From assembly GCF_014696345.1 (NCBI RefSeq), contig NZ_JACJPY010000027.1, forward strand, positions 1 to 52,059: 52,059 nt of DNA, written 5' to 3'. Source of the stretch: Pseudanabaena cinerea FACHB-1277. Lineage in GTDB: Bacteria > Cyanobacteriota > Cyanobacteriia > Pseudanabaenales > Pseudanabaenaceae. This document shows, one piece after another, positions 1-52,059 of this stretch; position 1 is the stretch's first letter; every line of letters starts with the position of its first letter. The position numbers and the translations under genes were made by a program. The notes below the pieces were generated by a model. That model was not told where the DNA came from and searched no databases. It saw only the letters and a program-made list of their open reading frames with translations.

Positions 1-173
1 GTTTTTTCTTGCTTTTGCTGCTTTTCTTTGCATTTTATCAGTTTTCGTTGCCCTTGAAAACCTATGCGCGTATGCTTTTCTTGCTTTTTCAGCAAGCCCT
101 ATTTAAGTTGACAAACCAGAATATTCACAAAAGCGAAGCGGAGCGATGGGTTTAAAATATCTTGTTTTTTAAG
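1..173. other. Left edge without recognisable gene
   Basis: This AT-rich stretch carries T-rich runs and the start of the window. I see no coding signal on either strand and no clear terminator for the ketolase gene that ends at 174. Confidence 0.5.
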
Positions 174-935
174 TCAGTGCTTTGCACTGTAATTAATATG
201 AGCATTGGGTAACTGATACCAAGGAACGTTGGGATATTGATGATGCTCCCAATGGTAATGCCCAAAGTTATAGCAGCTAATCAAAGACCAAATCAAAGAA
301 TAGCGATCGCGGTGGAGGCGTGGTAAGAAATTTGGATTGGTTTCAATTTGCTGATGCGGTAGATATGTACCGAAATAGAATAATTGCAGTGAACTCAGGA
401 CAAGGGGCAGCAACCAAAAGAGAATTAAGTTAATCACATTAACCTTGAAGAAGAAAATGAGACTAACAATGCTTATAAGCATACTTAGGATAAAAACGAT
501 TAGCGAACGAAAAGGAAAGTATTCGCGAATAAATTTACCATACCAAAACAAAGGACTAGAAAAGCCATCACAAAAATCTGGATCACCAACTTGAGATGTG
601 TAACGATGATGCTTGGTATGATTTTCGCGGCAGTGATCGTAGGGTAAAAAAGCATAGATAGTGACTGCCAAACGACCAATCATATTATTGACATTTGGAT
701 AAGGCGGCAATAAATTCCCATGCATAGCATCATGGGCAACAATAAACAATCCAGTTTGGAGATAAGCCCGCAAAATCACAGTCCCAGCTATATATAACCA
801 TGATGTAGTAGATATAGGAATACTGAGGGATAAGAAAAAGCTGGTTATCCATAGCCCTAATATGAGCATTGATAGAGCTAATCCTGACCATGTATCAGAC
901 TTCCACATCTTTAGCGAACGAGCCAAAGTTTGCAT
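174..935 (-). CDS. crtW: CrtW-type beta-carotene ketolase (fatty-acid desaturase fold)
   Basis: A 253-residue integral membrane di-iron enzyme of the CrtW/desaturase superfamily. It is expected to add 4-keto groups to beta-carotene, giving echinenone or canthaxanthin, the pigments carried by OCP. Histidine boxes are visible: HDAMH, then HTKHH followed by GDPDF, and HWEHHQYP near the C-terminus, between hydrophobic segments. An ATG 81 bases further upstream is in frame, but I chose 935 because GGAG sits 5 bases before it and the length then fits CrtW. It lies 109 bases downstream of ocp on the same strand, which fits supply of the OCP ligand. The stop codon lies at the edge of a short palindrome (175-189). 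Substrate specificity cannot be read from sequence. Confidence 0.85.
   Translation of the reverse strand: MQTLARSLKMWKSDTWSGLALSMLILGLWITSFFLSLSIPISTTSWLYIAGTVILRAYLQTGLFIVAHDAMHGNLLPPYPNVNNMIGRLAVTIYAFLPYDHCRENHTKHHRYTSQVGDPDFCDGFSSPLFWYGKFIREYFPFRSLIVFILSMLISIVSLIFFFKVNVINLILFWLLPLVLSSLQLFYFGTYLPHQQIETNPNFLPRLHRDRYSLIWSLISCYNFGHYHWEHHQYPNVPWYQLPNAHINYSAKH
175..189. repeat. Short palindrome CAGTGCTTTGCACTG at end of ketolase gene
   Basis: Perfect 6-bp arms around TTT, lying inside the last codons and stop of the ketolase gene. It resembles the dispersed AGCGC-AAA-GCGCT family seen elsewhere in the window (7875, 35367, 35407, 37044, 43284). No U-run follows on the minus strand, so a terminator role is weak. 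Confidence 0.5.
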
Positions 936-1044
936 ATTCTCCAAAGACAATAAGTTAAATACTGATTTGCAGTCTGATTTTAGTTGCACTAACAAATGAT
1001 AGGCGGTGCAGAGCATTACCTATCATTTGCTAATGTGGATTTAC

Positions 1045-2004
1045 CTAGCGAGCAAGATTTAAAAGCTCTTTAGGAGAGGCAAGAAGATCAATCGCTACAA
1101 AGAAAATTTTATTGTCTGGATCGAGCAAGAAGCGCCATGCAATATTCATACCCACAGCCGAACCAAACCAGGGAGTTTGTACTTTGCCTGTTACTTTAAT
1201 TTGGTTATAGCCACCCTCTGCTGGTTCTGAAATACCTTTTTCAGGGATAAGTACTAGATTCTGGCATTCCTCTTTGAAAAACCTCAACACCGCATCCTTG
1301 CCAACAATTGGTCTTTGGAAAGGAGGCTGCAAAGCTCCATCAGGAAGGAATAAGGAAATTAGAGCATCAAAATCATTGGCGTTCATGTTGTTCATGTAAG
1401 CCGAAATCGTAGGATTGCTTACACCTTCAATACTTACTTGAGTTCGACTGGCAATCTCGCGTGGTGGAGCGACAGGCTCAGCAATGCGGGTGTATCCACC
1501 CATTTTGGCTGGGTCAAAACCCATATCCAAAACTGAATTACGCAGAATTGTAATTTGTTGGCCTGGCTCCAGAGTTTTAAGAGTTTCCAAAACAGCCAAA
1601 GCATTTGCTGAAAGTTGATAACCTTCAGGGATCGGAGCGACAATTCCTTGCTCCATCCATTGCCCAAGCTGATACCAGAAGCCTAGCTTGATATTTTGTG
1701 TCCAAGTGGCATAGGTGCGGCATATAGGGGTGTCGGCGCGATTAGCTAAGTCACACATGACTTGGGTCTGTTGCTGAAAACTCATCTTTTTGATTTCTTC
1801 TAGAGTCAATTCAGCTAACTGCATACTCGCAGCTCCAGGGGCGGCAATAGTAACGGTCTTGCCCATTTCAAGGTATGTAAACCAAATCCATGCTAATTGA
1901 TCTTCGGGGCTAAGTTGATTGAACCTTGCTGTAGTAGCTGGTACTACGTCAGCCGCTAAAGTGTTGGGGAAAATATTTCTAGCTGAATTAATGGTATATG
2001 TCAT
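1045..2004 (-). CDS. ocp: Orange carotenoid protein
   Basis: 319 residues, the full OCP length: an all-helical N-terminal domain (about 1-165), a linker, and an NTF2-like C-terminal domain (about 193-319). OCP is the blue-light sensor that quenches phycobilisome excitation and binds one ketocarotenoid across both domains. Ligand-contact residues of the family are present: Y44, W110, Y203 and W290 (Y201 and W288 in Synechocystis numbering). The interdomain salt-bridge pair is present as R155 and E246. The C-terminus VAIDLLASPKELLNL is highly conserved. It starts at an ATG. A hairpin upstream separates it from frp, so it probably has its own promoter. The clade (OCP1, OCP2 or OCPX) was not determined. 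Confidence 0.97.
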   Translation of the reverse strand: MTYTINSARNIFPNTLAADVVPATTARFNQLSPEDQLAWIWFTYLEMGKTVTIAAPGAASMQLAELTLEEIKKMSFQQQTQVMCDLANRADTPICRTYATWTQNIKLGFWYQLGQWMEQGIVAPIPEGYQLSANALAVLETLKTLEPGQQITILRNSVLDMGFDPAKMGGYTRIAEPVAPPREIASRTQVSIEGVSNPTISAYMNNMNANDFDALISLFLPDGALQPPFQRPIVGKDAVLRFFKEECQNLVLIPEKGISEPAEGGYNQIKVTGKVQTPWFGSAVGMNIAWRFLLDPDNKIFFVAIDLLASPKELLNLAR

Positions 2005-2157
2005 GATTTAATCGACAAATTCTATAGTTTTGAGAATGCCATGATCTATAGCAACCAACATTGATGCTTATGTGTTAGACATTCATGATAATTATGTACT
2101 CATATTGTGTCTACAATTACAAAACCTCTAAGGGTAGATATTTCTCATAAACACCAA

Positions 2158-2198
2158 AAGCACTTTGAAATGCTTGAACCAAACATTTCAAAGTGCTT
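2158..2198 (-). terminator. Hairpin between frp and ocp, probable frp terminator
   Basis: Perfect 15-bp inverted repeat (arms 2158-2172 and 2184-2198, 11-base loop). On the minus strand the stem is followed by TTTTGGTGTTT, a modest U-tract. It lies about 130 bases past the frp stop and about 150 bases before the ocp start, so it fits a terminator or attenuator separating the two. The rest of 2005-2330 shows only AT-rich promoter-like sequence, with CTATAG occurring twice near 2022-2055. Confidence 0.6.
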
Positions 2199-2330
2199 CT
2201 GAAATTTTAGAATAATTCCCCCCATTAAAACTAGCGGTGTGGCGCGATGCACTGCTAATTCTTTGGTTTTTAATGTCTATTTTTAGACTGAGAAGGAAGT
2301 AGGGTGCATGGAATAGGGCAAAGAGAGGTT

Positions 2331-2657
2331 TTACATTCGAGCTAGCGCTGCAATCTTGGCGATTTTATCAGCATTCAATCCCTCAAGCTCCTCAATACTC
2401 AGCCAGCCATCTTTGACCAAGCCAGCAAAGACAAAAACGAGCATTGGCAGTCGATAATCGTAACGACCATCAACTTCGTGGCGCTTGACACTTAAAAAAT
2501 CGTGCAATCGCCACATATCGTCAATTTCTTGTAAAGACCCAACTTGGTGACGCACTGCTGCCATTAGAGAGCCTATTTCTCTCTTGTAAGCAGTGTCAAA
2601 AGCCTTTTGGGCTATGGTTTCTTCTGTTGTTGTCCAATCCGCATTCATTACTTGCAT
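2331..2657 (-). CDS. frp: Fluorescence recovery protein
   Basis: 108 residues, the usual FRP size. FRP is a helical dimer that binds active (red) OCP, detaches it from the phycobilisome and speeds its return to the orange form. The family signature is present around residues 46-63: DDMWRLHDFLSVKRHEVDG, including the W, HD and R positions implicated in OCP interaction. The C-terminus KIAALARM matches the family ending. The first ATG (2657) has no clear Shine-Dalgarno, and the ATG three codons later is an alternative. It lies upstream of ocp on the same strand, separated by a hairpin. Confidence 0.93.
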   Translation of the reverse strand: MQVMNADWTTTEETIAQKAFDTAYKREIGSLMAAVRHQVGSLQEIDDMWRLHDFLSVKRHEVDGRYDYRLPMLVFVFAGLVKDGWLSIEELEGLNADKIAKIAALARM

Positions 2658-2763
2658 TACTAAAATTTAAGATATAAGATTTGATTATGTTAAGAATAAT
2701 TACTATATATCTAAACATAAGGTATTATCAATAGGCTTAATTTTTTCTTAGTAAGTCTCTGAT

Positions 2764-5001
2764 TTAGTAGTTATAGCGCGATCGCTCAATTCTAAGTGCC
2801 TCTGATGCTCTTTGCGATTCGATCGCTAGCTGCGACAAAGACGCATAGATCAGTACTACATAGTTGGCTCTTATCGCAGACTCTAGTTGACGGCATTGGT
2901 AAGCAACTGACAAAGCGCCAACATATTCACTAGCTGATCGCAGCGAATTTAATAATTGCAACAGTTTTGCCTGCTCGTTGGTGGCGATCGCCCGATCTAT
3001 AGATTGGATAAGCCTTGGGGCTTCTTCTAAATAATCATCGATTACATCGAGCAGAAATTCACGGGCTTTTGTCCCACTGCCCGCGATCGTTAAAATTGTC
3101 TCGATAAACTGTGGCTCAATCGCAGGATCGCGATCATCTGATGATTCATCAGGTTTCGCAGGCAAGTTAGCGGAGGCAGCTAGGGGCGGATTTTCAGGTG
3201 AATGATCATGTTGCTCAACTAGAAATTGTGGTGGTAAACCACTGCGAGACATGGGAAAGGAAATTTTGATATCCTCAATCATCTCAATATTATCTTCAAT
3301 ATTTTCAATATTATCTTCAATATTATTTTCGGGATTACTTGCAAGATTACTTTCGGGGTTACTTTCATTATTTTCAATCCTATTCTCGTCTGCAATGTCT
3401 GCGCTGATTTCTTGAATAGAGTCCTCAATAGTATTTTCTGAAGTGCTTTCCAAACCATCGGAAAGATTGGCAGGGTAATTAGTAATCACCTCAGTAACTA
3501 TATTGGAAGTAGCATCTAGCGCATTATTAATCGTCTCCTGATCATTAACTAAACTAGATTCATGTATATCATCTTGATTTGTGGCTTTATTCGTGGTGAT
3601 CGCGTCAGGCTGCTCTGACTCGTTATTCTCATCAAGCGCTTGATGTAAATCTAACGGTTCTTGACCAAGCCAGTCAGAGATATGCTCTTGAATATCTTGA
3701 GGAATATCTTGAAAGCTTCGCTCTGGTAAATGTTCACTTTCCTCTAATTCAGGTTTCGCATTAAATACTAAGTGTACATTTTCGCTAACCGTTTCTGATT
3801 GAATTACTTCGACTGCGATCGCCTCAACTTCGCTACTATCTTCTGTCCTAATATTTTCTACTTGCAAAACCGTTGCAGGTTCTATCTCAAATGCATGAAT
3901 ACTATCATCATGTATAACCTCTACTGAGGTTTCGGTATATTCCTGAATAGGTTCCTCTAAGAATTCTTTTGACGAATCTTCAGGAAGACTCTCTATGGTT
4001 TCTCTATCCAACTGAGCTTGCTGCTGCTCTGCTAGATCTTCCATTAGTTGATCTATCGACTCATTTACTGGTTCATTTACTGGTTCGTTTAAGGTTTTTA
4101 CTAGTTTTTGCTGTTCGACAATTTCGCTAACTGTTGCTTGCAATTTGTCCAGTTCATGCTGCAAAAATCTTACGTCATCGCTTAAGGTCTGTGACTGTTG
4201 GCGCAGGTGGGTGATCGCGATCGCTACGCTAATTTGTGAGGCAACCAAGCTAAGGGAGGTGCGATCGCTTTCTGTCCAACTATGATAAAAACTGCCATGA
4301 AATGCCACAAGAGTACCCCAAAGTTCTTGTCCTGCATAAATTTTATTAGCAGCATAGGAAGAAATACCAATCTGTTCAAGGACAGTCACAATATGCGATG
4401 ACAGACTAGAACTGCGAATATTGTCAACCGTTTGATCGCTGTGCTCGATTGTGGCAGACTCGGTTAAATGCCTTGCCAATGAAAGTTGACGCTCTGGCAT
4501 ATCGGCTAAAGATGTTACCCCTGTGGCGATCGCATCGGTGATAAATTCACCGCGTCCGTCAGGATGGCGGCGAAAAATGGCAACGCGATCAACTTGCAGC
4601 AATTTTTGAGCTACCTGTACAGCAATTTGCAACACTAAATCAAGGGATGGCGATCGCTGAATTGCGTCTGTAAGCTGGGCGATAGACTTTTCACGAACAA
4701 TGATATTCGAGAGTAAGGTATTGGCTTCATTGGTATGACTTATGGGAATATTGCCTGTGGTTGCCAAGATTTCAGATTCCTGCGGAAGATCTCTAGTCGT
4801 GACAATGCCAGAATCTGCTCCCATGGCAGGCACTAAATTAGGTAGTAAATCAGGCACTAAATTAGGCAATAAGTTTTTGCACCGATCTTCCCAGCTAAGT
4901 TGATGCAGGCGCTCTTGCTGTACCAAAATAGCTTTGAGTCGTTCATAGGCAGCGCGATCGCGACAAAGATGACGTATTTGTTCTAGGAGGGTAGCATCCA
5001 T
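2764..5001 (-). CDS. GAF-domain protein with long acidic linker and degenerate HPt-like C-terminus
   Basis: 745 residues. The N-terminal 60 are helical and contain an internal repeat (NLLPNLVP twice). Residues about 118-265 form a cyanobacterial-type GAF domain (VAQKLLQVDRVAIFR and QISVAIAI are typical), followed by a coiled coil to about 305. Residues about 305-615 are Glu/Asn/Ser-rich, low complexity and probably disordered. The last 110 residues resemble a histidine phosphotransfer domain, but the motif reads LNSLRSASEYVGA, with Asn685 where the phosphorylatable His is expected. I saw no chromophore-type Cys. It probably works in signalling or as a scaffold. No partner gene is adjacent. 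Confidence 0.7.
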   Translation of the reverse strand: MDATLLEQIRHLCRDRAAYERLKAILVQQERLHQLSWEDRCKNLLPNLVPDLLPNLVPAMGADSGIVTTRDLPQESEILATTGNIPISHTNEANTLLSNIIVREKSIAQLTDAIQRSPSLDLVLQIAVQVAQKLLQVDRVAIFRRHPDGRGEFITDAIATGVTSLADMPERQLSLARHLTESATIEHSDQTVDNIRSSSLSSHIVTVLEQIGISSYAANKIYAGQELWGTLVAFHGSFYHSWTESDRTSLSLVASQISVAIAITHLRQQSQTLSDDVRFLQHELDKLQATVSEIVEQQKLVKTLNEPVNEPVNESIDQLMEDLAEQQQAQLDRETIESLPEDSSKEFLEEPIQEYTETSVEVIHDDSIHAFEIEPATVLQVENIRTEDSSEVEAIAVEVIQSETVSENVHLVFNAKPELEESEHLPERSFQDIPQDIQEHISDWLGQEPLDLHQALDENNESEQPDAITTNKATNQDDIHESSLVNDQETINNALDATSNIVTEVITNYPANLSDGLESTSENTIEDSIQEISADIADENRIENNESNPESNLASNPENNIEDNIENIEDNIEMIEDIKISFPMSRSGLPPQFLVEQHDHSPENPPLAASANLPAKPDESSDDRDPAIEPQFIETILTIAGSGTKAREFLLDVIDDYLEEAPRLIQSIDRAIATNEQAKLLQLLNSLRSASEYVGALSVAYQCRQLESAIRANYVVLIYASLSQLAIESQRASEALRIERSRYNY

Positions 5002-5107
5002 GAGACTATCCCAAAATTATGTTCTCAGACAAGAATTTTAACTAACTTATGGTTGCGATCGTATGAGACACAAAGCGTAACTTTAAACCTGGCTGCACAG
5101 TAAGCTT

Positions 5108-6244
5108 TTATCTTGTCAACACACCAGCCCTAACATTAATGCGCGGCAAGCGATGCTTAAAACCACAGAGAACTTCCCATGAAATTGTGCCTAATAAATC
5201 TGCCCAATCATCGGCAGTATTTCCTGATTCGCCACCCAAAAACGTCACCACATCGCCCACATTGACATTGGCAACATTGCTAACATCGATCGCACATTGA
5301 TCCATGGTAATCGTGCCAAGTTGTGAGACTCTTTGACCATTGATCGCGACTTGGATGCGGTTGGATAGACCACGCGGAATGCCGTCAGCATAACCGATCG
5401 CCACGATTGCGATTGTCATGTCCTTGGGCGCAATGAAGGATCTGCCATAGCTGATGCTTGTGCCAGCGCTTATTTGTTTAACCTGCGTGATTCTTGCTTT
5501 GACGGTTAGGGCGGGGCGTAAATTAATTAGGGACTTAAAATGTGGTGCAGGATAGAGTCCATATAGCCCTAAGCCAATTCTTACCATGTCGGAATGCAGA
5601 CGATGATCGCTGAGGGTGGCGGCGGTATTGCAAATATGCGATCGCGCCGAAATTCCCTGCTGACTTAATTCATTCATCACCTGCTGAAACCGTTGTGCTT
5701 GCAAATCCATGAAAGTGCGATCGCAGTCATCGGCAGTGGCAAAGTGGGAATAGATACTCTGAATCTCTAAATTTGGTAAATGCTGTACCAACTGCACAAA
5801 GGCGATCGCCTCTTGCCAATTTACGCCTAATCTGGTCATGCCCGTATCAATTTTGAGATGTACAGGCACTGTTTCCTCAGTTGCTGCCAGCACTTCATGG
5901 TAAATTAGTGCCTGCTTAGGATTACAAATAGTTGGTTGTAAACGATATTCAGCGATCGCCTTAATTTCATCGATCCCATTGGTCGCCCCCAATATCAAAA
6001 TCGGCGCAGTAATTCCTGCGCGGCGCAACTCAATCCCCTCAGGAATCGTGGCAACTCCCAACCATGTCGCCCCCGCCGCGATCGCCACCTGACTAACTTC
6101 AATCGCCCCATGTCCATAGGCATCCGCCTTCACAATCGCCATTAACTCTGTGGCGTGATTTAATTGGGATTTAAACTGTTGTACATTGTGGGATAAGGCG
6201 GTGAGGTCAATTTCCAGCCAAGCCCGATGGTTCTGTTTGAGCAT
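5108..6244 (-). CDS. alr: Alanine racemase
   Basis: 378 residues. It interconverts L- and D-alanine with PLP to supply D-Ala for peptidoglycan. The PLP lysine lies in AIVKADAYGHG (K39). The second-domain motif ISYGRSF and the region IAIGYADGIPRGLSN carry the usual catalytic and PLP-site residues, and the C-terminus has the family's CMGFKHR-like ending (CGFKHRLPR). A TTG nine codons upstream keeps the frame open, but the ATG at 6244 follows AGGGAG with an 8-base spacing and gives a normal family N-terminus. It is a single gene, divergent from the neighbouring glycoside-hydrolase-like gene. Confidence 0.96.
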   Translation of the reverse strand: MLKQNHRAWLEIDLTALSHNVQQFKSQLNHATELMAIVKADAYGHGAIEVSQVAIAAGATWLGVATIPEGIELRRAGITAPILILGATNGIDEIKAIAEYRLQPTICNPKQALIYHEVLAATEETVPVHLKIDTGMTRLGVNWQEAIAFVQLVQHLPNLEIQSIYSHFATADDCDRTFMDLQAQRFQQVMNELSQQGISARSHICNTAATLSDHRLHSDMVRIGLGLYGLYPAPHFKSLINLRPALTVKARITQVKQISAGTSISYGRSFIAPKDMTIAIVAIGYADGIPRGLSNRIQVAINGQRVSQLGTITMDQCAIDVSNVANVNVGDVVTFLGGESGNTADDWADLLGTISWEVLCGFKHRLPRINVRAGVLTR

Positions 6245-6390
6245 TAACTCATTCTCCCTACGCTTCCGCAAAAATACGCTAAAAATACGCTTGCTAAGCG
6301 CAATATCGCTGAACCATACTGTATAGCGACTGGCAACAGCTACAAATTAATACAAATCAAACAGTAAAGATTACAAAGATTACAAAAACT

Positions 6391-7791
6391 ATGTCTCAAG
6401 GTTGGCAAAAATATAAACTGAGTCTTAATTTTCGTCAACCTCCTTTATGGCGATTTCCATGGCGATCGCTTCAGCCATTATCTAAAGCATTTAGGCAGGT
6501 CAGTTTATTTTTGATCGCCTTTGCCACAGCTATATTTCTGCATCACTATATGCCGACAACTTGGGCGCAGTCCCATGATTCTCTTAACTTGCAGAATGCA
6601 GCGATCGCGCAATTAAGACCCGAAGTTCTTAATCCAGAAATTATAAGACCAGAAATTGCCCGTTCTAATCCGCAACCTAATCCTATAATTGCACCGCCAA
6701 TTGTGCCGCCGACTGTCAATAAACGCCAAGAAATTCGCGGCGTATGGCTGACACTGAATGACTTTGCCATGTTTAGCGATCGTCAAAAACTAGGTGAGGG
6801 ATTACAACAACTCCAGCAACTAAACTTCAATACGATTTACCCCGTTGTTTGGAACTCTGGTTATGTGATGTATCCCAGTGCGATCGCCCAAAAAGAGGGC
6901 ATTCAGCCCTTTACCTATCGCGGCAATGAGGGACAGGACATTGTTGCCGATATTATTGCTCAGGCACATCAAAATAACCTGCTAGTGATGCCTTGGTTTG
7001 AATTTGGCTTCATGGCTCCTCAGATGTCAGAACTGGCGACAGGACATCCTCACTGGCTCACCCAGCAAGCCGATGGCAAAAAAACGTCGATTACGGCGGC
7101 GGGAGAAGTGGCATGGCTTAATCCTTTTCATCCTGAAGTGCAGCAGTTTTTAACGGACTTAGTGCTAGAGGCGGTAGTTAACTATGATCTAGATGGCATT
7201 CAGTTTGACGATCACACCAGTCTTCCGAAAACCTTTGGTTATGACCCCTACACATTAAATCTTTATCGCCAAGAGACAAAGAAGCAAGCTCCTACTAACG
7301 TTGATGATCCTGATTGGGTGCGTTGGCGAGCAAATAAAATTACTGCTTTTATGAGCAATCTCAGTAAAGCCGTAAAGCAGCGTAAGCCTAATGTAATCTT
7401 ATCAGTGTCTCCCAATTACTACGATTTTGCCTATAAACAACAGTTGCAAGATTGGCTGAGTTGGGTGCGTCAAGATATTGTCGATGAATTAATCGTGCAG
7501 GTGTACCGCGCTGACATCGATGACTTTACCAGTCAGATCAGCCGTCCTGAAATTGTGGAGGCACAAAATAAAATTTCTACAGGTATCGGCATTCTTTCTG
7601 GACTTCGCAATAACAACGTACCGATCGCCCGTGTATTTTCCCAGTCCTTTGCCACCCAACGGCGCGGATTAGGCATTTCTTACTTCTATTACAAGAGCCT
7701 ATGGAGTTATGGTCCCGAAGCGATCGCTGACCGTCAAAGGGAGTTTCAATATCTTTTCCGCAATCCTGCACCGAGAATTGCCATTAATTGA
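6391..7791 (+). CDS. GHL10 family (glycosyl hydrolase-like 10 / DUF187) exported protein
   Basis: 466 residues. A hydrophobic segment at about 37-53 acts as a signal or membrane anchor, followed by a Pro/Asn-rich stretch (75-110) and then the GHL10 TIM-barrel-like domain starting at RGVWLT (116). Family landmarks are visible: YPVVWNSGYVMYPS, a WFEFG strand, and the acidic motif DGIQFDDH (about 268-275) where catalytic acids are expected. Relatives are usually lipoproteins or anchored hydrolases thought to act on cell-wall or surface glycans; the substrate is unknown. No clear Shine-Dalgarno precedes the ATG. It is convergent with hisA, and both end at one symmetric hairpin. Confidence 0.85.
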   Translation: MSQGWQKYKLSLNFRQPPLWRFPWRSLQPLSKAFRQVSLFLIAFATAIFLHHYMPTTWAQSHDSLNLQNAAIAQLRPEVLNPEIIRPEIARSNPQPNPIIAPPIVPPTVNKRQEIRGVWLTLNDFAMFSDRQKLGEGLQQLQQLNFNTIYPVVWNSGYVMYPSAIAQKEGIQPFTYRGNEGQDIVADIIAQAHQNNLLVMPWFEFGFMAPQMSELATGHPHWLTQQADGKKTSITAAGEVAWLNPFHPEVQQFLTDLVLEAVVNYDLDGIQFDDHTSLPKTFGYDPYTLNLYRQETKKQAPTNVDDPDWVRWRANKITAFMSNLSKAVKQRKPNVILSVSPNYYDFAYKQQLQDWLSWVRQDIVDELIVQVYRADIDDFTSQISRPEIVEAQNKISTGIGILSGLRNNNVPIARVFSQSFATQRRGLGISYFYYKSLWSYGPEAIADRQREFQYLFRNPAPRIAIN

Positions 7792-7812
7792 AGTTGCCAC
7801 TCAAACGAACCA

Positions 7813-7863
7813 CAAGAAAAAATTTAAAAGCGTTGCTTCGCAACGCTTTTAAATTTTTTCTTG
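7813..7863. terminator. Symmetric bidirectional terminator between GHL10 gene and hisA
   Basis: A perfect 24-bp stem (arms 7813-7836 and 7840-7863) with a TTC loop. The GC core GCGTTGC is flanked by A-tracts on one side and T-tracts on the other, so it can act as a rho-independent terminator in both directions. It lies between the convergent genes ending at 7791 and 7894. Confidence 0.85.
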
Positions 7864-7874
7864 GTTTGGGTTTG

Positions 7875-7887
7875 AGCGCAAAGCGCT
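7875..7887. repeat. Dispersed palindrome AGCGCAAAGCGCT
   Basis: Perfect palindrome with an AAA centre, just beyond the terminator and before the hisA stop. Close relatives occur at 175, 35367, 35407, 37044 and 43284. Confidence 0.6.
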
Positions 7888-7893
7888 GTAAAT

Positions 7894-8655
7894 TTACGCG
7901 ATCGCCGAATCGATCACATCCTGCCAGCGCCCATTGCCAACGGCACGTATCGCTTCAGGTAATTGGATATGTCCTGTGTAAATCGCCTTGCCCACGATCG
8001 CGCCCTTCACACCAACGGACTCAAGGGTTAACAAGTTTAGTAAATCAGCGATCGAGCTAATACCGCCAGACGCAATCACAGGAACATCGACATTTTCGGC
8101 AAGCTGGCGCAATGCCTCTAGGTTTGGACCTTGCATCGTGCCATCGCGGTGAATATCGGTATAAACAATCCCAGCAATGCCGATCTCCGCCATGCTTCGC
8201 GCCAGATCCACAGCCAATATCTCAGAAGTCGTCAACCAGCCCCTAGTGGCAACCTTACCATCACGGGCATCAATGCCGATCATGATTTGTTCAGGAAATT
8301 CCGCACAAATACTGGCGATTAGTTGCGAATTTTCCACGGCGGCTGTGCCTAAAATGACACGGCTGACACCAGAATGCAGTACTGACAGGATACTATCGCG
8401 ATCGCGTAAGCCACCACCCATCTGCACACGGATCGGGATTGAACGGGCGATCGCCTCAATCACCTTCAAGTTTTGGGGCTGACCTTGCTTTGCCCCATCT
8501 AAATCAACTACGTGCAAATATTTAGCGCCTTGGCTATACCAACGCCTTGCCACTTCTACAGGGTCTTCACCAAATACCTCCGATTGTTGATAATCCCCTT
8601 GATAGAGCCTCACGCAGCGTCCATCTAAAATATCAATTGCGGGAATTACATCCAT
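7894..8655 (-). CDS. hisA: HisA, ProFAR isomerase of histidine biosynthesis
   Basis: 253 residues, normal length. It catalyses the Amadori rearrangement of ProFAR to PRFAR, the fourth step of histidine synthesis, in the cytoplasm. It is a (beta-alpha)8 barrel with the first catalytic Asp at D8 (PAIDILDG), the second in [10 protein letters not shown] (D167), and phosphate-binding loops QMGGGLR and ASGGIS. The ATG start follows an AT-rich spacer. It is not in a his operon here; the divergent neighbour is an ABC permease gene. Confidence 0.96.
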
Positions 8656-8742
8656 AATTTATACCATTGATCCCAGGATTCTAATTTTAACTAGATTTAG
8701 CGATCGCGGTATAGTACAAAACAAGGAATTTACCAAAACCCA

Positions 8743-9588
8743 ATGAAGTTGCCATCAGTATCTCAAAATTTAATGTTTATTGGCTGCGTTATTAGTGCTG
8801 TTTTTTTGCTGATGGCGATCGCCGCACCAATATTGCAAGCCGTAGGACTGTTAACTAATCCTAGCGAGTTTCTCAGTAACCCGATTCATCAGCCCCCCTC
8901 AGCCCAATATTGGTTTGGTACAGATTTGCAGGGACATGATGTGTTTACACGCACGATCGCAGGGGCAAGTGTGGCATGGCAAGTAACCATCGCCTCAACG
9001 GTAATTAGCATCGCCATCGGTGTACCCTTGGGCATGATTAGCGGCTACAAAGGTGGCTGGCTAGACCGCATTTTAGTATTTGTCATGGATGCGCTATATA
9101 CCTTGCCTAGTTTGTTGCTGTCGCTCACGATCGCCTTTGTGGTCGGCAATGGGGTCATCAATGCGGCGATCGCCCTCAGTGTTGCCTATATCCCCCTATA
9201 TTTTCGGGTGATCCGCAACCAAACTGTGAGTACGAAAACCGAAGTTTATATCGAAGCTGCTCAAGCGATCGGTGCAGACACAAAAACAATCTTAATCAAA
9301 TATCTCGCCCCCAACGTCATCCAAAGCTTACCCGTAATTTTCACCCTCAACGCCGCCGATGCAATTCTGACTCTGGCAGGTTTAGGCTTCTTAGGTTTAG
9401 GCATTCCCGAAGATGTACCTGAATGGGGTCACGATCTCAAGCAAGCCCTCGATGCGCTCTCGACTGGTGAAAATATTTGGTGGACAACGGTTTTCCCTGG
9501 TTTGGCGATTACTTTTATGGCGATCGGTCTTTCTCTAGTTGGTGAAGGTTTGACTCAGAGATTTAGCAGCAAGAAAACTAAAAACTAG
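8743..9588 (+). CDS. ABC transporter permease, DppC/OppC family
   Basis: 281 residues with about six hydrophobic segments. It is the inner-membrane subunit of a peptide- or nickel-type importer. The EAA-type cytoplasmic loop reads YIEAAQAIGADTKTILIKYLAPN, where the ATPase docks. The N-terminal GTDLQGHDVFTRTIAGA motif is characteristic of DppC/OppC proteins. No ATPase, binding-protein or second permease gene is adjacent, so its partners must be encoded elsewhere, as is common in cyanobacteria. Substrate unknown. Confidence 0.9.
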   Translation: MKLPSVSQNLMFIGCVISAVFLLMAIAAPILQAVGLLTNPSEFLSNPIHQPPSAQYWFGTDLQGHDVFTRTIAGASVAWQVTIASTVISIAIGVPLGMISGYKGGWLDRILVFVMDALYTLPSLLLSLTIAFVVGNGVINAAIALSVAYIPLYFRVIRNQTVSTKTEVYIEAAQAIGADTKTILIKYLAPNVIQSLPVIFTLNAADAILTLAGLGFLGLGIPEDVPEWGHDLKQALDALSTGENIWWTTVFPGLAITFMAIGLSLVGEGLTQRFSSKKTKN

Positions 9589-9753
9589 CTGTATCGCTTC
9601 TAATGTAAAAATTTACGGGTTGTTTAGAAACTTTAAAACGATCAATTTCAATTTTTCATGGGAATTTGTAGACGTGAAACGTATAAAAATGTATACTAAG
9701 TTCTAACTGCAAAAGTGTTTATTAACGAAGAAACTTTAACAAAACTAACTCTT

Positions 9754-10440
9754 ATGAAGTTCATATCAATACTTTCATTGTTGGTGCTAAACTTTAGCGT
9801 TTTTGGAACTATCCCCGTTCAAGCTTTGCCAGGTGAAACTCCAGAAACTGTTATGAGAAAATTCAATTCTAATAGCTTTTTTAAAGGGCTTAAGCTTTAT
9901 CAGGGATATTACCCAGTTGGACAAAAGAGTGAGTGTTGCGTGAGAGGCAATGGAATTTTTTCTTTAAGGAATGGCAAGTTTCTTGAGACCTATTACACTA
10001 TGCTTGGGGAGAATAAAATTTATCTCAAAGGTCCTGGAATTTACAAAGACTATAATTTTTCGTACAGTTTTAACGTAAATCTTGATAGAGATATCGTCTA
10101 CAGTGAGAGACTTTATTTAGATTTAAATTCTAGAGACCCAAAACATGAAAATAAAAAGCATGATTATCGAAAAGATTTACAAATCACTAATGTGATGAAT
10201 GAGGTATGGGGTGATTATTTAGTCAGTGACTTCAAAAACTCAAGATTTACAGATGCCATTATTATATCAAGATTAGCAACACGGCAAATATATCAAGGGA
10301 AGGAATTTGCATACGAAATTATCTATCAAGGTATACGCGATAATTCTTTTACAAAACATCCTATTATTGGGATTTCTGTAATTATCCCTGAATACATCGA
10401 AACAGTAAGAGGGTTAAGTGAATTTGAAGAGCGGCTATGA
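9754..10440 (+). CDS. Hypothetical secreted protein
   Basis: 228 residues from the ATG at 9754. That start gives a clean signal peptide (KFISILSLLVLNFSVFG, cleavage probably near VQA-LPG), whereas the upstream in-frame GTG at 9715 does not. The mature part is rich in charged and aromatic residues, with two adjacent cysteines (SECCVRG) near residue 70. I do not recognise a family. Base composition is more AT-rich than the flanking housekeeping genes, and HIP1 sites are absent inside it, which may indicate recent acquisition. Confidence 0.6.
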   Translation: MKFISILSLLVLNFSVFGTIPVQALPGETPETVMRKFNSNSFFKGLKLYQGYYPVGQKSECCVRGNGIFSLRNGKFLETYYTMLGENKIYLKGPGIYKDYNFSYSFNVNLDRDIVYSERLYLDLNSRDPKHENKKHDYRKDLQITNVMNEVWGDYLVSDFKNSRFTDAIIISRLATRQIYQGKEFAYEIIYQGIRDNSFTKHPIIGISVIIPEYIETVRGLSEFEERL

Positions 10441-10498
10441 GACTTAGCTGCGCTTAATTCCTAATGGTCTTTTTGTTTAAATTGCGATTCCTGAGAGT

Positions 10499-10590
10499 AC
10501 GTTAATGCAATGTAACCAACCCTAAATATTTGAATGCGTTGCGCTACACTAACACATCCTACTTGACTTGATTTGTAGTGCGATCATTAC
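10499..10590. repeat. Dispersed cyanobacterial repeat, divergent copy A
   Basis: Contains ACGTTAATGCAATGTAACC, then GCGTTGCGCTACACTAACACATCCTACTTGA-like sequence and GTAGTGCGATC. It matches in order the repeat at 10896-11022, but with more differences. It lies between the secreted protein gene and the HicB-like gene. Confidence 0.6.
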
Positions 10591-10638
10591 AAAATTGTTG
10601 GACGCAATCAAGAAACGAAAGAATCAGGAGGAAGATTT

Positions 10639-10857
10639 ATGAGTAGATACAGTATGAATGTTCAATGGTCTGAGGCGGATCAGTTGTTTCTAGTCACAAT
10701 TCCAGAATTTGCCGATCGCGTTGTCATGCCTTGTACGCATGGCGAAACTCGTGAGGAAGCAATTCATAATGGTGAAGAAGTTATTGAAATGTATCTAGAA
10801 GCTTGGCAAATAGAAGGTGAATCTATTCCTGAACCGAAGATACTTCAAGCTGCTTAG
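10639..10857 (+). CDS. HicB-like protein, orphan antitoxin
   Basis: 72 residues with the HicB fold signature: a beta hairpin Y-S-M-N-V-Q-W, then LFLVTIPEF, CTHGETREEAIHNGEEVIEMYLEAW. HicB proteins neutralise the HicA mRNA interferase. A strong Shine-Dalgarno (AGGAGG) lies about 7 bases before the ATG at 10639. No hicA-sized reading frame is adjacent on either side, and the DNA-binding domain of long HicB proteins is absent. It may be an orphan antitoxin. Dispersed repeats flank it on both sides. Confidence 0.8.
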   Translation: MSRYSMNVQWSEADQLFLVTIPEFADRVVMPCTHGETREEAIHNGEEVIEMYLEAWQIEGESIPEPKILQAA

Positions 10858-10895
10858 CGATCGCGGCGATCTTGTAGTGCGATCGCTGATCGCGT

Positions 10896-11022
10896 AGGGA
10901 GCGTTAATGAAATGTAACGCACCTTTCTGATGGTTTTGATTGGGTTTGTTTGGTGCGTTACGCTACGCTAACACACCCTACTTGATTTGAAGTGTAGCGT
11001 TATCGACTCGACAAGTGCGATC
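10896..11022. repeat. Dispersed cyanobacterial repeat, copy B
   Basis: Starts with AATGTAACGCACC and reads into its near-complement GGTGCGTTACGCTACGC, giving an imperfect palindrome, followed by a 59-base conserved tail (10964-11022) that is repeated almost exactly at 12990-13048. The 10858-11103 gap holds this element and HIP1 sites but no gene. Confidence 0.75.
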
Positions 11023-11103
11023 GCCGATCTTGTAGATCGTACTTTCAAACACAGCAAAGCGATCGCTTACAATAGAATGCAGCCCTGATTGCTACTCTTG
11101 CGT

Positions 11104-11361
11104 ATGCCCACCCTATCCAGCTTCTATGGCATAAAAATCACAATGAACTACAACGATCACAATCCACCTCATATTCATGTTGAGTATCAAGATTGTGAAG
11201 CGATTATAATGATTCAAACAGGTGAAGTTTGTGGTCAAATGCCCAAAAGAGGACTAAATTTAATTTGGGAGTGGCTCGATCTGCACAAATCTGAACTATT
11301 GGAGAACTGGGAAAATGCACGTCAAAGAAAACCCCTTAACAAAATCGATCCCCTTCCATAA
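11104..11361 (+). CDS. DUF4160 protein
   Basis: 85 residues from the ATG at 11104, chosen because family members begin MPTxSxFYGI; an upstream TTG extends the frame by five codons. The conserved core NDHNPPHIHVEY is present. DUF4160 proteins are small and usually paired with DUF2442 proteins in toxin-antitoxin-like loci; the biochemical activity is unproven as far as I know. The gene overlaps the next by 47 bases, suggesting coupled translation. Confidence 0.82.
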   Translation: MPTLSSFYGIKITMNYNDHNPPHIHVEYQDCEAIIMIQTGEVCGQMPKRGLNLIWEWLDLHKSELLENWENARQRKPLNKIDPLP

Positions 11362-11644
11362 AAAGGAGCTATTGCTTCATGTTATCTCTGCGGAATATCT
11401 AGATAACTATCGATTAAAACTAACATTTAACAATGGAATAGAAGGGATTGTCGATTTAGAACAGGAATTGTATGGCGAAGTCTTTGAACCATTGAAAGAT
11501 AAAAGTTTATTTCAACAGGTATTTGTAACTAGTCGGACTATAGAATGGTCAAATGGCGCAGACTTTGCCCCTGAGTTTTTATTTGAAATTGCTATTAACA
11601 AGCAATCTGTTTCTGAATCTAAACCATTGGAGGACTACGTATGA
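11315..11644 (+). CDS. DUF2442 protein
   Basis: 109 residues. The DUF2442 core is visible: LDNYRLKLTFNNGIEGIVDLE, then the variable region and IEWSNGADFAPEFLF. It overlaps the DUF4160 gene by 47 bases and the following gene by 4 bases (ATGA), so the three form one translationally coupled unit. GGAG lies upstream of the ATG within the DUF4160 reading frame. Its role is probably as partner or antidote of DUF4160, inferred from context only. Confidence 0.82.
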   Translation: MHVKENPLTKSIPFHKKELLLHVISAEYLDNYRLKLTFNNGIEGIVDLEQELYGEVFEPLKDKSLFQQVFVTSRTIEWSNGADFAPEFLFEIAINKQSVSESKPLEDYV

Positions 11645-12330
11645 CTGTTAATTCTCAATTAGCTGAAAAAGGTTTAGATACCAAAGTTTTAGAACAAAAT
11701 AGATTACGAGGAATTGCTGAAAAATATAGGTTGCAAGGATTTGAAGTTGTAATCGAGCCTTCTAAATCCCTGATTCCTTTTGATTTGGGAAATTATTCTC
11801 CAGATATTATTGTGACAAAGGGATCGAATGAAGGTTACATAATCGAATTTAAAAACTCAATTGCTAAAATCTCAGTCGATCGCTATAGAGAGATTGCCGA
11901 AATAGTAGCTCAGCATCATGGTTGGCGATTTTTACTGATCACTGGCGAAGATATCTCTTCAGACGATCCCCAAGATGATAGTGAGTTACTGACTTGGGAA
12001 CAGATGTTGCAACGTCAAGAACAGGCTCAAAGATTTTTAGCGATGGGAGAAGTGGAAGTTGCCTTTTGGTATTTATGGGGAATTTTGGAAGCTGCTGTGC
12101 GTCGTCAAGCTAGGCAAGTTACAATTCCGATAGAACGCTTTCCTGCCAATTCTTTAATTAATCATTTATATTCTCAAGGTGAGCTTTCGATAGAGCAGTT
12201 TGATCAGGTGAGAGTAATTCAAGCTGTACGAGATCGGCTTATACATGGGTATCAATTGCCTAATCTTGAGGAACCTATAAAACAATTGCAAGGGCTTGTC
12301 AATGAATTGATTGCAATGTGGGAAATCTAA
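11641..12330 (+). CDS. REase-like (AHJR-type) nuclease with C-terminal HEPN-like domain
   Basis: 229 residues. Residues about 20-105 look like a PD-(D/E)xK fold: SPDII (D55), then IIEFK (E69, K71) in the usual spacing, and strand FLLITG. Residues about 125-229 are helical and carry R-x4-H as RDRLIH (R197, H202), the ribonuclease motif of HEPN domains. A protein with both a DNase-like and an RNase-like motif next to DUF4160-DUF2442 suggests a defence or toxin role, by inference. The start codon overlaps the upstream stop by 4 bases. The last 66 bases of a similar gene are duplicated at 12916-12981. Confidence 0.7.
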   Translation: MTVNSQLAEKGLDTKVLEQNRLRGIAEKYRLQGFEVVIEPSKSLIPFDLGNYSPDIIVTKGSNEGYIIEFKNSIAKISVDRYREIAEIVAQHHGWRFLLITGEDISSDDPQDDSELLTWEQMLQRQEQAQRFLAMGEVEVAFWYLWGILEAAVRRQARQVTIPIERFPANSLINHLYSQGELSIEQFDQVRVIQAVRDRLIHGYQLPNLEEPIKQLQGLVNELIAMWEI

Positions 12331-12423
12331 ATCTATAAATTCAGTGCGATCGCTGGTTTACCCGAAAAGCTTGATGGTTATATAATTTGTATATAGACTG
12401 TGTAGAAAAGGAAACAAACAGCC

Positions 12424-12651
12424 ATGAGTCAAGCACAAATCACAGAATCTTTGCTAACTAGTACAGGTTTTTATAGCCTATTTCAAACCTTACCCCTAGA
12501 AATTCGTCAAGGCTTTCTACAACTTTTATTTCAAAATAATTCCTCTGAATTAGAAGACTCTATCCTTTATTTAGCTTGTGAAAATTCTCGGAAAGAAGGT
12601 TTTTTATCTGAATTAGAGTCACAATCTCTCTTGGAGAGTTTGCCTCAATGA
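12424..12651 (+). CDS. Putative antitoxin of RelE-type pair
   Basis: 75 residues, acidic and helical, with no recognised DNA-binding motif. It starts at an ATG and overlaps the downstream RelE-like toxin gene by 4 bases (ATGA), the classical layout of type II modules. The antitoxin assignment rests on this position and size. Confidence 0.65.
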   Translation: MSQAQITESLLTSTGFYSLFQTLPLEIRQGFLQLLFQNNSSELEDSILYLACENSRKEGFLSELESQSLLESLPQ

Positions 12652-12917
12652 AATATCAAATTGCCAAGCGCTTCAAAAAAGATTTAGACAAAATCAGCGA
12701 TCGCAAAGTTCTTGCAAAAGTTAGAAAATGTATTGAAGCAATTGGAACTTCTCAAACACTGTCCGAAATTCCAGATCTTGAGCCACTAAAAGGGTTTTCG
12801 GGATACTATCGCATTAAATTTGATTATAGCTATCGTATTGGGATTTTTTGGGATGGAGAAGTTATTGAAATTCTCAAAATAGAAAGTCGTGAGGGATTTT
12901 ACAAGAATTTTCCTTGA
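12648..12917 (+). CDS. RelE/ParE-family toxin
   Basis: 89 residues with the RelE/ParE layout: AKRFKKDLDKI at the N-terminus, a middle helix, GYYRIKFDYSYRIGIFWDGEVIEILKI beta strands, and a short C-terminal tail with RE.FYK. Such proteins cleave mRNA on the ribosome or poison gyrase; which applies here is unclear. It is translationally coupled to the upstream antitoxin. A duplicated gene fragment starts immediately at its stop codon. Confidence 0.8.
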   Translation: MKYQIAKRFKKDLDKISDRKVLAKVRKCIEAIGTSQTLSEIPDLEPLKGFSGYYRIKFDYSYRIGIFWDGEVIEILKIESREGFYKNFP

Positions 12918-12981
12918 TCGCCTTATACATGGCTATCAAATGCTTAATCTTGAGGAACCTACAAAACAATTGCAAGGGCTT
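12916..12981 (+). pseudogene. Duplicated 3-prime fragment of a nuclease/HEPN gene
   Basis: 66 bases matching 12232-12297 (the HEPN motif region of the nuclease gene) with 5 mismatches by direct comparison. It encodes the degenerate equivalent of DRLIHGYQLPNLEEP. It overlaps the end of the RelE gene and runs into copy C of the dispersed repeat, so it is a leftover from recombination or a lost second cassette. Confidence 0.75.
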
Positions 12982-12989
12982 ATTCTTAG

Positions 12990-13048
12990 TACGCTAACAC
13001 CCCCTACTTGATTTGAAGTGTAGCGTTATCGACTCGACAAGTGCGATC
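12990..13048. repeat. Dispersed cyanobacterial repeat, truncated copy C
   Basis: 59 bases differing at only one position from 10964-11022. It lacks the upstream half of copy B and abuts the duplicated gene fragment on the left and a truncated DUF6888 gene on the right, so it marks a rearrangement junction. Confidence 0.8.
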
Positions 13049-13174
13049 TATCCTAACTGGCAGTACAAAGCGATTGAGCTTGTTAGAATAGGCAAACGTG
13101 CTGGAAATTTATATATACTTGCCGAAGGAAATCTTGATCTTGAGATAAAAACTACAGGAGGCTATGAGCCATGA
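13049..13174 (+). pseudogene. 5-prime-truncated DUF6888-like gene
   Basis: 41 sense codons without a start codon, beginning directly at repeat copy C. The translation contains YPNWQYKAIELVRIG and GNLYILAEGN, which I recognise as the core of the small cyanobacterial DUF6888 family. The stop overlaps the next start (ATGA), the expected layout with DUF6887. The N-terminal part has been lost at the repeat junction. Confidence 0.6.
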
Positions 13175-13365
13175 CAGACATCAACTACAACAAAATGGAG
13201 TTGGATGACTTACGAAAATATGTACTTACTCATAGGGAAAATATTCAAGCTTTTCAGTCATATATCGATCGCTCGAATGCTTCTGGCAGAATGATTGCTG
13301 TTGATACGGCTACACCTAAATAGGAAGAAGATTTAGAGGAAAATATCCGCCATACAGCTAAGTAG
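13171..13365 (+). pseudogene. DUF6887-like gene with in-frame amber stop
   Basis: Starts with ATG overlapping the DUF6888 stop. Codons 1-50 give MTDINYNKMELDDLRKYVL and continue through SYIDRSNASGR, typical of the DUF6887 family. TAG follows at 13321-13323, and the same frame then continues with EEDLEENIRHTAK to a second stop at 13363, matching the acidic C-terminus of the family. A point nonsense mutation is the simplest reading; a functional 50-residue protein remains possible. Confidence 0.6.
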
Positions 13366-13400
13366 CGATAATATATTTAGACATCTTCAGAAAGCCATCT

Positions 13401-13628
13401 ATGTTATTACAAGAACTAAAAGAGCAAGTCTTCAAGCTACCGTTTAGCGATCGCCTTGCGTTAGTAAGCGCCATAATTGAGTCATTACAAAATCAGCCTA
13501 TTTTCAGTGTTGATCACTCTGGCGCGATTAGACGGATGCGAGGCTTATTAAAAACTGACCAACCCGCACCAACTGACGAGCAAGTGGCTGCAATGTTAGA
13601 AGAGCGTCGAGTGGAGAAGTATTTGTAG
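13401..13628 (+). CDS. Antitoxin of PIN-domain pair
   Basis: 75 residues starting at an ATG. The N-terminal helix region LKEQVFKLPFSDRLALVSAIIESLQ resembles small cyanobacterial antitoxins that precede PIN-domain toxins. The stop overlaps by one base with the GTG start of a PIN-domain reading frame, supporting the pairing. The partner is truncated. Confidence 0.7.
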   Translation: MLLQELKEQVFKLPFSDRLALVSAIIESLQNQPIFSVDHSGAIRRMRGLLKTDQPAPTDEQVAAMLEERRVEKYL

Positions 13629-13783
13629 TGAGAGTTTTAGTTGACACCAATATTGTCCTAGATTTTTTGTTGCAACGAGAGCCATTTTTTCAAGATGCAG
13701 ATTTGTTGTTTCAAGCGATCAGTGTTGGTCAAGTCGTTGGCTATTTTATGCGGTTGCCCTGTAGAAAATCGCTGAAACCCTGA
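13628..13783 (+). pseudogene. Truncated PIN-domain (VapC-like) toxin
   Basis: GTG start overlapping the antitoxin stop. The translation RVLVDTNIVLDFLLQREPFF followed by DADLLFQAI is the N-terminal third of a PIN ribonuclease, with the first catalytic Asp (VDTN). After about 40 residues the family similarity stops (GYFMRLPCRKSLKP) and a TGA follows. The other acidic residues of the active site are missing, so it should be inactive. Confidence 0.8.
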
Positions 13784-13800
13784 TTGTCTCCTTGTAAATA

Positions 13801-13907
13801 TTTTTAGGCTTCCATTACGAGCGGAATGTGGGTTACAGATGACCGATGAAATTTTTAGGCAAAATCAAGTTTCACCTGATTCTCTATATGAGCAGTTTTT
13901 AAAGTAA
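13801..13907 (+). pseudogene. Unidentified gene remnant downstream of truncated PIN gene
   Basis: An open frame without its own good start reads LPLRAECGLQMTDEIFRQNQ and ends after LYEQFLK at 13907, overlapping the 3-prime end of the convergent kinase gene. It looks protein-like but I cannot name its family. Confidence 0.3.
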
Positions 13908-16900
13908 GTCCGTTGAATTATTGTGGAAAGCAGCTTTAACTTAATGGGTTTACTTATGTATTCATCTGCTCCTGCGTCGAGACATTTCTGACGGTCATCT
14001 TTCATTGCTAAGGCAGTAATAGCAATGATCGGCTTGGTAAAACCAATATTACGGATACGTTTAATTGCCTCAAGACCATCTAATTCTGGCATTTGGATAT
14101 CCATTAATATTAAGTCTGGTGGCTGTATTTGTACTAGATTAATCGCCTGTTGTCCACTTCTAGCAATTTTAAGTCGAAAACCTTTTGCTTCGAGATAGCA
14201 AGTAATCGTAGAGATATTGGCTTCATTATCTTCAGCTAACAGAACTAGGGGGAGGTCACAATCACTGCCAATTACTTCGCTTGGATGTGGTGATATATTG
14301 GCTGGCTTTGGAGGCTGCTGAGATATGTTATCTGAGTAGGGAAGTGCGATCGCAAATTGGCTACCTACATTTACTTCACTAGTTACACTTACATATCCGC
14401 CATGCAATTCGACTATTTTTTTGACTAAGGCCAATCCTAAACCAGTGCCATTATATTGGCGATTAAGACTACTATCAACTTGGATAAAAGGTTGAAATAT
14501 TTTTTTTAAGTCGTCAGAGGTAATACCGATACCTGTATCCGTTACCGTCAAACATACCCAATCTTGATAACTATGATCATTCGGGATAGGCTTTCTTTCG
14601 AGAGAGTACTGTAGAGTGATTTTGCCTCCCGATGGGGTAAATTTGATGGCATTACTGAGCAAGTTGATTAATACTTGACGGATACGACGTTCATCGAGCA
14701 ATGTTTCTAGTTCAGGTATATTGCCCTTCAAATCTAATTGCAAGTTTTTTTGCATTGCCATTTGCCTAATAAATGTCAAACTAGATTGGCAAATATTCTT
14801 AACATTGGATACTTCAAGATCTAAAGTTATTTCACCAGCTTCGATTTTGGCAAGATCGAGGATGTCATTAATTAATTCCAGTAAATGATTGCCACTCTGC
14901 TCAACGATCTTCAACATATTTTTTTGTTTTTCTTGAAGAGAACCAAAGACTTCTTCAGATAAACCTTCAGTAATACCAAGGATGGCATTAAGAGGGGTGC
15001 GAAGCTCATGGCTCATATTGGCGAGAAATTCATCTTTGAGCTTTGTTGCTTTTTGCAGTTCTTGATTAGTCTGTTGCAGTTTCTCTTCAGCCTGTTTACT
15101 GTCGCTAATGTCGCGACATACACAAATCAGCAAATCGTCATCAGTAAATGTTAAAGATATGCCCTGATAAAAGGTGGAACCATTCTTATGGAGAGCAATT
15201 AGTTCCCCTTTCCAAGAGTGATCTCTTTCTAAAATAGGAAGTACCTCCTTTTCAATTTCGGCTATTACTTCTGGGGAATATAACTTATCCCAGCTTGAAC
15301 CAAGCAATTCTTCAGGATCTTCATAACCAAACATTGCTAGATGAGATCGGTTTAAATAGATATATTTATTTTCTTGTAAAATAGCAATTCCATCAATTGC
15401 TGATTCAACAGCAGCAAGTTTTTGTTTAAGGGAAGCTTCAGTATTCTTGACAATACTAATGTCTTGGATGACTCCATGCCAAACTATCGCACCGTTTTCA
15501 CGCCGAGTTGGACGTGAACTTGCTTTTAGCCACTTTGTTTTACCTGAATAGGTGACAATACGCCATTCATAGCAAAAAGGGAGCATATTCTGGCAGCTAT
15601 TAGCTAATGCATTCTGATAGCCTTGTTTATCATCTGGATGTATCTGATTAAATACAATTCTAGCGTCTCGATAAGCTTCTACAATTGAGATTTCCGTAAT
15701 TTCTTCAAATATCGGATTAAGGTATTTAAAGCGAACTAAACCATTTACATCTTGGACTAAAGTATAAATTATGCTAGGTGATGCGGTGGATAATTCTTGA
15801 AATTGAGAATCCTGCTCTATTATTTTCAGTTCAGCTTTTTTAAGATTACTGATATCTATAATGACACAAACACAAAGATCAGCTTGTTCTGAAAGTTTTG
15901 CTGCTGAAATTAATATATGAACTAGATGACCATCTTTGTGATAGTAGGATTTCTCAACAGGCTTTATGGCTCCATTTGTCTGAATATATTCAACTACATC
16001 TAGATCTTGCTGTATATATTCTGAAGGAGTAATGTTTAACCAATTAATCCGATTAGCTTCTAGATCTTCTCGGCTATAGCCTAACATTTCTAAAAAGTAA
16101 TCATTTGCTTCTGTTACATGACCATTAAAATCAGTAAACATAATTCCTACAATATTAGAATCAAATACTGTACGGAAACGGTTATTACTTTCCAATAGTG
16201 CCAACTCAATCCGTTTGCGCTCAGTAATATCCTTAGCAATGCCTAGAAATCCGATGTCTTGCTCACTATCATCTCTCAAAGTGCTTATAGTTAATTCGAC
16301 TGGAAACTTTGAGCCATCTTTACGGATATATGTCCATTCTTGGGTAAAGGTAATTCCCTTATCTGATCTCATGAATACCTCAAATAAGGAAACCGTATCT
16401 ACCCCTCTCTCAGCCGATAGCTTGGCAATGCGATCAGCGATCTCTAATGGATCATGGAAGATTAATGGGACGCAATAACCAACCACTTCGCTCATGCTGT
16501 ATCCTAGCATTGCTTCAGCGCCAGAATTAAAACTTAGGATCGTGCTATTTAAGTCACAGGTAATTATTGCGTAATCTGAACTATCAAGAATGGCGCGTTG
16601 TAGTTTGTTAATTTCCCATAATTCTTGGGTTCTCTCTTTAATCTTTAACTCTAGGGATTGGTTTAGTTCTTGAAGCTTTTGAATCTCTAAACTTTGAAGG
16701 TTTTGTTGCAGTAAGTTTTGATTATTTTCTTCTAGCTCTAAAGTGTTCTGTAATAGCAGATTAATCAAGTCATCTTGAGTTAATACACCAACTATCTGAT
16801 TTCCGTTTAGTACAGGTAAATAGCTGATTTTATACTCTTGAAATAGATTTGTAGCAATTGTAACATCATGAAGCTCAGTCTCTTGAATTGTAATAACAGG

Positions 16901-17164
16901 ATAGCTCATTTCATCCTGAATCAATAAATCTTCTGTCAAAGATCTTTGAGAGAGAATTCTTAAGATATCTGTTTGTGTGAGAATTCCAATTAATTGACTT
17001 TCTTCATTATTTATATTGCCATCTGTTGTAATGAGTACATAGTCTGAACCAGTCTCACGCATCTTAGCGATCGCTTCGATAACAGATGCCCTAGATGTAA
17101 GCATTAAAGGAATACTATATTGAATTGCTGAATTTTTGTCAGGACTATTATTAAGACTCATCAT
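13865..17164 (-). CDS. Hybrid sensor histidine kinase (CBS pair, four PAS, HisKA, HATPase, REC)
   Basis: 1099 residues from the ATG at 17164; a TTG four codons upstream is less likely. In order: two CBS domains (about 15-140), coiled coil (145-190), PAS domains at about 190-315, 325-440, 450-570 and 580-690, HisKA with FLANMSHELRTPLN (His about 719), HATPase with N box LLSNAIKFTP and GTGLGLALVKK, and a receiver with phospho-acceptor in LILMDIQMP (Asp about 1022). There is no membrane segment, so it is cytoplasmic and senses through CBS (adenylates or metal) and PAS ligands. No response-regulator gene is adjacent. It converges with the PIN remnant region. Confidence 0.93.
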   Translation of the reverse strand: MMSLNNSPDKNSAIQYSIPLMLTSRASVIEAIAKMRETGSDYVLITTDGNINNEESQLIGILTQTDILRILSQRSLTEDLLIQDEMSYPVITIQETELHDVTIATNLFQEYKISYLPVLNGNQIVGVLTQDDLINLLLQNTLELEENNQNLLQQNLQSLEIQKLQELNQSLELKIKERTQELWEINKLQRAILDSSDYAIITCDLNSTILSFNSGAEAMLGYSMSEVVGYCVPLIFHDPLEIADRIAKLSAERGVDTVSLFEVFMRSDKGITFTQEWTYIRKDGSKFPVELTISTLRDDSEQDIGFLGIAKDITERKRIELALLESNNRFRTVFDSNIVGIMFTDFNGHVTEANDYFLEMLGYSREDLEANRINWLNITPSEYIQQDLDVVEYIQTNGAIKPVEKSYYHKDGHLVHILISAAKLSEQADLCVCVIIDISNLKKAELKIIEQDSQFQELSTASPSIIYTLVQDVNGLVRFKYLNPIFEEITEISIVEAYRDARIVFNQIHPDDKQGYQNALANSCQNMLPFCYEWRIVTYSGKTKWLKASSRPTRRENGAIVWHGVIQDISIVKNTEASLKQKLAAVESAIDGIAILQENKYIYLNRSHLAMFGYEDPEELLGSSWDKLYSPEVIAEIEKEVLPILERDHSWKGELIALHKNGSTFYQGISLTFTDDDLLICVCRDISDSKQAEEKLQQTNQELQKATKLKDEFLANMSHELRTPLNAILGITEGLSEEVFGSLQEKQKNMLKIVEQSGNHLLELINDILDLAKIEAGEITLDLEVSNVKNICQSSLTFIRQMAMQKNLQLDLKGNIPELETLLDERRIRQVLINLLSNAIKFTPSGGKITLQYSLERKPIPNDHSYQDWVCLTVTDTGIGITSDDLKKIFQPFIQVDSSLNRQYNGTGLGLALVKKIVELHGGYVSVTSEVNVGSQFAIALPYSDNISQQPPKPANISPHPSEVIGSDCDLPLVLLAEDNEANISTITCYLEAKGFRLKIARSGQQAINLVQIQPPDLILMDIQMPELDGLEAIKRIRNIGFTKPIIAITALAMKDDRQKCLDAGADEYISKPIKLKLLSTIIQRTYFKNCSYRESGET

Positions 17165-17176
17165 CGAAAATACCAA

Positions 17177-17382
17177 TTGCTAACAAGTGTTTTTTAGGTC
17201 ATGGTGAAACAAGGTTACTTCACAAGTACCACGAGCAGGTATTTAATTAACTATATGAGTTATGGTTATCTCTTTATAGTTTATTTACTCCTATTCCCGC
17301 AAAAAAGGATAGCATAGATTTATGGAAATTGCTAAAAATAGTTGTATTCTCAATAACATAAGCCTAAAAGCCCTGATTTATC
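17177..17382. other. AT-rich non-coding stretch
   Basis: Upstream of the hybrid kinase gene. I see no gene here; the kinase promoter probably lies within it, but no sequence stands out. Confidence 0.4.
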
Positions 17383-17594
17383 TTGGCTATTCTCAATAAT
17401 TCTGATGCCTACAATCGCATACCTGATTCTGGGCGTGAGCGTCAAACTGTTTGTCACTCTATGCGTGAGTATGCAAGGGATGACGATCAAGATGGCTTTT
17501 ACGAAGTGCATTGCCATAGTATTGCAATACTATGGAAAGGATTTGGATGGATAGAGTGCGGAACTTCCCGTTTGTGTTAGTTAAAGTCAATCAG
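17383..17594 (+). pseudogene. IS1595-like (ISXO2-type) transposase C-terminal remnant
   Basis: One frame gives AYNRIPDSGRERQTVCHS then YARDDDQDGFYEVHCHS; a second frame continues with RIWMDRVRNFPFVLVKVN. Together they parallel the C-terminal signature of DDE transposases of this group (ARDDD.DG..EVH.NT.EG.WTG.RNFLR.F). A frameshift and the absence of the rest mark it as debris. It overlaps the end of the OMPDC/OPRT gene by a few bases. Confidence 0.6.
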
Positions 17595-19035
17595 AAGTCG
17601 TCAATAAAATATCGAGTTGTGTTGAGTCTAAACGACCAGCTTCGTATAACGTTTCGGCAATTTCAGAAAATTTCAACACTGCATGGGCTTGATAACCCTG
17701 ACGCGCTAATTTCTGGGTTACATCCCCTTCGTGATCGATCAATACAACCACATCCTTCACCACTAAACCCACCGATTGCAGTTTTGCGATGCCTTCTAGC
17801 ACACTCTTACCTGTGATCAGAACGTCATCAATCAACACAACCGTCTCACCATCCCGAAATTGCCCTTCAACTAAACGACGAGATCCGTGGGTTTTGACCT
17901 CTTTGCGGGGAAAAATCATAGGGTAGTTGAGGCGCAATCCTAAACCCGTTGCCGTAGGCAATGAGCCGTAGGGAATGCCTGCAATGCGATCAAATGTCAA
18001 AGTTTGAAGAATATTGGTATAGGCGTTGAGGACTTGCTCGAATACTTGAGGATGGGAAATGATGGAGCGTAGGTCAATATAATAGGGAAACGTTGCACCA
18101 GATGCTTGGACAAATTCCCCAAACTGGATGCAGCCAATGTCATAAAGCTGCAAAATCAAATCTTTATGGAGATGTTCTTGCAGAATACACACATTTGGAA
18201 ACCAAACCGAACAGGTGGGGTTGCCTTGAGTCATGTTTGCTATCATCTGATTGATGTCATTCCGTAGCGATCGGATGGCATTTCTGGGAGATTCACAGCT
18301 TAACAGATCGTCGGGAGTAGAAATAATCAGCCCATCAGCATTGGAGGTCAGTCCTGCTTTCAGAAATGCTTTCAATGCCGTTGGCTCTAGCGAAATGTCA
18401 CCCGCTAAGATCAACCGCTCAGGCGAAATCGCACGGATACGGGCAAAGACATCAGCACTGCCAGCCACTTCTAACCCCAACTGTTCTGCAATCCCCCAAG
18501 TTTTAGCTTGCTCTACTAAATTTAGATAGAACGGTGATTGACGGCTCGGATATTCCTGCAACATAGCTGCTAAAGAATTGTCCGTAGCACACAAGATAAA
18601 TACAGCCTTATCTGGATAGATCAGAAAGGGAGTCACTCCATCTTGCCCAATGTATGGATTGAGAGTAACTGCATCTACCTGCCAGATTTTAAAGATCATC
18701 TGGGCAAAAATTTTGCTGGTATGACTGTCACTATGCTGAGCGTCTAGAATAACTGGAATGTGATGTGGGATGGTCGCCAGGATCTGCCGCAATAATCCTA
18801 GCCCCGAAGCCCCCAATGCACGATAGAACTCCAAAGTTAGCGTGTAAGCGCAAACTAAATCAGCCGTTTCAACAATCAACCATTGCAACCATTCTTGTAA
18901 TTCCCAAATATGAGCATGGGCTGCTTCCCATCCACCTAAGTGTTGGGGCCATATTTGAGGATTTGGCGCGAGTTCAACAGAGAGCAAACTCTGATTGCGA
19001 GTCATAGCCTTGCTCAACTTATCACAAAAATTCAT
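17587..19035 (-). CDS. OMP decarboxylase-like / orotate phosphoribosyltransferase fusion
   Basis: 482 residues from the ATG at 19035; the TTG two codons upstream is less likely. The N-terminal half resembles the cyanobacterial OMP decarboxylase barrel, the C-terminal half (about 290-482) orotate phosphoribosyltransferase with the PRPP motif VVLIDDVLITGKS. The decarboxylase tetrad is damaged. Where relatives have VCAYKPTL this reads VCAYTLTL, and where they have LDAKHSD this reads LDAQHSD (codon CAG at 18736-18738), so both lysines are lost. The OPRT part looks intact. It is the last gene of the ferredoxin-thioredoxin-CBS-CP12 operon, about 23 bases after CBS-CP12. The decarboxylase half may be inactive or repurposed. 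Confidence 0.8.
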   Translation of the reverse strand: MNFCDKLSKAMTRNQSLLSVELAPNPQIWPQHLGGWEAAHAHIWELQEWLQWLIVETADLVCAYTLTLEFYRALGASGLGLLRQILATIPHHIPVILDAQHSDSHTSKIFAQMIFKIWQVDAVTLNPYIGQDGVTPFLIYPDKAVFILCATDNSLAAMLQEYPSRQSPFYLNLVEQAKTWGIAEQLGLEVAGSADVFARIRAISPERLILAGDISLEPTALKAFLKAGLTSNADGLIISTPDDLLSCESPRNAIRSLRNDINQMIANMTQGNPTCSVWFPNVCILQEHLHKDLILQLYDIGCIQFGEFVQASGATFPYYIDLRSIISHPQVFEQVLNAYTNILQTLTFDRIAGIPYGSLPTATGLGLRLNYPMIFPRKEVKTHGSRRLVEGQFRDGETVVLIDDVLITGKSVLEGIAKLQSVGLVVKDVVVLIDHEGDVTQKLARQGYQAHAVLKFSEIAETLYEAGRLDSTQLDILLTTSD

Positions 19036-19058
19036 AAACAATTTTGGGAGAGAATGAT

Positions 19059-19682
19059 CTAATCGTCATAAATCCGACATTCCAAGGCATTGGGATTATC
19101 CTCACAGTAGGACAGGAGGGAATTCTGTTCCTTCTTTTCAACCCGTTGATGTTGATGGGTGGCTTCCGATTGGAGTTTCTCAGCCATATCCCAAGCCGCA
19201 GCGCACTCTGGAGAGGTTGCCCCCCTTGAGATACAAATAGTTCGTGCGTCTTCGCGGGCAATTTCGATTTCGTCTTCAATAAACAGACGTTTCGGATTTT
19301 CTACAAAGTCACTCTTAAAGAGAATATCACCGACAGAAACAATGCCCATCAAGGTTTTGCCCTGAACCACAGGCGCTCGACGAATGTGGGTTTGAGCAAA
19401 TAACCGAGCCACATATTCCACACCCAGTTCAGGATTGATGACCACACAGGGCTTGACCATAATTTCGTAAACCCGCACGGTCTTGGGATCGAGACCAAAG
19501 GCTGCCACTTTGTAGATAATGTCGGTTTCAGTCACCATCCCATAGGGGTCTTGTTCGTGGCGTGGTTCGACTATCAGTCCCCTTAGGCGTTTATCTTTCA
19601 TCAACTTCACAGCATCTGCAACCGTTGCCGAGCCACGAATGGTGATAACGTTTCGAGTCATGATTTCTTCAGCTTGCATCAT
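19059..19682 (-). CDS. CBS-CP12 fusion protein
   Basis: 207 residues. Two CBS domains (about 1-58 and 70-128) are followed by a CP12 domain (about 138-207). CP12 features are complete: N-terminal cysteine pair C150 and C160 (CISRGATSPEC), core AWD (163-165), and C-terminal pair C193 and C202 (CEDNPNALEC). CP12 binds GAPDH and phosphoribulokinase when its cysteines are oxidised, and CBS pairs bind adenine nucleotides. Fusions of both kinds are known in cyanobacteria. It sits in an operon with thioredoxin, a natural reductant of such cysteines. A second ATG directly follows the first. Confidence 0.92.
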   Translation of the reverse strand: MMQAEEIMTRNVITIRGSATVADAVKLMKDKRLRGLIVEPRHEQDPYGMVTETDIIYKVAAFGLDPKTVRVYEIMVKPCVVINPELGVEYVARLFAQTHIRRAPVVQGKTLMGIVSVGDILFKSDFVENPKRLFIEDEIEIAREDARTICISRGATSPECAAAWDMAEKLQSEATHQHQRVEKKEQNSLLSYCEDNPNALECRIYDD

Positions 19683-19734
19683 AGGAATTTAAATTTTTAT
19701 TCAATGGGATAAGTGGAATATGCTCAAAAATTGG

Positions 19735-20037
19735 CTAGTATTGCCCAGAAAGTAATTCGCTGGGTGATAATCTCATGCTAGATAGCAGATACCTAAGAAG
19801 GCGATCGCTGATTCTGTGCGTGGTAGCCGCCGCATCGTTTTCCTGAATACCAGGTGCATAGGCTTCAAGTACTGCACCGTTTTGTGAACAAGTCGTCATG
19901 AAATAGTCGCAAGTTGGACATTCGGTTTGAGTCACTTGGAGGCTTGGGCAGTTGCACCCAATGGTTAAGCGATCGCTCAAGATCCGTTGAGCCAAGCTGC
20001 CACAGTTAGGACATCGAATTTCTATGCGTGTATTCAT
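19735..20037 (-). CDS. Small zinc-ribbon protein
   Basis: 100 residues. Cysteines at C9/C12 (CPNC), C28/C30, C40/C43 (CPTC) and C50 suggest one or two zinc-binding ribbons in the first half, followed by YAPGIQEN and a helical tail. A Shine-Dalgarno (GAGG) lies about 9 bases before the ATG. I recall similar short cyanobacterial proteins being labelled PriA-like, but nothing here supports a helicase. It lies between thioredoxin and CBS-CP12 in the same operon; it could be a redox- or metal-responsive accessory. Confidence 0.7.
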   Translation of the reverse strand: MNTRIEIRCPNCGSLAQRILSDRLTIGCNCPSLQVTQTECPTCDYFMTTCSQNGAVLEAYAPGIQENDAAATTHRISDRLLRYLLSSMRLSPSELLSGQY

Positions 20038-20110
20038 CGTCGCACCTCAAAATTGAATGATTGTGTGAGAAGGAAATGGTCAAAAGCAGGGAGAAGCCCA
20101 CGGTGGAAGA

Positions 20111-20434
20111 CTATCGTTGTCGTTCTACCGCAGCCGTAAATTCTTCATAGGATTTGACCCCAACTAACGTTTCCATCAATGCGCCCTGTTTAAAGACCAT
20201 GACGGCTGGAATACTTCTAACCCCAAAGCGTTTGGCTACGGCTTTGTTATCGGTCACGTCCAGTTTGAAGACTTTGGCGCGATCGCTATATTCCTCAGCC
20301 AGTTGATCGATTAATGGCGCAACTAGTTTGCAAGGACCACACCAAGTTGCCGTGCAATCTACAACCATGAGTGATTCATTGCTCAATAGGGAATCAAATT
20401 CAGTTTCATCTTGAATAAATTTAGCCGTACCCAT
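20111..20434 (-). CDS. Thioredoxin
   Basis: 107 residues, canonical thioredoxin with active site WCGPC (C32, C35), the cis-Pro region RSIPAVMVF and VDCTATWC strand. It reduces disulfides on target proteins, using electrons from ferredoxin via FTR or from NADPH via NTR. GGAG lies 9 bases before the ATG. The neighbours are a ferredoxin gene 30 bases upstream and the zinc-ribbon and CBS-CP12 genes downstream, which is suggestive of a local redox relay. Confidence 0.95.
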   Translation of the reverse strand: MGTAKFIQDETEFDSLLSNESLMVVDCTATWCGPCKLVAPLIDQLAEEYSDRAKVFKLDVTDNKAVAKRFGVRSIPAVMVFKQGALMETLVGVKSYEEFTAAVERQR

Positions 20435-20464
20435 GTTTATATCTCCAAATTGATGATGTGTGAT

Positions 20465-20761
20465 TTAGTACAAATTTTCTTCTTGGTGCGTTTTAATCGT
20501 GCAATTGGAGCGGGGATAAGTAACACAGGTCAGCACAAACCCCGCATTCACTTGGTCTTCATCTAAAAATGATTGATCCGACTGATCCACTTCCCCAGAA
20601 ATCAGTTGGCCAGCACAGCTAGAACAAGACCCTGCCCGACAAGAAATTGGTAAGTCAATGTCTGCTTCGGATGCGGCTTCGTAAACAGTTTGATCGTCTT
20701 GGACATCGATGGTGACATCTAATCCCTCGTCATTCACGAGTTTTACTTTGTAAGTTGCCAT
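20465..20761 (-). CDS. Plant-type [2Fe-2S] ferredoxin
   Basis: 98 residues. Cluster ligands are C41, C46, C49 and C79 in the pattern CRAGSCSSC...C. It is acidic like photosynthetic ferredoxins. It carries electrons from photosystem I or other donors to reductases such as FTR or FNR. GGAG lies 8 bases before the ATG. It is the first gene of a five-gene minus-strand operon. Differences from major PetF ([12 protein letters not shown] region reads [12 protein letters not shown], tail [11 protein letters not shown]) are small, so an isoform is possible. Confidence 0.95.
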
Positions 20762-20840
20762 GGGATACTCCTAATCAAAACAAATTTAAGGCGTTAAGTT
20801 GAGATATAATGCTCTTGCAAGTCATTGAAACGACCCCACC
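20762..20840. promoter_or_regulatory. Divergent promoter region
   Basis: A 79-base gap between the ferredoxin operon (minus) and the recombinase-like gene (plus). Both promoters must be in or near it. I see no convincing -35/-10 pair or operator. Confidence 0.4.
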
Positions 20841-21275
20841 ATGACAGCAGTTCCTTCCAACAATTTATCTGCCTGGGAGCGCCTAGAGCAAGGCAGGCAA
20901 GCAAAAGCAAACAACGGTGGTTATGCGGGCTACGGATCGCCTGCCTTTGGGCAACGATCAGTAGATGGTGAATTAGTGGATGACCCAGAAGAGTCTCAGG
21001 TAGTTGAACTAATTCGCCGCCATCACAAATCTGGAAAATCATTACAGAAGATTGCCGATTGGCTCAATGAAAATGGGTACTCCACCAAACGAGGTCAAAA
21101 GTGGCAGCGTATTTCCGTAAAACGAGTGCTAGATCGACTCTACGGAAAGCTCTCCAGAATCTCAGGAGTAGCATCTCAGGCTGAACAGAAACCTGAAGCA
21201 TCTCCCTTATCGTCTGATGACATCGCAACCAATAACCATATAGAGGATCTAACACTTCTAGGCAGAGGGTTTTAA
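20841..21275 (+). CDS. Small protein with serine-recombinase C-terminal (recombinase/HTH) domain
   Basis: 144 residues. The segment about 50-100 (VVELIRRHHKSGKSLQKIADWLNENG, then STKRGQKW and VKRVLDRLYG) matches the recombinase helix-turn-helix region found after the catalytic domain in large serine recombinases. The catalytic resolvase domain with its Ser is absent, and the N-terminus (GGYAGYGSPAFGQRSVDGELV) is a short basic/Gly segment. It is more likely a DNA-binding regulator than a recombinase. Divergent from the ferredoxin-thioredoxin operon, so possibly its regulator, by inference. Confidence 0.6.
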   Translation: MTAVPSNNLSAWERLEQGRQAKANNGGYAGYGSPAFGQRSVDGELVDDPEESQVVELIRRHHKSGKSLQKIADWLNENGYSTKRGQKWQRISVKRVLDRLYGKLSRISGVASQAEQKPEASPLSSDDIATNNHIEDLTLLGRGF

Positions 21276-21449
21276 CAGTCAATCCGTAACATCCCTCTAT
21301 CATACACCTATGTCTGTGCAAAACTGCTATAGACTTGAAACTAATAGCAATAAAACGTTACATTTCTCTTAAAGAGGTCAGATGACACTAAATTCTGGGA
21401 TAGTTTTTAGGACTGTTTTAGCTGCTATGAAAAGCTGGGTTATTTCCTG

Positions 21450-21469
21450 TAGGGAGGCTTATCCTCCTA
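21450..21469 (+). promoter_or_regulatory. Small hairpin in leader of four-CBS gene
   Basis: TAGGGAGG pairs imperfectly with CCTCCTA across a short loop, about 30 bases before the start of the downstream gene. It could be a weak terminator for the upstream gene or part of the leader. Nothing else is evident in 21276-21500. Confidence 0.25.
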
Positions 21470-21500
21470 TCTTGACTTTTCGGTTTACCGGAATGTGCTG

Positions 21501-22694
21501 ATGTCAATCGATACATTTCAGAATTGGGCTCCTAATCTAGAAGATGCCATCGATCGACATCCGTTGACGATGCCTCCAAACACTCCATTGATGGAGGCGA
21601 TCGCTTTGCTCAGTCAGACGCATGACATTATTTGTGTGCTGACAGATGACCAATCGTTGTCAACCCCTTCCGCCCAAAAGGTTCATGCTAGCTGTGTGTT
21701 GGTGATGCAAGGGCAAGAACTATTGGGGATTTTGACAGAACGCGATGTGGTTAGACTCACCTCCAAAGGGCTTAACTTGACTGAGATAACCGTTGCCGAT
21801 GTGATGGTGTATCCGCCGATCACGTTGCCGCAGCAATCCATGCAAGACATTTTTGCCCCGCTATTTTTGTTTCGCCGCTACAAGATTCGTCATTTACCGA
21901 TTGTGGATGACCAAGGACATTTGGTCGGGGTTATTTCCCAAGAAAGTATTCGCAAAATTATGCGTCCAGCAAATCTCTTGCAGTTTCGTCGCGTATCGGA
22001 TGTGATGACCACTAAGGTGGTGCATGCCCCACTCTCCGCTACGGTCTTGCAATTGGCGCAGTTAATGACCGAGCATTGCGTGGGCTGTGTGGTGATCGTG
22101 CAAAGAAATTCAGAAGATAATGACTGCCCCGTTGGCATTGTGACGGAGCGAGATATTGTGCAGTTTCAATCGCTGCAAATTGATCTGCAAAAAACTCAGG
22201 CTCAAACGGTAATGAGTACGCCGCTATTTCTCCTCAGTCCTGAGGATTCGTTGTGGACGGCACATCAGGAAATGCAGAAAAGGCGGGTGGGGCGCTTGGT
22301 GGTGTCTTGGAACTGGGGGCAGGGGTTAGGAATTGTCACACAAACTAGCCTATTACGGGTTTTTGACCCCATGGAAATGTATGGGGTGATTGAAAATTTA
22401 CAACAAACTATTCAACATTTAGAGGCAGAGCGATCGCCATCTAATCCCTCCCGTCAACCTCCTCCTTTGCTTGTCCAGTCCAGTTCTGCGGACTCATTAC
22501 TCCAACAGAGTCGCTCCTCCTCTTACAACGAGATTGCGGGCGATCGTAAGTTTTTACTTGACTTGCTAGACAATGCTTACAAACACGTAAAGTATATGTC
22601 TGACAACTTGGATCTTTTAGTCGAGCAGAGGCGAACTCAGATCCAATCTGTTCTAGAGATACTTGAGCAACTCGGTCGTAAAATTAGACCTTAA
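21501..22694 (+). CDS. Protein with four CBS domains
   Basis: 397 residues from the ATG at 21501 (a GTG two codons upstream is less natural). Four CBS repeats are visible by their GI(L/V)T(E/Q)RD or VGVISQES strand-helix ends: about 15-95, 100-160, 165-240 and 245-300. A helical C-terminus has a low-complexity Ser/Pro stretch and the segment DRKFLLDLLDNAYKHVKYM. Tandem CBS modules usually sense adenine nucleotides. It has no catalytic domain here, so it is probably a regulatory or scaffold subunit. Its position beside the CBS-CP12 operon suggests related energy sensing. Confidence 0.85.
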   Translation: MSIDTFQNWAPNLEDAIDRHPLTMPPNTPLMEAIALLSQTHDIICVLTDDQSLSTPSAQKVHASCVLVMQGQELLGILTERDVVRLTSKGLNLTEITVADVMVYPPITLPQQSMQDIFAPLFLFRRYKIRHLPIVDDQGHLVGVISQESIRKIMRPANLLQFRRVSDVMTTKVVHAPLSATVLQLAQLMTEHCVGCVVIVQRNSEDNDCPVGIVTERDIVQFQSLQIDLQKTQAQTVMSTPLFLLSPEDSLWTAHQEMQKRRVGRLVVSWNWGQGLGIVTQTSLLRVFDPMEMYGVIENLQQTIQHLEAERSPSNPSRQPPPLLVQSSSADSLLQQSRSSSYNEIAGDRKFLLDLLDNAYKHVKYMSDNLDLLVEQRRTQIQSVLEILEQLGRKIRP

Positions 22695-22861
22695 ACGCGA
22701 TGTGCCTCTAAAAGACTAAACTTTTCCTAAATAGGGTTGGAATCGCAGAGAAAATCGCAGTTTGTAACGCTGTGCGTGACATCATGATGTTGACCAGTTT
22801 TCCCTAGAAGCAATGATCGACAATTGCCAAATTGCCCGCGCAACCCAGCGTTGATCTTATC

Positions 22862-23287
22862 TTAGTTGTCAAAAACTAAAGCGATCGCCTGCTCAATAAT
22901 TGCCTCGCGATCCACCATTGCGCCCAACTCATCAGCCTCATATCTACCCTCAAAAGCTTCACTCGCAGCAGCATCTAGCGCGATCTCATAAGCTTCTTCT
23001 ATCGTCTCGCGTAGTTCTGAAGGTTCGCAATAATTTCCTTTAGCCTTACGCCGTTGGTTAGTGCGCTGAATTTCTCGTACCGAGTTTTTAATTGATAGAT
23101 CCCACGATCTCGTAGTGCGATTTTCAGCGCGTTGTTTGATGAGATGTAGCAGCAAGATTTTGGCAAAGCTATAAATCTTATTCAGCTTGTCATCCTTGCT
23201 CATCTCCGTCATCTCCTCCACCAACAACAAAGCATCGGCAATATTGCCATTTAGCAAAAATCCCTTTAGTTCTAACAATTCTTCCAT
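22862..23287 (-). CDS. DUF29-like family protein, copy 1
   Basis: 141 residues, mostly helical: ELLELKGFLL, LLHLIKQRAENRTTRSWDLSI and the C-terminal region EAFEGRY resemble cyanobacterial DUF29 proteins. Function unknown. AGGAGG lies in the last codons of the preceding gene, 9 bases before this ATG, so translation is probably coupled. It is a close paralog of the 23823-24248 gene. Confidence 0.65.
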   Translation of the reverse strand: MEELLELKGFLLNGNIADALLLVEEMTEMSKDDKLNKIYSFAKILLLHLIKQRAENRTTRSWDLSIKNSVREIQRTNQRRKAKGNYCEPSELRETIEEAYEIALDAAASEAFEGRYEADELGAMVDREAIIEQAIALVFDN

Positions 23288-23290
23288 CGC

Positions 23291-23785
23291 CTAAGCCTCC
23301 TGAGTCAAATCACCCAAATCAATATCACCCGTTACTTTGACATTTTTTAGCATTGTCTGCTCGACCGAGCCACTACCTGATGGCGCTGTCTGCTTCATTG
23401 ATTTTGCGCGGAGGTTTACCCCCTCAATATCACTAGCTATAGTTTGTGATATTGAGGGCACAATTTTAACTTGTGTCGCCAACTCCTCAACCTTAGCTGC
23501 TAATTTTTGATTGCTGGATAAAAGCGATCGCACCTCATCCAACAATTTCACCACATCAGGATCATCAGTGATCGCCTCCACATCAATCACCGCTTGCTGA
23601 GGATCAAAATCTTGACCCGCGCTAATCGCTCTCACAGTCTGGGTATTAGGCGCTTTTTGACTGAGAATTGACCACAGCGATCGGGCTAATTTCAAAGTCT
23701 CATCGGTAATATTTTCGCCAACCTTAGTTAACGAGCCAGCACCCACAATCCCCAACAAACCCAAAATTAGCGAAACTGGTTCCAT
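23291..23785 (-). CDS. Hypothetical protein between DUF29-like paralogs
   Basis: 164 residues from the ATG at 23785 (a TTG eight codons upstream extends the frame). The N-terminus is hydrophobic (EPVSLILGLLGIVGAGSLTKVG), possibly a membrane or signal segment, followed by helical and coiled-coil-prone sequence and a C-terminal strand-rich tail (MLKNVKVTGDIDLGDLTQ). The family was not recognised. It ends 3 bases before the DUF29 copy 1 start and carries that gene's ribosome site in its last codons. Confidence 0.55.
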   Translation of the reverse strand: MEPVSLILGLLGIVGAGSLTKVGENITDETLKLARSLWSILSQKAPNTQTVRAISAGQDFDPQQAVIDVEAITDDPDVVKLLDEVRSLLSSNQKLAAKVEELATQVKIVPSISQTIASDIEGVNLRAKSMKQTAPSGSGSVEQTMLKNVKVTGDIDLGDLTQEA

Positions 23786-23822
23786 AATTTGCACCGATGA
23801 TTTACTCAAGTTTAAATTTATT

Positions 23823-24248
23823 TTAGTTGCCAGAAACTAAAGCGATCGCATCTTGAATAACTTGATCGCGATCGACCATATGAGCGATCACCTCTGTTTC
23901 GTACCTTCCCTCAAAAGCCTCCAAAGCAGCCTGTTTTAAAGCCGATTCGTAGGCATCTTCTAGCGTCTCCTGTATTTCAGATTGTGAGAGATAGGTTCCA
24001 TTAGCCTTGCGCCTTTTATTCGAGCGTTGAATTTGCTTAACCGCATTGAAAATCGATATTTCCCAAGATCTTGTCGAGCGTTTTTCGGCTTTCTGTTTAA
24101 TCAAATGGAGCAACAAAACAATACTAAAACTAAAAATCTTATTTAATTTGTCATCTTTGCTCATTTCTGTCATCTCCTCCACCAAGAGCAAAGCATCAGT
24201 AATATTGCCACTGAGCAGAAAGCCCTTTAGTTCCAACAGTTCTTCCAT
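23823..24248 (-). CDS. DUF29-like family protein, copy 2
   Basis: 141 residues, collinear with copy 1 without gaps and with the same termini (EELLELKGFLL at the start, QAIALV/DAIALV at the end). The ribosome-site sequence before the ATG is the same as for copy 1. This and the intervening hypothetical gene form a tandem unit, with a decayed third copy following at 24249-24400. Confidence 0.65.
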   Translation of the reverse strand: MEELLELKGFLLSGNITDALLLVEEMTEMSKDDKLNKIFSFSIVLLLHLIKQKAEKRSTRSWEISIFNAVKQIQRSNKRRKANGTYLSQSEIQETLEDAYESALKQAALEAFEGRYETEVIAHMVDRDQVIQDAIALVSGN

Positions 24249-24400
24249 CGCCTAAGCCTCCTGAGTTAAATTACCCAAATTAATAATCACCTTTTATCTT
24301 GTTATCTTGACAATGATTTACTAAAACTTAAATTTATCTTAGCTGTCCCAAAGTAAAGCGATCGCCTGACTGATAATAACAGCGCGATCGCTTTGAATTT
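24249..24400 (-). pseudogene. Decayed remnants of a further hypothetical/DUF29-like unit
   Basis: The first 45 bases correspond to the 3-prime end of the hypothetical gene (the part encoding GDIDLGDLTQEA), now frameshifted by one base. From about 24395 to the TAA at 24339 the minus strand encodes DRAVIISQAIALLWDS, matching the C-termini DREAIIEQAIALVFDN and DRDQVIQDAIALVSGN of the two intact paralogs. The bulk of both genes is deleted. Confidence 0.75.
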
Positions 24401-24440
24401 TTGGCAAGTTAGGCAATGGTTCCGCGCAAAGGGAGATAGA

Positions 24441-24596
24441 TCAATTAGTGGCACTGCACTGACAGAAATTACAAATAATGGCGATAATAGCGAAATTATG
24501 GACGCTTTGTACCTTTTCTGCCTGTCTTGCCCAAGCCGTATCAAGGAAAAGTGTAGAAGCAACTAAACCAGCGATCGCCACCGTAAGAATTTTCAT
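24441..24596 (-). CDS. Possible small secreted peptide
   Basis: A 51-codon frame starting MKILTVAIAGLVASTLFL with an AWA site fits a signal peptide; the remaining 28 residues contain three cysteines near the end. There is no Shine-Dalgarno and I do not recognise it. It lies next to decayed DUF29-like sequence, so it may itself be a truncated gene. Confidence 0.3.
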   Translation of the reverse strand: MKILTVAIAGLVASTLFLDTAWARQAEKVQSVHNFAIIAIICNFCQCSATN

Positions 24597-24827
24597 TGTT
24601 TCTGAGATCAATATAGAGGTCGTTTTTTTGATTATAGTACGTTAATTAAACATAAAATCACAACCCATGCAACTGTCTTGATCCTAGAGATCTAAATTTG
24701 ACTTTAAATTTGACTGTGATCTGCTTTCCTTTGGGTAGATATTTGCGATCGCGCGACTACATGAATAAGGATCGTGGTAAGTTAAGTTTAGTTAAGAAAT
24801 TATTTTGATCATCAGGCTATTTGCTAT

Positions 24828-26714
24828 ATGAAATCCTCTTGGAGAACTGCGCTGCTGTGGTTACTGCCCATAGCGATAATTGGCTTTTTTGGATGGCAAA
24901 CAGTGGTTGCCCGTCCCGTTCCTAGTCGTCCCACGGTCAATGCTGCGAATACGCGCATTTCCTACGGCAGATTTTTGGAATATCTCGATGAACATCGCGT
25001 CCGCAAGGTCGATGTTTTTGATGGTGGTCGCACGGCGGTAATCGTAGCAAGCGATCCCCAAATTGAGGGTAAAGAACAACGCGCTAGGGTGGATTTGCCA
25101 ATCTACGCGCCCGAATTGATGGACAGGCTCAATGATGGATCTGTGGATCTTGCTATCTATCCTCCCAGCAACAACGGCGCAATTTGGGGCTTTGTTAGCA
25201 ACTTAATTTTCCCCGTTGCCCTAATTGCAGGTCTATTTTTCCTATTTCGCCGCTCCAATCAAATGGGTGGACCTGGACAGGCTATGGACTTTGGTAAGTC
25301 TAAGGCGCGTTTTGCCATGGACGCTCAAACTGGCGTGAAGTTTGATGATGTCGCTGGCATTGAAGAAGCCAAAGAAGAATTGCAAGAGGTCGTCACCTTC
25401 TTGAAGAAGCCTGAACGCTTTACTGCTGTCGGCGCTAAGATTCCTAAAGGTGTTTTGTTAATTGGCCCACCTGGAACTGGTAAAACCTTACTTGCTAAGG
25501 CGATCGCGGGTGAAGCTGGTGTACCTTTCTTCTCCGTATCGGGTTCCGAATTTGTGGAAATGTTTGTTGGGGTTGGTGCATCCCGCGTGCGCGATTTGTT
25601 CAAAAAGGCAAAGGAAAATGCACCTTGCATCATCTTTATTGATGAAATTGATGCGGTCGGTCGTCAGCGTGGCGCTGGCATCGGCGGTGGTAATGATGAG
25701 CGCGAACAAACCCTCAACCAAATCCTCACGGAAATGGATGGGTTTGAAGGTAATTCGGGCGTAATTGTGATTGCAGCGACTAACCGCGCTGATGTGCTGG
25801 ACTCTGCCCTATTGCGTCCAGGACGCTTTGATCGCCAAATTGGTGTTGATCCACCCGACATCAAAGGTCGCTTGCAGGTTCTCAATGTCCATGCCCGTGA
25901 CAAAAAGATTAGTCCTGAAGTTTCTTTAGAAGCGATCGCCCGTCGTACTCCAGGGTTTGCAGGGGCTGACCTTGCCAACCTTCTCAACGAAGCCGCGATT
26001 CTTACCGCCCGTCGCCGCAAGGATGCGATGACTATGGCAGAAATCGATGATGCTGTGGATCGGATCATTGCAGGTCTGGAAGGCAAGGCACTCGTTGATA
26101 GCCGTAACAAGCGTTTGATCGCCTATCACGAAGTCGGTCATGCGATCGTGGGTACATTGATGAAAGAACATGATCCCGTTCAAAAAGTCACCCTCATTCC
26201 CAGAGGACAGGCGGCTGGTTTGACATGGTTTACTCCCGATGAAGAGCAAACCCTGATCTCTCGCGGTCAAATCCTTGCCCGTATCACTGCTGCCCTTGGT
26301 GGACGTGCTGCCGAAGAAGCTGTATTTGGTTCTGCGGAAGTAACCACTGGCGCAGGGGGCGATTTGCAACAGGTTAGCGGTATGGCGCGGCAAATGGTGA
26401 CTCGTTTCGGAATGTCTAATATTGGTCAACTTGCCCTTGAAGGTCAAAGCTCGGAAGTATTTCTTGGGCGTAGCATGGGTGGTGGCTCCCAATATTCTGA
26501 AGATATCTCCGCCAAGATCGATCAACAGGTGCGCGAAATTGTGCAGAAGTGCTATCAAACTGCCTTGCAAATTGTCTATGAAAATCGTGCGGCGATCGAT
26601 CGCGTTGTCGACTTGTTAGTTGATGCCGAAACTCTTGACGGTGAAGAATTCCGCCGTATTATTTCTGAGTACACTACAGTTCCTGTAAAAGAGCGTTTTG
26701 TACCTCAAATCTAA
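24828..26714 (+). CDS. ftsH: FtsH ATP-dependent zinc metalloprotease
   Basis: 628 residues. Two N-terminal membrane segments (about 7-26 and 123-141) flank a lumenal/periplasmic domain. The AAA module has Walker A GPPGTGKT (K219), Walker [13 protein letters not shown] and the SRH around [18 protein letters not shown]. The zinc protease motif is HEVGH (H434, H438). The sequence is closest in memory to the thylakoid FtsH2/VAR2 type, which degrades damaged photosystem II D1 with FtsH3. It is monocistronic, ending at a strong terminator. The start ATG gives the conserved KxSWRTA N-terminus. Confidence 0.96.
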
Positions 26715-26728
26715 ATCTCTCAATCACT

Positions 26729-26763
26729 AAAAAAATGGCGACTCAATGAGTCGCCATTTTTTT
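26729..26763 (+). terminator. Rho-independent terminator of ftsH
   Basis: Perfect 17-bp inverted repeat (arms 26729-26745 and 26747-26763) with GC core TGGCGACTCA, ending in a run of seven T. A matching A-run on the other side makes it potentially bidirectional. Confidence 0.9.
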
Positions 26764-26944
26764 GTCTCAAACCCTTTCCATATCATCAATATCTCATTGT
26801 AAAGTTACCGATCGCGCCGCCCAAGGGATTCCACCCTTACCCCTCAATGCTCAGCAAGCATCCGCCCTTTGTGAGCTATTGCAAAATACCCCCGCAGGTG
26901 AAGAGGAATTTTTATTAGCGTTACTGGGCGATCGCCATTTTTAA
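26762..26944 (+). pseudogene. N-terminal fragment of aconitase B
   Basis: A 60-codon frame whose residues from about 15 on (VTDRAAQGIPPLPLNAQQ, then LCELLQN.PAGEEEFLL..L.DR) match the very start of AcnB, the TCA-cycle aconitase. The match ends abruptly after GDR, at a HIP1-like GGCGATCGCC, and a stop follows. It starts at a weak TTG within the ftsH terminator. A complete AcnB is over 850 residues, so this is debris of a lost or moved gene. Confidence 0.75.
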
Positions 26945-27016
26945 CAATTATTTCCAAACTGTTAAAATACATCTAAAATATATCAAACGAAAAAACAGCT
27001 ATAGCAAGAAATAAAT

Positions 27017-28132
27017 ATGATTACCATAACACCAACATTGGAGATCCCACCTGAAATAGCTGAAGGACTCGCAAATGAGATTTACTATCGTGTTGGGGGC
27101 GTGATTCGAGAAGTCGCAGGGACTAAGCCTATTGTTGCATGGCTGCGTGAGGTTCCTAATACTTCAGGGAGTAATTTACTGACAATAGCGAATATTGGAT
27201 CTAGTGCCAGTATCCTCAACTTAGGTATTTCTGTAATGGGTTTTGCTCTTGTATTGCATAAACTCAAAGATTTAGAAGAACGATTACAAAAAATCCAGAA
27301 GACCTTAGAGAAAGTTGATCGCAAAATCGATCTAGGGTTTTATGCCAACTTTCGTGCTGCTCTTGATTTAGCGACTAATGCTTTTTCGATGAACCAGTCA
27401 GAAAACCGCAAAAATATGGCAGTTCAAGCTATCAATCGGTTTCTCGAAGCAGAGCATATTTATTTAGATTACACAGACAAGGAGCTTGAGCAACGCAGTA
27501 AACTTGTCCACGAATATTTGTTAACTCTGTCTCTAGCCTATATTGCGGAAGCGCGATGTCATTTAGAACTAGAAGAGTCAGATATGGCTGTGCAACGTTT
27601 AGAGGCAGGATTTAGAGTAATTAGCGATCGCCTTCGTAAATATCTTGATATCCTCCTTACCTCCAATCCCGCCGCTTATTTACATCCAAAATTTAAGAAT
27701 GAAATTGGATTAGGTAGACTCACAAAAGTTTATCAATGGATTGATCCAAGTCTAGATGCTGCTGCTGTCTTTGAAATGCAACGGGATAATATTTTTAGTC
27801 TCAAAAAGGATCAAGGTAGCGATTCAGGCTATAAATGGGTGAATAAACTACCACAGGCAATTGTGGCTGAGTCTGAGGTTCAGTGGGATATATGGGGCAA
27901 TAGAGAGCAGATGAAAAAAGAAGCAATGAGTCGTCTTCCAAAAGTTTTTGCAAATATGGAGTCGATGATTGAAACGATTCAACGTTTTGAGGCTTATCAG
28001 TCTGAGGTAAAAGCAATTTCAAAACTAGGGATAAGTTTTCGGGAATGGACTCTATTAGCTCCAGTGGACAAACAGCAATCAGAGAATAGAACTTTGATGT
28101 ACCTAGTCCCATCTAGACCTGTTGAAGCCTGA
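27017..28132 (+). CDS. Hypothetical membrane-associated coiled-coil protein
   Basis: 371 residues. A hydrophobic stretch (about 53-80) is followed directly by a coiled coil (81-105, LEERLQKIQKTLEKVDRK) and then a long helical domain with TPR-like character (AYIAEARCHLELEESDMAVQRLEAG). Family not recognised. It is 29 bases upstream of the lipase-domain gene on the same strand, so the two are probably one operon. I infer a membrane-located partner of the lipase protein. HIP1 content is low, as is usual for accessory genes. Confidence 0.6.
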   Translation: MITITPTLEIPPEIAEGLANEIYYRVGGVIREVAGTKPIVAWLREVPNTSGSNLLTIANIGSSASILNLGISVMGFALVLHKLKDLEERLQKIQKTLEKVDRKIDLGFYANFRAALDLATNAFSMNQSENRKNMAVQAINRFLEAEHIYLDYTDKELEQRSKLVHEYLLTLSLAYIAEARCHLELEESDMAVQRLEAGFRVISDRLRKYLDILLTSNPAAYLHPKFKNEIGLGRLTKVYQWIDPSLDAAAVFEMQRDNIFSLKKDQGSDSGYKWVNKLPQAIVAESEVQWDIWGNREQMKKEAMSRLPKVFANMESMIETIQRFEAYQSEVKAISKLGISFREWTLLAPVDKQQSENRTLMYLVPSRPVEA

Positions 28133-28161
28133 TTTAGCCGTAATTACCAGAGATTTATTTA

Positions 28162-30660
28162 ATGACTCACGAATGTTCCAAAGCATTAGAAATGTCCTAC
28201 CTAGCTTGGTTGGCATACAGCACCGAACTAGCCGAAATCCATGAGAAGCTGAATGCAAGTGAATCACCGAATTTGCAAGCTTACCAAATTCTGGAACTAC
28301 TTAGAGAAGGGACAGAACACTATGGCTTTGTGGCAATAAACGGTGAACAAGAAATAGTGATTGCGATTCGGGGGACAGTCAGCGTCAAGGACTGGATGTA
28401 TAACTTACTGACACCGCGTATTGTTGATGAATTTCATTTTGGTTTTCAACTTTACACCGAGCCAATTTGGAAACAACTACAAAATATTCTGCCCGATTTG
28501 CTCAAAGACAAACCCAAAATCATTACTACAGGGCATAGTCTAGGAGGAGCTTCGGCAACTTTACTCGCCCATAAACTCAATAAATCAGACTTAAAGCCTA
28601 GTTACTGTAGTCTCGAAACCTACACATTTGGTGCGCCGCCTTTGGGAACTGAGAGCGTGAAATTAGAAACACCACTTTATAGATTTCGTACCCCTGGGGA
28701 TCTGGTTCCCCATTTGCCACTATTGGGCGGCTGTATTGTGGAGATGACTAGCAATAACTTGACTTGGCTTCCCCAAGTTCAACAGCCATTGGCGGAGATG
28801 AGTAAAACACTCACTGAGTACAGCCATCCTGAGCCAGAGTATTTATTGCATTCCACAGGCAAAGTTTATAAACTTGATGCCTCACAAATGAATATTCAGA
28901 CACAGCAATCTGAATTTTTGAAAATCTTGTTAGAGAAGCCAGATCACGGTGCTGCTTTTGCTGAAATCGGCAGTAGCCTTGTCAAAATTTTTCAATTTCA
29001 GGGAAATATTCAGGCTTTAGTGACTGAAAGTATTGGGAGCTATCTCGGAAAGATTGCTGAGACATTGCTGATTGAACATGATATCTTACAGTATATTCAA
29101 GCTCTAGATAGCGAAAAAAGTTTACCTCAATCAGTTTTTGCTACACCTGAACCTGATATCAAAACTGAAATACAAGCAATTAGCTTAGGAGAAAATAAAG
29201 ATATGTTCAATAAAAACTTGTTGAAAAAGATTGCTAAAGGCGCGGTTCAAGCAGGTGAGGAGATTGTAAAGGAAACTGCTCATGTTAGCGGTGCAATTGT
29301 TGAGATGACTAATCTCTCTGAATCCGTTAAACCTGTTGATAATTCTCAAGCAGAAGACGAAGCTTCTACAAAAGATTCTGCAATTGTTGTAACTACTGAC
29401 AAGCCACAAACAGGTAATTGGTGGGATGGCGCATTTGGTGCAGTCGCAGGAGCAGCAGGAGCGGTTGGTAATGCAGCTAGTGCGGTTGGCGGAACAGTTG
29501 CAGGTGCGGCTGGTTCTGTTGGGAATGCCGTTGGTAGTGCGGCTGGTATTGTTGGCGGCACGGTTGCGGGTGCGGCGGGAAATGTTGGCGGGGCGATCGT
29601 TAGTGCGGGAAGTGCAGTTGGTGGTGTAGCTGGATCTGTCGGTAGTGCAGTCGGTGGAGCAGCAGTGGCAACCGCAGGAGCAGTCGGTGGGGCTGTTGGT
29701 GCATTTACGCAAACTGTGGGAGGTGCTGTCGTTGACGGGATCTCATCGGCAACTAGTACAGCAGGGAATGTAATTGACTTTGCTGAAAACAGTCCTTTAC
29801 TCCAAAAAGCTGCACAAGCTTTTAACGCAGACTGGTTACTGAAAGTACTAAACCAAGTTGATGTGATTGCATCGGCTACTGAGGTAGAACGTCTCAAGCA
29901 ACAATATCCAAATGAATCGAATTATCAAATCGCACAAAGAATTATTGGACAAAAAGCAGTAGGTGCTGGTTTATCTGGATTTGGTACTAGTATTGTCCCT
30001 GGTTCTGCCGCAGCATTGTTTGCTGGAGATCTAATTGCAACTACTTTACTGCAAGCTGAGATGGTTTATCAAATAGCTTGTGCCTATGGAATGGATCTTA
30101 ACGACCCAACTAGAAAGGGCGAAGTTGTTGCAGTATTCGGTTTAGCTTTTGGCGGCAAAATGGCAATCAAAGCAGGATTAGGACTGCTAAGAAATATTCC
30201 AGTTGCAGGAGCCGTGATTGCTGCAAGCTCTAATGCAGTAATGATTTATACACTTGGTCAAGCGAGTTGTGCTTTTTATGATGCCAAGCTAAACCCCGTT
30301 AACTTTGAAGAAAAATTAGTAGACATTCAAAAAGATAGTGAAGAGCGTTTAAAAAGTGCGATTCCACAAGAACAGATTATCGATCAAATTCTCGTTCATG
30401 TGATCTTGGCAGGTAATCAAGGCAGAAGTAAGGAAAATGTTTTGGCTGATTTGAAAGCAGCTAATCTTAGACCAGAATCCATTGAGGCGATCGCTGAATA
30501 CATGAGCGCACCACTTCCCCTTGAGGTTTTACTAAAGGATATCAAGCCAGAGTATGCGTTATCTTTGTTTGCCCAATGTCAGAAGTTTGCAATGTTAGAT
30601 GGCATCATGACTCCCGAAGAAGCGCAGGTTATTGAGATGATTCATCAGAAGTTTGCTTGA
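28162..30660 (+). CDS. Lipase class 3 / glycine-zipper / TerB-like multidomain protein
   Basis: 832 residues. Residues 1-235 are a class 3 lipase: nucleophile elbow GHSLGGA (S126), Asp in TPGDLVPHLP (D180), candidate His in EYLLH (H230), and oxyanion-type AIRGT. Residues about 424-530 are an almost pure Gly/Ala/Val array (AVGGTVAGAAGSVGNAVGSA-like), a glycine zipper likely to insert in membranes. Residues about 590-710 look like a hydrophobic EcsC/DUF697-like region. The last 40 (FAQCQKFAMLDGIMTPEEAQV) resemble TerB. The upstream membrane coiled-coil gene is probably its partner. A membrane-attacking effector is a reasonable inference. Confidence 0.75.
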   Translation: MTHECSKALEMSYLAWLAYSTELAEIHEKLNASESPNLQAYQILELLREGTEHYGFVAINGEQEIVIAIRGTVSVKDWMYNLLTPRIVDEFHFGFQLYTEPIWKQLQNILPDLLKDKPKIITTGHSLGGASATLLAHKLNKSDLKPSYCSLETYTFGAPPLGTESVKLETPLYRFRTPGDLVPHLPLLGGCIVEMTSNNLTWLPQVQQPLAEMSKTLTEYSHPEPEYLLHSTGKVYKLDASQMNIQTQQSEFLKILLEKPDHGAAFAEIGSSLVKIFQFQGNIQALVTESIGSYLGKIAETLLIEHDILQYIQALDSEKSLPQSVFATPEPDIKTEIQAISLGENKDMFNKNLLKKIAKGAVQAGEEIVKETAHVSGAIVEMTNLSESVKPVDNSQAEDEASTKDSAIVVTTDKPQTGNWWDGAFGAVAGAAGAVGNAASAVGGTVAGAAGSVGNAVGSAAGIVGGTVAGAAGNVGGAIVSAGSAVGGVAGSVGSAVGGAAVATAGAVGGAVGAFTQTVGGAVVDGISSATSTAGNVIDFAENSPLLQKAAQAFNADWLLKVLNQVDVIASATEVERLKQQYPNESNYQIAQRIIGQKAVGAGLSGFGTSIVPGSAAALFAGDLIATTLLQAEMVYQIACAYGMDLNDPTRKGEVVAVFGLAFGGKMAIKAGLGLLRNIPVAGAVIAASSNAVMIYTLGQASCAFYDAKLNPVNFEEKLVDIQKDSEERLKSAIPQEQIIDQILVHVILAGNQGRSKENVLADLKAANLRPESIEAIAEYMSAPLPLEVLLKDIKPEYALSLFAQCQKFAMLDGIMTPEEAQVIEMIHQKFA

Positions 30661-30868
30661 GTATTTGCAAAAAAACAGCAAAACTTTGCATAAAAATAGC
30701 TCAGTCCGATCTCTTTTACTTTTTAAATCAGCGTCAAATTGCGACTAAAAATATTCAAGATTTTCTAACCATGCGATCGCCTATTCAGTTTGCGATCAGA
30801 GATCATTGCGTGGCATGGGTTTTGCAGATAAATTGTCCCTGCGCTGTCAGGCTTAGGAGCCGAGCATT
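30661..30868. other. Non-coding spacer with repeat fragment
   Basis: No convincing gene. CAGATAAATTGTCCCTGCG at 30825-30843 recurs in inverse orientation at 50787-50805, indicating dispersed repeat material. Confidence 0.4.
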
Positions 30869-30911
30869 CCCGATTTAAGGTGAATCTGAGGTTTAAGTCG
30901 GGTTTCTTTTT
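30869..30911 (+). terminator. Probable terminator after the lipase operon
   Basis: CCCGATTTAA (30869-30878) pairs with TTAAGTCGGG (30893-30902) with one G-U pair, followed by TTTCTTTTT. It is 200 bases after the lipase stop. Confidence 0.6.
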
Positions 30912-30937
30912 CTGCCAAAAATAAAGCCAACTCGAAA

Positions 30938-31168
30938 TCATAAGGGAATATCTGCCATCCGCCTAATCTCTTGCACTGGCAACACTCGCTCCTTTAGCAC
31001 TACTAACACATCAATATCTGAGTCAGCATTTGCTTCACCCCTAGCCACAGCTCCGTATAACAACACTGAATATAGGCGATCGCCATAAAGCTCTTGCAAT
31101 TTTGATTTCAGTTCTTGTAAGAGCAACTGCAAGCGATCGCTAATATTGAGAGTCTTAGTGAGCATCAT
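30938..31168 (-). pseudogene. 3-prime-truncated minimal nucleotidyltransferase gene
   Basis: 76 codons from the ATG at 31168. LYSVLLYGAVARGEANADSD followed by IDVLVVLK is the pol-beta type nucleotidyltransferase core (usual G-S-x-A-R-G; here G-A-V-A-R-G) with the D-x-D metal site. The protein stops after EIRRMADIPL, where relatives continue with a further strand and the third acidic residue. Likely inactive. It overlaps the end of a YefM-like remnant. Confidence 0.65.
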
Positions 31169-31382
31169 TTTGGATACCAATAGGAAAGTTCTCATCAAAA
31201 ATTGGGTCGATGGAATAAGGACATTCTTTCGGTAAATCCTTAGGCTTATATATCTGTTGCATAGGGTTACTATTTTGCAAAACAAACAAAGTTTCCTGCT
31301 GCTGCTCCCAATCCTCAGCACTAATCACCACAAAATCCGCCCCATCTTGGCTTGTAATTTTGAGGGGAGAATGCAGGGCTAC
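31155..31382 (-). pseudogene. 5-prime-truncated Phd/YefM-like antitoxin
   Basis: An open frame with no start codon, bounded by TAA at 31383-31385. The translation SPLKITSQDGADFVVISAED and WEQQQETLFVLQN matches the conserved second half of Phd/YefM antitoxins (xxITxxxGxxxVVISxEDWExxQETLxxL). The N-terminal DNA-binding part has been lost at the junction with the rlmD-like gene. It overlaps the nucleotidyltransferase start. Confidence 0.7.
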
Positions 31383-31390
31383 TTAGTTGC

Positions 31391-32782
31391 TCAGCAACGA
31401 CTCAAAAAGGCGATCGCCTCCACATGGGAGGTTTGCGGGAAGAAATCAATGGGTTGAATGCGGGTTAACTTATAGCGATCGCCTTCGCAAAGTAACTTCA
31501 AGTCCCGCGCTTGAGTGGCAGGGTTACAACTGACATAAACTAGGCGATCGGGCATAACGCATGAGAGATTATCGCCCCGCAAATAATTAATTACCGAAGA
31601 CTCACAACCCTTGCGCGGCGGATCAAGAATCACCACATCGGGCTGCACATTATTTTCCTTAATTACTTGCTCCAACAAATCCTCCACTTTGCCCGTGTAA
31701 AAGGTCACATTGTCAATGCCATTGAGTGATGCATTCAGCTTGCCCTGTGCCGTTGCCTGTGGTTGAATTTCGATCGCGATCGCCTGTTGCACCTGTTCTG
31801 CTAGGGGCAGCGCGATCGTACCAATCCCTGCATAGGCATCGACAATTACTTCCGTTCCCTGTAAATCTAGTGTCGAAGCGATCACACTTAGCATCTTTTC
31901 CGCCTGCTCTGTATAGACCTGAAAGAACGTATCGCCGCGTAAATGGAAGGTTAGCCCTGCAAATTTCTCTAATAGATAATCACGTCCTGCAATGCAGCGA
32001 CTTTCACGCCCAAAGATGGCATTGGTGCGATCGGGGTTGCGGTTTAAAATCACGCCCACAACTTGAGCGTAGCGATCAACCCATGTTTGGGCAAAGCTTG
32101 CCAAATTAGGAACATCCCAATCCCTTGTAACTAATGTAATCAGCACTTCGCCTGTATTGCGTCCGATGCGTAATCCTAAATGGCGCAGCAGCCCCGTATG
32201 GTTATTCTCATCATAGATTTCCCAACATTGGTTATGAATATCTTGCTTAATTTCGGCAAGTAAGGGATCAAGGCGTTGATCTTGGGCAGGGCATTGATTC
32301 AAATTAACAAGTTTATGGCTGCGCTTTTGATAATAACCAGCTTTGAGGTTGCCATCTTTGCCTTTGGCGAGGGGATAGGTGACTTTGTTGCGGTAGTGCA
32401 GGCTCTCCGTTGCGCCAATAATCGGCGTGAGACATTCAGCGATTAGCTCAGGACTAAAACCACCAATACGCTGTAATGCTTGGGCAACAAGGTTTTCTTT
32501 GATGCGAAGTTGGGCGGCATAACTGACGGTTTGCCATTGACAGCCGCCGCATTTGTCAGCAACGATACAGCTAGGGCGGATGCGATCGCTGGAAGGGGAA
32601 AGTATTTTCTCAATGCTGGCATTAGCAAAATTCTTTTTGACAAATTCCAATTTTGCCGCAATGCGATCGCCAGGAACTGTATTGGGTACAAAAATGGCAA
32701 GGTTTTCATAGCGCCCAACCCCATCACCGCTATCGGCAAGATCATCAATGGTGAGATTAATTTTTTGTCCCTGTTGCAACAT
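31391..32782 (-). CDS. 23S rRNA (uracil-C5)-methyltransferase, RlmD/RumA family
   Basis: 463 residues. An N-terminal TRAM domain (1-60) is followed by Fe-S cysteines (C..DKCGGCQWQ), an insertion domain, and a SAM-dependent methyltransferase with VDAYAGIGTIALPLA, LDPPRKGCE and the catalytic cysteine motif VYVSCNPATQARDL. It makes 5-methyluridine in 23S rRNA (U1939 in E. coli numbering) or a related site. The closely related RlmCD type cannot be excluded. It starts at an ATG. The end abuts truncated toxin-antitoxin genes. Confidence 0.93.
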   Translation of the reverse strand: MLQQGQKINLTIDDLADSGDGVGRYENLAIFVPNTVPGDRIAAKLEFVKKNFANASIEKILSPSSDRIRPSCIVADKCGGCQWQTVSYAAQLRIKENLVAQALQRIGGFSPELIAECLTPIIGATESLHYRNKVTYPLAKGKDGNLKAGYYQKRSHKLVNLNQCPAQDQRLDPLLAEIKQDIHNQCWEIYDENNHTGLLRHLGLRIGRNTGEVLITLVTRDWDVPNLASFAQTWVDRYAQVVGVILNRNPDRTNAIFGRESRCIAGRDYLLEKFAGLTFHLRGDTFFQVYTEQAEKMLSVIASTLDLQGTEVIVDAYAGIGTIALPLAEQVQQAIAIEIQPQATAQGKLNASLNGIDNVTFYTGKVEDLLEQVIKENNVQPDVVILDPPRKGCESSVINYLRGDNLSCVMPDRLVYVSCNPATQARDLKLLCEGDRYKLTRIQPIDFFPQTSHVEAIAFLSRC

Positions 32783-32961
32783 ATTTTTGAAACTATAGCG
32801 AATTGGTAAAATGCAAGTAATGAATGTCGGGTTATTGATCCGCCATTGATCAGAAAATTGGGCTTTAAGCTCTATGGTTCTTACAAGGCTGTATATTTAC
32901 GATACAGTAAGGATTGAATATTTTGCTCATATGGGTTTTGATTCTCGCCATGGGCGTAGAT

Positions 32962-34584
32962 TTAATGATGACGGGATTCTACGAGAATTACGGGAATAAG
33001 ACTTGCCTCTAAAACAGATTGAGAAATGGAACCCACTAACACCTGTTGCCAAGATTGATTTCCACGCTTACCAATTACAATATCTGTGACTTTACGAGAT
33101 TCTGCCACACGTATAATTTCTTCAGGCACAGTACCTATGCTAATCAAAAATTCATAGCGAATATCTGACAAGACCCTCTGAGACTTTGCTTGCAAAAGCG
33201 CGATCGCCTGTTGATCGCCTAGATTATCCACATACAAAACAATCACCTCACCATCACTACGCCTCGCCAGATCGGCGGCTTTAGTCAAGACATCCGTTGC
33301 TAGGGGCGAATTATCTACTGCTGCTAGAAAGATGGGACAGCCATAAATTGCGACTTTGGTGGGATCAACCTCGCCCCGTTCTAAAAGTTTGGGGGCAAGG
33401 GTAGGAATTGCCCATGCCCCTAATGGTGCGGTGACTAAAATTGAAAGCACCGCGATCGCCAAAATCGTCTCACCGCCAGCGACTCCCTGTGCTAAAGGAA
33501 TTGCCCCAATAGCCGCTTGTACGGTTGCCTTGGCAGAGTTGGCTGGCAATAGAAACAACTGCTCCTTCCATGTCCAATTACTGCCTACAGTGGCAAGATA
33601 CCACCCCAGCGATCGCCCGATCAATGTGCCAATTCCCAATACCGCAAGTCCTACGAGCAAATTACTACCTAAAACCTTGAGTTGAATACTTGCCCCAAGC
33701 AGCACAAAAAGCACAATTTCGGCGATCGTCCATAGACTATCAAATCCCCCGCGTAATCTTCGCGCTAGAGGGGCATCTAGTTCTACTAAAAAAAATCCCA
33801 TTGACATCACTGCTAAATAGCCAGAGAAAATAGGAAGATGTTCAGCCAATATGACCAACCATAGGGCAGTACTAGCGGCAACTAAGGAATCTTGTCCAGC
33901 ATTTTGTGTCCAGTTCTGCTTGATGAGTAAGGATACTAATATTCGCGCTGTCGCCCACCCTGCCAACACTCCCAATAGAATTTGGCAGATAACTTGAAAT
34001 GGAAGCAACTGCCAAGGACTGAGAGTAACCCCTAATAAAGTGATGTCTGTTGCGGTAGTTTGTGATAGAAATGTGATTAGCAAGCTAAATACTAGTAATA
34101 GCAGTACATCCGATAAAGCGCTACCCGTAAGAATGGCATCGGGAATCCCTTTAGTTACACCCCATCCTAAACTTTTCAAGCGCAACATCGCAGGCACGAT
34201 GACAGCAGGCGATTCTGCGCCAATAATGCAGCCGAGCAACAGCCCTGTCAAAAAGTCGAATTGCAGTAACCACATCGCCGCCCAAGCGATCGCGATCGCC
34301 TCACAAACCGCAGGCAAAAAACCTAATTTCAAGGCGACAATTCCCTGCTGCGACAATTTTTCGCGATCAAGCCCTAGACCAGCCTTCATCAAAATCACCA
34401 TCACGGCGATCGTGCGAAGCGGCTTAGCGGCATCTAGCACCTCTGAATTGATCACATTGCCTGCCTGCATTCCCAAAACAATGCCCACTAGAACCATACC
34501 CACAAGGGCAGGAATTTGTAGCCGCCGAGCGATCTGCCCAACAAAGAAACCCATCAACAATATCCAAACAATACTTTCTAGCAT
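32962..34584 (-). CDS. Cation:proton antiporter with C-terminal universal stress domain
   Basis: 540 residues with about 12 membrane helices (1-400) of the monovalent cation:proton antiporter type. The conserved acidic residue for transport is in the central GAESPAVIVPAML region. A soluble C-terminal domain (about 410-540) resembles a UspA fold: FLAAVDNSPLA at its start and DIVIGKRGNQSW...VGSISQSVLEAS near its end, the ATP-binding glycine pattern being partly kept. It probably exports Na+ or K+ for pH and ion balance, gated by the stress domain. Single gene. Confidence 0.88.
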   Translation of the reverse strand: MLESIVWILLMGFFVGQIARRLQIPALVGMVLVGIVLGMQAGNVINSEVLDAAKPLRTIAVMVILMKAGLGLDREKLSQQGIVALKLGFLPAVCEAIAIAWAAMWLLQFDFLTGLLLGCIIGAESPAVIVPAMLRLKSLGWGVTKGIPDAILTGSALSDVLLLLVFSLLITFLSQTTATDITLLGVTLSPWQLLPFQVICQILLGVLAGWATARILVSLLIKQNWTQNAGQDSLVAASTALWLVILAEHLPIFSGYLAVMSMGFFLVELDAPLARRLRGGFDSLWTIAEIVLFVLLGASIQLKVLGSNLLVGLAVLGIGTLIGRSLGWYLATVGSNWTWKEQLFLLPANSAKATVQAAIGAIPLAQGVAGGETILAIAVLSILVTAPLGAWAIPTLAPKLLERGEVDPTKVAIYGCPIFLAAVDNSPLATDVLTKAADLARRSDGEVIVLYVDNLGDQQAIALLQAKSQRVLSDIRYEFLISIGTVPEEIIRVAESRKVTDIVIGKRGNQSWQQVLVGSISQSVLEASLIPVILVESRHH

Positions 34585-34740
34585 TCGTGCTTTGCAATGA
34601 CATCAAAGTTCGGTTCCTTATTTTATGGCACAGCCCCGCCAGTCACCCTGAAGTGGGAAATAGCCCCCCACTTTCGAGTTGTAAGGCTAATATAGGTATA
34701 GGTCATGGAAACATTAATCTTAAATAGCTAATTCAAAATT

Positions 34741-34953
34741 ATGGTCTGCTGTAAAACTAAAAATAAGCTTGCTAAGGCTGTCAAATTACATCGTAACTTT
34801 CACTTCAAAACTGGTTTGCTGCTTGACCAAGGTGTGCGCCTTTTCGGTGTTCATAAGTGTCCTCTTACCAAACCCTTTTACAAGGCAGTGAAGGTGGCAG
34901 GCTATGCCAATGTTTCTTTGGCAAGTATTGCGCTTGTCTTACTAGAAGACTAA
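34741..34953 (+). CDS. Small basic hypothetical protein
   Basis: 70 residues, basic N-terminus (CCKTKNKLAKAVKLHRNFHF) and a hydrophobic C-terminus (YANVSLASIALVLLED). There is no Shine-Dalgarno and I do not recognise the family. It is 39 bases upstream of the IscA-like gene on the same strand, so possibly cotranscribed. Confidence 0.5.
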   Translation: MVCCKTKNKLAKAVKLHRNFHFKTGLLLDQGVRLFGVHKCPLTKPFYKAVKVAGYANVSLASIALVLLED

Positions 34954-34992
34954 TATGACATTTAGCTCAATTAGTAATTGGATCGATATCCT

Positions 34993-35346
34993 ATGATTAC
35001 TCTCACTGACGCAGCGATCGCCCGCGTCAAAAATCTACAAACTCAGCGCTCCACCGCAGCTCCCCTGCGTTTGGGGATCAAGCAAGGCGGTTGTTCGGGC
35101 TTGTCCTATCTCATGGATTTTGCTGACCAGCTAGAAGCTGAAGACAATCAATACGAATATAACGGCGTAAAGATTGTGATTAATAATAGCAACCTGCCTC
35201 AGTTGCAGGGCTTGGAGCTAGACTACACTGAAGACCTGTTGGGTGGTGGCTTCCGCTTCCGCAATCCTAATGCCAGCAAGTCTTGCAGTTGTGGTACTTC
35301 TTTTGCGACCCCCAAGGAAATTGGTGCGCCTGTAGCTTGTAGCTAG
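34993..35346 (+). CDS. IscA/SufA-type iron-sulfur carrier
   Basis: 117 residues from the ATG at 34993; a TTG five codons upstream lacks support. A-type carrier with the three conserved cysteines: one in KQGGCSGLSY and two in CSCGTSF. It receives Fe-S clusters from scaffolds such as SufBCD and passes them to apoproteins. The sequence LDYTEDLLGGGFRFRNPNA is typical. It ends before a clear terminator. Confidence 0.93.
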   Translation: MITLTDAAIARVKNLQTQRSTAAPLRLGIKQGGCSGLSYLMDFADQLEAEDNQYEYNGVKIVINNSNLPQLQGLELDYTEDLLGGGFRFRNPNASKSCSCGTSFATPKEIGAPVACS

Positions 35347-35366
35347 TTAGACTTTTCGTCAGTTAC

Positions 35367-35379
35367 AGCGCTTTGTGCT
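35367..35379. repeat. Dispersed palindrome AGCGCTTTGTGCT
   Basis: Imperfect member of the short palindrome family, after the iscA-like gene. Confidence 0.5.
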
Positions 35380-35401
35380 TAATTAAAATCTAGAAATATT
35401 G

Positions 35402-35428
35402 AAAGCGGCGCTTTGTGCCGCTTTTATT
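35402..35428 (+). terminator. Terminator after the iscA-like gene
   Basis: AAAGCGGC pairs with GCCGCTTT around GCTTTGT and is followed by TTATTT. The hairpin contains the dispersed GGCGCTTTGTGCC palindrome (35407-35419), so a repeat serves here as terminator. Confidence 0.8.
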
Positions 35429-35486
35429 TGTGCTGATTTAAATATTATTTCAATATTAGGACTTACGCTTTGGGGTTATTTTGGGG

Positions 35487-36935
35487 CTAGAGCAGAGAAT
35501 TAAGTATTTTAAAGATTAGCCTGAGGGCTGCCATCATGGCGATCGCCGCAACACCTGCAACAGCACAGAAGGGCAGAATAGTCAGCAAATCGGGTATGGC
35601 GACTTTGGCAAAGTTTTTTGCTATCAAAAAGCCAATAATGCTCAGCACATTTACAAATACGAATAGATCTTTATTGTCGAGAATAGAGGTAATCCGCAAT
35701 GTGGCGATCGCGCCCATAACCACAACTAGCACGATCCAATTGGTGGGACTCTCCAAAAGGCTCAAAGCAACCTGCCCCAGCAACATCGTTTCAAACCCTA
35801 GCAAAAATGCGGCGATAAATTGGGTGGGGATCGTTGCCGACAAGAGCCAAGGGGTAGAGTGCGATCGCCTAATTTTAGCAGGCTTAGAGGGCGCATTGAC
35901 CATTTGCGGTGAGGCGATCGGCGGTGGGACTTGAATGCTCGATTGGGTATTTTTTGGCGGAGCCGATTGAATAATCGTGGGGGCTTGTGCCTTAAGCTGA
36001 GAGACTTGTTTTTGAGTCGCAAGCGCTTGAAGAACCGCCGCCGCCGATTCAAAGCGATCGCTGGGGGCAGTGGCTAACATCTTTAACAAAACTTGGTTGA
36101 GATGGGGACTAAGGTTGACAAATTTTTCCCATTGCCATTTGTTATAGTTCACATCAAATAATTCTTCGGGTTCCTTGGCGGTCAACAGATGCAAACAAGT
36201 GACCGCAAAGGCATAGAGATCTGTGGAGGCAAAAACTGTATCACCGCGCATTTGCTCAGGAGCGCCATAGCCAGGGGTGAAAATACCTGTCGATTTTTGA
36301 CCGTGAGCCGCCCCCGCCACCTGCTTTACCGCCCCAAAATCCAGCAAAAAGTAAACTTGGTCAGATTTGCGTACCATGATATTGGCAGGTTTGATATCAC
36401 GATGAATTGAACCTTTTTCATGGATAAATTGCATCACGGGCAGTAAGCTCTGCATAATTTCCAGTAAATCTGATTCGGCGATCGCCCCATACTGCTGCAC
36501 AATCTGCTCTAGGGTAAAGCCATCGACAAATTCTTGCACCAAATAAAAAAATTCATCCTGCCCCGACTGCACCTCAAAATAAGCCAGTAAATCAGGAATC
36601 TGCGGATGCGTCCCCAAGTCTTCCAAAACCGTTGCCTCTCGCTCAAACATCTGCTTGGCGATCGCCATCTGGGCATTATTTAGCCCCACAGGTTGCAATA
36701 GCTTGACCACACAGCGCCGCATGGCGGGTGTGTAGCGATCGCGGGCTAAAAAAGTAGCCCCAAAGCCACCCCTAGCGATCGGTTTTTCCACGAGATAGCG
36801 CCCCCCCAGCAACAACGGCATTCCGCAATTAGTACAGAATTTTTGGGCGATCGTTTTTACAGTATTGCCACTGTCAAGGTCAGCAAAGGTATTAAGAGGT
36901 TTAGCGCAGTTAGGGCGCGTGCAGTAAATATCCAC
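35487..36935 (-). CDS. Ser/Thr protein kinase with N-terminal zinc ribbon and C-terminal membrane helices
   Basis: 482 residues. An N-terminal four-cysteine ribbon (C5, C10, C34, C37) precedes a Hanks kinase domain (about 45-310): glycine loop IARGGFGATF, Lys in CVVKLL, catalytic loop IHRDIKPAN, LLDFGAVKQ and TPGYGAPEQ. All catalytic residues are present. After a Pro/Gln linker, about four hydrophobic helices (370-480) anchor the protein. This layout is common in cyanobacterial Spk kinases. Substrate unknown; no phosphatase is adjacent. Confidence 0.92.
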   Translation of the reverse strand: MDIYCTRPNCAKPLNTFADLDSGNTVKTIAQKFCTNCGMPLLLGGRYLVEKPIARGGFGATFLARDRYTPAMRRCVVKLLQPVGLNNAQMAIAKQMFEREATVLEDLGTHPQIPDLLAYFEVQSGQDEFFYLVQEFVDGFTLEQIVQQYGAIAESDLLEIMQSLLPVMQFIHEKGSIHRDIKPANIMVRKSDQVYFLLDFGAVKQVAGAAHGQKSTGIFTPGYGAPEQMRGDTVFASTDLYAFAVTCLHLLTAKEPEELFDVNYNKWQWEKFVNLSPHLNQVLLKMLATAPSDRFESAAAVLQALATQKQVSQLKAQAPTIIQSAPPKNTQSSIQVPPPIASPQMVNAPSKPAKIRRSHSTPWLLSATIPTQFIAAFLLGFETMLLGQVALSLLESPTNWIVLVVVMGAIATLRITSILDNKDLFVFVNVLSIIGFLIAKNFAKVAIPDLLTILPFCAVAGVAAIAMMAALRLIFKILNSLL

Positions 36936-37043
36936 TATTTGACCTTGTAAGGTTACGACTGAATTTAATTAATAATTTTGATCCTTAACTTAGGCAAAGG
37001 CTTGTAAATCAAGCTTTCTCCTAAGTGCTTTGGTTTTTGTTAT

Positions 37044-37056
37044 AGCGCAAAGCGCT
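37044..37056. repeat. Dispersed palindrome AGCGCAAAGCGCT
   Basis: Same 13-mer as at 7875. It lies before the helicase start, which supports the downstream ATG (37120) as the true start. Confidence 0.6.
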
Positions 37057-37119
37057 TTATTGGTAAAGATTTTTGGCATACTGTATTACAGTCTAACTAA
37101 ATTCTTCCCCCCTGAGCCA

Positions 37120-39495
37120 ATGAGTTCTAATTTTTTGCACCATCTCAACCCCGCCCAACAAAAAGCAGCCAGCCATCTTCATGGCCCGATGCTCGTGGTG
37201 GCAGGGGCTGGCTCAGGCAAGACAAGAACCTTAACCTATCGCATTGCCAACCTCCTGCTCAATCACGATGTTTCCTCTGACCAAATTTTGGCGGTAACTT
37301 TCACAAACAAAGCTGCCAAGGAAATGAATGAGCGCATTCAGGCTTTGCTAACGCAGGAAGTCGCCCAAAGGGAACTAGGTAAACCCCTCAGTGAGGTCAC
37401 AGAATGGGAGCAGGAGAAAATTCGTAAGCGGGTATTTAAGCGCTACATCAATAGCTATGCTGAGGATGGGCTATGGATGGGAACTTTCCATAGTATGTGT
37501 TGCCGTATTTTAAGGTTAGATGTTGATAAATATAAGGATGGTAATGGCAGAAGCTGGGGCAAGAATTTCTCAATCTTTGATGATGGCGATGTTCAAACCC
37601 TTGTGAAGGATATTGTGATCAATCGCCTTAACCTTGATGAAAAGAAGTTTGAACCAAAATCAGTGCGCTTTGCGATCGGTAATGCCAAAAATAAGGGCTG
37701 GACTCCAGAGGAGTATGAGCAGAATAGTGATGATGCCCCATTTCGGCGCAGGGCGATCGCCCAAGTTTATAGCCTTTATCAAGATCAACTTGCCACCAAT
37801 AACGCCTTAGACTTTGATGACTTAATCTTTCTCCCCGTGCGCCTATTTCAACAAAATCCTGAGGTTCTCAATGCTTGGCATCAGCGCTTCAAACATATTC
37901 TCGTGGATGAATATCAGGATACTAATCGCACCCAATATGATTTGATTCAGTTGCTATCCACCAATAACAGTAAACCAACTTGGGAAGATCGCTCTATTTT
38001 TGTAGTGGGAGATGCCGATCAATCAATCTATAGCTTCCGTTCGGCAGACTTCACTATTTTGATGGAATTCCAGCAAGCTTTTGGCGATCGCCTCCCTGAT
38101 CTCAATACTCAAACCATGATCAAGCTAGAGGAAAATTATCGCTCTGTTGCTAATATTTTGGAAATCGCCAACCAACTAATTGACCACAATTCCCAACGCA
38201 TCGATAAAGTCCTCAAAGCAACCCGACCCGATGGCGATTTGATCGAACTCTATCGTGCTGATGATGAGGTGGATGAAGCCCAATTTGTGATTGAACAGAT
38301 TCGCCGTGTTAAGTCCAAAAACCCTAGTGTCAATCTCGGACATTTTGCCATTCTCTATCGCACCAATGCCCAATCTCGCCCCTTTGAAGAAATGCTAGTG
38401 CGTTGGAATATCGCGTACAAAGTGATTGGCGGCTTAAGATTCTATGATCGCAAGGAAATTAAAGATACACTTTCCTATTTGCGGTTGCTTTCTAATCCAT
38501 CGGATACCCTCAGCCTGATGCGGATCATCAATGTTCCCAAGCGCTCCATCGGTAAAGCCACCCTAGATAAGTTGCAACAGGCAGCCCAAGAGCTAGGCTT
38601 ACCAATTTGGGAAATCATCAGCGATGAAACTACGGTCAAAACCCTGGCGGGGCGATCGGCAAAGGGTGTACTTTCCTTTGTGGAACTAATCCAAAACTGG
38701 CGCGAAAAGATTGGCGTTACCCCCGCTAAGGATATCATTCTGGGCATTCTCGAAGAATCGGGCTATGCGGAAGAGTTAAAAATGCAGGGAAATGATGAAG
38801 CCAGCGATCGCCTTGCTAACTTGCAAGAACTTTACAACGCCGCCGAACAATTTGCCGAAGAGAATGAAGATGCTTCCCTTGATGCCTTCCTTGCCAATGC
38901 GGCCTTAGCCTCTAGCCTTGATGATAGTAGTGAAAATGCCGATAAAGTCACCCTGATGACCCTCCATGCGGCTAAGGGTTTGGAGTTTCCTGTAGTATTT
39001 CTGGTAGGGCTAGAGCAAGGACTATTCCCCAGTTTTCGTTCCATTAACGACCCGATGGCTCTCGAAGAAGAGCGCCGCCTCATGTATGTGGGCATCACCC
39101 GCGCCCAAGAAAAGCTATTCCTGAGCCATGCCCAAGCCCGCCGCCTCTATGGTAATCGCGAATATGCCATTCCTTCCCAATTTCTCGCAGAACTGCCGAA
39201 GGAATATCTGACGGGACATGGCATTGATAAATTTATTAGTAAGGCAAGCCAACGGGCTGAAGCAACTAGTGTCAAGGGTTCGCTCCGCACGGTTGCCCCT
39301 GCTAAGGTGAGTGCCGTTAAGCCGCGCCCCAGTGTCAATTGGCAGGTGGGCGATCGCGTGATGCACGAGAAATTTGGCGAGGGGCAGATCTCTAATCTAC
39401 TCGGTACGGGTGAAAAGATGTTCTTAGCGATCGCCTTTGCAGGTCAAGGTAAAAAGATTATTGATCCTAAGATTGCCCCAATTCAGAAGCTTTAG
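37120..39495 (+). CDS. pcrA: UvrD/PcrA-type DNA helicase
   Basis: 791 residues, full-length superfamily 1A helicase: Q motif HLNPAQQKA, Walker A VAGAGSGKTRTLTYR, motif II LVDEYQDTN, motif III VGDADQSIYSFR, motif IV ENYRSV, motif V TLMTLHAAKGLEFPVVF, motif VI YVGITRA. It unwinds DNA 3-prime to 5-prime in repair and replication. The frame is open 90 bases upstream, but that part contains a palindromic repeat and no start signal, so the ATG at 37120 was chosen. The C-terminus has the PcrA/UvrD Tudor-like domain (VGDRVMHEKFGEGQI). Confidence 0.95.
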   Translation: MSSNFLHHLNPAQQKAASHLHGPMLVVAGAGSGKTRTLTYRIANLLLNHDVSSDQILAVTFTNKAAKEMNERIQALLTQEVAQRELGKPLSEVTEWEQEKIRKRVFKRYINSYAEDGLWMGTFHSMCCRILRLDVDKYKDGNGRSWGKNFSIFDDGDVQTLVKDIVINRLNLDEKKFEPKSVRFAIGNAKNKGWTPEEYEQNSDDAPFRRRAIAQVYSLYQDQLATNNALDFDDLIFLPVRLFQQNPEVLNAWHQRFKHILVDEYQDTNRTQYDLIQLLSTNNSKPTWEDRSIFVVGDADQSIYSFRSADFTILMEFQQAFGDRLPDLNTQTMIKLEENYRSVANILEIANQLIDHNSQRIDKVLKATRPDGDLIELYRADDEVDEAQFVIEQIRRVKSKNPSVNLGHFAILYRTNAQSRPFEEMLVRWNIAYKVIGGLRFYDRKEIKDTLSYLRLLSNPSDTLSLMRIINVPKRSIGKATLDKLQQAAQELGLPIWEIISDETTVKTLAGRSAKGVLSFVELIQNWREKIGVTPAKDIILGILEESGYAEELKMQGNDEASDRLANLQELYNAAEQFAEENEDASLDAFLANAALASSLDDSSENADKVTLMTLHAAKGLEFPVVFLVGLEQGLFPSFRSINDPMALEEERRLMYVGITRAQEKLFLSHAQARRLYGNREYAIPSQFLAELPKEYLTGHGIDKFISKASQRAEATSVKGSLRTVAPAKVSAVKPRPSVNWQVGDRVMHEKFGEGQISNLLGTGEKMFLAIAFAGQGKKIIDPKIAPIQKL

Positions 39496-39511
39496 TATAT
39501 TGACATTGATT

Positions 39512-40645
39512 TTACATTAATTGCAACTTCAGCCAAAATTGCAAAGTCGGTAAAGCAATGCGATAGCCATATTTAGCGCCATAGACTAGCCCCTTCTGCT
39601 CTAAACTGTCCAAAGCTCCTTGCAGACTGCCCCCTTTAGATAGGCGATGCTTTTGGATATACTCGCGGCTGTGGGGGCTGACGGTCGGATCGATGGCTAA
39701 GCTTTCCAATACACGCACCTGTGTCGGGGGTAAGAGCATGATTAAAGATTTAAAAGTTGGCGCAAGATCCTCCACGAGCGTCACCATATTGCGATGGACA
39801 TGATCAGACTGAATCAAGAATTGAGATTCTTGAGGTTCCTTAGATTTAATCGCGTGACTGAGATAATCAAGCCAAATCCTTCGCATTAAAGCGATCGCGT
39901 CTCCCATATTGCCCTGTGTATATTCGGCAAACAATTTCAGTGCGTCATCCTTTTCTGCCTGTGCAAATCTTAAACCTCTATTGAGCATCACAGGTTCCAA
40001 CCATTCGCACAATTCCTGATTGGTTAGGGGCGGCAGTTCCACCACATGAATACTGAGCTTGTGCATCCAAGGTTCAGGCACAGTCGCCATCAAAACATAA
40101 CTAACCCGACTTTGAATTTGAATTTCGCGTCGCAAATATTCTTCCCATTCCCCTTTGCGATCCCAAGAGCGAATATGAGTAAAGTTATGCAGCACGATCG
40201 CCACCCGACAGTCTAGCCATTCCGCCATTTGTTGGGGAATGCTCAAAAGATTTTGAAATAACTGCCATAAACCAAGGTTCGATAATTTCCAAGTAAGCTG
40301 TGGTTGTGCTTGAGCTGAGGGAACATTAAACATTACAGGCTGTTCTTTCAATAGCAATTGTAACTGCAACATTTCCGCTTCGCTGTCAAAGGTATTGAGC
40401 AGTCCTTTGGCTAATAACTTAAGAAAGCGATCGCCATCGGTTGCCCTCAAACAATCCACGGTGATTACCCTAGTTTTAGAACGCTGTGCCGCCCATCTAA
40501 CCAAGGTACGACGACCACTACCCGCAACCCCCGCAATTAAGAGATCCCCATCAGCCAATAAAATCTCACTGATTTGGCTCAGCTCCCTCTGCCTACCCAC
40601 AAGACATTGCGGCAGAAATGGGTTATTACTCGGATTATTGCTCAT
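39512..40645 (-). CDS. Divergent AAA/STAND-type ATPase-like protein
   Basis: 377 residues. The P-loop position reads GVAGSGRRT (39-47), so the Walker A Lys is Arg45 and the next residue is Arg46; the Walker B position (VAIVLHNFTHI) lacks the acidic pair. The C-terminus is a winged-helix-like region (LDSLEQKGLVYGAKYGYRIALP). The layout fits archaeal-ATPase/Orc1-like proteins. It may have lost ATP hydrolysis or use arginine atypically. It is convergent with pcrA with only 16 bases between them. Function unknown. Confidence 0.65.
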   Translation of the reverse strand: MSNNPSNNPFLPQCLVGRQRELSQISEILLADGDLLIAGVAGSGRRTLVRWAAQRSKTRVITVDCLRATDGDRFLKLLAKGLLNTFDSEAEMLQLQLLLKEQPVMFNVPSAQAQPQLTWKLSNLGLWQLFQNLLSIPQQMAEWLDCRVAIVLHNFTHIRSWDRKGEWEEYLRREIQIQSRVSYVLMATVPEPWMHKLSIHVVELPPLTNQELCEWLEPVMLNRGLRFAQAEKDDALKLFAEYTQGNMGDAIALMRRIWLDYLSHAIKSKEPQESQFLIQSDHVHRNMVTLVEDLAPTFKSLIMLLPPTQVRVLESLAIDPTVSPHSREYIQKHRLSKGGSLQGALDSLEQKGLVYGAKYGYRIALPTLQFWLKLQLM

Positions 40646-40740
40646 AGTCTAATTTTACAACGCTTTGCGTTTGATCCCAATCCAGAAAGAATTTGAAAAC
40701 GTTGCTTTGCCGCATTTTCAGATTCTCTCTGGGGCTATGT

Positions 40741-42402
40741 TTACAAATTATTTTGATGAATCACCCTTGCATCTAGCCCGATCGCTGATCTCACGATGGC
40801 GCGTAATACCTCAGCCCGATCGCGATCGGGGTAGCCCTGTACAAAAATGATATTGCCAAAACGAGAGGGAATTACCTTAGCACTAGGAACAGCACTCTGG
40901 ACTTTATTGAGAACTTTGACATCCGCCGAAGGAATTACCACTAAATAGGGAAACTGCTCTTTGGCGCTCTGTGGCACAAGGGCAGCAATAGTTGGATTGT
41001 AAGGAACGGGAGTATTTATATTCGCAGTATTAGTTGGTGTATTGATTGGCGTACTCACTGGCGCAGGATTAGGGGCGATCGCTGTATTAGGAGTTGGCGT
41101 AGCTCTGACGATAGGAATGGTGACGGGTGCAGCAGGTTGAGGAATATTAGTAACAGGGGCGGGAGAACTAGGAATAAAAGCTGAGCTAGGAACCTTGGGA
41201 ATAGCTGGCGGCGTAATGGGAACAGGATCGCGATCAATGATCACCTCTTGAATATTGGGGCGACTGATGGCAGGAGCAGGAGATAACCTAGGCACATTGG
41301 GCAAGGTACTAGTTGATGAGATAGGTGAAGTAATTGGTAGGGGGGCAGCAGGGGTGGGAGTCATGCCTGTAAAAGAGATTTTGCCAGCGATCTTTTGAGG
41401 ATTGAGTTCATTGCCAACAGCAACCTGCTCCACGCCCGAATTATTATTCAGATCCTTTTCGCGGTTGTTCCGAAATACATTCTGTCCCAAATTGATGGTC
41501 GTACCGAGATCGGGGGTGGGATAGCCAGCGCGATCCTTGAGAATGACAATGCCATTGCGCCTATTGCCAGTGATCAAGTTATTGCGGAATGTGGGAGCCG
41601 CCAAATTGGAAATTACCACACCATCATTGTTGTTGGCAATATTGTTATTAATGACCACCACCCGCGATCGCTGCCCAATTGCCAAGCCAAACCCCGTATC
41701 CTCAAAAAAGTTATTGCGAATCTCACCGCTACTACTGCCCACCGCCGAAAGTCCATTGGCTCCATTGTTTTTAAACAGATTATCCGTAACATTTACTTCG
41801 GCATTACCCGTCAGAAAAAGTCCTTCACGGTTGCTATTGATAAAAGTATTATTAGCGATCGCCACCCGCTTGCTCGACTCCACCCAAACGGCCGTGCCTC
41901 TAGTCTCAGGATTAGTAACAGTAATGCCCTCAATCCTTGTATCGTTACTGGTGATTAATGCCACATTTTGACTGGCAAAGGAGGGGCTGATATATTTACC
42001 ACTGCCACGAATGATCGTATTTGCGCCGCGCAGGGTTGGCTCACCGCGTAGGGTGATGCCTACGGGTAATTTGAGCGGAAATACTTCGCCCGTATCGGTG
42101 CTGTAGGTTCCTTGCGCCAATTGAATCACTGTACCTGCGGCGGGACTAGCGGCGATCGCTGCCGTAATTGACTTATAAGGATTATTGGGCGAGCCATCGG
42201 CTATACCCTGCTTACCCGATTGCGGATTGACATAAATCAGGGCGGCGGTAGTTGGTAATTGGCTAATAAATTCTGGCGATGGCTTGGTGAGTTTTGTTTC
42301 TAATGCGATCGCCATAGCTGACGGCACATTAATCACCGTCGAGATCGCCGTTGTGAGCATAATTTTGGCGATCGAGCTAAATGAATAAGTACTGCACCAC
42401 AT
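40741..42402 (-). CDS. DUF1565 right-handed beta-helix protein with Pro-rich linker and SPOR-like C-terminus
   Basis: 553 residues. Signal peptide (about 1-30, ending at PSAMA), then DUF1565-type domain starting LIYVNPQSGKQG...SPNNPYKSITAAI and parallel beta-helix repeats rich in N (NNTFINSNREGLFLT, NNFFEDTGFGLAIG). Residues about 330-470 are a Pro/Thr/Ala-rich linker, and the last 70 (YLVVIPSADVKVLNKVQ, FGNIIFVQGYPDRDRAE) resemble a SPOR-type peptidoglycan-binding fold. It is probably periplasmic or cell-surface, binding carbohydrate. A common cyanobacterial architecture. Confidence 0.8.
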   Translation of the reverse strand: MWCSTYSFSSIAKIMLTTAISTVINVPSAMAIALETKLTKPSPEFISQLPTTAALIYVNPQSGKQGIADGSPNNPYKSITAAIAASPAAGTVIQLAQGTYSTDTGEVFPLKLPVGITLRGEPTLRGANTIIRGSGKYISPSFASQNVALITSNDTRIEGITVTNPETRGTAVWVESSKRVAIANNTFINSNREGLFLTGNAEVNVTDNLFKNNGANGLSAVGSSSGEIRNNFFEDTGFGLAIGQRSRVVVINNNIANNNDGVVISNLAAPTFRNNLITGNRRNGIVILKDRAGYPTPDLGTTINLGQNVFRNNREKDLNNNSGVEQVAVGNELNPQKIAGKISFTGMTPTPAAPLPITSPISSTSTLPNVPRLSPAPAISRPNIQEVIIDRDPVPITPPAIPKVPSSAFIPSSPAPVTNIPQPAAPVTIPIVRATPTPNTAIAPNPAPVSTPINTPTNTANINTPVPYNPTIAALVPQSAKEQFPYLVVIPSADVKVLNKVQSAVPSAKVIPSRFGNIIFVQGYPDRDRAEVLRAIVRSAIGLDARVIHQNNL

Positions 42403-42465
42403 ACAAAGTATCCTCTTAAACCAATAACCAGCACAAGGAAAACATTAGCACCATCTTGAAATAGA

Positions 42466-43176
42466 TCAAGATGGTCTTTGAAAAGCTGCCCCTCTTCTCG
42501 AACGCAAACGTTGCTCAAGATGTGGATCATTTTTGAGATTGATTGTTAAATGTTTATCGCGATCAACCAAAGGAAACTGAGTTTGCCAATTGCTAATGAT
42601 ATGAAAATAATTTTCGGCATCCTCCAAACAATATTCATATATTTCTTTCAAAACTGTTTGATATCCCTTTTCTTTACGAAGTATTTTAATGCCATTCCTA
42701 AAAACGTAATAACCTTTAATTTTTTTAAATATGGGAATCCCTAAATAGGCAAAAAGATTATTTAAGCCTTGATTTAGATCGTTGCGCTGACTTGTTTTCT
42801 GGAGATCGAGGATTCTAATACTATCAATTTTGGGACTAAATTCTAATGCTTCTATTCTTTGACGCAAACAGAACATATCACTGGTTGCCAAACCATAGCC
42901 AATAAAATATTTGCCTCGCAAGCTATGTAAATCATTTAATATATCTTGAATTATCTTCTTTTCTTGAGTACTAGATTCGATAAATTGAATTTTGATGTAT
43001 TGTTCATTACTGTCTTCTAAGATGCGCGTCAAAGTATAACCAAAAATCTTTTGTACGGAAACGTTTTTCTGAAAGTCGCGACACCACTCTAAGTCCAAGA
43101 ACACAAGATCATAAATGGAACCGTTGTAAAAATTATTAACATATTTATTGGGGATTTTAAGTTCCTGCTTATACAT
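42466..43176 (-). CDS. DEDDy-type 3-prime-5-prime exonuclease-like protein
   Basis: 236 residues with an RNase H fold: ExoI VFLDLEW (D28, E30), ExoII GYGLATSDMFCL (D100), ExoIII YCLED (Y182, D186) giving the Y-x3-D signature. Residues and spacing fit DEDDy exonucleases; the family name is uncertain. A basic C-terminal tail (LRSRRGAAFQR). AT-rich, HIP1-poor composition suggests an acquired gene. No obvious operon partner; it ends near the beta-helix gene. Confidence 0.65.
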   Translation of the reverse strand: MYKQELKIPNKYVNNFYNGSIYDLVFLDLEWCRDFQKNVSVQKIFGYTLTRILEDSNEQYIKIQFIESSTQEKKIIQDILNDLHSLRGKYFIGYGLATSDMFCLRQRIEALEFSPKIDSIRILDLQKTSQRNDLNQGLNNLFAYLGIPIFKKIKGYYVFRNGIKILRKEKGYQTVLKEIYEYCLEDAENYFHIISNWQTQFPLVDRDKHLTINLKNDPHLEQRLRSRRGAAFQRPS

Positions 43177-43449
43177 GGCTTTTATACATGGCTTTTATAG
43201 CCTATTGATGTTTTGAGCATTTCAGAAAAATTAAAAAAATCAGCGCGAAGCGCCACTTTTTAAAATTCTGCTGGCTTTTAAGTCAGCACAAAGCGCTGTA
43301 TATAGGTTTTAGCTTGATTTACGCTGGAAAATAAGTTTTTTTTGATAACGCTTTGCATATTAATACCTAAATTGTCACACATATTCTGACACTGCCAATT
43401 AGTTTATGCTCGTCTATCGATCGCTAGTTTAGCAAGCGGTTGTGAAAAG
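43177..43449. other. Repeat-containing intergenic spacer
   Basis: Contains members of the short palindrome family (AGCGCGAAGCGCC near 43242 and CAGCACAAAGCGCTG at 43284-43298) and AT-rich DNA. No gene seen. Confidence 0.5.
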
Positions 43450-44139
43450 TTAGACTTCAAAGTTAAAGCCTTTGTCCTTGAGTTGCAAATATTTAGTCTC
43501 ATCAAATTGGTATAGCTTTGCCGCCCGATGGGAGACATTATGCTGCACTTCACCCGTATCAAGCAGCAAATCCATACTTAATATTTTTTTACGAAAGTTC
43601 CGTTTGTCTAGCGATCTATTCCAGATAATCTCATAAAGTTTTTGTAACTGAGAAAGGGTGAAATTTCTAGGTAATAATTCAAACCCAATCGGTTCATAAC
43701 GGATTTTGCTCCTTAGTCGGGTGATCGCTGTTTGTAAGATCTGATCATGATCAAAGGCTAGTTTAGGAATTTTAGAAAGGGGAAACCAGTAAGCCTCACG
43801 CGCATCTGTAGAGGCTTGAACCTTTTGCTCAACCAAATTAATCAATGCGTAATAGGCAACGCTAACTACGCGATCGCGAGGGTCACGCCCCAAGTCCCCA
43901 AAAGTATATAGCTGCTCTAGGAAAACATTCTGTATCCCTGTTTCTTCTTGCAATTCCCGCAAAGCCGCTTGCTCTAGAGTCTCATCCATCCTCACAAATC
44001 CCCCAGGGATCGCCCATTCCCCTTCAAACGGAGGAATGTCGCGTTTAATTAGCATGATTTTAAGCTCTAGCTCCGCATCAAGTCCAAAAACAATGCAATC
44101 AACGGTGAGAGAGGGGCGGGGGTATTTGTAGGTGGGCAT
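43450..44139 (-). CDS. nrtR: NrtR-type Nudix transcriptional regulator
   Basis: 229 residues. A Nudix domain (1-145) has the complete box [19 protein letters not shown] followed by EETGI, and the C-terminus (about 150-229) is a winged helix ([25 protein letters not shown]) as in NrtR. NrtR represses NAD-metabolism genes and is released from DNA by ADP-ribose. The intact box means hydrolase activity cannot be excluded. It is divergent from the PP2C/ADP-ribosylglycohydrolase operon, and a palindromic operator lies in the shared promoter. Start ATG 44139. Confidence 0.9.
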
Positions 44140-44149
44140 TTGAGTATGG

Positions 44150-44285
44150 GTGTTAGCTTTTAGCTTTTGGCTTTTAGCATTTGGCTTTTAGCTTTTGGCT
44201 CTGGAGATTGGCAATTGTTTGAATTCGCGATTATTTCAACCTAACCAAAGCTAATCGCTAACAGCTAATCGCTAATAGCTAAAAA
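44150..44285. repeat. TTTAGC/GCTAA simple-repeat tract
   Basis: Many overlapping units of TAGCTTTTGGC and GCTAATCGCTAACAG type between nrtR and the promoter at 44292. A similar tract follows the PP2C gene at 45118-45270. Confidence 0.7.
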
Positions 44286-44291
44286 AGTTTA

Positions 44292-44320
44292 TTGACATAG
44301 TGTAAAAACAACACTATATT
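44292..44320 (+). promoter_or_regulatory. Sigma70-type promoter for the PP2C/ADP-ribosylglycohydrolase operon
   Basis: TTGACA at 44292-44297, a 17-base spacer, and TATATT at 44315-44320: nearly consensus. The start of translation is 30 bases downstream of the -10 box. The spacer is filled by an operator palindrome. Confidence 0.8.
44297..44317. promoter_or_regulatory. Candidate NrtR operator 1
   Basis: Perfect palindrome ATAGTGT-N7-ACACTAT (21 bases) occupying the -35 to -10 spacer. Binding would block RNA polymerase. The adjacent nrtR gene is the natural candidate regulator. Confidence 0.7.
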
Positions 44321-44322
44321 AG

Positions 44323-44343
44323 TTTGTGTGGTTTATACACTAT
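44323..44343. promoter_or_regulatory. Candidate NrtR operator 2
   Basis: TTTGTGT-N7-ACACTAT, sharing the exact right half and the N7 spacing with operator 1 but with a weaker left half. Centres are 26 bases apart. It sits just before the PP2C start codon. Confidence 0.55.
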
Positions 44344-44349
44344 ATCGCG

Positions 44350-45135
44350 ATGCAAGGACAAGTTGACTCTTTTGAATATGCCTTCGGCTCGATCATTGGG
44401 CGCAATCATGTTCTTGCTGGCAAAAACAATCAGGATGCGTATGGGATTATCTCTAACGAAAAATTCATGATTGCAGTGGTGTGCGATGGCTGCGGCAGTG
44501 GCAAACATAGTGAGGTCGGCGCAAAGTTAGGGGCGAGGCTGGTGGTTAATGCGATCGCCGATCTGCTTAATCAAAACTTAGCGATATCTGAAGCTGAATT
44601 TTGGAATACCGTCAAAATAAACTTATTGCAGAAGTTAAAGGATTTGGTAACTCTTATTGATAGCGACATGGAATTTGTGAATGACCACCTGTTATTTACA
44701 ATTGTCGGTACTGTAATTACAGATCTCGAAACAGTTACTTTCTCAATGGGTGATGGCGCGATCGCAATTAATGGCGAGCTTACCCAGATTCCCGCCTATC
44801 CCAACAATGCACCGCCCTATCTCGCCTATGGCTTATACAAACCCGATGCGATTGACTTTGAAATACGCGATCGCCTCCCCACCAGTGAATTAAAATCACT
44901 TCTCATCGCCACCGATGGCATTGATGATTTAATAAAAGTTGAAGACATCCATCAATTTTGGCAATCAGAACACTATTTCAGAAATTCCGATGCAATCCGC
45001 CGTAAGTTAGCCATGCTCAATCGGGAGGAAGTCAAACCTGATTGGAATAAACGAGAGTTAACTAGGCGATCGGGAGTGCTTTCTGATGATACGACTTTGG
45101 TAGTGATTAGAAAGCGGTTAGCGGTTAGCTGTTAG
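44350..45135 (+). CDS. PP2C-family protein phosphatase
   Basis: 261 residues from the ATG at 44350; an upstream GTG would start inside operator 2. PPM motifs: NNQDAYG, VVCDGCGSGKHSEVGA (metal-binding D), SMGDGAIAING, IATDGIDDL and DDTTLVVI. It removes phosphate from Ser/Thr using two metal ions; the likely partner is the atypical kinase three genes downstream. First gene of the operon controlled by the 44292 promoter. PP2C, kinase and vWA genes in one operon recall TerY-P triads. Confidence 0.9.
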   Translation: MQGQVDSFEYAFGSIIGRNHVLAGKNNQDAYGIISNEKFMIAVVCDGCGSGKHSEVGAKLGARLVVNAIADLLNQNLAISEAEFWNTVKINLLQKLKDLVTLIDSDMEFVNDHLLFTIVGTVITDLETVTFSMGDGAIAINGELTQIPAYPNNAPPYLAYGLYKPDAIDFEIRDRLPTSELKSLLIATDGIDDLIKVEDIHQFWQSEHYFRNSDAIRRKLAMLNREEVKPDWNKRELTRRSGVLSDDTTLVVIRKRLAVSC

Positions 45136-45270
45136 CTGTTAGCGATTAGCGGTTAGCAGTTAGCGATTAGCTTACTCCGAAAAAATCCCAATCACCAATT
45201 ACCAATTACCAAAAAAGCTAAAAGCTAATAGCTAATAGCTAATAGCCAATTACCAATTACCAAAAAAACT
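45118..45270. repeat. GTTAGC/AATTACC simple-repeat tract
   Basis: Runs of GGTTAGC, GATTAGC, CTAATAG and CCAATTACC-type units fill the gap between the PP2C stop and the first ADP-ribosylglycohydrolase start. Confidence 0.7.
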
Positions 45271-46044
45271 ATGTTAGGCGCAATTGTCGGCGATATCGTT
45301 GGTTCCATTTACGAGTTTAATAATCATCGCTCGAAAGACTTCCCTCTCTTTGGAAAAGGCTGTGATTTCACCGATGACACGGTGCTAACTGTCGCAGTTG
45401 CGGATTGCTTGATGAACAATGGCAACTATGCAGAATATATCAAAAACTATGCTCGTAAATATACAGGTCGAGGCTATGGTGGGCGTTTTGCTCAGTGGGT
45501 TGAGTCTGACAGTATGGAGCCATATAATAGCTGGGGTAATGGCTCGGCAATGCGGGTGAGTCCTGTCGGATTTTATTTTGATAACCTGCAAAGGGTTTCA
45601 TTTGAAGCCAAGCGATCGGCTGAAGTCACGCATAATCATCCCGAAGGTATCAAAGGAGCGCAGGCAACGGCTGCCGCGATTATTCTCGCTCGCAAGGGAC
45701 AGGACAAGGAATTGATTAAGACTCATATTTCCAAATTGTTTAACTATGATTTGAATCGCACCCTTGATGAAATCCGTCCTGTTTATCAATTTAATGAATC
45801 CTGTCAAGAAACTGTTCCCGAAGCAATTATCGCTTTTTTAGAATCAACGGATTTTGAAGATGCCATTCGCAATGCAATTTCTCTAGGTGGTGATAGCGAT
45901 ACACTCGCTTGCATCACGGGAGGTATTGCTGAAGCTTTTTATGGTGGTGTCCCCAAAGACATTGCCGCAAAAGCCTTGAGCTATCTCGATCCTGATCTGC
46001 GTGAAGTTGTCGAAGAATTTAGGGATTGGAGGAGTTTATGTTAG
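45271..46044 (+). CDS. ADP-ribosylglycohydrolase 1
   Basis: 257 residues of the DraG/ARH family: starts GAIVGDIVGSIYE, metal site TDDT in CDFTDDTVLT, the HNHPEGIKGAQA helix and the second metal site LGGDSDTLA. These enzymes cleave ADP-ribose from proteins or from small substrates. Nearly the same length and layout as the next gene, so a tandem duplicate. They overlap by 7 bases. Confidence 0.93.
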   Translation: MLGAIVGDIVGSIYEFNNHRSKDFPLFGKGCDFTDDTVLTVAVADCLMNNGNYAEYIKNYARKYTGRGYGGRFAQWVESDSMEPYNSWGNGSAMRVSPVGFYFDNLQRVSFEAKRSAEVTHNHPEGIKGAQATAAAIILARKGQDKELIKTHISKLFNYDLNRTLDEIRPVYQFNESCQETVPEAIIAFLESTDFEDAIRNAISLGGDSDTLACITGGIAEAFYGGVPKDIAAKALSYLDPDLREVVEEFRDWRSLC

Positions 46045-46811
46045 GCGCGATCGCTGGCGATATTATTGGCTCCATTTATGAAGTCATTCCCATGAAGCGG
46101 AAAGACTTTAAACTCTTCTCCTTTGGTAGTCATTTTAGTGATGATACGGTTCTCACCTATGCCGTAGCCAAATCTCTTCTCACGGGAACTAGCTATGCGA
46201 GTAACTTCAAAAAATGCTTTTGGCGCTATCCATTGGCAGGATTTGGACAGAGATTCACTTGCTGGGCAATGAGCGACCGCAAAGAAGGCTATAACAGTTG
46301 GGGTAACGGTGCGGCGATGCGAGTGAGTCCGATCGCATGGGCGTATGACCAGATCGAAGATGTTCTCAAGGAAGCCGAACGTTGCACCGCCACAACTCAC
46401 AATCATCCCGAAGGCATCAAGGGCGGACAGGCGACTGCGGCGGCGGTTTTCTTAGCGCGTCAAGGTAAGACTAAGCAAGAGATTCAAGCTTATATCGAGC
46501 AAACTTTCGCTTACGATTTACATCGCACTATTGACGAAATTCGCCTCAGTTATAAGTTTGAAGTTTCCTGTCAAAAAAGTGTGCCTGAAGCGATTATTGC
46601 TTTTTTAGAATCAACGGATTTTGAAGATGCGATTCGTAATGCGGTATCTCTTGGTGGTGATAGCGACACGATCGCTGCCATTACAGGCAGTATTGCTGAA
46701 GCCTTTTATGGTGGTGTTCCTGATGCGATCGCTGTTCAAGTATGGAAAAAACTAGATCGTCCTATTCGTCAGACTGTGACTGAGTTTAGAAGAGTTTATC
46801 AATTGCCTTAA
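46038..46811 (+). CDS. ADP-ribosylglycohydrolase 2
   Basis: 257 residues from the ATG at 46038, preceded by GGAGG (46027-46034 region) inside the upstream gene. DraG/ARH motifs: GAIAGDIIGSIYE, FSDDTVLT, THNHPEGIKGGQA, LGGDSDTIA. Long identical blocks with copy 1 (AIIAFLESTDFEDAIRNA). The start overlaps the preceding stop, so translation is coupled. The two copies may differ in substrate (middle region diverges: Y-G-G-R-F versus G-F-G-Q-R-F). Confidence 0.93.
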   Translation: MLGAIAGDIIGSIYEVIPMKRKDFKLFSFGSHFSDDTVLTYAVAKSLLTGTSYASNFKKCFWRYPLAGFGQRFTCWAMSDRKEGYNSWGNGAAMRVSPIAWAYDQIEDVLKEAERCTATTHNHPEGIKGGQATAAAVFLARQGKTKQEIQAYIEQTFAYDLHRTIDEIRLSYKFEVSCQKSVPEAIIAFLESTDFEDAIRNAVSLGGDSDTIAAITGSIAEAFYGGVPDAIAVQVWKKLDRPIRQTVTEFRRVYQLP

Positions 46812-46828
46812 AGCATGGGAGTAAAATC

Positions 46829-48682
46829 ATGGATATCTATCTCAACCAAAAACGAATTAAAGTTAATCCTAAAAATGCGATCGGCAAGGGTGGCGAAGCG
46901 GATATCTATGATCTCAAAAATGGCAAGGTTCTCAAACTCTTTAAATCTGCGGATCATCCTGATTATCAGTTACTACCCCAAGAACAATTGGCGGCTAAAG
47001 CCAGAATTACTCTTCATCAGCAAAAGTTACCTGCTTTCCCGCAAAACTTACCTGCGAGGGTGATTAAACCTGAAACTTTAGCCACAGATAAACAGGGAAT
47101 GATCTTGGGCTATGCAATGCCCTTCTTGCAGAATACAGTGCCGCTTTTGAAATATAGCGATCGCAATTATCGCCAAACTAACGGCATCTCACAGCAATTT
47201 ATAACCGAATTATTTCGAGATCTCCATGAATCAGTCCTAAAAGTTCATCAAGCAAATGTGACGATTGGTGATTTTAATGATCTGAATTTATTAGTTTCGC
47301 AAAACCAAGTTCATCTCATTGATGCGGATTCCTTCCAGTTTGGACAGTTTCCCTGTCAGTTATTCACAGCAAGGTTTGTCGATCCGATATTGTGCGATCG
47401 CCAAGCAAATCAACCAATTCTCAATAGTCCTCATAATTCAAATTCTGATTGGTACGCCTTCACGGTAATGTTGATGCAGAGCCTCCTCTATGTCGATCCC
47501 TATGGCGGCGTATATAAGCCGAAATCCCAGACTGCCCAAATCCCTCACAGTGCTAGACCTTTGCAACGCATCACCATTTTTCATCCCGATGTGCGCTATC
47601 CGAAACCCGCAATCCCTTACAAGGTTCTATCCGATGATTTATTACATCATTTCCATAACTGCTTTGAAAAAGACTGGCGTGGCGATTTTCCTAAGCCTCT
47701 GCTCCAATCAATGCGCTGGACAAGGTGCAATCAATGTGGCATCGAACATTTACGGAATACTTGCCCAATTTGTACGCCTCTAATTGCATTTCCCTCCTCT
47801 ACCTCTGGGAGAGGGGCTGGGGGAGAGGGCTGTAAAGTTTTGCAGATTTTCCACACCGAAGGCGTAATTCTTCAAGTCGCTTTACAAAATAATTCCCTCA
47901 ATTATCTTTATCACGTTAATCACGAATTTAAGCGCGAAGATAACACAGTTTTATTATCTGGAGAACTCGATGCTCATATTCAATTCGCCATCTTTGGCAA
48001 GTCCACAATCGTTGCCAAACAAGGTAAAGCACTTACACTCAGTCAGGGACAACCGCAAGCGATCGCCGCCGATCTAATTCGTGCTAATTCCTTTTCTCGC
48101 TATTGGATTGACAATGGGCAACTACTTCGCGATGGCAAGCTAGGCAATGAATATATTGGTGACATTCTCGAAGGACAAACACAATTTTGGGTTGGTGAGG
48201 CTTTCGGCTTTGGCTTCTATCGGGCAGGGGCGATCAGTGTGGCTTTCACCTTTGACGCGAAGCGTTCAGGAATAGGCGATCGCGTAAAGATTCCACCCAT
48301 TCAAGGAGAACTAATCGATGCAAACTGTCTATTTAGCAACGACATTTGCTGGTTCTTCACTATCACCCAAGAGCAAGGCAATATCATTCATCGAGTTTCC
48401 GTATTGCGTCCCACAGGTGAGTTAGTTGCCACGATTACCGCACCTAAAGGCGATCTTGCTTGGTTAACAAATATTCATGGTGGCAGTGCGATCGCTAATT
48501 GGCTATTCGTTCCCACTGATGAAGGCATTGCGAGAGTGGAGGTAAACAATGGACAAATCATGATTACAAAGACTTTCCCCGAAACTGAACCCTATGTCGA
48601 TAGCGGCTGTTCCCTGATAGTCGGCTCACAAGGTATCTATGTGATTCACTCACAAAAGATTTTGCAGTTACAATTAGCTTAG
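46829..48682 (+). CDS. Atypical kinase-fold protein with zinc ribbon and propeller-like C-terminus
   Basis: 617 residues. Kinase-like region (about 15-290): glycine loop AIGKGGEADIY, Lys in VLKLFK, catalytic loop VTIGDFNDLNLLV (D148, N153, HRD replaced), and DFG replaced by LIDADSF (D165). Key acidic residues are kept, so activity is plausible. A zinc ribbon follows (C300/C303, C312/C315), then an insertion encoded by a dispersed repeat (about 322-335), and a C-terminal strand-rich region of about 270 residues, possibly a beta-propeller. This catalytic-loop variant is known from TerY-P kinases. It follows the ADP-ribosylglycohydrolases by 17 bases. Confidence 0.8.
   Translation: MDIYLNQKRIKVNPKNAIGKGGEADIYDLKNGKVLKLFKSADHPDYQLLPQEQLAAKARITLHQQKLPAFPQNLPARVIKPETLATDKQGMILGYAMPFLQNTVPLLKYSDRNYRQTNGISQQFITELFRDLHESVLKVHQANVTIGDFNDLNLLVSQNQVHLIDADSFQFGQFPCQLFTARFVDPILCDRQANQPILNSPHNSNSDWYAFTVMLMQSLLYVDPYGGVYKPKSQTAQIPHSARPLQRITIFHPDVRYPKPAIPYKVLSDDLLHHFHNCFEKDWRGDFPKPLLQSMRWTRCNQCGIEHLRNTCPICTPLIAFPSSTSGRGAGGEGCKVLQIFHTEGVILQVALQNNSLNYLYHVNHEFKREDNTVLLSGELDAHIQFAIFGKSTIVAKQGKALTLSQGQPQAIAADLIRANSFSRYWIDNGQLLRDGKLGNEYIGDILEGQTQFWVGEAFGFGFYRAGAISVAFTFDAKRSGIGDRVKIPPIQGELIDANCLFSNDICWFFTITQEQGNIIHRVSVLRPTGELVATITAPKGDLAWLTNIHGGSAIANWLFVPTDEGIARVEVNNGQIMITKTFPETEPYVDSGCSLIVGSQGIYVIHSQKILQLQLA
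47792..47829 (+). repeat. GC-rich dispersed repeat inside the kinase gene
   Basis: CTCTGGGAGAGGGGCTGGG followed by GGAGAGGG, of the type usually found between genes in cyanobacteria. Here it stays in frame and encodes SSTSGRGAGGEG just after the zinc ribbon. Confidence 0.65.
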
Positions 48683-48700
48683 ATCCTAGGAGCAAAAAAA

Positions 48701-48994
48701 ATGCAAACAATTCAACTGAGCTTAGATGAAGAGATGATTCGTAATCTTAATCAGCTTTCTTCGCAGCAACAAACTACACCTGAAGAGCTAATCAAGCAAT
48801 TCATTATCGATCGCTTGCAACAACCCACTAAACCTAAAACAGTTATGGAAAAGTTGCAGGAAGCAGAAAGACGGCGTGGTGAGCCTCGACATTTTTTGCA
48901 AGGGCGATCTGATCTATCGGATCGAGATGTGAGAAAGGCAATTATTGCTCAAAGAATGCAAGAAAAGTATCAAAGGATTCAGGATCAACTATGA
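48701..48994 (+). CDS. Ribbon-helix-helix-like antitoxin
   Basis: 97 residues. The N-terminus QTIQLSLDEEMIRNLNQLS fits a ribbon-helix-helix DNA-binding fold, and the acidic/basic helical tail (VMEKLQEAERRRGEPRHFLQ) is the usual toxin-neutralising part. GGAG lies about 8 bases upstream. The stop overlaps the PIN toxin start by 4 bases. Confidence 0.75.
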   Translation: MQTIQLSLDEEMIRNLNQLSSQQQTTPEELIKQFIIDRLQQPTKPKTVMEKLQEAERRRGEPRHFLQGRSDLSDRDVRKAIIAQRMQEKYQRIQDQL

Positions 48995-49407
48995 ATCACC
49001 CTTCTATTCTTATTGATAGTTGTGCCTTGGTTGCTTACTACAGTGAGCAAGATGTTTATCACGATATCATGTGTAGATTTCTTGCTGAATGTACCAGTGA
49101 ACTGATCACCACCACAAGCTGTATCACAGAGACCATGTGGCTACTCGATTATGACTATCGCGTTCAAAATGAGTTTTTGGATGAAGTTCTAGATGGAGTG
49201 TATATTCACGAAACCTTGACCAATAATGATTTACGACGAATTATTGAATTGAACAAGAAATATGCCGATCACATGGCTGACTTTGCCGATTTATCACTAG
49301 TTGCTATTTCTGAACGCTTAGATATTCCTGCGATCGCTACTTTCGACAAAGATTTTCAAGTATATCGCCGATATCGCAATCAACCATTTACAAACGTTCT
49401 TGATTAA
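48991..49407 (+). CDS. PIN-domain toxin (VapC-like)
   Basis: 138 residues, full-length PIN ribonuclease: ILIDSCALVAYY (D9), TSCITETMWLL (E47), ADFADLSLVAIS and IATFDKDF. All acidic residues of the active site appear present, unlike the broken PIN gene at 13628. Coupled to the upstream antitoxin. The pair sits between the kinase and the nicotinamidase-like gene and keeps the operon direction, so it may be transcribed with it. Confidence 0.88.
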   Translation: MNHPSILIDSCALVAYYSEQDVYHDIMCRFLAECTSELITTTSCITETMWLLDYDYRVQNEFLDEVLDGVYIHETLTNNDLRRIIELNKKYADHMADFADLSLVAISERLDIPAIATFDKDFQVYRRYRNQPFTNVLD

Positions 49408-49433
49408 GGTTTTAAAACTGGAGAAACATTAAA

Positions 49434-50486
49434 ATGACTACTCAAATTGTTACTCAACTTCCCATTCCCGCATTTTTCGATCGCCACAAAGTCGGATCGG
49501 TATGGCGTGTTCCCTATCAAGATCGGGCTAACCAAGCTGGATCTTGGGCGAAACAACATGGCATCACCCCTGCGGCAAAGGATCGTAAGAAAATTTGTTT
49601 GATGGCGATCGATGTGCAGAATACATTTTGTATTGCCGATCATGAGCTATTTGTCGGTGGACGCTCTGGTACTGGGGCGATCGAAGATAATGTGCGCTTG
49701 TGCGAATTTATCTATCGCAATCTGCACCACATCAGCGAAATTGCGCCCACAATGGACACCCACACCGCCATGCAAATATTCCATCCAATCTTTTGGATAA
49801 ACGATGCGGGTGAACATCCCATTCCCAATGCCACATCGATTACTCTAGAAGATGTACAGCAAGGCAAGTGGAAAGTAAATCCTGCGATCGCCTATAGTCT
49901 CGCCAAAGGCAACTATATGGCAATTCAGCGCCACGCCTTGCATTATGTCCAGAAACTCAACACCGAAGGCAAATTTCCCCTCACGGTTTGGGCTTATCAC
50001 TCCATGCTCGGCGGCATCGGTCACGCCCTAGTTTCTTCAGTCGAAGAAGCAATGTTCTTTCACAATATTGCGCGGCATAGCCAGACAAACTTTGAGATTA
50101 AAGGCGGTAATCCTCTCACTGAAAACTATTCCGTATTGCGACCTGAAGTGATGGATGGCGCTGATGGCAGACCGATCGCCCAGAAAAATACACGCTTTTT
50201 GCAAAGGTTACTGGAATTTGATGCCGTAATCATTGCAGGTCAAGCTAAGAGCCATTGTGTTGCATGGACAATTCAAGACCTGCTCAGCGAAATCCTTGCC
50301 CACGATCCCAAATTGGCGAAGAAAGTCTATCTGCTCGAAGATTGCACTTCGCCTGTGGTCGTTCCCAATATCGTGGACTATACGGATCAAGCCGACGCTG
50401 CGTTTAGGCGTTTTGCGGATGCTGGTATGCACTTGGTCAAATCCACTGATGCAATGGAAACTTGGGTAGATCTCAATCTTGCTTAA
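49434..50486 (+). CDS. Nicotinamidase-like cysteine hydrolase (isochorismatase fold), enlarged
   Basis: 350 residues, about 140 longer than ordinary nicotinamidases. Catalytic Asp in LMAIDVQNTF (D60), nucleophile in AKSHCVAWT (C275), metal-type residues DTHTAMQIFH (D108, H110, H117), candidate Lys K223 in EIKGG. It should hydrolyse nicotinamide or a related amide, making nicotinate for NAD resynthesis. Extra sequence around residues 120-220 (TVWAYHSMLGGIGHALVSS) is unlike short enzymes. GGAG lies 10 bases upstream. Its place in an operon with ADP-ribosylglycohydrolases supports an NAD role. Confidence 0.85.
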   Translation: MTTQIVTQLPIPAFFDRHKVGSVWRVPYQDRANQAGSWAKQHGITPAAKDRKKICLMAIDVQNTFCIADHELFVGGRSGTGAIEDNVRLCEFIYRNLHHISEIAPTMDTHTAMQIFHPIFWINDAGEHPIPNATSITLEDVQQGKWKVNPAIAYSLAKGNYMAIQRHALHYVQKLNTEGKFPLTVWAYHSMLGGIGHALVSSVEEAMFFHNIARHSQTNFEIKGGNPLTENYSVLRPEVMDGADGRPIAQKNTRFLQRLLEFDAVIIAGQAKSHCVAWTIQDLLSEILAHDPKLAKKVYLLEDCTSPVVVPNIVDYTDQADAAFRRFADAGMHLVKSTDAMETWVDLNLA

Positions 50487-50513
50487 AGCGATCGCTAACA
50501 AGAGGTAAATTCT

Positions 50514-50675
50514 ATGATGAGTATTAATTTGGACTGCGAGACAGAAAAATATCTAGTAGCAATTCTTGCGAAAGAAAATACTACCAGTTCAGAATTGATT
50601 GAACGTTTGCTCAGAGAATATTTGGAATCTATTCAACCCAAGAAGAATTTTCTGGAACGGCTGTTATTCCAGTAA
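50514..50675 (+). CDS. Small RHH-like protein, possibly truncated
   Basis: 53 residues starting MMSINLDCETEKYLVAILA, with SSELIERLLREYLES in the second helix, like a CopG/RHH antitoxin. AGAGG lies 8 bases before the ATG. A palindromic repeat begins directly after the stop, and no toxin gene follows. Confidence 0.5.
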   Translation: MMSINLDCETEKYLVAILAKENTTSSELIERLLREYLESIQPKKNFLERLLFQ

Positions 50676-50687
50676 TTATCCCTGTAG

Positions 50688-50752
50688 GGGCAGAGCATTC
50701 CTGCCACAATTTATAAATTTTGAGACTATCTCAATACAGGAATGCTCTGCCC
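50688..50752. repeat. Palindromic repeat, GGGCAGAGCATTCCTG arms
   Basis: 16-bp arms at 50688-50703 and 50737-50752 in inverse orientation. The same motif family recurs at 51763-51823 and near 52003. Confidence 0.8.
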
Positions 50753-50816
50753 GAAAACTCACAACGCAGGGACAAAACCTCGCAACGCAGGGACAATTTA
50801 TCTGTGAAAGCAGAGA

Positions 50817-50881
50817 GGGTTTAGCATTTGCGGATAAAGATTTCTGCGAGATATATAAATTGTGGCGCAAATGCTAAACCC
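50817..50881. repeat. Palindromic repeat, GGGTTTAGCATTTGCG arms
   Basis: 16-bp arms at 50817-50832 and 50866-50881. Its right arm contains an ATG in frame with the vWA gene, which is not used as a start here. Confidence 0.8.
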
Positions 50882-50927
50882 CTACAGATCAAACGGATCG
50901 AATCCATATCACCAATCATCAAATAAA

Positions 50928-51701
50928 ATGACAAACATTAACGATCTCTTCCAATCTGCACTAGATGATGGAACCCTTTCCAATGAATCTTTGCAAGCAC
51001 TGACTGTTTATGACCTCGGCGCACAAATCCAAGCAGGGCTTGGCATTCATGTTGATGACGTGATGTCCAGTGAAGTCGTGCTAGTGACAGTTATGCCCGA
51101 TGACTCTGGCTCGATCCAGTACTCAGGCAATGCCCAAGCAGTACGCGGCGGACATAACTCCGTAATTGATGCTTTAGCATCTTCTCAACAACAGGATAAT
51201 ATTCTCATTCACAATCGCTATTTGAATGGAAATATTCTTTATCCCTACTGCCCGATCGCCCAAGCAATTAGGATGGATACCAAAAACTACAACCCAAATC
51301 AAGGTACACCTCTCTATGATCAAACGGTGGTGCTATTGGGAACGGTATTAGCCAAGTCGCAGGAATTCTCGGATAATGGCGTACCAGTTCGCACCGTGAC
51401 TCTGATTATTACTGATGGTGATGATTGTCATTCCACGCGCCATACTGCTAAAGATGTAGCAGCGATCGCCCATGATATGCTGCGGATGGAAAATCATGTG
51501 ATAGCAGCGATGGGTATTGATGATGGCTCTACTAATTTTCGTCAAGTCTTTAAAGATATGGGCATCCGTGATGAATGGATTCTCACACCTGCCAATAGCG
51601 ATGGCGAAATCCGTAAGGCTTTTCAGGTGTTCTCGCAGTCGGCAATGCGAGCTAGTCAGAGTGCAGCTAACTTTAATTCTTTAGGAGGATTTGGTGGTTG
51701 A
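50928..51701 (+). CDS. von Willebrand factor A domain protein
   Basis: 257 residues from the ATG at 50928; earlier in-frame starts fall inside a palindromic repeat. The MIDAS metal site is intact: DDSGSIQ (D-x-S-x-S), the Thr in QGTPLYDQ, and Asp in IITDGDDC. C-terminal low-complexity tail SAANFNSLGGFGG. TerY-like vWA proteins act with PP2C and kinase partners in the known triads, and all three are in this operon. Two repeat elements separate it from the nicotinamidase gene, so it could be transcribed separately. Confidence 0.87.
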   Translation: MTNINDLFQSALDDGTLSNESLQALTVYDLGAQIQAGLGIHVDDVMSSEVVLVTVMPDDSGSIQYSGNAQAVRGGHNSVIDALASSQQQDNILIHNRYLNGNILYPYCPIAQAIRMDTKNYNPNQGTPLYDQTVVLLGTVLAKSQEFSDNGVPVRTVTLIITDGDDCHSTRHTAKDVAAIAHDMLRMENHVIAAMGIDDGSTNFRQVFKDMGIRDEWILTPANSDGEIRKAFQVFSQSAMRASQSAANFNSLGGFGG

Positions 51702-51762
51702 CTAAGGCAAGCATGAAAAAGTAAAAAGGCAAAAGGAGAAAATTGTTTGTAGGTTGTAGGGG

Positions 51763-51823
51763 TAGAGCATTTGCGCCACTATCTCGCAACTCCCCTCTAC
51801 AATCTCGATCCGCAAATGCTCTA
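51763..51823. repeat. Palindromic repeat, TAGAGCATTTGCG arms
   Basis: 13-bp arms at 51763-51775 and 51811-51823, mixing features of the two upstream palindromic elements. The region 51702-52059 has an open frame of 81 codons, but it is made of repeats and is not a credible gene. Confidence 0.75.
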
Positions 51824-51922
51824 TCCTCTTCGCTGTTACCGATCGCTTATCCCTGCGAATTGAGGGTTGTTGTTGAATATTGCAGATTTTTGGCGGTTTG
51901 GGGATTGTTGATGAATGTTCGA

Positions 51923-52008
51923 GGTTTAGGGCGGTTTGGAATTTTCGATGATTTGCGAAGGTTTAGGGCAGTTTGGAATTTTCGATGATTTGCGAAGGTT
52001 TAGGGCAG
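51923..52008. repeat. 37-bp tandem repeats
   Basis: Units beginning GGTTTAGGGC start at 51923, 51960 and 51997 (the third partial), exactly 37 bases apart and differing by single bases. A more divergent unit may precede at about 51888. The last one continues into GGGCAGAGCATTCCC, linking it to the palindromic repeat family. Confidence 0.85.
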
Positions 52009-52059
52009 AGCATTCCCAATTTGAGATGGTTGCAGAATTTATAGATTGTGGTGGGAATG

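Follow-up and report, generated by a model that had tools for sequence, protein, structure and literature searches.

The window, the whole stretch of 52,059 nucleotides analysed here from Pseudanabaena cinerea FACHB-1277, carries on its minus strand a gene for a Nudix-sensor and winged-helix regulator of 229 amino acids, named nrtR-A (43450..44139), and, divergent from it on the plus strand, a series of genes that runs toward the end of the contig. The series opens with a PP2C-type protein phosphatase gene (44350..45135, start codon ATG at 44350) and continues with genes for two ADP-ribosylglycohydrolases (45271..46044 and 46038..46811), a YegI-like protein kinase (46829..48682), a ribbon-helix-helix protein (48701..48994), a small protein that looks PIN-like by eye (48991..49407), a nicotinamidase-fold cysteine amidohydrolase termed ISO (49434..50486) and a vWA-domain protein (50925..51701), the last before the contig end, which lies 358 bp beyond. 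Their order and spacing suggest that these genes form one transcript. AT-rich repeats, TTAGC/AGCTTTT-like by eye, occupy 44144-44282 between nrtR-A and the operators, where relatives carry other sequence, and also 45108-45260 between the PP2C and the first glycohydrolase gene. An RNase H-like gene (42466-43176, PF13482) has its start codon spanned by a 13-bp tandem duplication, TATACATGGCTTT, at 43170-43195.

The DNA upstream of the PP2C gene contains, on the plus strand, a -35 hexamer TTGACA (44292-44297), a 17-nt spacer (44298-44314) and a -10 hexamer TATATT (44315-44320), read from the sequence and found in a sigma-70 scan. This promoter agrees with the sigma-70 consensus at 11 of 12 positions and is the sole match in 44100-44400, where shuffled sequences give 0.5; the near-consensus TTGACA-17-TATATT promoter of the original prediction is thus borne out. 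Two putative operators accompany it. O1, ATAGTGT-N7-ACACTAT (44297-44317, plus strand), sits between the hexamers, with the -35 flush against it, and O2, TTTGTGT-N7-ACACTAT (44323-44343, plus strand), covers the presumed transcription start. The palindrome had been said to fill the promoter spacer exactly, which is nearly the case: O1 lies in the spacer and extends over the final base of the -35 and the opening three bases of the -10. The second site reads as it had been described, with the same N7 spacing, one exact half (the right one) and a centre 26 bp from that of O1.

NrtR-A belongs to the NrtR family in the broad sense, with matches over cut-off to the Pfam NUDIX domain (PF00293, 75.2 bits) and to NrtR_WHD (PF21906, 99.5 bits), as expected for the NrtR-type product that the divergent neighbour had been taken to encode. 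AraR_C also matches in Pfam, and a PDB profile search ranked the arabinose regulator BtAraR (5bs6, 235.7 bits) before SoNrtR (3gz5, 145.5 bits). The score against the NCBI equivalog NF050029, an ADP-ribose-responsive repressor, was 174.9 bits, below the cut-off of 400, and PADLOC returned a weak match of residues 27-129 to the candidate-defence model PDC-S07 (1.7e-7). NrtR-A has in common with the NAD-type NrtRs (SoNrtR, Synechocystis NrtR, MsNrtR) the Nudix and NrtR-type winged-helix domains and, for its putative sites, a palindromic N7 operator next to the regulator gene, described with 8-bp arms in the case of MsNrtR (PMC6800001). It differs from them in its GTGT-type half-site and in a presumed target that, in this genome, is not NAD biosynthesis. 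Moreover, the Nudix signature is described as impaired in NAD-type NrtRs (PMC4666351) and MsNrtR as devoid of ADP-ribose hydrolase activity (PMC6800001), whereas NrtR-A keeps the signature intact, GX5EX7REUXEEXGU being complete in 36/36 cyanobacterial NrtR-A proteins.

The DNA-binding residues point to the AraR-like operator. According to the description of the BtAraR-DNA complex, GTGT is defined by K179, R180, N181 and K184 of the recognition helix and by the wing residues K204 and R205, and the bound duplex reads AGTGT-N7-ACAC (PMC4666351). The corresponding helix of NrtR-A, D178-K179-R180-N181-F182-R183-K184, is the same as in BtAraR, and R205 is kept; in the wing, K204 of BtAraR is replaced by H204. 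This helix, H204 and R205 are invariant in 10 aligned orthologs. In the genome G046, K184 is changed to N (KRNFRN for KRNFRK) and the sites are still present. Apart from the wing, BtAraR differs from NrtR-A in its pocket residues and in the Nudix signature, which is lost in AraR and intact in NrtR-A. Tandem sites have been described at an AraR-controlled promoter as well (PMC4666351).

The first product of the operon contains PF13672 and is weakly related to E. coli PphC (35 bits, E 4e-6 in a five-sequence search). It possesses CDGCG, GDGA, TDGI and DDTT, the metal motifs of PP2C phosphatases. The two glycohydrolases, both with PF03747 and 60% identical to each other, carry the usual metal motifs, TDDT and GGDSDT in the first and SDDT and GGDSDT in the second. 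The kinase, whose Pfam Pkinase match is below cut-off, is 27% identical to the kinase region of E. coli YegI (57 bits, E 3e-12, five-sequence search), and its segments GKGGEAD, GDFNDLN and DADSF, as well as the zinc ribbon-like cysteines CxxC...CxxC, are conserved in 12 aligned sequences. PADLOC gave weak matches of PP2C to PDC-M21C (9e-5) and of the kinase to MkoA (0.001). In one related locus (L052, genome G039), the kinase frame holds a stop, and ORFs of 462 and 144 amino acids are seen. The accessory, antitoxin-like ribbon-helix-helix protein (PF01402 below cut-off) and the toxin-like PIN-like protein, which has no Pfam family over cut-off, form a pair at 48701-49407 between the kinase and ISO that is found in the loci L065 and L067 and is absent from L062.

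ISO has a long chain of 350 amino acids, with no meaningful sequence match in Pfam (isochorismatase included) or in the PDB, whereas a fold search with its AlphaFold model (pLDDT 83) did match: the top Foldseek hits are nicotinamidases (2wta, E 1.4e-7, TM-score 0.42 by query and 0.64 by target length). The residues D60, D108xH110, K223 and C275 are invariant in 16 aligned sequences; in the nicotinamidase fold, such residues make up the D-K-C triad and the DxH metal site. The predicted model and these invariant residues place ISO in the isochorismatase/nicotinamidase fold, and it is perhaps a nicotinamidase-like enzyme with nicotinamide as candidate substrate. The vWA protein, with a MIDAS-like DDSGS motif, has no Pfam family over cut-off; the top Foldseek matches of its AlphaFold model, which is of moderate confidence (pLDDT 70.5), are mostly vWA and integrin I domains.

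Among 16 loci examined, ISO occurs in 15, PP2C in 13, the kinase in 12 and vWA in 11. The glycohydrolases and the ribbon-helix-helix/PIN-like pair vary, and PP2C, the kinase and vWA vary in a few loci. In G024 and G044, only a glycohydrolase and ISO lie beside nrtR-A, and the sites occupy the equivalent place in the promoter. With its presence in 15/16 loci and its retention in these two genomes, ISO is the most constant partner. It is 94-97% identical in 20 of the 25 other same-genus genomes; the match in G028 contains one TAG. Eight genomes that lack NrtR-A (G006, G010, G031, G036, G038, G053, G056 and G057) also carry ISO, and the stretches fetched from them show no PP2C, kinase, glycohydrolase or vWA match beside it, so that the enzyme also exists outside the operon.

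The comparison set comprised 58 related genomes, 36 of which have an NrtR-A ortholog (identity at least 63%); being related, these genomes do not give independent counts. In all 23 same-genus genomes with NrtR-A, the window included, nrtR-A is preceded by both sites. In the 22 same-genus loci that align without gaps (window included), all 24 arm positions, which comprise the core arms of O1 and those of O2 (TTGTGT/ACACTA), and all six positions of TTGACA are invariant; among the spacer positions 7 of 14 are, and of the 40 positions immediately upstream none. Conservation as such continues beyond the arms, since 11 of the first 14 coding bases are kept as well. Across the set, the DNA upstream of the target contains a site with at most two mismatches in 35/35 readable NrtR-A genomes, G037, whose contig begins inside the PP2C gene, being left uncounted; TTGAC[A/T] directly abuts the first site in all of these but G043, which has CTGACT (34/35). 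Tandem sites at this threshold are found in 32/35; G028, G043 and G044 have a single one, with an additional site at three mismatches in G044. The spacing from O1 to O2 ranges from 23 to 37 bp between loci, and because of this variation two dimers probably bind independently, a spacing of this kind not implying cooperative binding. The distance between nrtR and the operators is 29 to 192 bp among loci where both are adjacent.

Three genomes in which nrtR-A and its presumed target are apart show that the sites follow the target, not the regulator gene. In G049, nrtR-A is 2.5 kb from the operon and tandem sites directly precede PP2C; in G040, it is 0.8 kb apart, with a site pair each in front of PP2C and of the kinase gene; in G029, it is about 2 Mb away and two exact sites precede PP2C. 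General autoregulation of nrtR-A is unsupported, the gene having no site close upstream in G049 and G040; G029 has a weaker pair (one and two mismatches) before nrtR itself. In G043, the ISO match is preceded, at 63 bp, by an exact site. Ten genomes have ISO without NrtR-A, and a site precedes ISO in one of them (G051), with two-mismatch matches at 2.1 kb (G006) and 3.7 kb (G005) upstream scored as off target; the assemblies of G005 and G051 have a completeness of 82% and 88%, and the absence of NrtR-A there may be an assembly gap. In G041, nrtR-A is broken (L061, two pieces, the frame ending at 195 amino acids), yet both operators remain. Because sites and regulator co-occur and the recognition helix matches that of BtAraR, control of the promoter by the adjacent NrtR-A is strongly supported at the level of sequence comparison.

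The genome encodes a second NrtR-family protein, NrtR-B, on the contig C108, where its gene is preceded by nadD (named by eye). Seventeen NrtR-B loci were compared, nine from the genus (window genome included) and eight from other cyanobacteria; with gene names taken from conserved motifs, nadD is found in 15, pncB in eight and nadE in five. In all 15 readable sequences (L161 and L162 excluded), the helix reads DYSNFR, not DKRNFR, and in none of them is the Nudix signature intact. An anchor gene (pncB, nadD or nadE) was identified in 16 of the 17 loci, and none of these anchors has a site with 0-1 mismatches; in the locus of the window genome (L048), nadD alone was scanned and has no site. The original prediction had proposed a search near NAD genes for further copies of TAGTGT-N7-ACACTA; the sole exact copy in this genome is at the promoter in the window, and no NAD regulon of NrtR-A was found in this genome. 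As judged from these neighbourhoods, the operon is not one of standard NAD biosynthesis, and the NAD genes go with NrtR-B; the operon would belong to NAD salvage, should ISO be a nicotinamidase. A possible NrtR-B motif, TTATAGT-N7-ACTATAA, was seen near pncB in four loci and is a lead only. In L160 (G042), the pncB-nadD gap, about 0.8-0.9 kb upstream of nrtR-B, holds a tandem repeat of 14-bp period resembling TGTGACAACCGTGC.

The same motif was sought in 79 loci (L069-L147) drawn from the best 80 relatives listed, which belong to other phyla and to two non-photosynthetic relatives of cyanobacteria, L124 and L146 (Vampirovibrio and Gastranaerophilales); as the search patterns included the helix LDKRNFRK, this set leans to the NrtR-A type. 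In 15 of these 79 loci, the 350 bp upstream of the regulator gene contain a site with no more than one mismatch, an exact one in four of them; in the other 64 loci they contain none. Of 59 permuted palindromes, no more than one equalled the motif in the 15 loci. Eight of the 15, chosen by eye as NAD-like, had their neighbours tested with Pfam: nadA is beside the regulator in five, and single loci have a nicotinate phosphoribosyltransferase gene (pncB), a NAPRTase/NAMPT-family gene with a phosphoribosyltransferase-domain gene, and an isochorismatase-family gene. Judging from these neighbours, NAD-linked regulators of some other groups use an operator of this kind. The Nudix signature is intact in 48 of 78 readable relatives of the best-80 set (L126 excluded), including regulators beside nadA, and its intactness is thus not peculiar to cyanobacteria. 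In Archangium (L070), PP2C, kinase, ISO and vWA genes lie downstream of NrtR, with one site at two mismatches.

Several other explanations of the site pair were weighed. The exact core TAGTGT-N7-ACACTA has a probability of 9.3e-8 at one given position, and for a further site within 60 bp, one mismatch being allowed, the probability is 2e-4. Even so, composition alone predicts 0.44 exact copies per genome, and one was found in the 4.77-Mb genome; the window searched at two mismatches yields two matches, where shuffles average 1.12 and reach at least two in 30/100. Nor is the motif enriched genome-wide (76 matches at up to two mismatches, 270 for a reversed control); two other one-mismatch copies lie inside reading frames, and no further 0-1 mismatch copy exists outside them. 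Over the 58 genomes, exact copies number 34, against 19 for the reversed control pattern. A palindrome in a single genome thus proves little, and the pair, originally offered as strong sequence evidence, was insufficient without the genome comparison; conservation carries the weight. The telling feature of the exact copies is their location, not their number: in NrtR-A genomes, they are at the operon target in 32/32 cases, and the only two elsewhere are in G010 and G036, both without NrtR-A. Together with the invariance of the 24 arm positions across 22 loci, this contradicts an origin by chance or composition, which we reject as having a negligible probability. It is also highly improbable that O1 and O2 are bound chiefly by NrtR-B or by an unrelated regulator, NrtR-A being a mere neighbour. 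Two NrtR-family proteins are indeed encoded in the genome, and NrtR sites are described as varying among lineages (PMC4666351); against this stand the DYSNFR helix of NrtR-B and the lack of sites at its 16 anchored loci. Furthermore, ISO has no site in nine of the ten NrtR-A-less genomes, all of which hold a near full-length NrtR-B-type match of 39-45% identity, and control of the promoter by NrtR-B is unlikely on these grounds. Activation of the operon by NrtR-A, or tuning by a roadblock rather than silencing, would fit a -35 flush with the first site in 34/35 loci, and activators of the MerR type bind between the -35 and the -10 at some promoters. We find such a role very unlikely: the spacer has the standard 17 bp and the promoter is near-consensus (11/12), so no activator is needed, and the characterised NrtRs are described as repressors (PMC4666351). 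Repression is preferred because the sites overlap the -35, the -10 and the presumed start.

The nature of the ligand leaves more room for doubt. NrtR-A might sense a sugar, NAD or another metabolite instead of ADP-ribose, in which case the operator assignment would stand. The ranking of BtAraR above SoNrtR among solved structures and the AraR_C match speak for this, and NdnR of Corynebacterium, of the same family, is described as responding to NAD (PMC4666351). However, the residues that close the pocket in BtAraR, G89, F36 and L67, correspond to R88, I35 and E66 in NrtR-A, which makes arabinose sensing less likely and favours ADP-ribose, as these residues fill the nucleotide space in BtAraR; the operon includes ADP-ribosylglycohydrolases and a nicotinamidase-fold enzyme, and the motif accompanies NAD genes in some other groups. 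A ligand other than ADP-ribose is therefore unlikely in our estimation. Of four ADP-ribose contacts of SoNrtR that were compared (Y10 and F15 being outside the comparison), R41 and R98 are matched by R33 and R88 of NrtR-A, and N43 and K76 are not conserved, I35 and E66 taking their places. E66 is one of the glutamates in the Nudix signature, in keeping with an active enzyme more than with a pure sensor, and NrtR-A may hydrolyse its own inducer. ADP-ribose is the most likely ligand of NrtR-A on these comparisons.

Taken as a whole, a model in which NrtR-A bound to O1 and O2 represses the operon and ADP-ribose relieves the repression appears to us highly likely. The original prediction of repression by NrtR is well founded as regards control by the adjacent protein, given the co-occurrence and the recognition-helix match; the sign of that control, repression and not activation, is what we infer. 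In this model, NrtR-A dimers would bind the tandem sites, the one at O1 covering the gap between -35 and -10 and the one at O2 covering the transcription start, and RNA polymerase would be excluded, keeping the operon from PP2C through the glycohydrolases, kinase and ISO to vWA off by default. Whenever NAD cleavage or de-ADP-ribosylation raised the level of ADP-ribose or of a close derivative, this ligand would occupy the Nudix domain, shift the winged helices and turn the operon on. The glycohydrolases would then release further ADP-ribose, a positive feedback. The intact Nudix site of NrtR-A may slowly destroy the ligand and reset the switch. The role of the operon would be to reverse ADP-ribosylation and salvage nicotinamide. 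The site pair and NrtR-A very probably form an on/off switch, which is perhaps tied to NAD breakdown products. The fullest version is tentative and, as it stands, somewhat improbable: a self-resetting switch in which NrtR-A is at once an ADP-ribose-sensing repressor and an active hydrolase, set over a system of de-ADP-ribosylation, nicotinamide salvage and signalling by a dedicated module of kinase, phosphatase and vWA protein, perhaps for defence against foreign ADP-ribosyltransferases.

The cluster resembles the predicted ADP-ribosylglycohydrolase (ARG) operons presented in PMC9503650, which combine a negative regulator of the Nudix-HTH or WYL-HTH type with a phosphatase and, in many cases, a vWA or other chaperone; it likewise has ARG, a Nudix-HTH regulator, a phosphatase and vWA. 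As set out there, these operons are predicted to be off by default, induced by ADP-ribose and engaged in undoing viral ADP-ribosylation, and the coupled phosphatase, present in a little over 55% of ARG neighbourhoods, is not obligatory (PMC9503650). The phosphatases named in that account are of the rhodanese-type, calcineurin-like, HD and HAD kinds, whereas the window cluster has a PP2C, and it adds a YegI-like kinase and a nicotinamidase-fold enzyme to the plan. Section 3.8 of the same paper gives no operator and does not name cyanobacteria among the lineages. As with the ARG genes of that account, which have no linked ADP-ribosyltransferase, no ADP-ribosyltransferase or sirtuin is found by Pfam among the nine cluster proteins, the contig ending after vWA. 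Going by the identities of ISO, the core of the cluster looks conserved rather than fast-evolving as described for ARG systems; the glycohydrolases and some other modules do vary. The kinase, phosphatase and vWA trio is also that of YegI-PphC-YegL in E. coli K-12, to which the kinase and PP2C are related in sequence by the five-sequence search; in that search, YegL gave no significant match to the vWA protein, and the annotation of the 14-kb E. coli stretch lists no NrtR, glycohydrolase or nicotinamidase-like gene. In actinobacterial systems, PP2C and vWA are likewise described as a trio with a kinase that frequently has a zinc ribbon (PMC7159879).

In a literature search, we found no operator described for regulators of ADP-ribosylglycohydrolase operons and no recognisable description of this operator or of the cyanobacterial operon; the founding NrtR paper, Rodionov et al. 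2008, was beyond that search and may already list parts of the regulon. The site pair provides a concrete predicted operator for a regulator type so far predicted to control ADP-ribosylglycohydrolase operons. The two NrtR paralogs appear to divide the work, NrtR-B, with an impaired Nudix box, standing beside NAD genes, and NrtR-A, with an intact one, on an operon of phosphosignalling and ADP-ribose enzymes. Should NrtR-A indeed consume its inducer, the control circuit would be an unusual one.
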